Under the pieces are notes generated by a model. That model did no database searches and had not been told where the DNA came from. It was given only the letters and a program-made list of their open reading frames with translations. This document shows, one piece after another, positions 1 through 64,000 of a stretch of 64,000 nucleotides of DNA (its first letter is position 1; every line of letters begins with the position of its first letter). The stretch is from Adineta ricciae (lineage: Eukaryota; Rotifera; Eurotatoria; Adinetida; Adinetidae), in assembly GCA_905250025.1 (NCBI GenBank), contig CAJNOJ010000044.1:372001-436000 (forward strand). The letters run 5' to 3'. The translations under genes and the position numbers were made by a program.

Positions 1-2
1 AT

Positions 3-179
3 CATCATAATATTCGATTATTTGATCAGATAGACAATGATCGTTGCAATCATCTACTGACTTCGTTCCCTGATGAATCTCTTCAATCACAGAATTTACA
101 TCCATCGAAACTATCGATTAATGAAGATCATCATATACTCGCAAACTCTCCGTACATACATATTGATGAACAAATTTGA
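3..179 (+). CDS. Possible 3' end of a gene entering from the left edge
   Basis: A frame open from position 3 to a TGA at 177-179 gives about 58 residues with no need for an internal ATG and a balanced composition (it ends ...YIHIDEQI). This is what the last exon of a plus-strand gene would look like. I recognise no domain and see no AATAAA soon after the stop, so it could also be chance. The sequence left of the window would decide. Confidence 0.3.
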   Translation, partial: HHNIRLFDQIDNDRCNHLLTSFPDESLQSQNLHPSKLSINEDHHILANSPYIHIDEQI

Positions 180-1501
180 TGAAAGGGAATGATTTTTATG
201 AACTAGTCGAGAACAAAAGATTGAGTATGAATAGAACAACATATATTCATCTCTCGGTACACAATTGATGAGAAAGCTTTCTATTGTAGTACTTATTATG
301 AAAGACATCTTCAAAATATCTGTCTTTTGTCAACATAAACAAGCAATTGAACAACTGAATACAACCGTCATCCATAATTCATCGATGTCTTTTTCGTCTT
401 GGGAGCACGACATCAGTATTCCATCTGCATAGATCACCAATGTCATATAGACAATCTACTAAGAGTTTTTCTTCTCTCGTCTTTGAAAAATCTATTCCTA
501 TGTCTTATCTTATTTGCATATAAAAGACGATTCTATATTCATCATCATTATTAGCTTTTGTGTTGTCTACAAAAATCAATTAGGAATCGCATGTATATCA
601 TGCAAATATGATTCCATTCAAATTCGATTCTTTAATGACGAACTACCTTGTCCTTCGTAGGTGTTCTCATCAATAATTGATCGATACCACGAGTTATTTT
701 CAACTCGTGGCAAATACGATCAACAAGATCGAAATAATTTCCTAGTTGACATGTCTGACTGTGTATATGTGTGTGCTGCGTCAAAGACATGGAACTTACG
801 AAGAATGAGAAAAAGAAATATGGAAAACTGCAAGCGCATTGAATAAGGCGGACGGAACAGTTGTCATTTTTTTGTTGATCTTCTCGTCTATTTCTTTTTC
901 CTTCCCTCCCTCCCTCTCTCTCTCTTCATTTTTTCTTTTCCGTTCGCACTATATCCGTCAGTTTTTTTTCCGCGAGCAATAGAGGTTATGCCATAGATAA
1001 GACCCGGTACTCTATCATGCACATACACGTTCTTTTGCATGTCACTCTTTGAATGAATAAAAATGTCAAGCTAATTAAACGAAATGATCAGTTCCAATGT
1101 GTGTGACCCGCATTGCCGTTTTGTTCAGCTATATTATTCGGCAAAAACCGAGCACATCAGTTAGCGATTAAAGAATATACATCTGGATAATCATATGTTA
1201 TCCAGATTTTTCTCGTTTTTTTTTATGATGTGCAATTGCGTATAGACTATGGAAGATGATACTAATGGAATGCGTAGGAGACGATGGTAAAAAAGAATTA
1301 GTTCAGCGAGATGTTTTGATTAACATTCTTATCCATTTACAAACCATTATCTGAGATTCAAGCTAGAGAAAATTTCCTTTTCTTTCTCTTTTAGTTATAA
1401 TTAACAACTATGATAATTGAACTATTATTTATATTTCTGTTAATTTTCAATTAAAGTAAGCACGCGCGCTCAAACTTCGTTCGAATTTCAATAGATTCGT
1501 G
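180..1501. other. Gene-free stretch upstream of the MAP kinase
   Basis: No supported gene. There is a pyrimidine-rich tract near 895-935 (CCTTCCCTCCCTCC then CT repeats). An acceptor-like TTTCAATAG ends at 1494, seven bases before the kinase ATG. The open frames at 111-314 and 661-846 show no family signal. Confidence 0.5.
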
Positions 1502-2823
<1,322 letters not shown>

Positions 2824-3439
2824 GAAATGTATGCATGTTGAGATATTTTTCTGCTCCTCTTTTCGACATTTGGTGACCAAGGACTGATTCCTTGTAAAAA
2901 GATTTTCTTCATTGTTGTTATCGATGTTGTTTCTGTTGTTGTTGTTGTTGTTGTTGTTCTGCTTCTTAAGAAAATAGACTGATGATGTGCTTAACAATAA
3001 ATACAATTGAATTGTTTCAGAATTTTAGAAGGAAAAAACAAGCTATCGGCTAGATAATCGTTTTAGTACATATTGACACAGACGTCTTCCCTTTCACACG
3101 AACGACAGTTTGGAAAGTCACTGCATTATATATCAAATATTAAAATCAATCCTGAATATCTATTTTCTCACGCAGATGGTAACCGGAGGTATGTTATGAC
3201 AAAGACTAACTTGAAGTTGTCTGCACGTGCCTTTCATGTTTAGCAAACGACATTCTGTTTGCTTGCAATCTTACGTGTAGACATTGTTGAAGAGGAAGTG
3301 GAGTACTAGTGAAGGTAAATATGAGGAGAAAAACAGGTGGTAAAGTGTTTTGAAAAGTACATTCACGGATCTTACTAAAACCCTTTCATTTTATTTCGTA
3401 AACTATCGAGAAAAAAAGTAAAAAAAAAAAGAGTAACTG
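2824..3439. other. Convergent intergenic region with (GTT)n tract
   Basis: Holds the 3' UTR of the MAP kinase, with a GTT microsatellite of about eight units near 2934-2957 and AATAAA at 2996-3001. The methyltransferase ends at 3440 on the other strand. An A-rich run sits near 3412-3430. No gene seen. Confidence 0.6.
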
Positions 3440-4637
3440 TTATGTTTGTTCGGTATTTGATGTCACTTGGTGATTACGCTGATAAACTGCGTAGAATAAT
3501 CGTTGTGGATTGGTTGTTTTGTTCAAATCATAATCAAATGTGGCTAGGTGAGTAAATCCAACATTTTCCAAGTGCTTTTGCCATTCTTCTCGTGTTTTGT
3601 ACTGAATCGATTTTGTGTAGTTAATGATTTTCTTTTTCTGCTCTATCCACGTTAATTTTTCATTTTTATCAATTAAATATTCAGTACTGAATTCACCGAT
3701 ATGTGCGATGATCATAATTCCATGTATGAAATGCAGATATTTCGTCAATAATGACCGTTCCAATTTACAATCATGTTCGCGAATAATTAAATAACCATTT
3801 GGTTGGACAATACGAGCGAGTTCACGAAGAATCTCATCAATGTGCGGTATATGATGAAGTGTAACAAGACAAGTGATCAAATTCACACTTTGGTCGGCTG
3901 GAAAACGCAGAAGAAACGAGATTCGAATTTTCATATAATAAAGATAAGGACTTACAAAGGTCGATGATAGATTGATCTTGATCTATGGAGACAAATGTTA
4001 TATCAGGATTGTGACTGTTGAACACGTCACCACCAAAAATAGTCTCGGATGATAGATTGAAGTAATTTCCTATCCGAGCGGTGATCAAACCGTTTCCGCA
4101 GCCTAAATCAAAGTAACTTGTGATGGAATCTTTTCTAATCAAGTCTTCTGTGTTGATTTTAGACGAAATCTTGAACCTTGAATTGAAATTTCGATCGAAA
4201 ATTGCTCGAATTTCATTTAAACGACTCTCAATTCTTGAAGTTTCCTGTCGTTTATGTAACGATGTTTTCGCACCTAATCAAAAGTACAAACAGTTCACAA
4301 AGGTTTCCGAAATCAAATCTTTACCGGGTACTTTGGATATTCTCTCAATTAAGATATTCAGCAGATCAAGTTCATCATTGGAATTGTATAAACTATCATT
4401 CCACAATCGATCGAAATAATGATAGATATTTGCTTGTTGACCAAAAATCTTGCCAATATAACCAAGTAGTGCATCTGAATATGCGTGGTTTGACCAGAGA
4501 GATAGCCGACGCTCCCATGATCCCATCCATCGTGTAAAAACGTAATCATGAGTGACTTTGACTGTTGGCAAATCTTTGTCTTTTTTAGGAGATTTGTTTA
4601 TTATTGATGATGATTGTTGTTTTAACATGATCGGCAT
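3440..4637 (-). CDS. Class I SAM-dependent methyltransferase, substrate unknown
   Basis: Three exons, 4325-4637, 3956-4273 and 3440-3897, with introns of 51 and 58 bp, give 362 residues. The Rossmann methyltransferase core lies in the middle. Motif I is FDLGCGNGLITARI, followed by an acidic strand end (SIDQDQS) after an insert of about 25 residues. The second half carries the motif IV/post-IV region LVTLHHIPHIDEIL and then a strand typical of the Methyltransf_11/25 families (PNGYLIIREHD). The N-terminal 115 residues (RWMGSWERRLSLWSNH) contain no recognised domain. There is no signal peptide or membrane segment, so it is probably cytosolic or nuclear. The HHIPHI segment resembles small-molecule methyltransferases more than rRNA or DNA enzymes, but I cannot name a substrate. 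The start is the first ATG. Confidence 0.8.
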
Positions 4638-5241
4638 TAAATAAGCTTAGCCGATGGAGAAATTCCTCACTCATTTGTTTAGATTTGACGAAAGAGAAAA
4701 TAGAAACGAAAGAATATACGACTTAATCGAGGGTCAGTTTAGACAGTTCGAGATGACGTCGTTTCTCTTAGTGAAATTCGATTGTACAGAAGGAAGAGAA
4801 CAAGAACAAAACCATTGGTCACAAACATTACACTTCGATCTGATGACCAGCAAAGATTATCACATGTTAATCATTGACTGCAACACATTTGTCAACTAGT
4901 AACAGATCCCTTTTGATAATTGTGTTTTCTCGATCTGTTTGTGTTATATATTATTAACGGATGTTTGATCAAGCAGTCGAGAAAGTTTACTTTTAATGAA
5001 ATACATTAATACATGCTATTCTGTCTTTGTCAACAAAAATTTCAAAATGGAGGAGAATGGAAAACACAAGTTTCGAGTTACTCGGATGATATTGCCAAAA
5101 AAATAGATGACTCGCTGGTTAAAAGATCACACCGAAGAAGAAGAAAATAAACGAAAAGAAAACCTTAAATATTCCATATGAATTAATAGTAAAATAAATG
5201 AGAATAAAAATAGAAAATAAAAGAGTCAAGCTGAATTCGTT
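4638..5241. other. Intergenic region between two minus-strand genes
   Basis: An 81-codon open frame on the plus strand (4654-4899) starts opposite the methyltransferase promoter. It has no family signal and no splice context, so I do not call it a gene. The 5150-5230 part is A-rich. This interval should contain the methyltransferase promoter and the 3' UTR of the KCC gene. Confidence 0.5.
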
Positions 5242-8200
5242 TTAGGAAAATATTGTGATCACTTCACGTCCACTGCCGCGCATTAACAGTAAACGGTCTA
5301 AGCCTTCGGTTAACACATCAACATATTCCATGTAGGAATATGCGGCCAAACTCGATTGTTTCGATGGGGGTGATGGAAGATTGATAAGAACTAGTTTAGC
5401 ATCTCGGGAACGTTCAGCAATCTCTCGATTAAGTCGAACTGCTGAATGCATTTTACGCATGGAAGATGTAGTTCTAAAAAAAAGAAACGACAAAATGAAA
5501 GTTTGCTCGATAAATTATTTCTTACACATCCTTTTTCAAATTGTCTAATTGTTTGGGAGAGAACGTGTAATGATATTGAGTGTTTTTCTCTTCAAGACTA
5601 GCCTTTCGCTGCTGCTGCTGTTGCGGATTACCTACCATTGTTTCCATTAGAATTTGAGGCTAAATAAACGCAAATTCATCATTGAAAACATCCAAAGAAA
5701 TAAGCATAGTGCATATGAAATCTAATAAGTATATTAATTCTAAACTACGAAATCACCTTGCTCGTTCGACGTTCAAATCCTATTGCCTATGCATCAATGA
5801 TAATAAGTATAATAACTCAAATCGGTTATGACTTACTTGAAGTTGGAGTTCTTTATTAGCTAATTTTAAATCTTTCAATAGTTTAACACGTTCCGCTAGT
5901 TTCAAAGTTCTTTCATGAGCGTACGCGGATATTTCTTGGTCAGCCTACAAATAATCGAATAATAAGCGCAATAGGAACACAGATGGAACTGACCATTTCA
6001 ACGACATCAACTTCTGCTTCGATACGTAATTGATACATATATTGTTCCAGTTCTTTTTTCATTTCGACAGAATTGTCTTCAAGTTGAGCGACAGTAAATA
6101 AACGTAAACGACAACGAGACCAGACTTTATTGCGTTTCAAAAGAAAAGCAATAAGAAAAAGCAAACCACCATCATGAATAATCCACCAGATATCAATGGT
6201 ACCATCTTGAATGTTCTTGTTATCGGGAAAACTATCGATGTTTTTTGGAACAATGACAGCACATTGACGAGCCTCTGCAATGGCAATTGTACCTAATAGA
6301 GAATGCACAATAGGATTGATTCAAAATAAATCAAAAAATTTTCTTACGAATGAATGCATCGGCTGTGTAACTGTCATAATCTTTTTTCCAATGTACCGGC
6401 CAACAGAGAACGACGGTATTTGGTCGTAAACCACCTAAACCTTCGGTTTGAATCCTATACAAAACTTACACTCGTAATTTAAGCACTCCACCACGAATAC
6501 TCTTACAATGCACTGATACCATCTTCACTGTCCTTCGCAGCTAAGACTTCAGCAAAGCCTGGTACCTTTGCTTGTGCCATACTAGCTTTCAGTAACTAAG
6601 ATAAGAGATATCATACTTTGATTGTATCGTTGATCGACTTCGTTAGTTTACGTACCTCACGAACGGGTCCTACATGCTGATAATTTTCGAGATAATCTCC
6701 TTCTAAGATGCTTGCTGCAACAACAAAACCTCGACCTAACGAACAACAAGCAATTTTTCATAACCTTGAATCAAATTCTCCACGTTGATTTCCCCTTTAC
6801 CAGCTTTTAATTGATAAAGAAAATTCAATACTCTCGTGTGATGTAACGTATACGTTTCATTATCTTCGTTCTTTTGTACATTAATGAAAGCAAGTAATTG
6901 TGGACGCCAGTTCTTCGTATGTGGTGGAGCTTCATCAACACGAAACAATGCATAGCGTGCTGCTGACATTGACAAACCACGTATTCCATCTCCCCATTCC
7001 TTTTCCGCGCTGAAAATAAACTTCTTGACATCAAAGCTATTTCAATGAGTGTTCATTACCCTTTATACTCAATAAATTTGTATATGACGATAGCAATAAA
7101 CATGGCAACGAGAGCAAAATACCATGAAGCAATAAACATAATCGAAATGGAAAGTAAGACGCCTATGACAGAAAGAATCCTAAAGGAAAATAGTTGCTAA
7201 TTAAAGGAACAAATCTGCATTGATTGATACCAATGATAAAAACGAAAACGCGGTCGCCAACTAGGTGCTTTCAAAATCGTTTGCAGCGCACATGCTAGAT
7301 TAACAAATCCATAGCACAATAAGAAGAACCTACAATATCAAGAATTCTCAATCGTAAGTCAGAAACGACGCTTTCAATATTTACATAGAGAGTAGTGCTG
7401 TAAGTTTATCGACATCAGCAATTAAGATTCCACATTCACAGACAAATAAGGTAAGAAAAAGTGCCGGTACTGGTTCACCTCGATATGATTTTGCTAATGG
7501 CCTGAGTATTGGTATTAAATCATCTTTAGCTACGGCTTGCAATAGTCTCGGTGCTCCTGTTAGAGTCTGCAAACCAGCTCCAACAGTCGAGCAGAATGCT
7601 CCAACCATGATTACCCATTTACTTGGCCAAGCCAGAACTGCGACCACCAGCTGTTTGTTGATGCTATCACCGAATTTATCTCTCAGTAGTGAACCATGGA
7701 CACAAGCAGCAAGAAAAATGACATTCGATAAATCTAGAACAAACAAATAGACATTCTACAAGAAAGTGTATCTGATCATACAAATAACTGAGGTTGTCAA
7801 GATAGCAGCAATAGTTCCGCGTGGAATACTTCGACTTGGATCGCGCAGGTCACCACTACGGTTCGAACCGGCCATAATTCCTTCAAAACAAGACAGAAAG
7901 CGTTCTTTTTATTCCTATAAATCATATTGAATTATTACCTGTAACTGACGGAAAGTAAATTCCGACAAGAATTAGAAATGTTGTGAGTTCTTGTGCCACG
8001 ACTTCGAATGTGGAGTCACCTTTGATATCATGTTCGATTTCACCTTCGGCACGATAATGTGAAAAGAGATTTTCTAGAATAGAATGTATTGAAGAAAGAT
8101 TTCTCACGAAATTCAACACGATGTACCTGACAGCTGCCATTGTTTCAATCCAGGTACACCTGATTCTATGCGGACATCACGTACATTGTCTCCATCATGT

Positions 8201-10119
8201 ACACATAATGTATTCGTCGTTTTACTACACAGAGATGCATATAGTGGACATAAGACATCCTGATTTCCTTCACGACACCACTTCTTTCCATGACAATAGC
8301 CAGAAATATTATTGTACAAAATATTCGACTTGATCAGATGAGGTGGATCGTAGCCAACAAGACAGATACTAAAAAGAGAAATAATTTTCCAAGAATAGAA
8401 TACCGACAATTGGCTTTCATTGCAACATACGGAAGATCAGGAGGACTAAACGAACTTTTGATAACGCCTGCATAGATAGCCACAATTGAAATCAAGACAG
8501 CACATAATGACAGGGGCGCAATTTTCGTTACAAATCGAATGCCAATGAGTACACATGCGCCGATCATCAGAAGAAGTAAAGTACCATATATACGATAATG
8601 ATTAAACGCGATTTCTGGCTTTTCAACATCATCTCCAAAGAGACGACATTTTTCTGGACACATATATTTCTGTTGTTAAATACGCTCGAAATATGACGAA
8701 ATAAATGATATTCAGAGTACTTACGACAACTATTTCCACCGCACCAACAATATACATTGATGCCGCAAATGTATTTCCGAGATAAAATAAGATTCCAACG
8801 GCACCACCAAATTCAGGTCCAAGTGACCGAGATATCATGAAATACGCGCCACCCGCTGGTACAATGCCATTTGTAGCGATAGCTGCCATTGAAATAGCTG
8901 TCAGGAGAGTCTTCAAAAGCAGAATCATAGCAACAAACGTAGATCTTGAAATGATACATACACATGAACTACAGATGAACACGATTAGCAATGTTTGGAG
9001 TGCACCGGCGATACCAATCAACCAAAATAAACGAATAAAGACAATCACACCTGAAATGAATATGTGTAATTCCATCCGAACTGAAAAGATATGAAATTAC
9101 CGAAGATATTTTGAACACAGGGAAGATAAACACCAAATATAGTGCCAAGATTCGCCGATTTCTATTATCGAATTGCAATCATCCCAATCGAAACGATATT
9201 CTCATGTTGAATACAATTTACCTGTTGACTGACAGTTGTTTTCTCTGCTTCCACAGCATTCGGTACGATTCCACCTTTGTAATTATACAACTGATCAAGT
9301 ACAGTACGCGGTCGATGCTCACGTTCCTTACAAAACCAAATAAATCAAAGTCGACTTTCATTCCAGTCACATACTTCATAGAGACTTTCATTCAATTTCA
9401 ATGTAACATCAGACTCTAGTCCAGTCTGTAAGGGCGTTCGATCGTTGGTGCCATTATTTCCATCTTGCATAAATCATGAATAGTATTATATATAATTATG
9501 CTGTCAGCATTATTAACTTACCGTTATCATTAATGTCGGGTACTTCGGCTGATTTCACCACGACAAATCGGCCACTTTTTTCAATCGACGATAGTGAGTC
9601 TGGCAAATGAAGAAAAGCAATCAAATTCAAATAGAATTAATTTAATTGATATTCGAATTGTCTCACTCATTGAGTATAGTCTTCCGTTGCTTTTTATTTC
9701 TTTCGTGTTAAAGATACCAAATGGAACTAATTTTTTCTATTAACTCATATATCACGGTTGTAAAAGAAGAAGAAGAAGAAAAGAAAAGACAATTTCAACA
9801 GGAAAGCATTAAGGTTAATGTAATTGAAACTGACATTTATATCCCTACTATTGGTTACGGATGTATACACATGCAAAAAAGGAATCTTTTACTCGGAATG
9901 AATTCAATTTCTTCCTTTTATTAAATATCTATATGAGTAAGATTTTATGCATATCTACGAACCTTTTCTCGATGTCGATGGTGAATCTTCTTGAATGCTG
10001 CTAGCTTTTCTTGATAAAGTCGAAATATCATCATGAAATTTGACATGATTTGATAATCGATCAAATGAAATTAATGTATGATGCTGTTCTTCGTCAGGAT
10101 CAGTCGTCGACGCCATCAT
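5242..10119 (-). CDS. SLC12A4: K-Cl cotransporter (KCC, SLC12A4-7 type)
   Basis: Electroneutral K+/Cl- symporter of the plasma membrane, used in cell-volume and chloride control. I trace 23 exons from 9963-10119 to 5242-5473, totalling 3363 nt and 1120 residues (human KCCs are about 1085-1150). Phases agree at every junction. Visible blocks: [28 protein letters not shown] cluster [19 protein letters not shown] and GPEFGGAVG; a Cys-containing extracellular loop between TM5 and TM6; [27 protein letters not shown]; then the cytosolic C-domain ([42 protein letters not shown]) ending in REVITIFS, the KCC terminus. KCC is favoured over NKCC by GSNRSGDL and by the tail. A 30-nt microexon lies at 5757-5786, and a Gln run (CAG/CAA) follows in the next exon. 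Intron 1 is 363 bp (9600-9962). The other introns I measured are mostly 50-75 bp. An acceptor-like TTGTACTAG lies five bases before the ATG. The paralogue (A4-A7) cannot be assigned. Confidence 0.95.
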
Positions 10120-12931
10120 TCAATCTAGTACAAGAACTATTAATTTACGTATGATAAACAAACAAATAAATAAATAAATAAACAGAAAGAAATGTTATCC
10201 TTTGCTGTTCTTCTCCTCGTCTTCCTATTTTTTTCTCTCTCCCTCTTCTACCTGATTATAGAATGGCACGATATACTGGTCGTAATAACAGTCGTAATCG
10301 TAGCTATATATGAATAGTGATGGTAGTTGTAGAGTTCTTCTGGTGCTTCCTTATAATCTTGTTGGACTTGTTGCGTTCTTCTTCTTTCCTATTTGTTTGC
10401 AGTTTGTCGTTCTGAAGCAACTCCTTGTTGTTCGGGATGGTACGTTAGTAATGTGGAGATTCTTAATAGCATTCGAATCGTTAGTGAACATGGAAGTATA
10501 TAATGAAAAAAGAACACGACAACGAGCAGATTGTTCTCCGTCTACAATTAAATAGAGAACAAGAAATCAACAAATAGATAGAGAGAAAAAGAAAAATAAC
10601 TATCATTATTTCATTTTCTCATGTTAGATTTCAATTTCTTTTCCTCCGTTTACTTAAACTAAAGAATTTCTGTCGTTTTCTCAATCATCACATATAGAAA
10701 AAAAAGTTATCGGCAGAGATGATGTAGCGGATCTTTTACTGCCCCCGGTCATGTGTAAACGTCTCATGTCGCTAAGGAAAAAAGAAAAATATATTAATTG
10801 TGTAGAATATGACGTTGAAGAATTTTGGCCATAATCATAATCCTCAAAAACTTTGTGTCATTTTCTTCACATCCGCATCGCTCGTCGACTTTTCCTTTTC
10901 TTCTCTCTCTCTCTCTCTCTGTCTCTTTTTTGCTCTCTATGAGTCTTGTTATGTTGCTCGTACTATTAACTATGCTGATTTTTCGAGCAGAACTCGTACG
11001 CTGTCATGAACAGCCGCTTACAAACCTCTAAGTACTATTCCATATGATTGATTAAAAAGGTTCTTTGTTTTCAAAAGATGATGATCTCAATAGTATCAGC
11101 CGACGACATGATTGTTTCGCTTCTCGTTTTCTTCTCTTCTCCTCTCTTTCGACTATTTCAATTTACTGCTTATTCGGTTGCTTGTATTGTTTAAGAAAAT
11201 TGAATTTATCTCCGAAAAAAAAAACTTATCCTGAAAAGTCTCATCCGACTGGAATTCATCTTCAGAATGATTGGATCAAATAATTGATTTTCTTGTCAAA
11301 TCCTTTTTCTCTCTGACTGTCATATCCAGTTTTATGCTTTCTTCATCATGAGAAAAAACTTCTCCCTGATTCAATCTGCTCAATCATACGGTCAAGTGAT
11401 ATTCTATAGAAGAAGAAAAAAATTAGTATCGAATAAAGAAACGGAAAAAGGTTAATCTTCTATGCTAATTCGCACATTGTGGATACGCTGCCATTTATAT
11501 ACAAAAGATTAATTCTTGTAGGAAAAAAAATTTACTAGAAACGCGTGGTCTTATCATTATCGTGAGTTCTCCGCAAGCAAGCAAGTTAACCTGTTTTCTA
11601 CTTATTAATTTTTTTCACTACATTTATAAATAAAATAACCAGCGGAGCAGAAAATGATTCGAAAATGTCTTTCAATGCATTTCAACAAAGATCTCTGCTC
11701 AAGTCACGATTGACATATGCAATTGGTTATAATCAACATTTTCTCTCGCAATTTATACTATTTCGATCAGCACAGTAATAGTAATAATAACAAGCACAAC
11801 AAAGACATCAATAATAATAATAATAATAAATACCAGGACGCTCTCGTATTCTATATATATATATATAAAGCCGATCAAAAGAAAAAGTCAAACACTCAGT
11901 GTCGTGCGCAAACATTAGTTTTGTAAACGTCTGCAGACTTGCATAGAGATCACAGCTGCAAACAATCGCTAGAAATTGACTTTCCTTTATCTCGTCAACA
12001 GGAAACTGCTCATTGGGTGCTGTCAAATCGACACTCACTTGCAATGAAATACAGCAGATAAGTCTAATGAAAAGAAATAACGAGTAACTCGCATGTTTTC
12101 ATCGTCTTCAATCGTATATAAACTTTAATTATATTCCGACAAAGAACAATTCTATCTTTGTGTCTAGTAACAAAATATTATTGGAGCTATTGTTGTTTTT
12201 TGGCCTTTCTCTTCTCTTCTCTGACTACATTCTTCTACATTTCGCACGCGTGTGTGCGTGTGCGTTACTCCGACTAGTCTATATAATGATACTTAAACGA
12301 GATAATCATCCATAAATACGATGATCACAGGCACTCATACTCCTATCGATAGCCTTGTATGATGTCAATAGTAATGGTTAAGTCACACTTATCGTTCAAT
12401 GATGTGAATGTAAAGAGATGGATGGGAACTTCTATTTCTTCTGAAATGCCATTCAGACAAGAAAATACAAAAGATTTGAATGCAATGAGTAACTAGTCGT
12501 TCAATGGAAATCTTTGTTGCTTTGAATAAAGAATGATTTCCTGTTTTTCTTACCAACCCATAGAAATCACAATGAACGAGTGTTATTATTATTTTCTCTA
12601 AATTCAATTTTGCTTTTCAATTGATTGATCAACCGGTTAAATTCATGGAGGCTTCTATGTCTATATCTTTCTTTTTTTCAAACTAATTATCGACAAGAAC
12701 AATTATAGAGTTCGGATTACAGCCTAATTCGATTATTCACAACGAACAAAATATGCTTTTCGGCTTCGGCTTCCGTTCCGGTACAGTAACGTATGGGAGA
12801 AAGAGGTCGCTTATGTTCGTAAAATACGAAGTCCATTGCTTGACAACGATGTTTACAAGTGTTTTTCGCATGCATACAACAAAAAAAGCCACTTCACTTC
12901 ATAACAGTATCAGTTCTTCTAGTGATCAAAC
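10120..12931. other. 2.8 kb divergent gene-free region
   Basis: Separates the divergent KCC and EFHC2 genes and should hold both promoters. It contains simple sequence only: AAAT repeats near 10160-10185, CT repeats near 10905-10925, AAT repeats near 11810-11830, an AT run near 11855-11868, and a GT/GC-rich patch near 12245-12265 (CGCGTGTGTGCGTGTGCG). Several open frames of 60-80 codons on both strands are low-complexity and not supported as genes. Confidence 0.5.
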
Positions 12932-15900
12932 ATGGCGTTACCGTTTTTACCTGGCAACACATTCGATCGCAAGGTAAGTATCATCTCGAGTTTCTTGCGT
13001 AGATAGTTTCAACTAATCAAACATCTTTGTGTTCAGATTGGCAAAGATAAATTTCATTTATCACATCAATTCGATAAATATAATGGAGTGGCTATGTCAA
13101 CAGGTACTCAACTGGGTGTTGGAGGTGTACCATTACCAGGAGAAGATCTTCGACCGAAAAATTCAGTTTATCCTCGAGGTAACTATACTGAATCCAATAT
13201 GTGTAGGATGATTGCGAGTTGATGAATAGGCGAAGGACCTGATCGACCAGCTTGGCTTGCGTTTGATAAACAAGTGCTTTGTTTCGATGCTTATTTCCAA
13301 GAATCTATAACTGAACGTCCCGAAGAACAATATCGCATTCGGATATGCCGTGTTTATTTCTATCCAGAAGATGATACAGTTCAAGGTAAGAAATAACATT
13401 GATGCACCGAATAATTTTTATTATAATGTTTTCGCTTTCATTTAGTTGTGGAACAACGCCAGAATAATGTCGGTTTTCCTCAAGGTACAATCTTGAAACG
13501 CCATCGTGTACCATTACCAGCACCTAATGATGATCGGTTTTATACTTACGATCAGTTCAACGTGGGATCGGAAGTATCGTTCTACGGACGCGTTTACAAA
13601 TTGATCGATTGTGATCCATTTACACGAAACTTTTTAACCAAATTGGGTGTACGCGTACCGCCAGGTATGAATAGGAGACTACTAGCGATGACTTTCGTCT
13701 ATCGAGATTTGATGTTTGTGTTTTAGGATTCTCGGCTCCGGAAGATCCATTCCTCAAACATCGTCAACTTGTAAGTAGAAAATTCAAGAATTACATCGTG
13801 TGTCAATATTGACACATGAGTGTCCACTGGAATGTACAAACGCATTTTTTACTACTAGGCCGAAGGTACCCAAAACCCGCTTCGACCATACGAAAGAATA
13901 GATACATTGAAACAATTCATCAATCACGACACACATGTCCTTCGTTTCTGGGGTGTTTGGGATGATTCAGAAAGTTTATATGGCGATGTACGAAATTTTG
14001 TTATACATTATTTTCTTTCGGGTAAATGATAGTCACGGATGAGAGAAGACTTCACAGTATTCATTGCATCCATAGATGATACCATGGAAGTTCGAGAGGT
14101 TCTTCCACCGAATTCTGGTCGTGATGCGCCGCCAACTTTTCTTTCACGAAAGAAATTGCCAAAAGATTTCGAAGGTCTACGTCTACCGGGTGAAACTGCT
14201 CCACGTACTGTTCTCAATGTCTTTGGCCAACTGAATAAACAACGCTACATTCTTGATAACCTTAAGGTAATCTCACGATGAACTATAATCAAACTTTCTT
14301 CGTGTGTTGTATTTTTTAGACAGGTGCTCTTAATCAAAAATACTATACTGATCAAGATTTAGCGATTGGTCAATTGATAAACGTCTTTGGACGAAAGGTT
14401 CTATTGACAGACTGTGATGAATTTACTAAAAACTATTATCGTACGAAATATGGCGTACAAGATTTTACACCAATTAGCTACAAGAAGGGAAATGATTACA
14501 AACCGTTAAAACAAACATATCCCTGTAAGTTTGCTTGTCAGAACAAACAAATTCAGTGTGAAGCTGCTTCATTTATCATGTAGATACGGGTTTTGGATCG
14601 GAAGAGGATTCATTGAATTCAACTAAAAAGCTTCTTGCTGATCCGGTCAAGAAAGATTTCAATAAATTTATGGGCTTCGATCGGTAAGTCTGAAAACTTG
14701 TCAGAATTGAACAAAAGTCCCTTTCACTTCATCTTATCCTCATATTATCAATTAATTTTATTAACGTCATTTCTAGCCAAGCTCTTGAAAGTTACATCCT
14801 TCGTTTCATGGCCAAGATTATGACAAAAGATCCTATCCAATCTCAACGCCGTTTCGTCATATCGTACTTTCTTGCCGATGACACGATCAGCATCCATGAA
14901 CCAGTAACAAGAAACTCTGGTAAGCATGTTCAACGAGTACAAATGAGATTCATCTGTTCATCTTTTGCGAAACAGGTATCGATGGTGGGAAATTTCTTGA
15001 ACGTCAACGAGTAAAAAAACCCGACCAAACCCGATATCCTCTTGAAGTATCGGAATACTTCGGTGCATCCGATTTCTATGTCGGCGCTCGTGTTGTCATC
15101 AACGGATTTGATTTTTATCTATATGATGCAGATGAATATGCATTTAAAGTGATGGAAATGGAAGCGTATCTTTTCCCTGTCGCTGATCAAAAATTAATCA
15201 TGGACAAATTACGATCGGTCCTATCGAACAGTCCGGATGCGGTTACTCAATTTGGACAACACGATCCTGAACACAAGGGTTACTTCGGATTTGAAACGTT
15301 CTTTTACTTGATGAAGAATCTTGTTGGAAATCGTCTGGTCGATCATGAAATCATCACATTGGCGCGATTCTATGCACCCAAAACCATGAAAGAACATGAT
15401 ATCTACTCGCTTGTTGCTACTGCTCAAGAACATTTGAGAAAGAATAATTATGAACACTTATTACCATTGAAGGAAAACTTGATCTCACGAGATCGAAGGT
15501 ACGGTTTTTGTTCTTTTCGTTAATGTTTAATTCGATTTTCTATTGTCTGTCTCTAGTGGAAACGCTCGATTACCTGCACAAGAAGTTCGCACTGCCATTC
15601 GTTCGGTACACGTTCCCATACCTGATTATTTGTTAAATTTACTAATCGCTCGGTAAGTGAAATCAATTTTCAAATCAAGTTCTACTTACTTACCTCGTTC
15701 CTTAGAATGACTCAAACTGATGGTACAATTGACTATAATGACATACTCGATGCTCTTAATTGGCGTCAATTGCCTGTTGCCAAGCCTGTGCCTACGAGTG
15801 AACATGAATCCTCTGATTTCGCTTCCACACGCCATACAGATGACGCAAGAATATTAGATCAAACGACACATGAACGTAAAAAATTCAATGTTCAATATTC

Positions 15901-15988
15901 TGTGATGCTCAGTGATCTTGGTTTAAGCAATTCATACACAAAATCATCACTAGGATCATGTGAAAATTGTGACGAATGTAGAAAATAA
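12932..15988 (+). CDS. EFHC2: EFHC2-like ciliary DM10/EF-hand protein
   Basis: Axonemal doublet-microtubule inner protein (Rib72/EFHC family), important for ciliary beating. Thirteen exons from 12932-12973 to 15706-15988 sum to 2307 nt and 768 residues (human EFHC2 is about 750). The N-terminus MALPFLPGNTF matches EFHC2 better than EFHC1. Three DM10 domains are visible: about residues 75-180 (FDAYFQES...YFYPEDDTVQ...VDCDPFTRNF-type end), 220-375 (FWGVWDDSESLYGD...VLLTDCDEFTKNYY) and 415-530 (LRFMAKI...VISYFLADDTISIHEP...YLYDADEY). An EF-hand-like region follows (FGQHDPEHKGYFGFETF and DGTIDYNDIL). The conserved GFGSEEDSL linker is present. The C-terminal 70 residues after ALNWR are divergent and end in a Cys-rich CENCDEC motif. 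Introns are 50-95 bp. An acceptor-like CTTCTAG ends at 12922. Poly(A) signal at 16102-16107. The next gene downstream is another ciliary component. Confidence 0.95.
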
Positions 15989-16640
15989 AGTGTTACTGAT
16001 AAAAAAACAAATCAACTTGAACACATACGCCATAAACATTCACAACCTGAGACTCATAATATCATTCATTTTTCTTTTCTTTTCTTTTTCTATTTTCAAA
16101 CAATAAATAAAAAGAAGATTACTTCCAACAATAATAAATCGAAAGATTTCCATTCTTATCGCCTATATAAACGATATATTACTAGTTAAAAACTCGTCAT
16201 TTAGTGAGTGCGCAAGGACTTGATAAGTGATATGAACAACTATCGACATCTATTATCGAAATTTATCCAAAGTGGAAATAGACAAGCTCATTTCAGACGT
16301 TCACTCATTGTCGGATGGAATTATTTTCTCCCGAACCAATTTTTCTCCACGAAACTACGTGAATGGAGAGGCTACTACCACAGAATCAAAATTCACATAT
16401 GAGGAAATCAAAGTTCTCAAATTTGCTACTTGTTTTTTGTCTAAAATTAAATGATGCCTGAATTGTATCGTTCATAGATTTTATGGCAAGTTCTCATCAC
16501 TTAACACAGTGTATAAACATTCCACCGTTTAACAGGCATTTACTCGTCAATCTCAGATCAATCGCACTGGGACTAACACTACCAACACTTGGTATGGGAA
16601 TCGATATGCCTAACACGACGTATAAGCAGATCGCGTTCTA
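15989..16640. other. Interval between EFHC2 and the MNS1 pseudogene
   Basis: Holds the EFHC2 3' UTR (AATAAATAAA near 16102) and presumably the decayed 5' part of the MNS1-like gene. I could not align 16200-16640 to the MNS1 N-terminus in any single frame. An open frame at 16483-16716 runs through the boundary but has no family signal and is in the wrong frame for MNS1. Confidence 0.4.
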
Positions 16641-17935
16641 CGTCAACGCGATTTGGTGCACGGTCGTATTCAGGCCGAAATGCAAGAATTCGAATGAATC
16701 AAACTTGATATATTGAGCGATGGAAAAATGCGACAACGAATTGGGTAAGAAAATCGAACGTCTTTCTGTTTCATTTCACTGAGATTGGATCTTTTAGGAA
16801 AACAAGTATTGAAGTACGCGACTTAGAATCGAAACTGAGTGCGAAATATGCACAGAAAGAACGCACTGGACAAATGGCAGAACAACAAGCATTGAAATTT
16901 GATTCATATTTGGAAGATGCAGAAATCGCTCGACGTATGCGCAGTGAAACAGACAAAGCTGAAGAAGATCATCATAAACGTGAGATTATTCGCCAAGAAG
17001 AAATGAAACGCTACAAACAAGATCTTCAGCATCAACTCAAAGAACAGGAATTGAGTAAACAATGGAAGATAATGGAGCGTCAACGTATGGAAGAAGAACA
17101 TTGTCGTATTGAAGAGTACGCACGCACTCTAGAACACCGGCAACAAATGGCTAAAGCCAAAGAGCGTGCGCGTGAGGATGCAATTGATCGAGTTCAACGC
17201 CGATTAGTTGAACAGATAAAACGCGATCGTGACGAGCGGGAAGAGCAAGAGCAAGCTTTACGAAGGCGGGAAAGAGATGAGCTAGAAGCACGTATAAGAC
17301 AGCGTCTTGCATTACAACATGAACGTGATGAACAAATACAATTCAAGCATGCACGAGATGAAGAAGTCAAACGAGAAGAAGAGAAATATCCACAACAAGT
17401 ATGCTAGATGAACAAGTCACATGTTTTTCTTTTTGCACAATCATGTGTCGTTTTATAGTTGATGTCTAAATTTTCTGAAGATGATCGTATCGAGCAAATG
17501 CATGTCTAAAAACGTCGTATGAAACAAATGGAGCATAAGAAAGCTGTTGATGTTCTACTAGAAGAACGTCGGCGGCAATTGACATTCGACAAAGTTCGTA
17601 GTCATATGATATTCAACCGTTCGCACATAGATGTGTTTTATATTTAGCAATGTGAGGTCGATGAATGTGCTCAGGCCGAACATCTACACTTAATGCGGAA
17701 ACAAATCATCGAAGAAGAACATATCAAATTACTTCGCGGACATGCTCATCGTTTACTAGGATATCTACTCGAAGTAAGAGCAACATTTGACATAGTTGTC
17801 TGAAAGAGAGAACTTATTTTAATATAGGGTGTTATTCGAGATGAAGAAGATCTTGATTATCTCGGTAATGATTTTAAAAATGAATTCTAACGACGACAAG
17901 CAAATATGCGACTTCCCGGTGATTGGGATAACTAG
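16640..17935 (+). pseudogene. MNS1: MNS1-like ciliary coiled-coil gene, decayed
   Basis: MNS1 is a coiled-coil inner protein of doublet microtubules needed for ciliary motility. Recognisable segments: IKLDILSDGKMRQRI, then EVRDLESKLSAKYAQKERTG; a long Glu/Arg/Gln coiled coil in 16874-17398; SKFSEDDRIEQM and KKAVDVLLEERRRQ; and EEEHIKLLRGHAHRLLGYL followed by DEEDLDYLG. The order matches vertebrate MNS1, and the 53-60 bp introns (16745-16797, 17399-17458 and others) keep good splice sites. Three stops interrupt the frame: TGA 16695-16697 where family members have a charged residue, TAA 17507-17509 where MNS1 has Gln (A-Q-K-Q-R), and TAA 17888-17890 in the tail. All three are explained by single C-to-T changes (CGA or CAA). 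About 60 residues of the central coiled coil look absent compared with mouse MNS1, and no clean N-terminus is found. Decay looks recent. Confidence 0.75.
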
Positions 17936-20900
17936 AAATCCGAGATATCTTTTTTTAGCTTTTTTCTCAATGCAATCATGTCAAATATATATATAGAAAT
18001 TTACTTTGTTACAATCGGTCAAAAACGACCAACATATCTTTCATTAAAATTGGCACATTTTCGCCTATTGGACATGTTTTATTGACACTAATCAATGTTC
18101 GTAATAAATTCATATTCACATCGAAATGTTTTTTTTCTGACATTGAAAAGCACATGACTGAATACTAAATATACGAAAGACTACGCATAAACATATTTGT
18201 TAATTTTATTATTGCATAAAAAGATGCAAAACAAAGAACTGTGAGCGACAAGAACGCTTCAATATTATATGTGGGTCATAGAAACATTGGTTTCGATGTC
18301 AGTAGATTCCGTTTACTTCTCACATTATAGATGTCAATCCAATTCATAGCAACTGTCGGAATAAATTTCTACGATATCAATTATTATTATCCTACATATT
18401 CAATTAAACTATGCATGTTCCATGGGTTGACCTACGCTGTCGTCGAATGCATGCTAAGTTAAATTAATATTTGATTAACCCTTAACGACCGATAGGGTTT
18501 TTTGAGTGCCAGGAAAAAGCAATCATAATAACGGAGATTATGGGCCATCCATGTGCTCATACGATGGTCAGAGCTGCCGGATGAGATCAAAAATTTATTC
18601 TACCCGGATGAAGTTGATGAAGTATGATTTTTACAGTTTTTCGCTTAGATGACTTGGAAATGTTCCGCAAGCTCAGTATAAATTCATTCTGATGATATTT
18701 TGAAGCGTCTTCAATTATTTATCAAAGGAAAGAATCAAAATAGCCGTTGTTACTATGTCAAAAAAACGTTGAAAGATAACGTTATGTCAGAATATTTTTT
18801 TAGATGAGCTTGAAATATACAAAACTGTTTCACACTGTAGCTTAAGGCTATTTCTAATGATCTCATTCAAAATTTCTATTGAATGCACAGAAAACAGTGA
18901 CATATTGGGAACGTATTGTGCTTAAAAAGTTAGACATTTTGTGAGAAACATTCACATGTTTGATAACGGCCGTAGTAGATTCTTCTCTTCATCTTACTTT
19001 CACCTAGACTGTCTTTATTTGAAAAAAAAACAGCAGCTTTCGCGATTTAGTAATTAATGTGATGTTCTCTACAAGGGTCAGTCGGTCGTAAAGCGTAAAT
19101 GGAATCTACGGAGTACAAATATGTATTCACCGGCGACGTACTAAAACATGAAGTCCGGGAAATGACGTTGCTTTTGCCGAAAGAATCATCAAAGACATCA
19201 CCTGAAGTAAACAGCACGAATGACTTGATCATCAACTGAAAATCCTTTATTAATCGATCGTGTTCCTGGCGTGACAGTGTGGAGATATTGTGTGGGTGAA
19301 CATATCATATTTCTTAATTGTCGTATTGTTTGAATGGGAACGTGTAAGTCCCGGATTGACTGGCATTAGTAAATATTTAATATAACTTTTTCAGTTCACA
19401 ACAAATGTCATACTTGTCAACTTTGATTTCAATAATATTCGTATCCAATTGGAATATCTGTACCTAAGTAAATATTTCTATTAGAAAATAGCTACATAAA
19501 AATCATGCTACTTTTTAAAAATAGTGCTTCTGTGAATCACATCATTGTAGATAATTTTGAAGTCTGAAAAGTTGACATAAGATTCTGAGATTACAGGTCT
19601 GAACCTATTCATATGCGCTCGGGCGTTCTTTTTTTCTTCTTATTCTTGCATACAGGATGATTCAATTGTTTCAAAAAACACATTCTAATTTACGCCAAAT
19701 TAGTTCACTTCCCCTTTTCATTATTTAATCATAGCTGACATCTGAAATAAACTCATTTGCAATTAGTTATTTTTACACAAAGATTATGCTTCTTTACTTT
19801 TTGTACCTAAGATACGCTCGAACTCTTGAAAGAAAAACTCTGTTCGATTTTCTCCAAGAATTTCTTTCCCTTCATTATTTTTCTCACCGGTCCAACTTCT
19901 TTCTCTCTATATATACGGTATAGCACGTCAGAGCCTAATCATATATCAAATATCAGATACTCTTCGAATAACAACTTCCTTCCCGTTGAGCTTGCTTGGA
20001 TCTGTGAAAGAAGATCTATTCTTCTCTCAAATGTCCTAAACAAATTAATAGGTGATCCTGTATATCTTCTCTTGAATACACATCCATACTACTCAACAAC
20101 AACTTTGAGTCGTGTTGACTTCGAGGTTATTTTTTGTGCATAGATAGCGAAGCCAAGACTTATTATTTATTGCATCTTGTATCAAGGGGGTTGTGTGCAA
20201 CGGCTCATCTGCAAACAACATCAAACTCAAATGTGTACTTTTTCTAGAAGAGTGCTGTGATCTTTATTGACATTCTTTTTCGAAAACTTTCAGCTTAACG
20301 TCTGATGAAGATAAATTTCCACTTCACCACGCTAGTATTCTCACTTTTTTCCGTGAGTCGACTTGTACTTTGACGGAGAGTATTCCTTTCAATGATCTAC
20401 TTTAGATTTCATGAGATAGGATTAGGTCAGGTAGCATTCAGTGAAATCTCGACTGGAATGCATGAGATGTCTTTTGTTTTTTCTTACAAGCGCAGATGTG
20501 CTCTTTTGTATTTAGTCTCTTCTCTTACGCTTCCTTGTCAGTCGAACTCTGATGCTTTGAGAGTAAGTACATGGTTTTGCGTGATAGGTTCAAATCTTGT
20601 GAGGGTAAAAAGACCTCCTTTCATAAACATTCAAAGTTCGTGTGACAGATCCATGACGAACGGAATTCTCTATGTGAGAAATCTCAATCGACACCTAGTT
20701 TTTGATCTGCCAAGGTCAGAATAATGGAACTTGAAAAGAAAATGCTTTATAGCTATAGTTGCGTGATAGATAGATGAGAAATTCTCTTTAATTCTTTGAT
20801 CATCGTTTGACATGTTTTCTATCATCGCAATGAATGACAAACAGCATACTTCCTTTGCGTAGAATATTCGACAAACTAACTAGTTCAATTATATAGGGAT

Positions 20901-21198
20901 AGAAGAGAAGAGGCATAAAAGAGTAGTTGAGAGAAAAAGAAATCATTTCGAGAGGAGATGATGATGAATGAGTGAGTGCGAGAAGCTCGACTTATAGTTT
21001 TTTTTACCGTTAACATCTGACTTCCCTTTTTCTTACGGGCATCAAAGCAGTTGCTATCCGAAGAAAAAAAACAATTGTTCATTCCAGCGCATGCTTATAG
21101 ACGAGTAGTTAATTCAATCTAATCTACTTAACCTAACTGTTTTTCAGACACATCTTCCTTCATTTGTTGTTATTCCATTAACTTAGAAAAACAAAACA
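17936..21198. other. 3.2 kb region without a clear gene
   Basis: No recognisable coding sequence, tRNA or transposon protein. A 47-codon frame at 19099-19239 has coding-like composition but no support. Frames at 19826-20143 (105 aa) and 20392-20724 (110 aa) show no family signal. A sequence TTAACCCTTAACGACC near 18477-18492 recalls a TTAA-flanked transposon end, but no matching partner was found. An acceptor-like CTGTTTTTCAG ends at 21147, upstream of the GPCR ATG. Confidence 0.45.
19099..19239 (+). CDS. Small open frame, 46 aa, doubtful
   Basis: An ATG-to-TGA frame begins MESTEYKYVFTGDVLKHE and ends ...NDLIIN. The composition is mixed and protein-like, unlike the low-complexity frames around it. 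There is no recognised domain and no signal peptide. No splice partner or clear promoter was found. It could be an exon fragment of a lost gene or chance. Confidence 0.15.
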   Translation: MESTEYKYVFTGDVLKHEVREMTLLLPKESSKTSPEVNSTNDLIIN

Positions 21199-22823
21199 AT
21201 GAACACAAGTGAAAACGGTAATTCGACAATGACAACAGTTTTTGACCACCAATTAAGATTTGTTGAACAAGTTGTCCTTGGCAGCATCTTCGTCTTAGCG
21301 TTGATCGGTAATATTTCGGTTTTAGTTGTTATGTTAGCAACCAGAAATCGACGAACAACACGAATGGCGTTCTTTATACTTCATCTAACAATTGCTGACC
21401 TTCTAGTCGCATTTTTCAGCGTTTTACCAATGTTCATTTGGAAAATACGACCTACATTTCTCGATGGAGAAATTATGTGTCGAGTATTCTCCTACTTTAT
21501 GTTAACAACAACATATATATCAGTTTACACGTAAGTTCAGAAGTTAACAAACTTACTAAATTTTAATCATATTACCGTCTAGACCAAGCATAAAAAAGCT
21601 TTTCGAGGATCTGCCTTTGTTTTCATTGAAAATCCTGAAATCAACTTTGATGTATTATTTATGTTCATTAATAGCGTTTTTTTCAATTCAAACTAAATAA
21701 CCCTAAGACAACTTCAGTCAACCTGATCTTTGCACTATTGAATTATGTATAAAAACTTATTTTGTTCATATTTCAGTCTTGTTGTCATGGCTATCGATCG
21801 TTACCAAGCCATTGTACACCCATTATCGATCTACACATGGACACAAACTGCCGGCCTCTATCATATGGCCGCTGTTTGGTTTTTAAGTCTTGTACTGGCA
21901 TCGCCCCAATTGTTTATCTTTCGTTTGGAATACGATCCGAAGCATGAAACTAAATCTTGTCGAGCTAAATTCTTAGGATCCGATCGAACATGGGAATTGG
22001 TTTATATATCGTGGAATATTCTTGCTCAGTTTGGTTTACCAGTATGTGTTCTAATCTATTGTTACGGTTCAGTTTACTTTATTGTCAATCGAAGTTTTGC
22101 AATGTATCGGCTAACAGACAATGCGCGAACGATGAGTATAACTAATCTACCCACGCTCTCATTACCAAAGAATCTCAATCATTTGTCAGCATCAACATTA
22201 ACGGTCGAGCGCACTTCAAAAGCCTCACGTCTAAATCATATTCGTATTCATTATCCTTCCGCAGATGGTTCAACTGTATCAAATGCGACATATTACAACA
22301 AATCTCCGTCGTTAATGTACCCGGTAGTGTTTCGTTTAAGACGTTCATCGATAGAATCATCAGCACAGCAAAGCTCGATGAGTTTAGATGGAAACAAATG
22401 TCAACAACGATACGGCGCAAGTCACTTTCTCTCTCGCGCGCGCCTGAAAACAATCAAACTAACATTTATTGTTGTTCTAGCTTATATTCTTTGCTCAGCT
22501 CCGTTCTACGTCGGACTGATCATGATGGTTTTGAATAATAATTTATTCTCTCAGAAAACAATGAATTGGCTAATAACAATCTTCACTCTTCTATTTAATT
22601 TAAATAGCTGTTCAAATCCGATTATATGCCTAACGTTAAGCAGCACTTTATTCCAGTAAGTACATTACTCTCGTGACTCTATTGGCATTTATTTCCTATA
22701 TTTAGACGTAAACGCGACCCAAAACAACCACCTGCGCCATCGCGAAGAAGTCAAAGTAGTCATGAAAATACAGATCATTCTTACAAGAGGAAGCTGTTCA
22801 AAAAACGTTTTGTTTTTCTGTGA
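21199..22823 (+). CDS. Rhodopsin-class GPCR, vasopressin/CCAP-receptor-like
   Basis: Neuropeptide-type G-protein-coupled receptor of the plasma membrane. Three exons, 21199-21530, 21777-22655 and 22706-22823, give 442 residues. Intron 1 is 246 bp and intron 2 is 50 bp. TM1 carries GN (LALIGNISVLVVML), TM2 LTIADLLVAF, a TM3 end VVMAIDRYQAIVHPL with an intact DRY, and TM6 LTFIVVLAYILCSAPF. TM7 reads LNSCSNPIIC, so NPxxY has Cys for Tyr. The paired cysteines (IMCRVF before TM3 and KSCRAKF in loop 2) are present. Asn-Gly-Asn glycosylation sites lie in a short N-terminus. Loop 3 is unusually long, about 120 residues and Ser-rich. The TM6-TM7 pattern (RARLKTIKLTF...LNSCSNP) resembles vasopressin/oxytocin, neuropeptide S and CCAP receptors. 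The ligand is unknown. The tail is basic, about 40 residues. Confidence 0.88.
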
Positions 22824-23976
22824 TGATTTTGTTCGTTTGTTTGTACCGAAATAACACAACTCAGCACTCTCACGTTAAAGCGCACTTGTCTGTTAATGAT
22901 TGCTAGCAAAGTATACCTTTCGTCTAAGATCACATCGCTCGCGTTCTACAATTTCACTTCCACAATAATTACTCGTCCAATGTGCTTTTAGAAATCTGAA
23001 CTTTACAGAAGTGACTGAGAATATGTCATTCATAATAATATCAGAGTACCTGACATATATGACTTGAAAGTATCGGTTCAATTGAACCATTTCCGTTTCG
23101 CACGACCTTAGTACTCAGTACAAAAAGAAAAGTTCATTTTTTAATGTCGACGGATGCTAGTACGTGATCGAGAGCACATTTTGACACAATGACCGTTCTT
23201 TAGTTCAATCTTCAGTAATGAAAAGAAGTGCAACGTTCAACCCCTTTCGGGCTTACCTACGTGGGCTGGTGAACTGTTGTAAATAAAATATTGTCTTTCC
23301 GTTCATGACAACAGAAATGATACTAAATTTATATATATCTAATTAACGAAAATTAGATTTACTTTTTAGGCAATATATGTAAACAAATCTAAAACACGAT
23401 TCACTTCCTGTCGTGGGTAGATTTATCGTGGAATATCTATTAGTCTTTATCTACTTTAAGAAAGCCGTTCTTTTAATTAATAAATGCAAAGCTATTACCA
23501 GCGGATCATTTATTGAAGTGGGCCATGTCTGACTTACATACTTTCCAATGGCATCTGCACGATTTTACTGTTTCTGAAAAGAATGTTGTATTTACGTAAG
23601 AGCTTTTGCGCATTTACTTATACCTAACAATCCTTTCCAACTCATTACTTTTGACAGGTAAATAATTGATGTTCACGACTTTTCTCGAAGAAAAAAATTT
23701 GTTTGTACTGAATGATTATCCAGTTTTATTATCAAAACAAAGCAAAGAACGTTACCTTCTTTGTTAAGATATTGTATTTTTAGCAACAATGAAAAAAACA
23801 GTGCGCAAAATGTATCACGAATATTACTCAAAAGACGTCATCGTGACGATCGATCACACAATTATCTTTATCCGTCGAGGACAAACGAATTACTATATAA
23901 GCGGTGTACAAAAAAGTAGTTGAATATAATACATATTACACTTACATTCTCATAACATTATAAACAAATATTCATC
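22824..23976. other. Gene-free stretch, GPCR to first mini-protein
   Basis: No gene seen. The right end carries the promoter of the first Tyr/Gly mini-protein gene, annotated separately. AT-rich runs occur near 23330-23360. Confidence 0.5.
23834..23901 (+). promoter_or_regulatory. CRE-like element and TATA box of first mini-protein gene
   Basis: GACGTCA at 23834-23840 (CRE core) and TATATAAG at 23894-23901, the latter starting 83 bases before the ATG. The paralogous gene downstream has the same two elements, with its TATA starting 82 bases before its ATG. Confidence 0.55.
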
Positions 23977-24314
23977 ATGAGCAGTAAGTCAATCTTAAAG
24001 CTTAATTTTCTCAGTGATCGCATTGTATTCTCGGAATAGACTTTATCAACAATCGTATTGAACGTAGTCTTGGAATCGACTTAAATGGCGATGGTTATAT
24101 TGGCGGACAAGGTAACAATAGAATAAGCATTTGTAACGTCTAAAAAGTCCTAATTTTCATAGGTTTGATGAGCCGATTAGAACGTGCTACGCACATCGAC
24201 TTCAACGGAGATAACATGATTGGCCGTCGTCCTGACTTGTATTATGGTTACCAATATCCAAGCTACGGTTATAATTCATATGGTTTTGGCTACTCACCAT
24301 ACAGATACTATTAA
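23977..24314 (+). CDS. Mini-protein with two DxNxD loops and Tyr/Gly tail, copy 1
   Basis: Three exons, 23977-23983, 24040-24111 and 24163-24314, give 76 residues. Exon 1 codes only for Met-Ser plus one base. Two similar units follow: RIERSLGIDLNGDGYIGG and RLERATHIDFNGDNMIG. Each has the first half of an EF-hand calcium loop (DxNxDGxI), but the acidic residue expected at loop position 12 is missing, and no flanking helix pair is obvious. This half-loop is also seen in dockerin-type sites. The last 30 residues are Tyr/Gly/Pro/Ser-rich (YGYQYPSYGYNSYGFGY), a low-complexity, prion-like composition. There is no signal peptide. AATAAA lies at 24386-24391. It is clearly a tandem paralogue of 25089-25445, with identical exon phases. 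I do not recognise the family. Calcium binding is inferred from the motif. Confidence 0.75.
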
Positions 24315-25088
24315 TTTTTGTAGACAGAGAAGACGCAATTTTATGTTTTTGTCTTACTGTGTGTACAAATCGAAGCATTTTCATAAATAAAACCTTTTGA
24401 CCTACTTGATATTTAAACCAGTTCTAATTTCACATAGTTTAAAATCAAACAGAAGAAAGTATATCCGCTCATCTCTATTCTGACTTTATTTAGCTAAGTA
24501 TTGATGTATATCTATGGTCAACATCAAGTAGTAATACGAACGTCGATCGATACCTTGACCGACTAAGAATAGTTACTATTTTCGAAACGTATCGGGATGA
24601 AAAAATTTGCTCTTAGAGTTTCTTTTATCATGTTTTTTTGCTTTTCACCCTTATTCAAAGCGATCATTTTCTCATCAGTCATGCTTGAAAACATACAATT
24701 TTCGTCAGAAACTAGGAAAACGAAAGAAACTCGAGTCGGTAATCAATTGCTAATTGCTTCTTACGCACGAAAAGAAAACTAACAACACGTACGAATTGGA
24801 GTCATCGGAATGTCTATGTATAGCGTCGAAAACAAAACCTGAATGACCCCAATATACGTCATCTTAATTACACGGAAAGCATGATCTGTGGAAGACGAGT
24901 GACTAATTGGTATGAGATAAATTTGTCATTATTCAAAATGCAAAAAATAATTGAAGAAAATCAATCAAGCATAGATTGACGTCAATTTTACATAAGTATC
25001 GGCCACTATAAAAACGATATGAAAAGTAAGACGAATATATCAAAATATCATATTAGTCTGCTTTTAACTTAACAAAGAAACAGTGACA
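24315..25088. other. Spacer between the two mini-protein genes
   Basis: Contains the 3' UTR of copy 1 and the promoter of copy 2. A 61-codon open frame at 24597-24782 is hydrophobic and unsupported. Confidence 0.5.
24977..25013 (+). promoter_or_regulatory. Perfect CRE palindrome and TATA box of second mini-protein gene
   Basis: TGACGTCA at 24977-24984 and TATAAAA at 25007-25013, 82 bases before the ATG at 25089. The arrangement matches that of the first copy, which suggests the whole transcription unit was duplicated and that both respond to a CREB/ATF-type bZIP factor (inference). Confidence 0.55.
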
Positions 25089-25445
25089 ATGAGTGGTTCG
25101 TCTTTATTACTCAATGTATTTCTTCTCCTATTGTTTTGTTTTGCATTGAATAGGTTTTATTGTGAATCGTTTCGAACGTGGTCTTGGTATGGATTTGAAT
25201 GGCGATGGATACATTGGTGGACAAGGTAACATCAAAATAAATACTTTCTGACATTCTTAGTGTTTCAAATCATCATAGGTTTCTTGAGCCGAATGGAGCG
25301 AGCTACTCATATTGACTTCAATCGTGATAATGTTATTGGCCGTCAACCTGACGTATATTACGGCTACACACCGGCCTACTCGGGATATGGTGGATATACT
25401 GGCTACCCAACTCAAGGTTATTCAACTGGTCCATACCGTTATTAA
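25089..25445 (+). CDS. Mini-protein with two DxNxD loops and Tyr/Gly tail, copy 2
   Basis: Three exons, 25089-25095, 25154-25225 and 25279-25445, give 81 residues. The exon phases are the same as in copy 1, and exon 2 has the same length (72 nt). Units: RFERGLGMDLNGDGYIGG and RMERATHIDFNRDNVIG. In both copies the second unit is the weaker loop, because the Gly at loop position 6 is Asn. The tail is YGYTPAYSGYGGYTGYPTQG followed by YSTGPYRY; both paralogues end in PYRY or PYRYY. Exon 1 uses an unusual GTTCGT donor. There is no signal peptide. AATAAA lies at 25510-25515. The Tyr/Gly tail diverges more than the loops, so the loops are probably the functional core. Confidence 0.75.
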
Positions 25446-25815
25446 TGCTTATACATTTGACAAATCGATCTTTTCCTCTTGACTGTAGTGATCAATATAT
25501 ATATTGATGAATAAAAACATTTTAAATAATCCGAAATCAAATATCAAAACGAGTGATTTAAAGACTAGATTAATGAAATTGACTAAAAACACATTGATAA
25601 GTTTCTTTTGCTTTCCAACAAGTCATTCTACCTAAATGATTTGTCACGGTATAAAATTTCAAAATCAGAATTAAGTTCATCATAACAACCATATATTATT
25701 ATTAACATTTCTTTAAATTAAAAAAGAAGCAAAAGAAAAAAATAATAAATAAATAAATAAATACTCATCCATTTGAGAGTGAAGAGCGAGAGAGAAAGAA
25801 AAGAAAAGAAAACAT

Positions 25816-26728
25816 TCAGCCTGGTAAATGTCCGATAATCGTAAGTGGCGATTTGATGTAAATATATACGTATATAACAGGAACAAGTAATGCAATAAGA
25901 ATAATAGCACCAATAATATGACAAAACTTACAACCACAATCAGCACCATCGCAAGTGAAGTCAGTTTTAGGCTTCCTTGTTGATTTCATGACCACTGGAT
26001 TGATTGGTTGATTAGGAATCAATGTCACGGAAGGAGTGTCAATTAAATGTTCAACTTTTGCACGCATTGATGCTAAATCCTGATCCATGGCATTGAGAAA
26101 AGCATGATGATTGTGTTGAGACAAGTGTGTTAGAAGTGTTGAAGATGTACTCGTTGTTGATTGTTCATTTAGGTCAACGATCGTGGATGGTGTGTCGGAT
26201 ATTTCATGCAATAAACCAAAACGACGCACAGGCACTCGACAATATTTTAAAGCGTAGAAATCTTGATCATTTTGTAAATTATTCAAACGTTTTAATTGAG
26301 AAACCTGGAAAGAATATTCTGTGGAAGAGTGACAGTTTCAAAAAACGAAAACATACGGGCACTCGATATCGGATAGCAAATGCTTGAAGAGTTTCATTGG
26401 CTCGAATGGGCTTTTCAATGATAACGATTGACCCACCGCCATGTGCTACTGGTATTGATGATTGTTTACCACTATGCCGTGAACGAACAAGATGTCGAGT
26501 GGGCGCCTGAGCTTTGTCATCATTATTATCATCGTTATCAGAATCAATTGATCCTAATTCAATACTATGATCGCCATTTTCCAAGGGAGATAGAAGAGCC
26601 TCGGATGAAAGATCGTTATCTTGATTAAGTCTGCTGTTTCTCGAATGGTTTTGTCGAAGTTTCCGAGATTTTGTTGATGAAGAGTTGCTTTTCGACGAGG
26701 AAAGTAGTGATTCTTTCAAAATATTCAT
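25816..26728 (-). CDS. LYSMD3: LysM-domain single-pass membrane protein (LYSMD3/4-like)
   Basis: Two exons, 26357-26728 and 25816-26304, with a 52 bp intron, give 286 residues. The N-terminal 95 residues are Ser/Asp-rich and disordered. A LysM domain spans about 100-150 (IEKPIRANETLQAFAIRYRV, SQLKRLNNL, QDFYAL, CRVPV), split by the intron. A hydrophobic segment near 255-280 (IGAIILIALLVPVIYVYIYI) is the only membrane span and leaves a short tail of about 11 residues. The architecture is that of the vertebrate LYSMD3/4 type-II proteins, LysM inside the lumen or cytosol and TM near the C-terminus. LYSMD3 has been linked to the Golgi and chitin sensing. A Cys cluster (CDGADCGCKFC) just before the TM is conserved in type and may be palmitoylated (inference). 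Tail of the gene faces the Tyr/Gly cluster. Confidence 0.85.
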
Positions 26729-27544
26729 TGAATCAATGGATAATAATGAGAAAAAGTCTTTGACTTAGTAACTCAGGAATAAATCAGGCAGAAGAGATTG
26801 GTAAAGCGAAATGTTTGAACAGGATATGGAATGATGCATGGAGTAGAACCAATCTACGGGATTAATAATCATTGTGTAACATTCGTGAAGCAGTAGTGGG
26901 GTTAAGATCAAATCTGGCAATGGCAATGTGTGTCTTCATTCTTTTTTTTTAAATAGCAAACAAGATGAAACGCATCAAGATTGGTCCGATACAGTGACTA
27001 TTGCGTACGTACACGGTAGAGTAAAATAAGACAAGAGAGGCAGAAAGAGGGCGTTAGATGATTTTTGCATCACGCAAAGAAGACGGCTCGGATACATAGA
27101 ATTCGATAGTGTGATACATCCACTCGTAGCGAATTCTCATATTTCGACTGTATTGATTGACGCGATACAATCTAGTTTTGATAGATTCAATAAATATATG
27201 CGTCTAAATTCTGTACTAAGATAGATCCTAGTATATAGATTACTATAGTTCTATTCTTAAGAATGAACACAATAAAGCTTAGCATAACCAACTGAGATTT
27301 TGTCGTTTGGAATGCATTGAAGTCGATTGTATGGATTTCTGTTAAGTTGAAATCTGTCTCCATTGATCAGTGACATCTATTTGTATTAGTCTAAGAGGCA
27401 AACAAAAGCAAGCTTTTCTCCTCCTTGCGAACATATTTCATTCGGTAATCAATGGAACGACGAATCTATTTGCTTGTTTATTTCTCTGAATTGGAATAAC
27501 ATCATAATGGTCAGAAATTCTTTCCAGTGTCGGTATCTGTTGCA
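26729..27544. other. Divergent promoter region, LysM and ARMC10-like genes
   Basis: No gene seen. The genes to either side point away from each other, so both promoters should lie here. An acceptor-like TTCTTTCCAG ends at 27527, 17 bases before the ARMC10-like ATG. A T-run lies near 26943-26950. Confidence 0.5.
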
Positions 27545-29359
27545 ATGTCTCATCGACAAAAAATCTATGTTGGTTTGGCCATCTCAGCGGGTGTTTGTAC
27601 CGGTATAGCTGTATTTCTTTACCTCCGTCAACGTCGACAAATCGCTTGTAAATAAAAAATCTCTTGTAATTTTTCGTCAATGTAGTTTATTCGGTTGGAT
27701 TTTAGTATCGAAAGCTCCAGATGATAAAAGTCGATCTCTCACACCTGCGTCTATCATCGCCTCGTTGAAATCGCCTCGTGGTCGTGACTACAATGAGATT
27801 ACATCAGTAGACTCTAATCAGAGTTCGGTAGAGTCGGTGCGGTTTCAAAGCGGTGGTAAGTGGAATTTAGAGCGTTGAGTTGATTAAAATGAGATCTTTC
27901 AAGGTGCTAATTTCGAAGTGAATATTCCTGGCGGTGGTGCAGCATTAACACCAGAGCAAGCCATTGTATTAGTACGATTTCTCGATGAAATTAATGGTGA
28001 TATTGAACGATTAAATCGTATTTTAACTAATATTGCAAACGCGGCCACATTTACAGAAAGTAAGATACCTTTAGCTTTCTATATTCACAAGTTTAAATCT
28101 AGTTTCATCGGCGCAATAAAGTGTGAGATTCATTCTTAATGATTATTTTTAGGTCAAGTCAATTTAACCAATGCCGGTTGTATTGAACGTCTTCGAGAGC
28201 TACTTTCCTCAGTAGAAAACGAAACGACTACATACAAAATTCTCTTAGCTTTGAATAATCTTGCTTTGAATGATTATACTATCAGTCATTTCTCGGTAAG
28301 ACCATCTTTATATCAATACAAGACAATTGATGTCGGGGTTGCATATATTCTAGGGTCTAGTTTTAAATGTTATCAATCTTTGTCGTACAACTCCGTCGAA
28401 ATCACTCGTACGCCTCTACGGATTGAATTTATTGGTGAACATGTCTGTGCTCGAACATCTCCACAGTGAATATATGAAAAATATTACCGATCTTGGTCAA
28501 TTGATTGAATCAACATTTGATAATAACGAAGAAGCTTTGTCCGCTGGAAAGATTCTTGTTAATTTATCAACGAACAAATCAAATCTTGAAACTTTATTAA
28601 AATTGACTGTAAGATTGTATTTCTATTAGAAAACAGTCAATAATCAATTGTCTTTCTCCATAGGGTATCGATATGAAAACAATTGTGAATATTTGCACAC
28701 CAAAGAAGAAATCAGTCGATACCGATGAATCAACAAAATTAGAAGATATTCTCCTTCGTTATTTAACTTTCTATTGCAATTTAGCTGAAATTACCGTAAA
28801 CGATTTGAAATTGGGAACTACAAATGAAAGTAATATGCTTTTGTACGATCCAATTCCATACGGAGAAAATGCAGTTTATTTCGAATTATTCGACCATGTA
28901 GGTTTTGTATATTTCGTATAACACGTACGTATCGTCCTATGACTTCAGGGCAAGCAAATGTCAACGAAGTCTATTCTTCGTCCTCAATATTCTTCACCAA
29001 GTGTCAATAATCAAATCAAGCGTCTTCGCCAGTCGTTGGATACCATTCGTCAGATTCAATTTGAATCCTCGGTTTCATCCGTTCAAGACGAGTTCAACGA
29101 AAGTGATCACGTACAATCGCCTTCGATTACCGATTCGTCAACACCGAAAAAAGTCACACCTGTGTCTGACAATGAAAGTCCAACACAGAATACTTTCGAG
29201 AATTTCGAAAAAGACATTAATGATGAGTTCGCAGATGATGATACAATTCTTCCTGGCGAAACGACACCATCAGATCAATCATTAGCTAGTTTTCGTTCGG
29301 CCTATTCAACCAATGAAAATAACACGTTTACTAGTCCTGAGAAATCACATTCAACATGA
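27545..29359 (+). CDS. ARMC10: ARMC10-like armadillo protein of the mitochondrial outer membrane
   Basis: Seven exons (27545-27647, 27706-27855, 27904-28059, 28153-28295, 28354-28608, 28664-28897, 28949-29359) give 483 residues. An N-terminal membrane anchor, about 8-28 (YVGLAISAGVCTGIAVFLYL), is followed by the positive patch RQRRQ, as in the mitochondrial ARMC10/ARMCX (Alex) family. A disordered Ser-rich linker leads to the ARM region: EQAIVLVRFLDEI, ERLRELLSSVE, KILLALNNLALND, LYGLNLLVNMSVL, AGKILVNLSTNKSNLETLL, LEDILLRYLTFYCNL, and ENAVYFELFDHGKQM, which mirrors the EGSLFFLLHGEEC stretch of human ARMC10. The C-terminal 130 residues are an acidic Ser/Thr-rich extension absent from ARMC10 (about 340 aa). 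Family role: mitochondrial distribution and dynamics. RPL18 follows 161 bp downstream on the same strand. Confidence 0.85.
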
Positions 29360-29520
29360 AATCTCATTCGATTATGACGATTTTCTTCTTCCCATACTCA
29401 CATTCATAGACGGTCCTCTTCAACATGGAATCTTTCATTTTTGATAATAGTTTTGGAGAATTATTTTTGTTTGCCTTGTAGATAACATTTTCGTAACACT
29501 CAACATATTCGATCAATAAC

Positions 29521-30187
29521 ATGGGTGTCGATCTTGACCATCGTTTCGATCGTAAAGCCGTACGACGAGCACCACGTTCCAAAAATTTATATTTGCTCTT
29601 ACTTGTTAAACTCTACCGCTTTTTGGCACGTCGTACCAGCTCAAAATTCAACAAAATTATCTTGAAACGTTTATTCATGTCGAATACAAACCGACCGCCT
29701 CTTTCATTATCACGCCTTGTTCGTCATATGAAAAAGAAAGGTCGGACATGTCTCCACATACTATTTCAATATTCATTTATGTTGTTTTTACAGGTCGTGA
29801 AAACAAGACAGCTGTTGTTGTTGGTTCAATTACCGATGATACACGACTCTACGAAGTCCCTAAACTCACTGTTTGTGCATTACATTTGACTGAACGTGTT
29901 CGCGCAAGAATTCTTGCTGCCGGTGGAGAAATCCTCACATTCGATCAATTAGCACTTCGTTCACCAAAGGGTAAAAGTACTGTCTTATTACAAGGTCCAC
30001 GAAAAGCTCGCAAAGCTAATCGATTCTTCGGTAAGTTACTTGTTCTGTTTGGAAAATAACATTCGGTTGTTACTTAGGACGACCACCCGGTGCTCGTCAC
30101 AGCACAACAAAACCAAAAGTTCGAGCTAAGGGTCGTAAATTTGAAAAGGCCCGAGGTCGACGAGCTAGCCGCGCATACAAGAATTAA
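29521..30187 (+). CDS. RPL18: Ribosomal protein L18 (eL18)
   Basis: Large-subunit ribosomal protein. Three exons, 29521-29740, 29794-30030 and 30078-30187, give 188 residues, the same length as human RPL18. Diagnostic stretches: [87 protein letters not shown] and the basic tail ending RASRAYKN. An acceptor-like TTTGCCTTGTAG ends at 29481, 39 bases before the ATG. With only 161 bp from the previous stop, it could be trans-spliced or share a transcript with the ARMC10-like gene. Poly(A) signal at 30299-30304. Confidence 0.97.
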
Positions 30188-30528
30188 ACAGCTGACAATT
30201 GGTATCATCATCAAATTTACCATTTATCTTACCCGTCAATACTTTTGTTTTTTTCTTGTATACAGCAACAGCAACATAAGAGCAAGATAAGAAAGAATAA
30301 TAAAAGAAAAACTAAACGTGTGTTACACAGTTGAATTATTTTCATTTGAAAGATATCCGATCACCCATTCTGAGCGTGAACACTGCAGATGAAAGAAGTA
30401 GTTGACAATTCAAAATTGCACTTGTTTATCTTGCTTTATTAATAAAATACATACACGCATATATATATAAAAGCAGAGAAACTATAATACATAGGAAAAA
30501 AAATTAAAACGGTTAAATGCTACTGGGT
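30188..30528. other. Convergent 3' UTR region
   Basis: Holds the poly(A) signal of RPL18 (30299-30304) and, on the minus strand, one for DCAF6 (TTTATT at 30435-30440). No gene. Confidence 0.6.
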
Positions 30529-33065
30529 TTATTCGTCGTCGTCATCTTGTCCAAATGCTCCTTCGGGTCGCTGTAAACGGTAGAATGACGTCAACATACG
30601 AAACATGAAGGCAGCGGGTACTGTTATTGTGCTCGATGTTTCCTCCAGCATTGCATGATTACGTTTTATTGTACGATGAATAAGTGCACTATCATCGATT
30701 GGTGCTTGTGCCAGTGGTGAAAACACTTTGATGTTACTATAAATACGCAAAACGAAATGTATGAATGTGAGACAAACGTGAACATACTAATCAATTCCAC
30801 TTGATGCTAATATAGGATAATCTAATGGATGTGGTTGAACACAATTAACGACGTGTTCATCAGCTTGAATAATTCGTACAATGTTGCCGGTGAATTTATT
30901 CCAAATAAATATGTGTCTAAAGAGATATTGATCATTTTACAAGTATTTCTCTGTCGCAAGTCATTACCCGCAATCAGAACCCGACATAACAAATGAATCC
31001 GACCAGAAGTTTGCTTCCTTGATCATTGTACGTGCGTTGCGATGGCCGTCATACGAGTTAATTAAACTGAGACTTGGGACATTTTGCAGAAGATTTTCTT
31101 CTTGACATCGTTCAGCTTCACGACGTTTCATGATGCGATCCCATTTGGCAGTCATTAGTGGATGTCGATTTCGTCGAGATGATGCAGAATTCTCTGCAGT
31201 TGTCGTAGGTGGTGTTGAATGAGGATCTCCACCATTTCTCTAAGGGCAATATCAATATGGCATGATTCAAATTATCGAATGTTTTCTGAATATTTACGTC
31301 TTCATCATCATCCGCACTGTCATCATCATCATCATCATCCTCATCGTCGTCCTCAGCAACATTTCGCGTTCGATTTCTTCCGAATAATATGTCAAATACT
31401 CCAGTTCGCTACAAATAGAAATTACTTATAGTCTGATCCAATATTTGAATAGAAAGAGACAAACATCTTGACTGTTATCAGATTCCGTGTCGTTTTCGGT
31501 TTGATTAGTCGTCGTTCGTGCTTCTTGTTCGGTCGGTGGAGGTGATGGAGGTAGTTCCACAATCGGACTAGTGCTGACTGATGTTGCAGATTGAGGTTGT
31601 GCTACTTCTGCTTCTGCTGTTGCCGTTGTTTCAGTAGTCGATGGTTCATTCGTTTCACTGTTTGTTTCTGTATTAGCAACAAGTTGTGTTAATATATCAC
31701 TCATGCGTTGCATAAAGAAGTTTTGTAGATTACGACCTCGATTCGCTGTTGTTTGCGGTACATTTGTATTCGAATTATCACTTGTTGGTTGTGACTGTTC
31801 CGTATCATTGTTATTATCAGAAGTAGTCGTTGTTGTCGATGGTTGAGCTTTTTCGTGTTCATTCATTGGCCGCGAATCAGGTCCTGAAAATAGCAGGCGA
31901 ACATCAGGAAGGGATTCTACTGAATAAATCTAATTTACCAGTGTCACTCCAATCTCCTCGAAGACGTAACCGTTTAAATTGAGACGGTTTCTTTTCAGGA
32001 GCTGTTGATGATTCGTTTGGCGTCGCTTTACTTTCGTTCAAATTCGCTCGTGCTTGTTTCTCATTTCGATGCTGAGTCAAGCGTTCCTGAGCTTGTTCTT
32101 GGGATACTGTTTGTTTGGGATTAAGCAAATAGAGAGATTCAGATGAATATGACGTCAAAATTTCCGTGCCATGTTGATTAAATACAACCGATGTGATGCG
32201 TGGCGGTCGTTTTACTTTCCGATCAATCAGAACGAAACGAGATATGAGTCCATTGATAGAACCTTCACATCGACGAAATGTCGCTGGGTCAGACTGAGAA
32301 AGTGTAGATAATTTCCGATGATCATACAGGCGAACAGACTAGAAATTATTTCGAGATACATTGAATAGAATCAAGAGAAACACTTACTGAATCAGAACAA
32401 CCACAAACGATTTCATATGGGTTCATCGGATTAACGTCAATTGATGTAATACCCCATTTACTTTTGATCAATATATCATCATTGCAATGTGCTTTTAAAC
32501 AATTACTTTTTGTTCGTAAGTCATACAATCGCACGGTACAATCATCTAAATTTTAGAAATCATATAGAAAATCCGTCTCATGACGTTTTCCTCTGAAAAA
32601 TTTACCAGAGCAAGAGAAGAATAAATCTGGTGTTCTTGGTATAACTCTCACTTCGTAAGTTGTCGCTGCTCCATGACATGTAAAGCATCCATCATTGCTC
32701 TGCGAATTCGCTGGTCGATCAAAGTTTGTATGAAAAATGACACCATCGCCCGAACATGACACAACACGACGATCGTTTGTCTCAGGTAAGAATTTCACTG
32801 AAAAAATATTTTCTCGGTGACCACTATGTACACTTGTCAGAACTTTTGTTGTGTATGGATCTGTGACGATCAAATGCTGATCGTCGGAACCTGATAATAT
32901 TGCCGTGCCACGTTCATTCCAACATATTGTATTTACACAGCCACGATGCACATTTAATGTTCGGTCTAATTTCAATCGTCGTGTGATTGAAGATGAATTT
33001 TTTAATTTAGCTAGTAATCGTCGATGAGACAGAAGACCATATTGTCGTTCTGGAAGATAAGGCAT
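30529..33065 (-). CDS. DCAF6: DCAF6 (DDB1/CUL4-associated WD40 protein)
   Basis: Substrate-receptor WD40 protein of CUL4-DDB1 ubiquitin ligases and a nuclear-receptor cofactor (NRIP). Eight exons, from 32606-33065 to 30529-30736, give 718 residues (human 860). N-terminal WD repeats: [78 protein letters not shown]. The family signature [11 protein letters not shown] follows, then a disordered Thr/Asn/Glu-rich linker with the conserved MQRMSDIL, an Asp run (coded by the CATCATCATC repeat near 31316-31345), and the C-terminal WD part [57 protein letters not shown]. The linker is shorter than in mammals. I chose the ATG at 33065 because it precedes the first family-conserved residues. It sits immediately after TTGTTTTTTCAG, a strong acceptor. 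Confidence 0.95.
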
Positions 33066-33165
33066 CTGAAAAAACAAATTCGCAAGTCGAGTGATTTTTC
33101 TTGTTCTATATTTATTGAATAAACGAAAAACAGAATTCACCTAACAAAACAGAAAACGAAATATT

Positions 33166-35325
33166 TTAACCAAAAATACGCCAGCGTGTTTTAGGCGATA
33201 ATTGTCGTTGAATTGTATCGGATATTTGTGCATATGAACGCATTTGATTGAGACCTTTGCCAAGACCGACTAATGCAAGTGGTGTACTGAATATGCGTCG
33301 AGCAACTTGATGAACATCCTCAGCTTGAATGCGATGAATTCGATTGAAATAATAATCAGCTTGTTGACGTTTGCCTACAAAGAGTACTTGTCTGGCAACA
33401 TCTTCGAAGACAACTGGCCGCTGCTCTAAATTCATGAACAACATGGATTGTAATTGTCTTTTGGCTCGTTCAAGTTCAACGGATTCAGGTGGATATGAAA
33501 CGAGATAACCTATTTCACGAATTGCAACATCGATCATGCTGTTCAGATAGGATGGATAACCACCAAAATGGAAATATAAACAACCAGAATCAGTGTAAGC
33601 TTGATTGTACGATATAGCTGTTTTGATTTCTTCATTTCTAGAGAAAGAAGCACATGTTTCTTTTTCGATCTTTTATCTATATCTTATAAAATAAACGTAC
33701 CTGTTGAGAACATTCATGTAAAAACGAGAATAAAGTCCTTTACCAGGACCACCGGCACTAAACGAACCACCGCCGCCTAATAGTTGACTCAATACACAAG
33801 CAGCGACAAAATCCTGTTCTTCTTTATGAGATGGGGCTATTATACGCAAAACAATTTAATATCTATTAACATTCTGTACCTTCGATTTACCTTCGAAACC
33901 TAAGCCAATATGAGCTATTTCTGGTAAAGGATCAGCACCGAATGATAAATGGCTAAGATCACGTTCGTCCTATGAAATAAGAGAATTCTTCATAACAATA
34001 TAAGATTATCGATGAAATTATCTTACTGTGAGAACACCACCAGTCCATACAGCTTTCGTTTCAGTGGAGGTTTGTCCGTCGCCAGGTTTCTTCTCATTCT
34101 TCGGCACAGAAAAATATCTCTTTCCTAGATCAACCAGCTGTTGATGATCAATTCCAACACCAGCAAGAACCATTCGTTCTGGCTGATAAAATTCTTTCAT
34201 ATATGACTTTATCATCGATGCATCTATGCGTCCAATATTCTCTTCCGGCGTGTATTTTGGTAAACCTAATGTCTTCTTTCCATAGCCAGCCTACAGAGAT
34301 GCGAAACCGTGCAAAAGTTATGAAAGAACAAGTTCAAGTAAGCAATTTACAGCGTGGATCATGTCAGTCAGAAGAGGTGTTGGATCATAGCGTCGATTTT
34401 TCAGATCATCAATTTCATTGAACACCGCTGCTTGTGCACCTTCGATCTGAAAGGCGAGACTCGCTAGTGTTCAAACACGAGTGAATCGAATTGTTTACCT
34501 CTTCGGGAAGTAATCGTGGACGGAATATAGTTTCAGAGAGTAGTTCAACTACACGTTCAATCCCACTTGTCCGACACGACAATGCATATATGATGATGTC
34601 TCTATGAACAAAATGAAATAATATTAGAAATCACAGAACGTGTCCGCATCTTACCGTGAAGTTTGACAATCACATATAGCATTTACTTGATGTAATGAAT
34701 CAATGACTTGTTCACGGTTTTCATATTTTTTCGTTGACTAAAATATAGTTGCGTTCAAATTTTCAGCAAAACGTCTTTCTCTTACCATAAACGCTAATTT
34801 CTCGAGAAAATGTGAAACTCCGCTGGTATACTTCTCTTCGTATCGAGGTCCCGCGGAGATAATAACTAAAATCAGAATAGTCATTTCATTGAAGCAAATC
34901 CGATTCTTACCTCCAACCGTGCAAAAATCACCGAATAACTTTTCTGAAGCAATCTATCAAAGGTAAAAAAAATCAAAATTCAGCTAGAAAGGAACATTCT
35001 AAAAAAAAACTAACTCGAAGACCGTTATCAAGCCTCGTCACATTTGTTTCATATCGGTTTGCATCCGGTACAGCATATTTCACAGATGGTAACCATTCCG
35101 GTGATTTTGATAGAGCAGGAAAATTATAAACTGATGATACTGTCGAGTCACGTCCAAGAACGGGAGAACGAATCGGTTCATCTTTCGATAAATTTTCGAC
35201 ATGTCGCAATCTAACGATATAGAAATGGTGTTTACTGAGAAGCCGATTGTGGAAAAACAATAAGTCTACCTGCAAAATATGTTGGGTGATGCTTGTCGGC
35301 AAAACAGACGAACTCCTTTCAGCAT
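33166..35325 (-). CDS. PMPCA: Mitochondrial processing peptidase alpha subunit
   Basis: Non-catalytic, substrate-holding subunit of the matrix peptidase that removes import presequences. Eleven exons, from 35270-35325 to 33166-33637, sum to 1608 nt and 535 residues (human 525). The N-terminus [19 protein letters not shown] is Arg-rich without acidic residues, a typical presequence, and fixes the start at 35325 rather than a longer open frame that reaches 35491. Family blocks: [32 protein letters not shown] (HFLEK replaces the zinc HxxEH of the beta subunit, as expected for alpha), [18 protein letters not shown], the glycine-rich loop [43 protein letters not shown]. The stop lies 100 bp before the DCAF6 start on the same strand. 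An acceptor-like TATTTTTTCTAG ends 30 bases before the ATG. Confidence 0.95.
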
Positions 35326-35563
35326 TTTGATCGGTAGGAAAATAGAAGTAGTTGCCTAGAAAAAATACTTTTACGTCGAACCCAGAAGTAACCTTTTCCT
35401 CATTGGTGTAAGTAATCAACGAATACTCGATGAAATGTACAACACATCCAACGACTCTTAGCGACGCCTGCCTGAAGATTTTCACAATCATACTGAGTTA
35501 TTAATTGTTTCACATCTTTATCACAATTTATTTTATAACAAACAGAAGAACAAACAAACGTAT

Positions 35564-36094
35564 TCAGTGGACTGTAATATTCTCATGAATCATCGATCGA
35601 ACTGTCATTAACAGATCGATAATATCTATTAAACGATCACCGAGCTGAACAGCCAAGTCACGTGTCAGTGTCCCATTGAAATCAATAACAATTGTTGACA
35701 CGACATGTTCGTGGGAATGAAATGACCGTTCACTAAACGAAAGAACACATGGATGACTACTATTCTGCATATCAATGAATGTATTGTTAACAGCAATATA
35801 GGTGTCAGATGAATTTGAATAAAGAGAAACAAAGATAGAATCATTATTCCGACTGAAATTCGACTGGAAGACATATGGTTTGTGATCGGACACAGTGGTT
35901 GTCTCTTCATTTCGGACAGTTGTCGATGACTGCGTACTCGTAGTCACTGTAGTGAACTCTGATACGGTAATTGAATCAGTCGCATAGATTGATGTTTGAA
36001 AGCTTTTCGTGGAGAAAGTTGTATTGATTGGTACGATCGATTTACAATTGCAAATCAGCATATATGAAAAACAGATCACAAATTGAAACATCAT
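35564..36094 (-). CDS. Secreted Thr/Ser-rich glycoprotein-like protein, unknown
   Basis: Single-exon frame of 176 residues. The N-terminus MMFQFVICFSYMLICNCKS is a plausible signal peptide. The next 50 residues are Thr/Ser-rich (TVTTSTQSSTTV), suited to O-glycosylation, and at least six N-x-S/T sequons follow (NSSDT, NNTF, NSSH, NGTL, NITV and others). The C-terminal 60 residues (VSTIVIDFNGTLTRDLAVQL) could form a small folded module with an SEA-like look, but this is weak. No TM segment or GPI signal is obvious. A TATA-like run (36131-36144) lies about 40 bases upstream of the ATG. The stop is 238 bp from PMPCA on the same strand. I do not recognise the family. Confidence 0.6.
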   Translation of the reverse strand: MMFQFVICFSYMLICNCKSIVPINTTFSTKSFQTSIYATDSITVSEFTTVTTSTQSSTTVRNEETTTVSDHKPYVFQSNFSRNNDSIFVSLYSNSSDTYIAVNNTFIDMQNSSHPCVLSFSERSFHSHEHVVSTIVIDFNGTLTRDLAVQLGDRLIDIIDLLMTVRSMIHENITVH

Positions 36095-36512
36095 GTTCGC
36101 TAGCAAGAAAGTACAATCGCTTTTTAAACATTATATATATATTGATCTCAAAACAATGACCGACGATTATGAACAGACTATTGAAGAGAGGAAATGATTG
36201 AACATGATAATATGTCTCTTTGTATTGGATGATACAAAAAAGCGTTGCTTTTCGATTATTCTCTCTTGTGAAAAGCAAACTTCGATGAATATGTTGACAC
36301 TCGTACTTTTCTCTACCACTAATTTCATTTTCTTCGTTTTATTAATAAAATGTAGGTGGAATATTAAAAGGAAACCTTGTATATACTTTGTAAAACATGA
36401 CGAAGAAAAAATCGAACTAGCAAAAGTAAACAAAACGAATGATGTTACGTATAAAATAGAATACTTTTTGTCCAACAAAGTCTTTTCGTAAAAATAAGTG
36501 TGAAAAAGAATT
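36095..36512. other. Divergent promoter region, secreted protein and tetraspan 1
   Basis: No gene assigned. Open frames on both strands (36198-36491 plus, 36167-36727 minus) are Ile/Phe/Lys-rich and unsupported. The minus-strand TATA-like run at 36131-36144 serves the secreted gene. Confidence 0.45.
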
Positions 36513-37435
36513 ATGTTAACTCCTATACCAGTTGCACAATCTGTAGTTCCTGTTGAAATCCAGCCTCCTATTTCAACGCCATTGGTTCCTGTTGAACCCG
36601 CGACGAATTTATTATGGAAAAAGAAATTTCCGGCAATTTTTTCTGGTATACTTGCTTTTCTGCAATATGGAATGACAGTTGTCATCATCGGATGCGAAAT
36701 TGGTAGTGTGCTTATCGATGTATTCACTGCTACAATATATGTGGGCTTTTGGGCAAGTATATTTTTTGTTAGTGCGTGGATTTCACAAGCAAGTTCAAGT
36801 AAGTTCGATCGTTATTGGTTAAAATTTCATCTTCCTCAAGATAATTTTCAGCTTGTTGCTGCCGTGGTCGACCTTGTGCAACATACACACTGATTAATCA
36901 ATGCATAGCATTAGTTTTTGCCGCTTGTATCATTGGATTCGATGCATATTTTATCAGTTATCCAACAACATGCTTTTTTTCTACAGACATATGCACCAGC
37001 TCATCCTATACTCGTGGCATATTTTATTCAGTAAGGAATTTCTACGATGTTAAAATACCATTGATCAAAGGACAACTCGCTGCTGCTTCAGTTATGTTTG
37101 TTCTATGTCTGATTAGCATTGCACTGTATATATTCACAGCAATGCGCGTGTACCAAGCTAACAAATTATCAACGATTTCATCACCATCAAATCAATACAC
37201 ATTACCATCGACAACGACAGTACCTCCGACATATTCACCGTCAACATTACCAGTTGGCCCTGATGGCTTAGTTACTGCTCCTCCAGCTGTGAACGTTCGT
37301 CAAGCTAAACCGGGCTCTCCTTTATATCATCGGCCAATGATTCATCTTGATCATGCTGAACATCATACAAATGATCTGATATGTCCAACTTGCAGTTCGA
37401 CGATAGCTTTAACTTTAGAAAAGAAAGCAGTCTGA
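36513..37435 (+). CDS. Four-TM membrane protein, orphan family, copy 1
   Basis: Two exons, 36513-36798 and 36852-37435, with a 53 bp intron, give 289 residues. Four hydrophobic segments: GILAFLQYGMTVVIIGCEIG, YVGFWASIFFVSAWIS, CIALVFAACIIGFDAYFI and AAASVMFVLCLISIALYIF. The loop between TM3 and TM4 holds paired cysteines (TTCFFSTDICTSS) and the shared motif KIPLIKGQLAAA. A Cys/Arg patch (CCCRGRPC) lies in the TM2-TM3 loop. The C-terminal tail is Pro/Thr-rich with a short CPTC motif. The layout recalls MS4A/CD20 or MARVEL tetraspans, but I see no family signature. AATAAA at 37470-37475. A clear tandem paralogue follows at 37793. Confidence 0.75.
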
Positions 37436-37792
37436 TAATCGATTATGTATATAAACGATTGACTTTTCAAATAAACCTTTTGTTCAAAACATTCTATTTA
37501 TGATAAATGTATCAGACCTCTAATCGCATTTGAGCGTGTTGACATAAATGCGAAAATGATAGTGATTCTCAAATAAGATCAGATTATGTTTCACATCTTT
37601 GTGAACTAGTATCACATTCCATAGTTTTATTTCTTGATGTGATTGTGTGTATTCGAGAAATCAACAATACGAATCAAAAAGAAAAGTGAAGAGAAAAGAA
37701 AACCTAGTAATTGACTGATCACATAAACAAAAGAAAAAGTAATAAGAGAATACGATTGATGGAATGGAACGAAAAATTAAAGCATTCTAATC
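37436..37792. other. Spacer between the tetraspan paralogues
   Basis: Contains the poly(A) signal of copy 1 (37470-37475) and the presumed promoter of copy 2. No gene. Confidence 0.5.
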
Positions 37793-39345
37793 ATGACTTT
37801 GGGTGCTGATGAAATTCAGTTAGAAAAACAATGGCAAACGATGTTTCCATCAATTATTTCGGGTCTATTCGCTTTTTATGAAATTCTCTGTTCAATTGGC
37901 GTCGTTGGTTGTGAGTTGGGTAGTGTCCTCATCGATAAATATAATTGCACTATTTACGTGGGATTTTGGTCTGGTTTGTTTTTGATTTCTGCATGGATTT
38001 CACAAGTACTTGCAGGTATTTTCTTTTCCGTCAGAGAGGGGAGATTTTTTTCACAGATATTTTAGTATCCCGTTGTCTGACGCGTCGATGTGCAACAGAG
38101 ACATTGATATTAAAATGTATTTCATTGGTTTTTGCTGTATGTATAATTAGTTTTGATACGTATTTTGTAATTACTCCAACGGCATGTTTTTACTCGTCAT
38201 CGTTATGCAATAGTAACGGAACAAGTCGTGGTGTGTTTTATTCGAAAACAAACTTTAATCAAGTTAAAATACCATTAATCAAAGCACAATTAGCCATTGC
38301 AGCAGCAATGTTTGCTTTCGATGTCGCTTATATTGTAATGTACGCAGTAACATGGAAACGATTGAAAAAATATGAACGATCCGAAGCGAAAGTTTCAAAC
38401 AAATCGAAACCAATGTTTATCGATGATCATCGGTATGTGGTTGAATCCTTGCCAACTACGGATGGAAATGTGATTAACGAAAACGAGTCGACAAAAGTGA
38501 CTGATCTTGATGTGGTAGATGTTCATGAAAATGTGACGGAATCATTTCCACCTTCAACTACGAATCATACGACTAAAAATATTCTCGTAAAAGAAGCAAC
38601 GTTCGTTGTAACAAATGCTGAAGAAATGACAAAGTTAGCTATGCCCTCGACAATCCATTCCGTCAATAGAACGGTTATCATCACAAGACAGACACATATT
38701 GGAACAGCGAATAAAGATTCAAATAAATCTTCGCTATCAGCAAGTAGTATTACAGCAAATACTGTTTCAACGAATGCAGTTCATCATTTCATCAGAGAAA
38801 AAAGTACCACAAATGTTGTATTGCCATCAACGACAAGCATTAATGCTCTGACTGATAATCGTATTGATGAACATACAATTTCGACTATTTCAGCAAAAAC
38901 ACATGCTTGGGATATAGATGAAAACACGGGCAAATCTCTATTGCCAACGAAAACTACATACTACGATACCGTAAATCCTAATGAGAGTGTCATAAAATCT
39001 TCACGAAATTCAATTTCAGTTACGCATAGTTTATCTTTGAGTGACAATACTGAAAGTGTACCTCCAAGAAAAAACACACCAATACATGTTTGGGATGCTG
39101 ATACAAGTGTCGTAAAATCTTTATCAGAAACAAATACAGGTATAAACACATCACTCTGGATGGATAAAACAACCACAAATCCGACCACATCACAACCGAT
39201 CGACAGAGACATGTGGACAACTGATGAAAAGATTGCTGAGTCTTTGCCGTCATTTTCAGGTACAAATATTGCAGCAGTACAAACTTCTTTCATCGAGTTT
39301 CCTCATCGTTCCCGGTGGTCGGTCACTTCCGCAGATTTTCTTTAA
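37793..39345 (+). CDS. Four-TM membrane protein with long Thr/Ser-rich tail, copy 2
   Basis: Two exons, 37793-38015 and 38066-39345, with the intron at the same place as in copy 1, give 500 residues. Shared blocks: PSIISGLFAFYE, GCELGSVLID, CTIYVGFWSG, SAWISQ, RRCATETLIL, SFDTYFVI, paired Cys loop ACFYSSSLCN, and KIPLIKAQLAIAAAMF. The N-terminus lacks the Pro-rich stretch of copy 1. After TM4 comes a cytosolic-looking tail of about 310 residues, rich in Thr, Ser and Asn, with a degenerate module around HAWDIDENTGKSLLP, HVWDADTSVVKSLSE and MWTTDEKIAESLPS. Earlier weaker copies occur (ESLPTTDG, TESFPPST). The tail is predicted disordered. AATAAA at 39403-39408. Function unknown. Confidence 0.75.
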
Positions 39346-40483
39346 ATTAGAATATGCAAAACATCACTCAGTACTATTTTGGACGTATTCAAAATTGTAA
39401 TCAATAAACAGATTTTTATTATTATAATCTATCACGACATAATTAGTCGAATCGTTGGCGCAGAACAGTTGGGGGCATAATCCTTTTCTTCTCCTTCTTT
39501 TTCAGATCAAAATTTCGTTTACGAATACCTCACATCACTTAGTATTTCTTTGCAAACTATACGCATAGTCTCGGTGACCAAGCTTATTGCAGTACACACG
39601 ACAATGTAAGTACGCGTATTGATTAGCCGCCAGTGACATCTACTCGATTTATTTATATATCTGGACCGAGAGCCAATGATAGAACTCTTGTGATTCATTC
39701 ATTATTGTATTAATATGATATTATTCAACCATACACCGACGACTAAGTAAGCAGATAAACACACTGCGAATCAAGCGACAAAAACGAAGATAGAAAGAAT
39801 GAGAATAAGAAAGAAGTTTTGTATATTCATTCTTGCGATGTATTTGAGCAGGTCAGCTTAACTAAACAACCAGACGACGGCTTACTGTTTTTCTTTTCTC
39901 TTTTTTTACTAGTTCTTTCTCTAGAGAATGTCAAAGTTTTGTCATCAGTCTATTGATCAAAGCGAACGTAAAACAACAGAACTTCTCAATTGTTTGTTTC
40001 ATCTACATTTGAAATCTGATCTTATCAATTCTTTTCTAATTGTCTTCCTTCATCTTTCCTTTTTTTTTTGACCCTGACATTCGTCATTTTTTTTTCTATG
40101 AGAGTAGAAGAACATCATAAGAGATAGTGTGCGGTATGTATGCATTGAGAATACAAGGGATGATACGGATGTGTACGTCGTCTATTACCATTACGTACCA
40201 TCATTTTTGCTACCTACGCTCGAGCGTGTATACATATCTCGCACGCCATAAAGTAAGCAAAAGAAACGAGACAAAGACAGATGTTCTGTTCTATTCTGTT
40301 CTTTGTTTAATATGTTTATACTCTCGTAGAAAAGAGAAGAAAAAGAGAGGAGAACACTAGTCACTGAACAACAGTCGTCGATGTGACTAGAAGAATAGAA
40401 GATAAACATGAATGACCTGATTTTATGTGATTTATTTAGAATATGTTGTTAGTAGGCAGTTTCAAAACTTTCTCTCGTATGTG
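39346..40483. other. Gene-free stretch before MRTF
   Basis: Holds the tetraspan 3' end and MRTF 5' sequences. T-runs occur near 40060-40070 and 40087-40097. An acceptor-like GTGATTTATTTAG ends at 40439. No supported gene. Confidence 0.5.
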
Positions 40484-43391
40484 ATGGCATTCGATAATAA
40501 TAATACCATTGATATTCCAAATACGATCGACACCATGTCGACTCACAAAGAAGATGATAGTCCACAGCAGCAAATTAACGAACAGTCAATAGCCGCACAA
40601 GAGCTTGAAAAGAATCGGGAATGTACGTTTCAAAAGCAAATATGTGTTTTTCCAGAAAATATTCTAATTTTTTGAATAGCTTTGAAACGGAAATTACAAA
40701 CACGGCGATCGCTGAAACAACTTGTCGATGTGGGGATCATGCCGCCACCAAAAGCGCCATTGCCTTATTTCGAACAACGTAAACAGTTACAAATGCGAAA
40801 AGTAAGCCAAGATAAAGATAATCTTTCAAAACATATCTATCATCTCGTACTTCTAGACGCAAGATATTTTGAAAAACAAGATCATCTCTCGTCCTGATCG
40901 CCAATTGTTGATTGAACATAATATTCTGTCAGATACAACAGCTGCACCTGCTATACAAAAAACCCAACGCCAATTAAAACGGGCACGTTTAGCTGATAAT
41001 TTAAATGATAAATTAGCAGCACGTCCAGGTGTTCTCGAATTAGTCGCTAACAATATTTTAGAAATCGATTCCAATCTTAAAGAAGCTATTCAAGGTGGAC
41101 TAATCAAATTTCCAAGTACAAAATCAACATCCACTCCGATCGTAACTACAACGACTACTCCTCCAAGCACATCTGTGTTCTGTTCAACAGATTCTCAACA
41201 ACAACGACCACTTCGTCCAAAAACATCATCATTTTCCAACACAATCAATGGGCAACTAATAGCTACTCCAGCTACGACTAGCACTGTCACGACCAGCGCT
41301 ACGAAACGCTTGTTAACATCGACGTCAAAAGCGAAATCGAGTTTAACGTTTCATGAATACAAAGGGCCATCTCGAAAAGCTGAAGTTACCAAAGTACCTT
41401 TACAACCCACGCCATCCCTAATCGTACAACCGGTTCAAGCGACGCTTGTACCATTCGTACCGTTAGAGCATAACAATACACTGAATGAGAACCATTATCG
41501 CATACAATTACGACAGCAGCAATTGTTTCTCGAGCTTCTTCATGATACTAAATCAGGAGAAAACGACGATGAAAATAGTCAACATGAAATACGTCACGAG
41601 GACAATCTTATTGGAAATCTTCTTCAACAACCGATCGATGAGAGTGTGAATATTTTATCAGCAATAACTGATGATATTCAAATGTTTGAGAAAATGAAAG
41701 TAACCGATTTGAGGAATGAATGTAGACGGTTAAATTTGAGTACCACGGGCACAAAAATGAAGCTAATTGAAAAATTAAGAAATGCAAAAGTTAAAATGTC
41801 AGGTAAGACGTTCGAGTTCTACATTCAATTGACAATTTGTTGAGATATTTAGATACAGCAATTGTTCCATCGCAAGCGATGAACACCGAATCACCCTTTA
41901 CCCAAATAACAAATGCATCGCCTTCACCTCTTCGACTTATAAGTAAGATTCGTCAAAACTAAGGGATTCAGTAATACGACAGCGAGAGATTGCCGACATT
42001 GACTTCTATTTTTCATAATGAACTGAATTACTACTGACATTTGTATACAACAATAACAACCAACAGTTCTACAATGAAATCGAGTGTAATGCAGAACATG
42101 TGCTGATAATTTCCCTCGTGTGATTGTGTTAATCGTTACAATCGATTGTCATGATCATTATTCTCGTGCATTATATAATATTAATAATAACAACTAATGA
42201 GAATTACTCAATAGTCTTGTTGCTTTCAAACTCTTGTTCGTGAAAACCCAAAAAGACGATTTGTTAACCGCATTTTCTTACTAATTCGAAATATGTGGTA
42301 AACATTCCAGAGGATTTATTTGGAAAAAAAAAGAAGCATTTAGAAAGATGAAATTGTATTGCACAATTGATATGAATCATATTTTTCTGTTTCGTTCTAT
42401 AGTTTCCACTTCATCGTTGAGTGATCAAGAGCTCTACCAACAGCAACAACAGAAAATTGTAGAACTAGAAAATCAGTTACAAAAAATGAAGCAACTCGAT
42501 TCATCTTCACTTCAAGCATCACATGTTCTCCAACATACAGACAACACAACAGCAACGAATGTAAATACATCTTCTTGTTTTGATCAAACATGCGACATGT
42601 TTATTCCTATAGATCCCACCGAAATGCAATCCAATTCTATGCGTTCAAATTCAAAAACGTAAGACGAAATTCATCTGACTGTATTTACATAGTTAATGGC
42701 CTTTGTTCCGTAGGAATTCTCATGGAACAACAAGCAAAGCTAAAGCAGAAGATTCATGATGAGCAGAGTCAACAACAACAACAGCATTCCATTGTTCCGT
42801 TAACTCCTGAATGTGTTGCAAGATTTTTGGAAAATCAAACTCAGTCACAAACCTCAACTAATCACCCATGGTCGATACACCATTCGATATCTGCTCCAAC
42901 ATTGCCAACCTACATGGATAGTAATTATCACGACACATATCTATCGGTAAAGAAAATCTTCCATTGTCACAAGACAAATGTATCATTTTCTGTTATCTTT
43001 CAGGGACATACAGAAAGTAAAATTGATGACGATGTGATACTCAGTATACTGGGTGATTATACAGGTACCATCGAACTAATAGCTGAGCTAACGTATGACT
43101 TTCTTCTTTATAGCTTCTAGCTCAACACTACCACTATCTACAGATGATTCTCTATCCAATCCAACGAACTCCTGTATATCTTCATCTCCTTCCACGCACA
43201 TGGATTGGATGCCAATGACATCTCCGACAATAATGAGCGAGTTTTACGATGATAACAATCCTGATTTTACACAATTCCTTAATCAATTCGGTAACGATCA
43301 TCATCTGCTTTTCGATTCAACCTTATCAACGTGTCAGCAACAGAATACTCTGTCGTTCGATTTGCTTTCGCCGTCAAGTCCAATGATTTGA
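40484..43391 (+). CDS. MRTF: Myocardin-related transcription factor (MRTF/MKL)
   Basis: Actin-regulated coactivator of SRF. G-actin binds its RPEL repeats, and actin polymerisation frees it to enter the nucleus. Eight exons (40484-40622, 40680-40801, 40857-41802, 41853-41942, 42403-42642, 42714-42946, 43004-43064, 43114-43391) give 702 residues. RPEL 1 is TRRSLKQLVDVGIMPP (degenerate), RPEL 2 SRPDRQLLIEHNIL, RPEL 3 ARPGVLELVANNIL. The basic KRARLADNL segment lies before RPEL 3. Next come a Gln-rich block (RQQQLFLELL), a SAP domain (MKVTDLRNECRRLNL then GTKMKLIEKLR), a leucine-zipper-like coil (QQKIVELENQLQKMKQL) and an acidic activation tail with DDVILSILGD and HMDWMPM. All match the vertebrate order. 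The exon 5 donor is uncertain: a weak GTTCAA at 42643 keeps frame, while a consensus GTAAGA at 42659 does not. The start could be further upstream. AATAAA at 43536-43541. Confidence 0.92.
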
Positions 43392-43899
43392 TTCATGCTT
43401 TGCTTGTCTTATTTCTACATGTTTTCTCCTTCTTTTGTTACTTGTGTGAGTGTGTTTTTGATACATATATATATATATTTTGTTCGCCGTCACCCGTTAT
43501 TCCTTTCGACATTCAGACATAGAAGAAAAAACCGAAATAAATAAATCTATACATATATAATATTCTTCGACATTGTTTTACCTTCGATAACGGGTGACGC
43601 CTAATTAATCCTTTTGCGATATTTAATAAAAAAGTCAAAAGTGCAACACTGTCATTCTTGTCTATGATTTAAATACATCCTCCTATGATGGTATACATGT
43701 ATTTGTTTTTCTATTTCTTGTTATCTTCTGATAAGAATTTTATCTAGAGATCTGTGAATAGCTACAGACACGATTCTCGTTACACAATAAACGTGTGAGC
43801 TTGCCTAGTCTTACCCTACGTTGAAATTCTCAGGCTAAAAAAGTATGTCTTTACATTCATCATTAACTAAGCAATCATCCGAGATTTTCTTCGATTCAG
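43392..43899. other. MRTF 3' UTR and SLC15 5' region
   Basis: Contains the inverted repeat 43488-43599 with AATAAATAAA inside it. TTTTCTTCGATTCAG ends at 43899, directly before the next ATG. No gene. Confidence 0.5.
43488..43599. repeat. 13-bp perfect inverted repeat bracketing the MRTF poly(A) signal
   Basis: CGTCACCCGTTAT at 43488-43500 and its exact reverse complement ATAACGGGTGACG at 43587-43599 enclose 86 bases that contain AATAAATAAA. The whole could fold as a stem-loop in the 3' UTR or be a tiny terminal-inverted-repeat element of 112 bp. I see no target-site duplication. Confidence 0.6.
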
Positions 43900-46119
43900 A
43901 TGGCAAATTTATCTGTTGATGAGCTATCTCCACTAATGTTTCACGCATCTCGTGCCCCATTGAAATCAGACATGCGAAGTACATGGCAAAAAAGACTTTC
44001 TTTGCTCTTTGTTTTATTAGCTGTTGGCTTTGAACGATTAACGTTTTATTCTTTATCGGGAAATTTGATACTCTTTCTAACATCAGATCATATTCGTTGG
44101 ACATCTCGTCATAGTCTCAATGCATCATTTATCTTTTTTGGTAATGAATCTATTGATGAATATCATCATAATATATTTCTGTTCTCTGTCTATTTAACAA
44201 AAGGAACAAGTTATGCATCTACACTGTTTTTCTCGTGGATAAGTGATGCCAAAGTCGGTCGCGTGAAAACGATTGTTATTGGTAAACAAAAGATTTCACT
44301 GTCTTTGTGAACGGCTACTTACATAAGTGATCTTTAGGCTTTCTCATCTACATTGCTGGTTATGTCTTTTTTCCATTGTTTTCTCGTGGCGAAGTATACA
44401 AAGTCATATGTGACGGGCCACCCGTTCATATACATGAATCAGCACCGTATTTTCACGAAAAGTGCAGTATTCAAATAACAGCTACTCTTGTTATCACGTA
44501 AGTTGATTTCTCGTTATCCGAAAATAGTCGTCTGATTGTTCGTTTAGAGCAATTGGTATAGGAGCAGTTGAAGCCAATATGGCTGTATTAGGTGCCGAAC
44601 AAATTCGTGGTCAAAAAGCCACCACGCAGTACTTTGCTCAATACTACACTGCTGTTAACATTGGCTCATTTCTCGCATATGGCATTATTGCATATGTGCA
44701 ACAGAATAGATCGTATCATGTAGGTTACCTTATCTCCACTGGATTACTTGCATTTACATTGGTACTATTTGTCGCCGGCTATAAATGTTACATTCCAGTT
44801 CAACCACATGATTCCGTAGTGACGAACTTCTTTCCTGTGATGATAAATGCGTTTCGAAGTTGGCGAACCCGTCCTCAACGTACACGTAATATACATCGTA
44901 ATCATCGATTTTCTCGTAAGGCACTCAGAGCTAGTGACCAACTTGATATTAGCGATAATTTGACTTTCGATGGTAATGAACAATCAAGATCATTTTTGGA
45001 CTATGCAAAAGTGGAGTATAACGGGCAGTTTCCCGGTCGTGTCGTTGATGATATCAAAGCACTTCGCCGTATTATAGTCATGTTTGTACTTTTAATACCC
45101 TATTGGTTATTATATGTTCAGGTAAATCCCTCCTTACAACTTTTGAATTTTGATTGATATACCTATTTTAGAGTGATACGACCTTTATTGTGCAAGGTGT
45201 ACATATGAGAGTACCGAAGTTTCAATCGGAGACACGCAGAATGCCAGTTGTTTGGCTTTCTTTGAGCGATCAAATAGTGATTATTCGTATGTATTTGATA
45301 TACTTTCTTTCTTTGTTTCTTTTGAAAAAAGGATTGTTGGATTCAATAAAACTCACAACTTCTATGCATTCTAGTCATTCTGTTCATTTTTAATGCATGT
45401 ATATGTAGTCATCTTCATGTGAAAAATCGTCTATTTTCAATTAAACTACGTTTTATTCTTGGTATGCTTGCTGCTACACTATCCATGTGTTTAACTGGTA
45501 TAGTTGAGATCTTTCGTCAACAAGGTTGTAGTTCATCTTTTCCACAAACGATTGGTATATAATAATTGTGTTTCTACATACAAAACACATGTTGTCTGCT
45601 TCACCCATTTATAGGTGACACTGTCTACAATACATCTGCTATGTCAGTATTTTATCAGTTACCACAGTATGTTAGTATGGGTGTATCCGAAGTGTTTGCT
45701 TCGGTTGCTAGCTTGGAGTTTGCTTATTTAACTGCACCACAGTCTGCTCAATCATTTGTGATGAGCCTTCGATTCTGTTCCGTTGGTCTTTCATCGTTCT
45801 TGGCTTCGGGCTACATGAATATCTACGATGGATTAAATGCCAACTTTTCCATCACCAATTCTGAAGTAAGCTACTCGAAAATTGAAACTTTTCTTGATTA
45901 CTATGATGAGTACATTTCTAGTGTAAAGACGCCGAAAAACCGCAACTGTTTTATGTTTATTTTTTTGTTTTGGCTGGCATTCAACTTATTTTCCTATTCG
46001 TTTTTCTCGCATGCGATCGACGATTCCGTATAATCAAAGCGTCGGAACATCGATTCAATACACGATTATTTATCGGACCAAATGTTGGCACGTCCGATAC
46101 GTAAATGTTACTGTTTAGA
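43900..46119 (+). CDS. SLC15A4: POT/PTR-family oligopeptide transporter (SLC15A3/A4-like)
   Basis: Proton-coupled oligopeptide/histidine transporter type, MFS fold with 12 TMs. Seven exons (43900-44281, 44338-44497, 44548-45121, 45172-45286, 45375-45554, 45615-45865, 45922-46119) give 619 residues. Family marks: TM1 FERLTFYSLSGNLILFL, DAKVGR in the loop after TM2-3 (the D-x-x-x-GR motif), IGAVEANMAVLGAEQI and QYYTAVNIGSF (the PTR2 signature region), YWLLYVQ, PQYVSMGVSEVFASVASLEF and FYVYFFVLAGIQLIFL at the end. The large loop between TM6 and TM7 is basic. The first Glu of the ExxER motif in TM1 is replaced: the sequence is V-G-F-E-R. The last exon is read in the phase that keeps the TM12 sequence and ends at 46117-46119. 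The start is directly after a strong acceptor AG (43899). AATAAA at 46158-46163. The substrate cannot be told. Confidence 0.9.
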
Positions 46120-46427
46120 TCATTCTAATTTGTTCTATTTTGTATATGAGTTTCTGAAATAAACGAGCGACGTAAAAAAGTCCGATGCGTTTGTTTACTT
46201 CAGAGCGTGTTTTGAAGTACTCTATTCAAAATCACTTTGATGATTGTCCGCCATACATTTAGACATATTTGTTTTTCTTTTCACGTTCGGAATCAGTGTC
46301 TTAAATCAATATTAACTAAGAGCGAGCGAGAGAAAAAAACAAAGATACTTTCATTTAAATGGATCACTTTCTTTTCTCACATGCAGATATTAAAGTTGTT
46401 AGCTTTTGAAAAAAAAAGAAACAATCA
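46120..46427. other. Short spacer before the orphan coiled coil
   Basis: Carries AATAAA at 46158-46163 for the transporter and a T/A-rich leader with AAAAAAAAAG just before the next ATG. No gene. Confidence 0.5.
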
Positions 46428-47180
46428 ATGACAACACTGACAAGTAAATTTCAAGATATAACCAAACAATTGCAGCAGTTAAGTATTTGGAGACCCAATG
46501 AACGTAATCCACTGCTCGAACTCGAACGATGGCGTGAAGATGCTCATCAAACCATCGAACAATTGTACAATAAGAAACGATATGAAATTGGACAAGTAAC
46601 CGAGAAACACGAACGAGAATTCCTACGACAATTAGCAAGACAACGTTTGCAAATGAATAACATTCAACAAAAAATTCCGACAAAGCCAGTAGCTAATCCT
46701 TCGCTTCGTACATTTCACGAAAACTCCATCTTTAATGAATTGCAAACGATTGAAAATGATATCAACACACGATTAGGTCGAGCGGAGATAACTCTTGAAA
46801 CATTACCTTTAAATTGTAATGGTTTGGTCACCGTTGGTCTGAAAACGTACCTCTCGGGAAAGCCAGTTCCACATTGCAAAGAAATCTCGTTCAAAGATCT
46901 ACCGAAACGATCAGCACGTCGATCGGCAGACGAAGTTCGAACCGCACATCAAAAGTGGCTTCAGACAAAGAAGGAGGAAGAAAATCTCCGAAGAGAATAT
47001 TTCGATACTCGCCAACAAGAATTGGCAAACGAACGTCAAGTATTTTTTCGAAACACAGCAAATCAGGCAGCTTTTGAAAGGTGGAAGCAACAAAAACGAG
47101 AAAGCGGCGCATTCAAGAAAAGAAAAGTCGATGAACGTCGTATTAACGATAGTATTGAACAAGATATTGATGAATCTTAG
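46428..47180 (+). CDS. Orphan nuclear coiled-coil protein
   Basis: Intronless frame of 250 residues, unusual here because its neighbours are split. Two coiled-coil segments: about 25-90 (ELERWREDAHQTIEQLYNKK, KHEREFLRQLARQRLQ) and 165-225 (KWLQTKKEEENLRREYF, QQELANERQ, ERWKQQKRE). A central non-coil stretch of about 60 residues (TLPLNCNGLVTVGLKTYLSG) contains two Cys. Near the C-terminus FKKRKVDERR resembles the SV40-type nuclear localisation signal. The end is acidic (SIEQDIDES). I do not recognise the family. Composition and length are compatible with a real gene, and AATAAA lies at 47229-47234. Confidence 0.7.
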   Translation: MTTLTSKFQDITKQLQQLSIWRPNERNPLLELERWREDAHQTIEQLYNKKRYEIGQVTEKHEREFLRQLARQRLQMNNIQQKIPTKPVANPSLRTFHENSIFNELQTIENDINTRLGRAEITLETLPLNCNGLVTVGLKTYLSGKPVPHCKEISFKDLPKRSARRSADEVRTAHQKWLQTKKEEENLRREYFDTRQQELANERQVFFRNTANQAAFERWKQQKRESGAFKKRKVDERRINDSIEQDIDES

Positions 47181-47597
47181 AAACGGCCTTGTAGGCGGTT
47201 TAGTTTTTGACATGGTGTTACATTTTGAAATAAATCATTTCATCATTCATTGAACGTACGTCAACTTTCACATCTTTTTTTTTTCTTTGCCGAAGAAAAT
47301 ATTCAATCAGTTCTCGGTTTTATTTCTTTTACTCTAAGTTGATCCACAGGCTGAAAAACAATTCACAAAACGACTTTTTATTACGATGCTTTGTACAAAA
47401 AAAAACGTTTCCTACGTAACTTCTTCAACAACAACACTATTCTATTGTTCATATTCAACATGGTGTGTTCATTCAACATCGTTTTCCTACATATCATGAA
47501 AAAAACAGCACGATAATTATGTACAATTAGTAATTGCCTAAGAGCGAACATGCAGAATAATCGCATGTTTCAGCACGAATTGTAGTTACAATTGAAT
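47181..47597. other. Convergent spacer
   Basis: Contains the poly(A) signal 47229-47234 and a T-run near 47275-47285. The next gene ends at 47598 on the minus strand. No gene. Confidence 0.5.
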
Positions 47598-47966
47598 CTA
47601 TGATTTTTCATCCAACAGACTTACGAAGTTCGACTCGGTGAGCAAATAATAATATAAATAGATGACGCATATTAAAAGCATGAGAATTATTATGATGAAA
47701 ACGAAAATACGCAACCATAATAAATTCGATTGAGTAAATGTGAACCAACGAGTCTTGAACGGTTGATCATCAGGATTCAATATACATTCGTCTTTTCCAT
47801 CCAGATAAGGATAATTCATCATGGAAAGATCTAATCAAATACATTGAAGAACATCTTTTGTACATGGAAATTTAAAGAATGATAGTAACTACATACCAAT
47901 TAATGTATCTTCATCTGTATACCTTGTGTAGAAATATGCAGAACAACAACCGATATCGTCGTTCAT
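47598..47966 (-). CDS. Single-pass membrane mini-protein, 100 aa
   Basis: Two exons, 47897-47966 and 47598-47830, with a 66 bp intron, give 100 residues. The N-terminus MNDDIGCCSAYFYTRYTDED has a CC pair. The middle is DECILNPDDQPFKTRW, then one strong membrane segment near 61-88 (LRIFVFIIIILMLLICVIYL), then a short tail ending LDEKS. No signal peptide, so a type II or tail-region anchor is likely. I do not recognise the family. Splice phase continuity supports it as real. GTATGT and TTGATTAG are good splice sites. Confidence 0.6.
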
Positions 47967-50715
47967 TCTGAGTTGAATAATACTGGAAACAATCGGTGAC
48001 TATTTGATTGATCAATCGTAAACGATGTTGTATTCGATTATGTTAAATCTAATTTTCACAGACTGAAATAATTTCTCGACCTACGAAGCTAATCAATCAA
48101 TACACGTATATTTATAATAATAAACGACTTCGTCGCTGATCATTTTTATATAGGCATGTGACGAACAGAGAAAAAAAAGAAGCAGTGTTTGTTACGAACG
48201 CACTTTACGCACAGTTTAAGTAGAGAACAGGTATGCACACTTAAATGCTTTGCGTTAGATACAATAATATTTTTATCGTACTTTGAGTTTGTGTACTCAT
48301 ACTAAGACGTGAAGCGTGAAGTATGGCTCTATAGATACACACAAAGATTTATTACGCCCATTTCTTCGAAAAAATTCAAAAAAAAAATTTCAATGTGATC
48401 ATATAGCTACAGAACGTATTCTTGCGGTCGAGTCGTACATAGTTCTGTTATCGTTGTACGTAATATTGTGAAGTAAAGCTTCTATCAACACTGTTCTCTT
48501 CTCTAGTAGGCATGATTACACAATATCAAAGAAAAGATCAAATGATGGAAAGAAAAGCAGCATATTAAATGTTATTGTAAGACGTAACATGAGGTTATTG
48601 ACGTTAGTCTATTATTATCATGAAAACCAGATTTGTACGAACGTTATATTCGTGGCGTACTTATGGTGCATAAAAAGATATTGCGCTTCTGTCGCGAGTT
48701 CGAAGAAAAAAACCAGCGTAGGTTGTGATGAACGCCATATGAGTAGGGCTTCCTAGAATCTTTATGTAACAGGATGCCACTTTTCAGGACGCAGCTAATT
48801 ATTTTATATCGAAATGCAACTCTTTTTCATTCAAAAATTTATCATGATCTTGTAATCATAACGACGGAGCACGCATGTAGACATGTCAAAAAAACAGTTG
48901 TTATCACATACAGATAAGAAAGTCTGAACAAACATCAATATTTGATCAATACGCTGACCAGAGACGTCTAAAAATGCACGCAACTGTAGTCTACCTTCAA
49001 AAAATCTAGAGCGACACAATAGTCATCGCTAAATGGATTGACACTGTTTTATCGATCACTCATTTCGTAGTTGGTAAGCGTGGTGAATGTTACGTCTGAT
49101 CTAACACCGAATTCAAATAATTTATTATTCCAAAAAAACATCCTATATGCTTATCGGAGTTAAGCTATGTATTGACTCTGTCATGCGCATATTTGACAGT
49201 TTAGATATCTGCAGACTTCATGGTCGTTCTATATTTCAGCAAAATGAGGATTTTGTGCAAAAACTAATGAATTCTAATTCTACTTTTTGGCTTTCGGAAG
49301 AAAATGGTTCAAGTAGTTTGAGGCAAAAACTCTACGAAGAAGTAAAATTCCATGCTTTCAAACCCACAATCTCGTTCTATTTGAGAATCATGCCTCGAAA
49401 CAAAATCTTATAATTATACTACGTTCAAAATTTTCTAAGATCTTTACCTCGATCAATAAAAACGGGAAAAAGTAATGCCGATTCTCTTCAACAAATTCAA
49501 GAATTGAACACAAATCATTACCCATGTTTTCGATCGTGTTTTTTATTTCTTACAGACTGCGGCATAATAACACACAACTACAATACAGTCGTTCAACAAT
49601 AGTCAACATGACTATATTTCACACAGCGAAGAGTAGATATTAACATATGAATCACAGTTTATCGAACAGATAATCGCCTACTCAGGCTCAGATCTAATTG
49701 AGTCTTGAGGGTGTGAGGGTAGGTGTGAATGTTGATCGAAAAACTGCACATTTGTGTTCGAATAGCGTAACGTTAACTTGTACCATGTTTCCTGATGTTC
49801 CATAACTGTTAAGATTACTACCGTCTAATTTTACCAGCATTTCTTACTTCTAAGAAAATGTGATGCGTTTTTTATCTACTTCCTGTAAAACAATGTATTC
49901 ACCACTGCAGTTCATACCAACTACTATGTGTAGATAATTTTGGTAATCGCTAAATTACGAATATTCTTGCACGTAATTCTACTACTACAGTTAGAAAGAA
50001 GCGATCGAGAATCTATAACGAACGAAACATATTGTGCTATGCTACTTGTTTCGACAACAATTAGTATCTTTACTTTCATGTGCGAAAGAAATACAGATTA
50101 GATTCTATGCTCGGACTCTCTTGTCGAATTATCGACACATCGAAACTAACTAAGAGGGAAATGCTGATGATGATCTACTCTATTTTTCTTTAAATATCAG
50201 TCAAAGTTACTGGATTGCATAGCTATACTCTAGAATATCGGTCTGAACATTCGAACTATCACGGCATCTATCTTTACATATTGTACGTGTCTCTGTACTT
50301 CTAAAATATAAAGAGACGAAGAAAAGAGAGAGAAAATGACAAGTCACCTTACGATTCGCCTTACTATTTATCAAATGAAAATCGAAAACGGCTTTGCTAA
50401 AAAAAAAAGGAACTACAAGGCCTGTTGATTGTTTTTTACTTATGCATCTCCGCTGGTCGAACTATCAACATACGCATGATGATCATTATTTTCGGGCAAA
50501 TTTTGCGTATTGGTAAAACTAATTCTCGTTTTAAGACTCTTGAATACATATTTCTGTGTGTGTAGGTATCTAATACAAGTAATATTTACGATGAATATGT
50601 CAAGTTAAAATCAAGGTAAGCATTTGATTTCGACGTGGTAATCAGTGTTCGTGATTTATTCAGAAACAAGAAAATTTGTAACATATAAGAATTTAATAAA
50701 GTCGCCTGTTTCCTA
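47967..50715. other. 2.7 kb region without a clear gene
   Basis: A single plus-strand frame of 88 codons (49147-49413) has moderately protein-like composition but no family match. Nothing else is supported. T-rich and A-rich runs are common. It should contain the promoter of the mini-membrane protein and the 3' UTR of the repeat protein. No tRNA or transposon recognised. Confidence 0.45.
49147..49413 (+). CDS. Open frame of 88 aa, doubtful
   Basis: ATG to TAA, starting MLIGVKLCIDSVMRIFDSLD and ending RIMPRNKIL. Protein-like composition with Cys and Trp present. No signal peptide and no recognised motif. No splice partner found. May be a fragment or chance. Confidence 0.15.
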   Translation: MLIGVKLCIDSVMRIFDSLDICRLHGRSIFQQNEDFVQKLMNSNSTFWLSEENGSSSLRQKLYEEVKFHAFKPTISFYLRIMPRNKIL

Positions 50716-53700
50716 TTATATGTGAACGAAACCATCCGGTGTATCGTACAGATCAGATAAGTCTTTTGGATATGAAGCAGTTCCTTGCGAATATAGAGAA
50801 TTGTACTGATTATTTTGTGAATCAAATGTAGAAAATGATCCTGGATACTCTTGAGATCGATACTTCTTATTATCAATAACGACAGAATTAAGTACGGCAT
50901 AAGGCACTTCTGCAACAATAATACGTCCCGTCGATGAAAATTCTGTTTTCTCTATGGTAATTATCGAATCAGAACCTAAATCCAAGCATCGAAGCGCCTT
51001 TTGAATGTCGTGTAATTCTGACGGTGACACCAGCGTGGAAGAAATACTTATTTGTTGGTGCTGGATTGGTTGTGGTGGCGGTATAGAACTCGACAAGTTC
51101 GTGTATTGTGCTAATGGCATATCATTTCTTGTAGGAGATGCTGCTCGATGAATGTCATGCGCCGGTGGCTGAGGGATATTTGACGAGAATGGCGGCGGTG
51201 ATGGTGATAGCGTACGTGTTGATTGAAATGGTGGAGAGGTGGTGAACTGAGATGTTTGTTTGACAGGCACTGGTGAATATGCTGTTTGAGGACAATAGTA
51301 GTCGACTTTTCGATCCGTTTGAGGAGGATAGTAGTCGACCTTTCGATCCGTTTGTATTTCACTATGAACAGGAGTAGATCGTAGTTGTGATAAATAATCA
51401 GGAGTTTGCACTCTAGCCTCTTCTGATGCTGTCGACTTTGGTTGCAGCGATGACGGTGCTGTTTCGGGAGGATAGATGCGCTTATAAAACGATGGAATTG
51501 GTGGGACGGCATGATCAGGAGGTGAATCATTGTCGATTATCCATGTGTCATTAAGAATAGTAACTGGATGGCGTTTATTCTCTGCATATTTACTCGCAGT
51601 ATTAGAATTTTCCTGTAACGTATTTTCTTTCAGAGGTGCTTTTTGTGTTGTCGTGCTGGAGTCAGCCCAGTGCGGATTCTTCGACGGTTCAGTTGCCTTG
51701 GCTGATACGACTGAGTTATCTGGCATTTTAACGTTCGAATATGAATTCTCCCGCGGTGGACTTGGCTGTTGGGAAGGTGTCGTTGTTGTTTGAGGCACAG
51801 TGTTTTTCCAATAAGGATTCTGCCATGGTTCATCTGGTTGTTTAGAAGACTCCTTAGGCTGAACATTATTATCTTTCCAATAGGGATTAACCCATGGAAT
51901 ATTTTCTTGCTTCGCTGGCTTTGATTGATTGTCACTATGAATAACCTTGTATTTGTCATCTTTCCAATAAGGGCTTTTCCACGGTGCCTGTTCTGCTTGA
52001 TCCGGCTTCGCTGCTTCAGATATTCTCGCTGTATTATCCTGCTCAGCAGGCAATGCAGGTTGAATAGGCTTATCCTTCCAATATGGATTCTCCCACGGTT
52101 TCCGCACTTCTGCGCTAGACTTAGCATTAGCTGTTGGCTGATCTTTCCAATAAGGATTCTGCCATGGCGTTGGTTCCTTTTCAGTAGACTTTACCGCTTC
52201 AGATACAATGGGTTTGAAATCTAAATTTTCTGCTGACTTATCATCCTGCTTAAACGAAGTTGTTTCCTGAACACTTTGATTCTTCCAATATGGATTCTCC
52301 CACGGCGTCTGTGCTTCTTTCGCTGGTTTAACACTAGTGACTGGTTGATCCTTCCAATACGGGTTTTGCCACGGCTCTACTTGTAGTTTTGGACATGTCG
52401 ATTGATCAGGCGCAGTACTTTTCGAAGTGACCGTCTCTGGTTGCTCGAGAGAAACTGAAGTCTGTGTTGTGACAGTTTTACGATCAGCCGTTCTCCACAT
52501 TATGTCATCTGTTGTCGTATTAGTTGATTTATCTTCTTTCTTAACTGCTGCTGGAGTTGCAGATGTTTGACTCTTCCAATATGGATTCTCCCACGACGTC
52601 TGTTGTTTTTGCTTAGTAGCGGTCGACTTTCCAATTGCATCATCGTTCCAATACGGATTTTTCCATGGCTCAGCTTCTTCCTTGATGCTTGTCACCTTTT
52701 CCGCAGCCGCCTTGTGGTCTTTCCAGTATGGATTCACCCACGGCTTCTCTTCCTTTTTACTATCCGCAGCATCGCTCAACTTTGTAGAACCTATCGATAC
52801 ATCTGGTTGACTCAGAGAACGTGAAACTACTGCAGATTTGTTCCTCCAATAAGGATTTTCCCATGGCGTTTCTTCTTTCTTGTCATTAGTTGCTACTGGA
52901 ATTGCGGTTTTGTCTTCTTTCCAGTATGGATTCACCCACGGTTTTTCTTCTTTGTTTGTCTGTGTTAAGAGTGAAGACTTAAGATTTTCTGATTGTGGGT
53001 TTTTCAAAGATGTGCTTATCTGTTTCTCCGTCCAATATGGATTCTTCCATGGTTCAACTTCTCTCTTCACACTGGCCGCTGCTGGTGCTGTGGCTTTATG
53101 TTCCTTCCAGTAGGGATTCTCCCACGGTTCGTCTTCTTTCTTGCTGTCCGTCAAATCTTTCGATTGTGAAGTGCTGATCGATGCATCTGGTTGACTCTGA
53201 GATCTTGCAAGTGCTACGGATCTATTCTTCCAGTAAGGATTTTCCCATGGCTTCGCTTCCTGCTTTGCCTCTGTAGGTATGGAAGGCTCAAGGTCTTGTG
53301 GTTTCAATTTTTCGAGAGGACTGCTGGTCTCTTTATCTGTCCAATAGGGATTCTTCCACGGTTCAGCATCCTTCTTCATAGTAGCCGCTACTGAGGTTGT
53401 CACTTTTTGTTCTTTCCAGTAAGGATTTTCCCATGGCTTCGCTTCCTGCTTTGCCTCTGTAGGTATGGAAGGCTCAAGGTCTTGTGGTTTCAATTTTTCG
53501 AGAGGACTGCTGGTCTCTTTATCTGTCCAATAGGGATTCTTCCACGGTTCAGCATCCTTCTTCATAGTAGCCGCTACTGAGGTTGTCACTTTTTGTTCTT
53601 TCCAATATGGATTTTCCCATGGTTTGTCTTCTTTTTTACTGTCTGTCGAATCTAGTTGGCTTAAGGATCTTGGAAGTGCTGCGGTCTTATTTTTCCAGTA

Positions 53701-55763
53701 AGGATTCTCCCATGGCTCTGCTTCTTTCTTTTCGTCAGATAGTTTCGAACTCGAATGCTTTTCTTTCCAGTATGGATTTTCCCACGGTGTGTCTACTTTT
53801 TTGCTGTCTATTGAATCTTTCAATGTCGAAGCACTGACTAGCGTATCTGGTTGACTCAGAGACCTTGGAAATGCTGCAGATTTATTCTTCCAATAAGGAT
53901 TCTCCCACGGCTTTTCTTCTTGTTTCGTTGAAGTCATTAATACGGGTTTACTATCTCCTGAAATAACATTGCTTTTCGATTCGCTTTCTTTCCCAGTAGA
54001 CGTTTCGGTGGTGGATTTACTCTCTTGCCAATAAGGATTTTTCCACACAGAATCATCTTTGTTCGTAGACATTGAGGTGTCAAGCTTGTTGTCTTTGATT
54101 TTTAATTCACCGGCAGACTGATTTGATTCGTTAAGCGTGGTAACATTCGGAGATGCTTTCGTTTTCCAGTAAGGATTTTCCCACGGAGTTTCCTCTTTTA
54201 CTACAGATTGAGGTATTTCTTTTTTATCTTGTTTGGAATTCGAATTATTTACAAGTTTGTTTCCGTGTGTGGCCAGTGTTGATATGGTAGACGATTTATC
54301 TTTCCAATAGGGATTCTCCCATGGTTTGTCATCTTTTACATCTGGTTTTTCTACTAATTCAAGGTGCGGCTTTGAAATGATAAAGACTGATGATGCTTTA
54401 TCTTTCCAGTAAGGATTTTCCCAAGGTATCTCTTCTTTTCTGCTGGTCTCTGAGGTATCCTTTTTATCATCATTTGAAGTCGAGGGTAAACTTGACAATT
54501 TGCTTTCTTTCCAATAAGGGTTCTCCCATGGTTTCTTATCTTCTATGCGAGATTCCTCATTTTCCGTCAACTTCAGATTATCGGTTGATTCATTCGGTCC
54601 TTTAGAACTTGTTTCGGTCGTGACTCTTTCAGTTTTCCAGTACGGGTTTACCCATGGCAGATCTTTTTCTATGTTGATGGATGGCTTTTCAAAGGGTCGA
54701 GCGTCTAGAGAAGAGTCAGTGGAAGGATTAGAGTCGATAGGCGCTAAAAGAGAAGAGAAATTGTCACTTCTTATTGAAGAATCCTTCTGTGTATCATAAG
54801 AAGGATTGGAAGAAGTAGTACTTATTCTCTTCTCTACAATGACTTTGCCATCTCCTTGATTTGCTGTTGACCAATATGGATTGACCCATGGCTTCGTGTC
54901 GATACTAACTTCGTCCGACGCAACGTTTGGTTTGTTTATTAAAGATGCGATTCTGATGTCATCTTCATCGGATGAATCGGTTTCCTTCAAACGTTGATAA
55001 CCCGAGGAACTGTACAGTAGTTTCGATCTTGCGTCATCACTTTTCAACGTGAGCGAATCGTCTTGATCCATTCCGTCATCTGTTGGACATTTTTCAGTTG
55101 TATGGAATGAGTCGTCAGATCTATGTGAAAAGTCGCCAGAGTCCTGCTTCTTCCGTTGCGCACTTATTGTAAGTTTGTTTTGATCGGCAGGTGCATTTGC
55201 GCCCGGTACGAAACTACGAAAACAAATTTTACTCGGTTAGAACTTCAATTAATTCATATGTAGCTAAAATGTCATTACCATGGAGCATTAGAACTATCAA
55301 TTTGCTCATTAACTGTCGTTCGTGTTGTTGTAATCACTGTTTTCGAGATAGGGCCCCAATATGGGTTGACCCATTCTTGTTTTTCTGTTTGTTGTTTTGA
55401 TTTATTTTCAATAGGAAGAGTGTTCTCAGTAGTTAACTTGTTTTCAACCTCTGTCTGTGTGTCACTATTTATGTAAATGTCGTTGACTGCTTTAATTAGA
55501 GCTTCGTCATGATCAGTATCGTTATTGCCAACGTCCCGGTCCGTAGCATCATCGTCATCATCAATTAGTGGCTTGATCACTTTCCTGACACTTTGATTTT
55601 TCTCTGCATTCCCCCGGGAGTGTTGTTCTATGTCACTTTTTGCTTCATGCCAACTATCACTAGTTGTTGTTTTCGATGTCGCATCCGACGTATTAGACGA
55701 TGATGTTGTGTCTTCATCAGAAACTTCCTCTTCTGTCGAACTTTGATTTCTTCGACTGAACAT
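50716..55763 (-). CDS. Giant W-x-NPYW repeat protein, unknown function
   Basis: Two exons, 55279-55763 and 50716-55213, with a 65 bp intron, give 1660 residues. I count 30 copies of a core [PW]-W-x-N-P-Y-W (mostly PWENPYWK), one with S for N, plus two degenerate ones near the end. Each core is followed by a spacer of about 15-45 residues rich in Ser, Thr, Lys, Glu and Asp, so the protein is probably disordered with regular aromatic anchor points. Several spacers carry (P/A/S)RSxSQPD, an RSxSxP-type motif. The N-terminal 130 residues are acidic and Ser-rich. After the repeats comes a Pro-rich stretch (SPSPPPFSS) and a conserved-looking C-terminal block of about 120 residues (SPSELHDIQKALRCLDLG, GRIIVAEVPYAVLN). 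There is no signal peptide or TM. I recognise no family. An acceptor-like TTACACAG lies 14 bases before the ATG. A 186-bp tandem duplication lies within 53229-53600. Confidence 0.85.
53229..53600 (-). repeat. Tandem duplication of 186 bp inside the repeat gene
   Basis: Copy 1 at about 53229-53414 and copy 2 at about 53415-53600. By eye they look identical or nearly so. The unit is 62 codons, carrying two NPYW cores (PWENPYWK and PWKNPYWT), so it preserves frame. The near-identity shows very recent expansion or gene conversion. Confidence 0.75.
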
Positions 55764-56848
55764 TTGATTGGATACAACTGTGTAACAAACAATAAACTTT
55801 ATCTATCTAAATGAATCAAAATAACAAGCTTCCCTACGTAAAGCTAAGACGAAATGAAGGTTATGTATAATAATACCAATAGATAAATAAATATCTATGT
55901 AAATGTATAAGTATCTATCAATGACGACAAGAAGTATTTCGTTCTCCTTTTCACTATACGTCCATGAAAGAAAGAAAAACAGAAAATAGCAATTCAAGCA
56001 TAACCGGCAAGTGAAAAATGCTACTAGTAGAATGTTTATTTATGAGATCAATGAGTCATAATTACACAAAGTCATGTTTCTGTTTTTCGTTTTTGTTTTG
56101 TGTCTGTCTTTATTGTGGTATCAAAAAGTGCATAACAAGAGAAAGAACAAATGCTTTGTAATTTATCTGGCCAAGGATAATTGTCTTCGAAAGACAGGTG
56201 AAATTATGTTGATGACTGTGTTTGCGTATACGTTTCCTCATATATTTTACGCCAATGATGTTAATATAGTTTTTCGTTCGTTCTTCCTTTTATACAAATT
56301 CATAAAAATAGTGAAGCGCTTGCCAATGGATTAAAAGACTTGCTCGTTCAACTAACCTACCCTCGACGGAGGATAGCTGTTATGAAATAACTTTATTTCG
56401 TTGCGAGTTGTCATATGAGAGCTTTCGAAGTATGTATGATGTAACAGACACAGAAGAGAGAAGGAGAAAAAAAAAGACTTTTTTCATACATATCACGTAA
56501 TCTTAAGTCTCAGTCAATTGACAATTTTTCGTTTTTTCTTGTCGTTCTTTTTGGGATGTGTGTCTATGTCTGTATATGCAAATTATAACTATCGTTAACG
56601 TTAAATCATGTTTCTAGTGAAAAAAATTGTTCGAGTAAGTTCAAATCTATCAATTAATGACAATAATACTATTCATTGTTGTACATGTCAACAGTTGAAT
56701 GTTGTTTCTTCTCTTTCAACCTCCTTGATTGTGTACAGTACGAGAGAAAGAGAGCAAAAGAAGAAAAAAAATTGAGACTGAAGTAAAGAGGACAGGTCAA
56801 CTTCATTATTATTCTTTCATTGTACATCAGAAATATACGACAAAACAG
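55764..56848. other. Divergent promoter region, repeat protein and FAM107-like gene
   Basis: No supported gene. A hydrophobic plus frame at 56074-56334 lacks any family signal. A-rich run near 56465-56475. AAAACAG ends at 56848, immediately before the FAM107-like ATG. Confidence 0.5.
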
Positions 56849-57938
56849 ATGCCTTTCAATCGTCTACGACGTTGGGTAAGAATATCTATATCCATAGTTT
56901 TATTGAATTGAAACAGTGTGTGTTTTTCCTTCCGAAATAAACAAACGAAGATACGATCTATCTATTTTGTTTTTGTCATTAATTTTAGCGAGCGCTTTTG
57001 CTCTGTCGTTTTTCGGTAAGAATGAAAACATGACATATCGAAAGCATGTCTTGATCGCATGAGCATCTTGAAATGAAAATCTATAAATAACTTTCCTTTA
57101 TAACATGCATCTCATCGACGAACTGTCTTTTAGAACCATCCTGATGAACATGTCTATTCAACGTATGATGAAACATTTGCAAGTGAATCAATTTCATCGA
57201 AAGATACGCATAGTCATTCAAGTAGTCCTAACAACAAAGCATCTATAACATCGTTTGTTTACGTTCATTGATAGGTTCATCCGATGGTGGTATCTCATCC
57301 GGACGTGAGAGTTGGATGAGTAGTCAAACAAATGTTTATGACCAAATTTGTTATGATGCTATTCAAACAACTACGGAGAATAATTTAACAGCAAAATATG
57401 AAGATAGATCACCACCTTATACACCCAGTCATTTATCCGATGATGCAGCAACTGAACACTATTATTATCGTTTGCCAACACCATCGTCGATCAATGAAAT
57501 CATCTCGAGTAAATCTTCTCGTTCGCAACAAACGAATTCGAAGAAAGAATTACATAAAGAATTGGCGCATCGACAAAAAATGTAATCTTGAAGCTATCTA
57601 TCGATTAATGAAATCCTTTGTGCTTTCTAGGGGACAATTATTGCCGAAAAAACCTGAGTTACTCAATGTTTTCAAACATCGACGTGAAGAGGAAAAGAAG
57701 CGCGAAGAAGAACGGTCCCATGAACAAACGAAATTAGAGCAGATTCTTGCTCGCCAACGGCAAAAGCTCGAAGAGGTACATTCGCTTGTCTTTTTCACTA
57801 TAAAGCCATTGTTTTCTATGCGATTTTCTTTAGACGAATAATATTTGTTCGATTTCTAGTAACGCAAGTGCATATTCGAATGAATTTGAATTTGTTTATC
57901 ATCGAATTCGTCAACAGCAGAAGAATAGAAAAGAATAA
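56849..57938 (+). CDS. FAM107A: FAM107-like (DRR1/TU3A) actin-associated protein
   Basis: Small cytoplasmic protein family that binds actin in vertebrates and is stress-regulated. Six exons (56849-56875, 56989-57015, 57134-57221, 57275-57581, 57631-57775, 57834-57938) give 232 residues. Exons 1 and 2 are only 27 nt each. The family core lies at about 140-195: SKKELHKELAHRQKM, then LLPKKPELLNVFKHRR, then a Glu/Arg/Lys coiled coil (EEEKKREEERSHEQTKLEQI, LARQRQKLEE), parallel to the SHQELHREL...KPELQRVLEHRRR region of human FAM107A. The upstream 135 residues are Ser/Thr-rich and unlike FAM107A (144 aa). CRELD follows 152 bp downstream on the same strand. Confidence 0.75.
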
Positions 57939-58090
57939 AATGACATTTGATTTGTTTTTATGTTCATTTAAAGAAAAATAATACTTTTCTTCATTTGCTT
58001 TTCGGTTTTCTCTTTTAGATAAAAGGAAAAACTAATAAAAAGAAAAAGATTCGTGCTCAAATATTTTCTAAATTAAACTACGCTCTTTCA

Positions 58091-59536
58091 ATGCAAGTCA
58101 ACATATCGATCTCGATCTTGAATGTTCTTCTCCTTCTATTTTCCTCGTCATGTTCGGGCATGATGATGCGTAATCCCATGTACGAAGCTCATCCATGTGA
58201 TACCTGTAGAGAAATCGGTGAGAAGTTCATCGAAGTATGATTTCGTTTTCCGGAAGCATCTTGAACTTCATCCGATGAATTTTAGGGCTACAGAAAAACT
58301 GCTGGAAGTAATTTCGGAGGGTAACATTTTCCTATGATGCGCTATAAATTCTATTTATCTTTATTTTTAAGGGGCAATACCGATTGGGAAGAAAAGAAAT
58401 TGAAAGGATATGCGAAAAGGTAAAGATTGCACAACAATGATACGTTGTGTCGAGATGAGATGAGGAAAAAATCAATTAGAAGGTTAATCAAGTTCATTTT
58501 CTTCGTCTAGAATGTTTGTTCGCATTAAGCTCTTCAAACAAATGATCCTTTTAAGCTCTTAATTACTTCAAGGACTTTTTGAAGATTTTACTATTTAGTT
58601 AAGACAGTTGACTGTTCTTAATCTAACATTTCTTTCAACTTATGTTTGTACCCAATGAACGGAGGATTAAACATCAACGATTTCTTTATTTAGTGAAACT
58701 CGTTTTATTGAAATCATGGAAATTGCATGCTCAAAGTCAGAATCTCAAGTAAAACGACACATTTTCTCTATCGAACATTGCACACGAGGCTCTGTACGCA
58801 TTTAGTGTAGTACCTTTCTTGAAAAATACGAAGATCTTATTGAAGAATGGTATCGAACATCGTTATTAGAAACAATTGATACTTTTACAAAATGGTTATG
58901 CATTGATACAGCGAAAGTATGTTGTCCGCAAGGAACATTTGGCAAGAATTGTCGAAGATGTCATCATGGCGATAATGGACTACTCTGTTCGGGCAATGGA
59001 CTCTGTGACGTAAGAAGACGACGTCGTTTATTTATGAAAATAGATCACTTTTATATAACAACAGGGCGATGGTAAAAGATCAGGCAATGGTCGATGTCTT
59101 TGCAATACGAAATATAGTGGAACCAATTGTTCTAACTGTCAAAGTGGATATACGAAATCAGTTGATGCAAATAATCAAATAGTTTGTACAGGTAAGAGAT
59201 GAGAATGGAAGGATCAAAGTACTGTTCAGTTTTTCGTAGATATTGATGAGTGTCGGACAAACTTCTTTTTCCCGCCCTGTGGATTTTATAAATGCAATAA
59301 TACGGATGGCCGTTTTGAATGTTACGGTGAGTGAGTTATTTTCAATGACGAACTTTTCTCTTTGAAATAGTCGTTTAGGTGAACCATTCTATCTTCAATC
59401 ATCAAAAATGAGTCTTATAATTGTTCTTTTCATTACAACAAGCATCCTCATGTACAAAGATATGCAAAATCTTGCGTTGCTAACTTGCATCCTAACAGCT
59501 GTACTAGTATTCGCTTTCTCTCGAAATATTCTGTGA
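58091..59536 (+). CDS. CRELD1: CRELD-like Cys-rich EGF membrane protein, short form
   Basis: CRELD proteins are ER protein-disulfide-isomerase-like factors involved in receptor folding. Eight exons (58091-58234, 58286-58320, 58372-58419, 58694-58748, 58806-59009, 59065-59191, 59240-59326, 59379-59536) give 285 residues. A signal peptide is visible at 1-22 (ISILNVLLLLFSSSCSG). The CRELD WE domain follows: CDTCREIGEKF (a CxxC), TAGSNFGGGNTDWEEKKLKGY, RFIEIMEIAC, EWYRTS...WLCIDTAKVCC. Then comes an EGF/laminin-like Cys segment (GTFGKNCRRC, CSGNGLCDGDGKRSGNGRC) and one calcium-type EGF (DIDECRTNFFFPPCGFYKC). Two C-terminal TM segments (LIIVLFITTSILMY and LALLTCILTAVLVFAF) match CRELD1 topology rather than soluble CRELD2. 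The second EGF and furin-like part of vertebrate CRELD (about 420 aa) is missing. An acceptor-like TTTTCTCTTTTAG ends at 58018. Confidence 0.9.
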
Positions 59537-60276
59537 TAAAATCCGGTATCCGATCAGAAAAGAGGACTTTCACTTAAAAAACCAATCAATTAGATTAAAT
59601 ATGTTTTGTTTTTTACTGTCATTTGACTTTGTATTCAGTACGATGACTGATTATGTCTCAGACGATTTCATAGACAAGAAAGATCGATATTAAAAGCTAT
59701 ATTTAACTCAGCACGTGTTCAAGAGAGTACAAATAACAATAAACCTTCATTTTTACTGTTTTCAACAGTAATAAAATCAAAAGAAGATTCCGTCGATGTG
59801 CTACTTATATTGAATTAACCATGATATACAATTGATGATGTCCTTCCGAGTGCATCTGGCTCGTATAGATGTGTATTATCGATGTCTACTGATAAATAGT
59901 TTTCCTTCACGGCAACTGAGACAGAAAATATACTATAAATCATTCAATAGACAAATATTTCTGGACTTTTCGATAACGTATTGATCTAACGGTCGGAGAC
60001 AAAAATGTTCTATGTGAGATATTCAAGGACGTACTGATGATGCTTCGTACAAGCGTAGTTCGATCTTGATTAGCGTAGACAAAAACTTAAATATGTAATA
60101 AATTTATATATGTAATGGTAAGATTACTGACACAGTCAACAAAGTAGACAACGATAACGACAGTATACACGTCAAACACACACAAATACACGACAATCAT
60201 ACAAAAAAAGATTTGTTTTTTCTTTCTCCGTGAGGTTTCTTTCTATGGAATGATCTCTACAATATTTCAGCTAGGG
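59537..60276. other. Convergent region between CRELD and netrin
   Basis: Two genes converge here. No coding signal. T-rich tracts lie near 60208-60220 (TTTGTTTTTTC). It should hold both 3' UTRs. Confidence 0.5.
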
Positions 60277-63200
60277 TTAACACTTTTGTTTTGATTCAAA
60301 ATTTCTGAAACGTGCCATACGTTGCTCCATTCGTGGTCTCCATTCAATAGCTACCGATGTACGATCAAGACTAAGAGATGTTTGCATCTGATCATAGAAA
60401 CCCATCAGGAGATACTGTCGATCGAGCTTCAAACGTGGACATGAACATTGAACATCTTTGCGTGATACCCACACCCATTGTTCGCTATCTTGTATACGAT
60501 TGAGACGATCTTTGTAAACACGAATGATTGTCAAGAGATAGGATACCCATTGGCCAGCATCATGTCGATTGGTCACACGAGCATGAATAGCTAAAGAAAC
60601 AATTGCTACCAACGCCTTTCGAATAAATTTTTTCTACATACTATAGTCTCGTTTACAGAATTTCTTTACATGCAATCGGCGACTGTAGTAACGGCAAGCA
60701 CCGCAATATTGACCCATGTCTATCGACGGATTGTATTCCATGAAACTTGGACGAAGGGTTGACGTAGTCGTAACAGCTATTGGCGTCGTCGTTGCCGTGG
60801 TTTGTGGTGCTGGTGCATTATCATAACTATTATCATCAGCATCTTGTTCGTGATATTCATCTGTTTCTGGATATCGACGATAAGTACCATACAATGGGTA
60901 TGGATGATGCTCGACTGGTTCTAATCGAGAACAGTTTTAATATTATTATTAAGAAAAGTTCATTGCAAATAGTCCTGCATACTTATACATGGAGCAAGTG
61001 GTGACTTGGACTGTTGGTAACCTTTCATACATCGATCGCATCTTAAACCAATTACACCATCTTTGCAGGGACATTGTCCCGTTGTTTGATTACACACTTT
61101 GCTACGTGATCCTACTGGATGGCAATTGCAGTCTGCAACAAAAAATGTTATGGATTGTTCATCTGCTGTTCAACATGGCATTAATTATAGAATAGTTCAT
61201 TTCAAAGTTTGTATTCATGGATGATGTAGACAATCCATTATTAGCAATTTGTCTCCGTGCGACATAAACATATAGTTGATCTATTTTCTTGGTGACTGCA
61301 GATTTAATTAAGGAAACTGACTATCAGTTTGTCCAACGATTATCTTTCTCTTTATTCCTCACACATTATCATTAGTAGAGGTCACTGAAAAGGAAGAAAG
61401 AAAAACGACGTTTCCAGTTAACCTTGACAGACTGATCGGCGTTTCCTTTTTGCTATCATTGTGAAAAGGCCAGTATTAGTTTCCTTTCTATTTCCGCTCT
61501 TCAATACATACATAGACAATATGTACACATTTCCTCCCTCTTAATTGAAATCCAAACAATAGACGAAAAAAAAAATGAGAAGAATCTATCATTCTGTACT
61601 TATCATCAGTAAGTAGCATATATTAAGATCAAATGTAAACATAACTGTTGCTATATGCATATGTTTGCAAGGCTAATCAAATCAAAATGTGAAACAAAAA
61701 CAATCGATTAGATAGAACCTTGCTAACGAAGAGTCTGAACCTAGTTCTAGTCTTACCTTTACATATTTCGGGATGTGTAATCGGTAAATTTGGATCACGA
61801 TAAAATGTTTCTTTGCAGTAACTACAATGTCGGCCAACTGTATTATGTTTGCATTGAATGCAAATGCCACCCGATTTGCGTCCCGATAGGAGATAGAGTT
61901 CTTTATTGAAACGACATTGTCTCGAATGATTATTACAATTACATTCTATAAATATACAGAATCAATTAGAATAAGATACATTTCGAAAAGTTCACCGACA
62001 TCAGATTAATTCCCATTATCATGTTTATTATCTTTTCAATCTGTCTTACTTACACTCTACCTTGACTAGCAATTCGATGTCTGCTGTCTAATGTTAAATT
62101 ACGTCGAGAGCTACCCTGACAATGAATATGGCATGATCGATCAACTGTACTATATCGACAGTTAACAGAAATGTTGTCAAAATCGTATCTACCTACATCG
62201 TCGATAATACCATATGAAAATGACAATCTAATGAATAATTATCACAGTTACATAAGGGAATTAACCTTTAATCTTCTAGACAAACTTTCTCTTCCAAATC
62301 AAGAGAATGTGAGAAAGAACACGATATCTTACCAATACATTCGTTTGCATCTCGAGGTGTAGCACGAGCCCATGGTCGATCGTAGTAAAAATCTTTGCAA
62401 CGTTCGCATTCATCACCTGCTGTGTTATGTTTACAATCACATACTAAACGATTATCACTGAAACGAACAAAAGAAAATTCATAATTAAAGATGATCGATG
62501 TTGTCATCGATATATATATAATCAATGCCTCGAAGCATTGGCATTTTTGAAATATATTTCTAAACGTCAAAAAAAATGGAATTAAAACGAATATGAAAAC
62601 AAGTTTCAAGTGGCATATGTGAACGAGAAATATGATCAGTGTGAACATGCCAGTGATTTTTCAAGTGCACTGCCATCTGATGGCTGATCATTAGAAAGAA
62701 CAAAAAAAAACGTATCATCATTCAACTTTTCATTTCAATATTAGTTTGTCAACTTCCGTTGTATTGTTTTTTCCCTAGCGTACGATAGAATCATTAACAA
62801 AAGAAACAATTCATCTTGATTGATCATTTATGAACAAAGAAAAATGAGGAAACAATGTGTAAATGACTATCATCTTGATTAATCATCCATCTGACAAACA
62901 CACCTTTTCTTCTATTCTACTTCTCATTGAATATTCAATTGACACTTGTCCAATGTTACATCATCATTCAAAGAACATTAAGATTCTCTCTATCTGTTCC
63001 TATACATGCACATATATACATATATATATGTATCTTCGATTGACAGCTGCCATTACAAGGTCAGCAGAGCAATATCACTAGTATATCGTTTGTGTTAGAT
63101 ATGGTTGTTTGCTTTAATAACCTAAACAAATAAGACCAAAGCCTAGCTTTGGTCTTTTCACACACACGGATAAAGGTGACATTTGTCTGTGTATACTTAT

Positions 63201-64000
63201 GCTGATGAGCAAATCACATTGATTTAAGTAAACGCTATAGAATAGAGATGAACAACTTGATACAATCACATATAATTCTTCGTCACTTTCCTATCTATCG
63301 CCACATCATAAAACCGTTATACTCAGATATCTCAGACATATCTTCACTGAACAGATGTAATTCTAATGTGTCAATGATTCGAGTATTTTCATATGTGTAG
63401 TCTTCAAAGTGAAGTTCGCTCGTTGAAAATCAATCGATTGAATGATATTGAAAGACGAGGAAGAAACTTGATCTATCCTAACGAAGGAATTTTCGTTACT
63501 TTCTTTTCTTATCAAGCAAAAGACTTATTCTACAAGGTGAAATTTTTCATACCTATTTGTGATACATTTCGATGCATGTCCATTGCATTTACATCGTCCT
63601 CCAACAGCGAGATCGGCAGCGGAGAAGAAATTCCGGTTGATATTCGTTGAAAATAAGACAATTTTAATATCGGTGGCTGTAACCCAATCTTGCAAAACGG
63701 GACTTGTATCGAATTCATAAGCCGATGGACGACCTTCAAGTGTGCTAAATGCAATACGTGATTCACCGCCTGTTGACGCTGATGATAGTTGTGATTTCGT
63801 ATCAATACACAATGCTTCTTGTTCATTTGCACGCGTAATTATTCCATAAGAGCTTTTATTAAATATTCCTTCACAATTATTCGAATAATATTGTAATGGT
63901 ATCCATGAGACTCCCTAACAAAGAAAGCCAAGCAGTCACGCGCAAAAAAAAGCACTTGCTTCGTTCTTACCATATCCATACTCTTAAAAATAGCCATCGA
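60277..64000 (-). CDS. NTN1: Netrin, 5' end beyond the right edge
   Basis: Secreted laminin-related axon-guidance cue. Minus-strand exons seen: 63971-64000 (cut by the edge), 63554-63914, 62333-62457, 61757-61945, 60983-61132, 60642-60920, 60277-60605. Order: end of the laminin N-terminal (domain VI) region with [20 protein letters not shown] and [16 protein letters not shown], then [15 protein letters not shown] repeats [20 protein letters not shown] / [56 protein letters not shown]; an inserted Thr/Pro/acid linker ([22 protein letters not shown]); and the C-terminal NTR domain ([57 protein letters not shown]). The laminin-N and LE order with NTR defines netrin-1-type. Introns are 1096 bp (62458-63553), 387 bp (61946-62332) and 624 bp (61133-61756), larger than usual here. 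Confidence 0.95.
63132..63156. repeat. Short perfect hairpin in a netrin intron
   Basis: AAGACCAAAGC at 63132-63142 and GCTTTGGTCTT at 63146-63156 are exact reverse complements with a 3-base loop (CTA). An 11-bp stem with so short a loop is noticeable in this AT-rich background. No known element recognised. Confidence 0.55.

Follow-up and report, generated by a model that had tools for sequence, protein, structure and literature searches.

The gene described here lies on the minus strand of the 64,000-nucleotide stretch of Adineta ricciae DNA that was analysed (the window), at positions 55763..50716, and its spliced product of 1660 amino acids (aa) ends in a single terminal stop. Exon 1 (55763..55279, minus strand, as are all features below) comprises 161 full codons plus 2 bases and encodes a Met-Phe start, a Ser/Asp-rich leader, a DDDDD tract and the first motif, EWVNPYWGP, whose WVNPYW occupies 55356..55373 (C44:427356-427373). 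The sole intron, at 55278..55214, is 65 bp long, in phase 2 and bounded by GT..AG. Exon 2 (55213..50716) carries the other 29 motifs (motifs 2-30), a C-terminal tail and the stop codon; its motif array spans 51808..54888, with spacers that are rich in Ser, Thr, Lys, Glu and Asp and predicted to be disordered. An AATAAA polyadenylation-like signal is present at 50655..50660, 58 bases past the start of the stop codon. The first-pass annotation had given a length of 1660 aa and 30 repeats, and both are borne out by the gene model and the motif count.

Constraint and growth of the motif array

The 30 motifs have the form W-x-(N/S)-P-Y-W, 29 being exact W-x-NPYW and one WKSPYW. Position x is occupied by Glu in 15 motifs, by Val in six, by Lys in six (one of them WKSPYW) and by Gln in three. 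Pro precedes the first Trp in 27/30 motifs and Lys directly follows the second in 22/30, which agrees with the flanking residues previously described as usual. Identity across the motifs is 30/30 for the first Trp, 29/30 for Asn, 30/30 for Pro, and 30/30 both for Tyr at the fifth and for Trp at the sixth place; the Trp and Pro counts are set by the search rule W..PYW, and a scan blind to the motif gives 29 full matches. When the protein was shuffled 2000 times, W..PYW occurred 0.0075 times on average and at most once.

The motif-blind scan ran without selection of units by a regular expression and counted any stretch with at least two of the five core letters. It returned 29 stretches at 5/5, one at 4/5, one at 3/5 and 14 at 2/5. 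The shuffle means were 0.05 (4/5), 1.89 (3/5) and 37.7 (2/5), the last comparison being a weak one since shuffling scatters the 64 Trp along the chain. The hexamer is nearly all-or-none in this protein, with few intermediates left, and the earlier statement that the core is kept as the spacers drift holds. The core codons vary synonymously (Asn: AAT 25, AAC 4; Pro: CCT 12, CCA 10, CCC 5, CCG 3; Tyr: TAT 20, TAC 10), indicating that the identity of the hexamer does not stem from recent copying alone. For the N-P-Y core codons pN was 0.010 after two of the 30 units, a recent duplicate pair, had been dropped, a value that is low partly by construction because the choice of units by the regular expression W..PYW biases it downward.

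The distance from motif to motif is 23-46 aa in 26 of the 29 intervals and 140, 78 and 74 aa in the remaining three, so that the spacer length of about 15-45 residues noted before describes most of the array but not these three. The array was enlarged through two-motif duplications. The most recent is a tandem duplication of a 186-bp unit at 53228..53622, the copies of which differ by two synonymous substitutions at third positions of core codons.

Two stretches close to the end of the array, RENSYS and SKNPHW, look like degraded copies. They suggest that single motifs can be lost, yet matches at 2/5 and 3/5 are no commoner than in shuffles.

A three-gene family with 3, 3 and 30 motifs

An exact-pattern search for W-x-NPYW in the 130-Mb genome gave 36 sites, 35 of them within one three-gene family. 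The family consists of the window gene with its 30 motifs and two genes on contig C53 with three motifs each, as assembled. All six motifs of the C53 paralogs start with an aromatic residue and have Asn-Pro at places 3-4. Both paralogs have a 62-bp intron after the first motif, in the same phase as that of the window gene, as well as a similar leader, DDDDD and WVNPYWGP. The window gene and the C53 members also share neighbours, being flanked by a netrin gene and, on the opposite side, by a PTR2-type transporter. By ordinary similarity the scores hardly rise above chance (E 0.155 and 1.28), and it is the conserved intron and neighbours that allow an orphan-looking long repeat protein to be traced to short paralogs despite such E values. 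The gene is not the orphan it was taken for but the expanded member of a family. The forecast that relatives would combine variable repeat number with a fixed core came true in the two paralogs, albeit within one genome rather than across species.

Three matches were set aside. The 36th W-x-NPYW site, on contig C654, was taken as chance, as the sequence there is repetitive, open frames overlap in large numbers and no other family feature is present. The frames at a C209 match of the C-terminal tail (E 1.29) have no family feature, and a C264 match of one C53 paralog, C53a (E 2.27), is weak and has four internal stops.

Pfam returned no family for either exon of the window gene (E up to 1) or of one of the two paralogs (E up to 0.01), and NCBIfam none for exon 2 of the window gene and of that same paralog. 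In the PDB there was no match for a 71-aa repeat stretch (E up to 10), nor for C53a exon 2 or a profile of the C-terminal tail (E up to 1); the last 110 aa had three matches (E 0.63-1.3), which were attributed to chance. The absence of a known family, as first surmised, is supported for Pfam, NCBIfam and the PDB, where no match was better than E 0.63. Prokaryotic and viral contigs gave two pattern matches each, to short exon-2 patterns only, and with no tblastn relative behind them (E up to 1e-3) a prokaryotic or viral origin was rejected. A full-text literature search for "NPYW" showed no comparable protein among the titles of the matches listed, and NPXW together with PTB gave no match.

Predicted disorder and the C-terminal tail

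An AlphaFold model of 350 aa of the array from single sequence had a mean pLDDT of 45 and no secondary structure, and the charge-hydropathy value of the repeat region falls on the disordered side. These results support the multivalent disordered scaffold architecture envisaged at the outset. The chain is nearly charge-neutral (net charge -0.023 per residue; fraction of charged residues 0.28), and hydropathy predicts neither a signal peptide nor a membrane span in the window protein.

Only two elements of the tail are well kept in the paralogs. One is FY-x-RIYPP (FYKRIYPP at 51466..51489; FYERIYPP in the paralogs) and the other is a predicted helix of about 14 residues, SELHDIQKALRCLD at 50980..51021 (SEI(H/Y)RIHKALR(L/Q)LE in the paralogs), which appears with low confidence in the tail model. 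This model, built from 3 alignment rows, had a mean pLDDT of 38.8 and zero residues at or above 70. The last 110 aa have a charge-hydropathy value of +0.030, barely on the folded side of the line. The weak model places two strands in this stretch, which is mostly absent from the paralogs, and SIITIEKTEF.., where the strands are predicted, is not conserved there. A folded C-terminal domain, which had been suggested as a possible source of the activity, is not supported.

The hexamer as a candidate docking motif

LDLR FDNPVY and APP YENPTY are described in PMC4584282 as PTB ligands of the form [YF]xNPx[YF]. Like these NPxY-type ligands, the hexamer has an aromatic residue at place 1, Asn-Pro at places 3-4 and an aromatic residue at place 6. 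It differs in that Trp replaces the listed Tyr/Phe both at the first place and at the sixth (30/30), and in its fixed Tyr at the fifth. Since the residue ahead of the last aromatic varies among the ligands (Val in FDNPVY, Thr in YENPTY) but in the present motifs is always Tyr (30/30), a plain NPxY register fails to explain the constraint. Unlike receptor tails, which have one NPxY copy, the window chain has many copies and no predicted membrane span. Tyrosine 807 of LDLR reportedly tolerates substitution by tryptophan or phenylalanine, which we do not count as evidence. The genome contains 20 exon-level matches to PF00640 and 17 to EH domains.

EH ligands are not known to require flanking tryptophans. 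EH domains are reported, in PMC12808100, to accept NPY besides NPF; NPY is present in 29/30 motifs, whereas NPF is absent from the window protein (count 0) and the two flanking Trp are fixed. The earlier verdict that the motif is neither NPxY nor NPF was too quick in that the aromatic-x-N-P-x-aromatic frame fits and EH domains are reported to take NPY.

Two further sources describe the C-terminal region of Eps15 as unstructured, with many short aromatic-containing DPF motifs that bind AP-2 appendages with avidity (PMC4921775), and count 15 DPF triplets in human Eps15 (PMC2238750). The window protein resembles it in having a region, predicted to be unstructured, in which a short motif with aromatic residues recurs many times. 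It is dissimilar in the motif itself, W-x-NPYW, in having zero DPF/DPW and in having no domain found by Pfam; Eps15 also carries EH domains. The clathrin W-box is PWxxW, and 27/30 motifs likewise begin with PW and hold a second Trp, but its distance from the first is five residues rather than three (PW..W count 0).

We propose, with moderate confidence, that the window protein is an intracellular, disordered, multivalent docking scaffold whose hexamer is read by an NP-turn module and whose array expanded from about three motifs. We infer that the hexamer docks a partner, each W-x-N-P-Y-W being one short linear motif that would be read by a single kind of partner domain, with the spacers as free linkers. 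The first candidate partner would be a module recognising an Asn-Pro turn with aromatics on both sides, possibly a PTB or FERM-F3 type domain with a phosphorylation-independent aromatic-x-N-P-x-aromatic ligand; an EH domain taking NPY is the alternative candidate. With a partner of either kind, the protein would belong to an endocytic or cortical network of adaptors. The ancestral gene probably resembled the C53 paralogs in having about three motifs, one of which lay in exon 1. Repeated duplication of a two-motif unit would have brought the window copy to thirty, which may confer higher avidity and hold more partners simultaneously. The motifs were probably multiplied after gene duplication, although motifs may instead have been lost in the C53 copies. 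Evidence against this proposal includes the Trp at the last place in lieu of the listed Tyr/Phe, the lack of NPF, DPF/DPW and PWxxW, and the hint of motif loss in RENSYS and SKNPHW.

Self-association of the aromatic patches could yield the same picture. Thirty aromatic patches on a polar, near-neutral chain of disordered composition would suit hexamers that bind each other as stickers and form a condensate or gel, such as one linked to desiccation, with no dedicated partner domain. Stickers, however, need aromatics and not a fixed order, yet Asn is kept in 29/30 and Pro in 30/30 motifs; moreover, the same hexamer occurs in the three-copy paralogs, and three copies make a poor gel former. Because of this conservation and the shared hexamer, we favor a specific receptor and consider self-association unlikely. 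Tryptophan pockets, as in GW182-Argonaute or in PEX5 W-x-x-x-F/Y with PEX13/PEX14, are a rather improbable substitute for an NP-turn reader. All 30 motifs formally match W-x-x-x-Y, with two Trp per motif on a chain predicted to be disordered. However, GW/WG dipeptides are not enriched (1 versus a shuffle mean of 1.6), the PEX5 motifs form helices and contain acidic residues whereas the hexamer has a central proline and its array model no helix, and no Pfam domain such as TPR is found in the window gene.

The length of the protein and its many copies of a short core also recall cytoskeletal or sarcomeric filament binders such as Xin and nebulin, each repeat of which touches one filament subunit. 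That each hexamer contacts a subunit in this manner is highly unlikely given the aperiodic spacing, from 23 to 140 aa (134 and 46 aa between the three motifs of C53a), and the lack of a Pfam match. We give very little credence to a neutral, minisatellite-like expansion in a coding exon with functionless extra copies. The recent duplication of the 186-bp unit and paralogs that manage with three copies would accord with it, but units without recognisable spacer likeness still hold the exact hexamer with synonymous changes, and neutral copies should decay into a range of 3/5 and 4/5 matches, of which one each was observed.

A more tentative reading is that W-x-N-P-Y-W represents an undescribed class of peptide ligand of which the genome holds a natural valency series: after an old neighbourhood duplication one side would have kept three motifs and the other risen to thirty, so that a single animal may serve one partner with scaffolds of both low and high valency. 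Multivalent motif scaffolds are already known; here 3, 3 and 30 copies of a near-invariant hexamer are found in one genome, where valency effects can be tested directly and the hexamer provides a sharp bait for its receptor.

Four homologous spacers, RS(L/Q)SQ(P/L), lie at 52804..53865 in a stretch missing from C53a. Three of the four fit R-S-x-S-x-P, the 14-3-3 mode-1 consensus, compared with a shuffle mean of 0.4, but these spacers are mutual copies and not independent. The looser pattern NPYWK had 33 matches in the genome, of which 21 fall within the window gene on contig C44 and 12 on other contigs. None of these 12 is at the C53 genes, whose motifs are without the following Lys, and none fits the stricter pattern that includes the first Trp. 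The reversed pattern had one match, and the lone NPYWK matches elsewhere, coding or non-coding, outnumber this control.

Gene anatomy and constraint on the hexamer

The repeat gene lies on the minus strand (55763-50716) and is interrupted by one intron (55278-55214, minus strand; 65 bp, GT..AG, phase 2), with an AATAAA 58 bases past the first base of the stop codon. Its 1660-residue product contains 30 W-x-(N/S)-P-Y-W hexamers, 29 of the W-x-N-P-Y-W form and one WKSPYW, and the gene model and motif count agree with the 30 repeats and product length described by the first-pass annotation. The x position is occupied by E, V, K or Q, and 60 of the 64 tryptophans reside within hexamers. Neither a signal peptide nor a membrane span was found in the protein by hydropathy. 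The part after the array, or C-tail, is also prone to internal duplication, as indicated by a 33-bp tandem copy at 51284-51354 coding for QTDRKVDYYPP and QTDRKVDYYCP.

When the protein was shuffled 2000 times, no single shuffle contained more than one W..PYW. A motif-blind scan, which accepts every hexamer that matches two or more of the five core letters and so avoids selecting motifs by the tested rule, returned 29 hexamers at 5/5, one at 4/5, one at 3/5 and 14 at 2/5. The shuffle means were 0.05 (4/5), 1.89 (3/5) and 37.7 (2/5), the last being inflated because shuffling spreads Trp. The N, P and Y codons of the core vary synonymously while the residues are nearly constant, and spacer codons +8 to +14 have diverged with a pN of 0.65 versus a pS of 0.70 (28 of 30 units). 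These results bear out the earlier description of a near-invariant core between drifting spacers.

A three-gene family

A protein search of the same genome (130 Mb, 1033 contigs) found a single copy of the window gene; the homologous chromosome is therefore collapsed or missing in the assembly. One other locus came up, weakly, at E 0.155 (E 1.28 when the C-tail was the query); it lies on contig C53. The C53 gene starts with MF, a Ser-rich leader with -SW-, DDDDD and the first motif, WVNPYWGP, all in exon 1; its 62-bp phase 2 intron is followed by motifs 2 and 3, FYERIYPP and the helix SEIHRIHKALRLL. The spliced window protein matched the C53 protein by BLASTP at E 2e-18 (one-sequence database; composition correction and low-complexity filter off). 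Since this value derives partly from the motifs and biased composition, the argument for relatedness is carried by intron phase, common blocks and neighbours. A second C53 copy, about 13 kb from the first, is identical at 489 of 541 aligned residues (dS 0.118, dN 0.047). With two C53 genes of the same plan in intron phase, blocks, neighbours and three motifs each, the window gene belongs to a three-gene family and is not the orphan it was called.

In the genome as searched, the exact pattern TGGNNNAAYCCNTAYTGG is matched 36 times: the window gene accounts for 29 matches, each C53 gene for three and contig C654 for one. The reversed pattern has no match. The looser NPYWK, with the first W dropped, gave 12 exact codon-pattern matches outside C44, the contig holding the window (on C12, C20, C24, C28, C35, C48, C59, C64, C69, C122, C204 and C955), versus one for the reversed control. 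The lone C654 match sits in a repetitive, satellite-like stretch (L015 1-1190) with many overlapping open frames and recurring phrases such as TWTNRSCTQYPANF.

No match to the repeat family was found in Pfam, NCBIfam, prokaryote genomes or viral contigs, and PDB sequences gave nothing better than E 0.63. The assertion that no known family has this repeat is limited to these collections, in which eukaryotes are covered by this genome, PDB and Pfam.

Netrin-transporter neighbourhood

On both C44 and C53 the repeat gene has netrin exons on one side and a PTR2/POT transporter on the other, and the two loci agree in gene order and orientation. The netrin exons at both loci encode the NTR module, with the laminin N-terminal domain further out; the C53 laminin part was identified by its likeness to that of the window. 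The dS values between C44 and C53 netrin exons are 1.12 and 0.90, and that between the two NTR exons within C53 is 0.16. For Adineta ricciae, an excerpt of PMC5916493 gives a homolog mean Ks of 0.135, an ohnolog Ks of 1.27 and a GC content of 35.6%; the window has a GC content of 36.2%. The two-step dS pattern resembles these two classes, which leads us to take the genome as that of a bdelloid, perhaps an Adineta-like one, and C44 and C53 as putative ohnologs. Against ohnology, the PTR2 exon pair is far more diverged (105/200, dS about 4); C53 has more than one PTR2-like piece, so the two exons compared may not be orthologous. Also against it, the frames that separate netrin from the repeat gene lack an obvious counterpart at the other locus, as does a coiled-coil frame on the way from the repeat gene to the transporter. 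The finding of a single copy of the window gene counts against it as well.

The netrin exons of C44 and C53 are identical at 94/116 and 99/118 residues, and the repeat gene outside the motifs at 42/125 and 72/221. Judged from these alignments, the latter has evolved far faster, which makes it more telling that all three genes carry this hexamer.

Along C53:298600-318400 (L013 and L006) there are two copies each of the netrin NTR exon and the three-motif gene, set about 13 kb apart and diverged to a homolog-like degree; the laminin N-terminal exon beyond them is likewise doubled (L014 1779-5247). These are either true local duplications or two homologous chromosomes that the assembler has joined. 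In the window, the interval from the transporter to the repeat gene contains a charged frame (46410-47180, plus strand) that matches CCDC34 below threshold (E 0.0014, 18.8 bits versus a cut-off of 35) and has no counterpart among the frames listed at C53. An exon near the transporter (40857-41843, plus strand) combines an RPEL repeat with a SAP domain and is MRTF/myocardin-like.

Predicted disorder and candidate readers

AlphaFold modeled 350 residues of the array (one sequence) with a mean pLDDT of 45 and no secondary structure. The last 283 residues, aligned with both paralogs (three sequences), had a mean pLDDT of 38.8 and no residue at or above 70, the model showing a helix at SELHDIQKALRCLD and then two weak strands. 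Charge-hydropathy values place the repeats on the disordered side (-0.064) and the last 110 residues just on the folded side (+0.030). Because one- and three-sequence inputs are weak, disorder of the window protein is supported rather than proven. The array values fit the disordered linkers first proposed; the folded C-terminal domain is not supported, given the low pLDDT, although the charge-hydropathy of the tail and its weak strands speak for it.

A fixed hexamer in drifting, disordered and unevenly spaced linkers would point to a short linear motif that a partner domain recognizes. Position for position, the hexamer matches the aromatic-x-N-P-x-aromatic frame of PTB ligands (FDNPVY, YENPTY, [YF]xNPx[YF]; excerpt of PMC4584282), here with Trp at both ends, and it contains NPY, which is said in part of PMC12808100 to be accepted by EH domains. 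The earlier statement that the motif is neither NPxY nor NPF was thus too categorical. Neither class fully accounts for the invariant Tyr in position five of the hexamer, and a new receptor is therefore possible. The genome has 20 exon-level matches to PTB and 17 to EH domains, some with stops inside, which show availability only. Four spacers of the window protein contain RS(L/Q)SQ(P/L), three of which fit the 14-3-3 mode-1 consensus; since these spacers seem to be mutual copies and the first C53 paralog lacks them, a regulatory role is a guess.

Eps15 is a known precedent for an array whose weak motifs act through avidity (excerpt of PMC4921775). We regard the window protein as real, constrained, multivalent and scaffold-like, of a kind already known, with a motif and family that are apparently new. 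The contrast in valency among family members, from 3 to 30 motifs, is testable.
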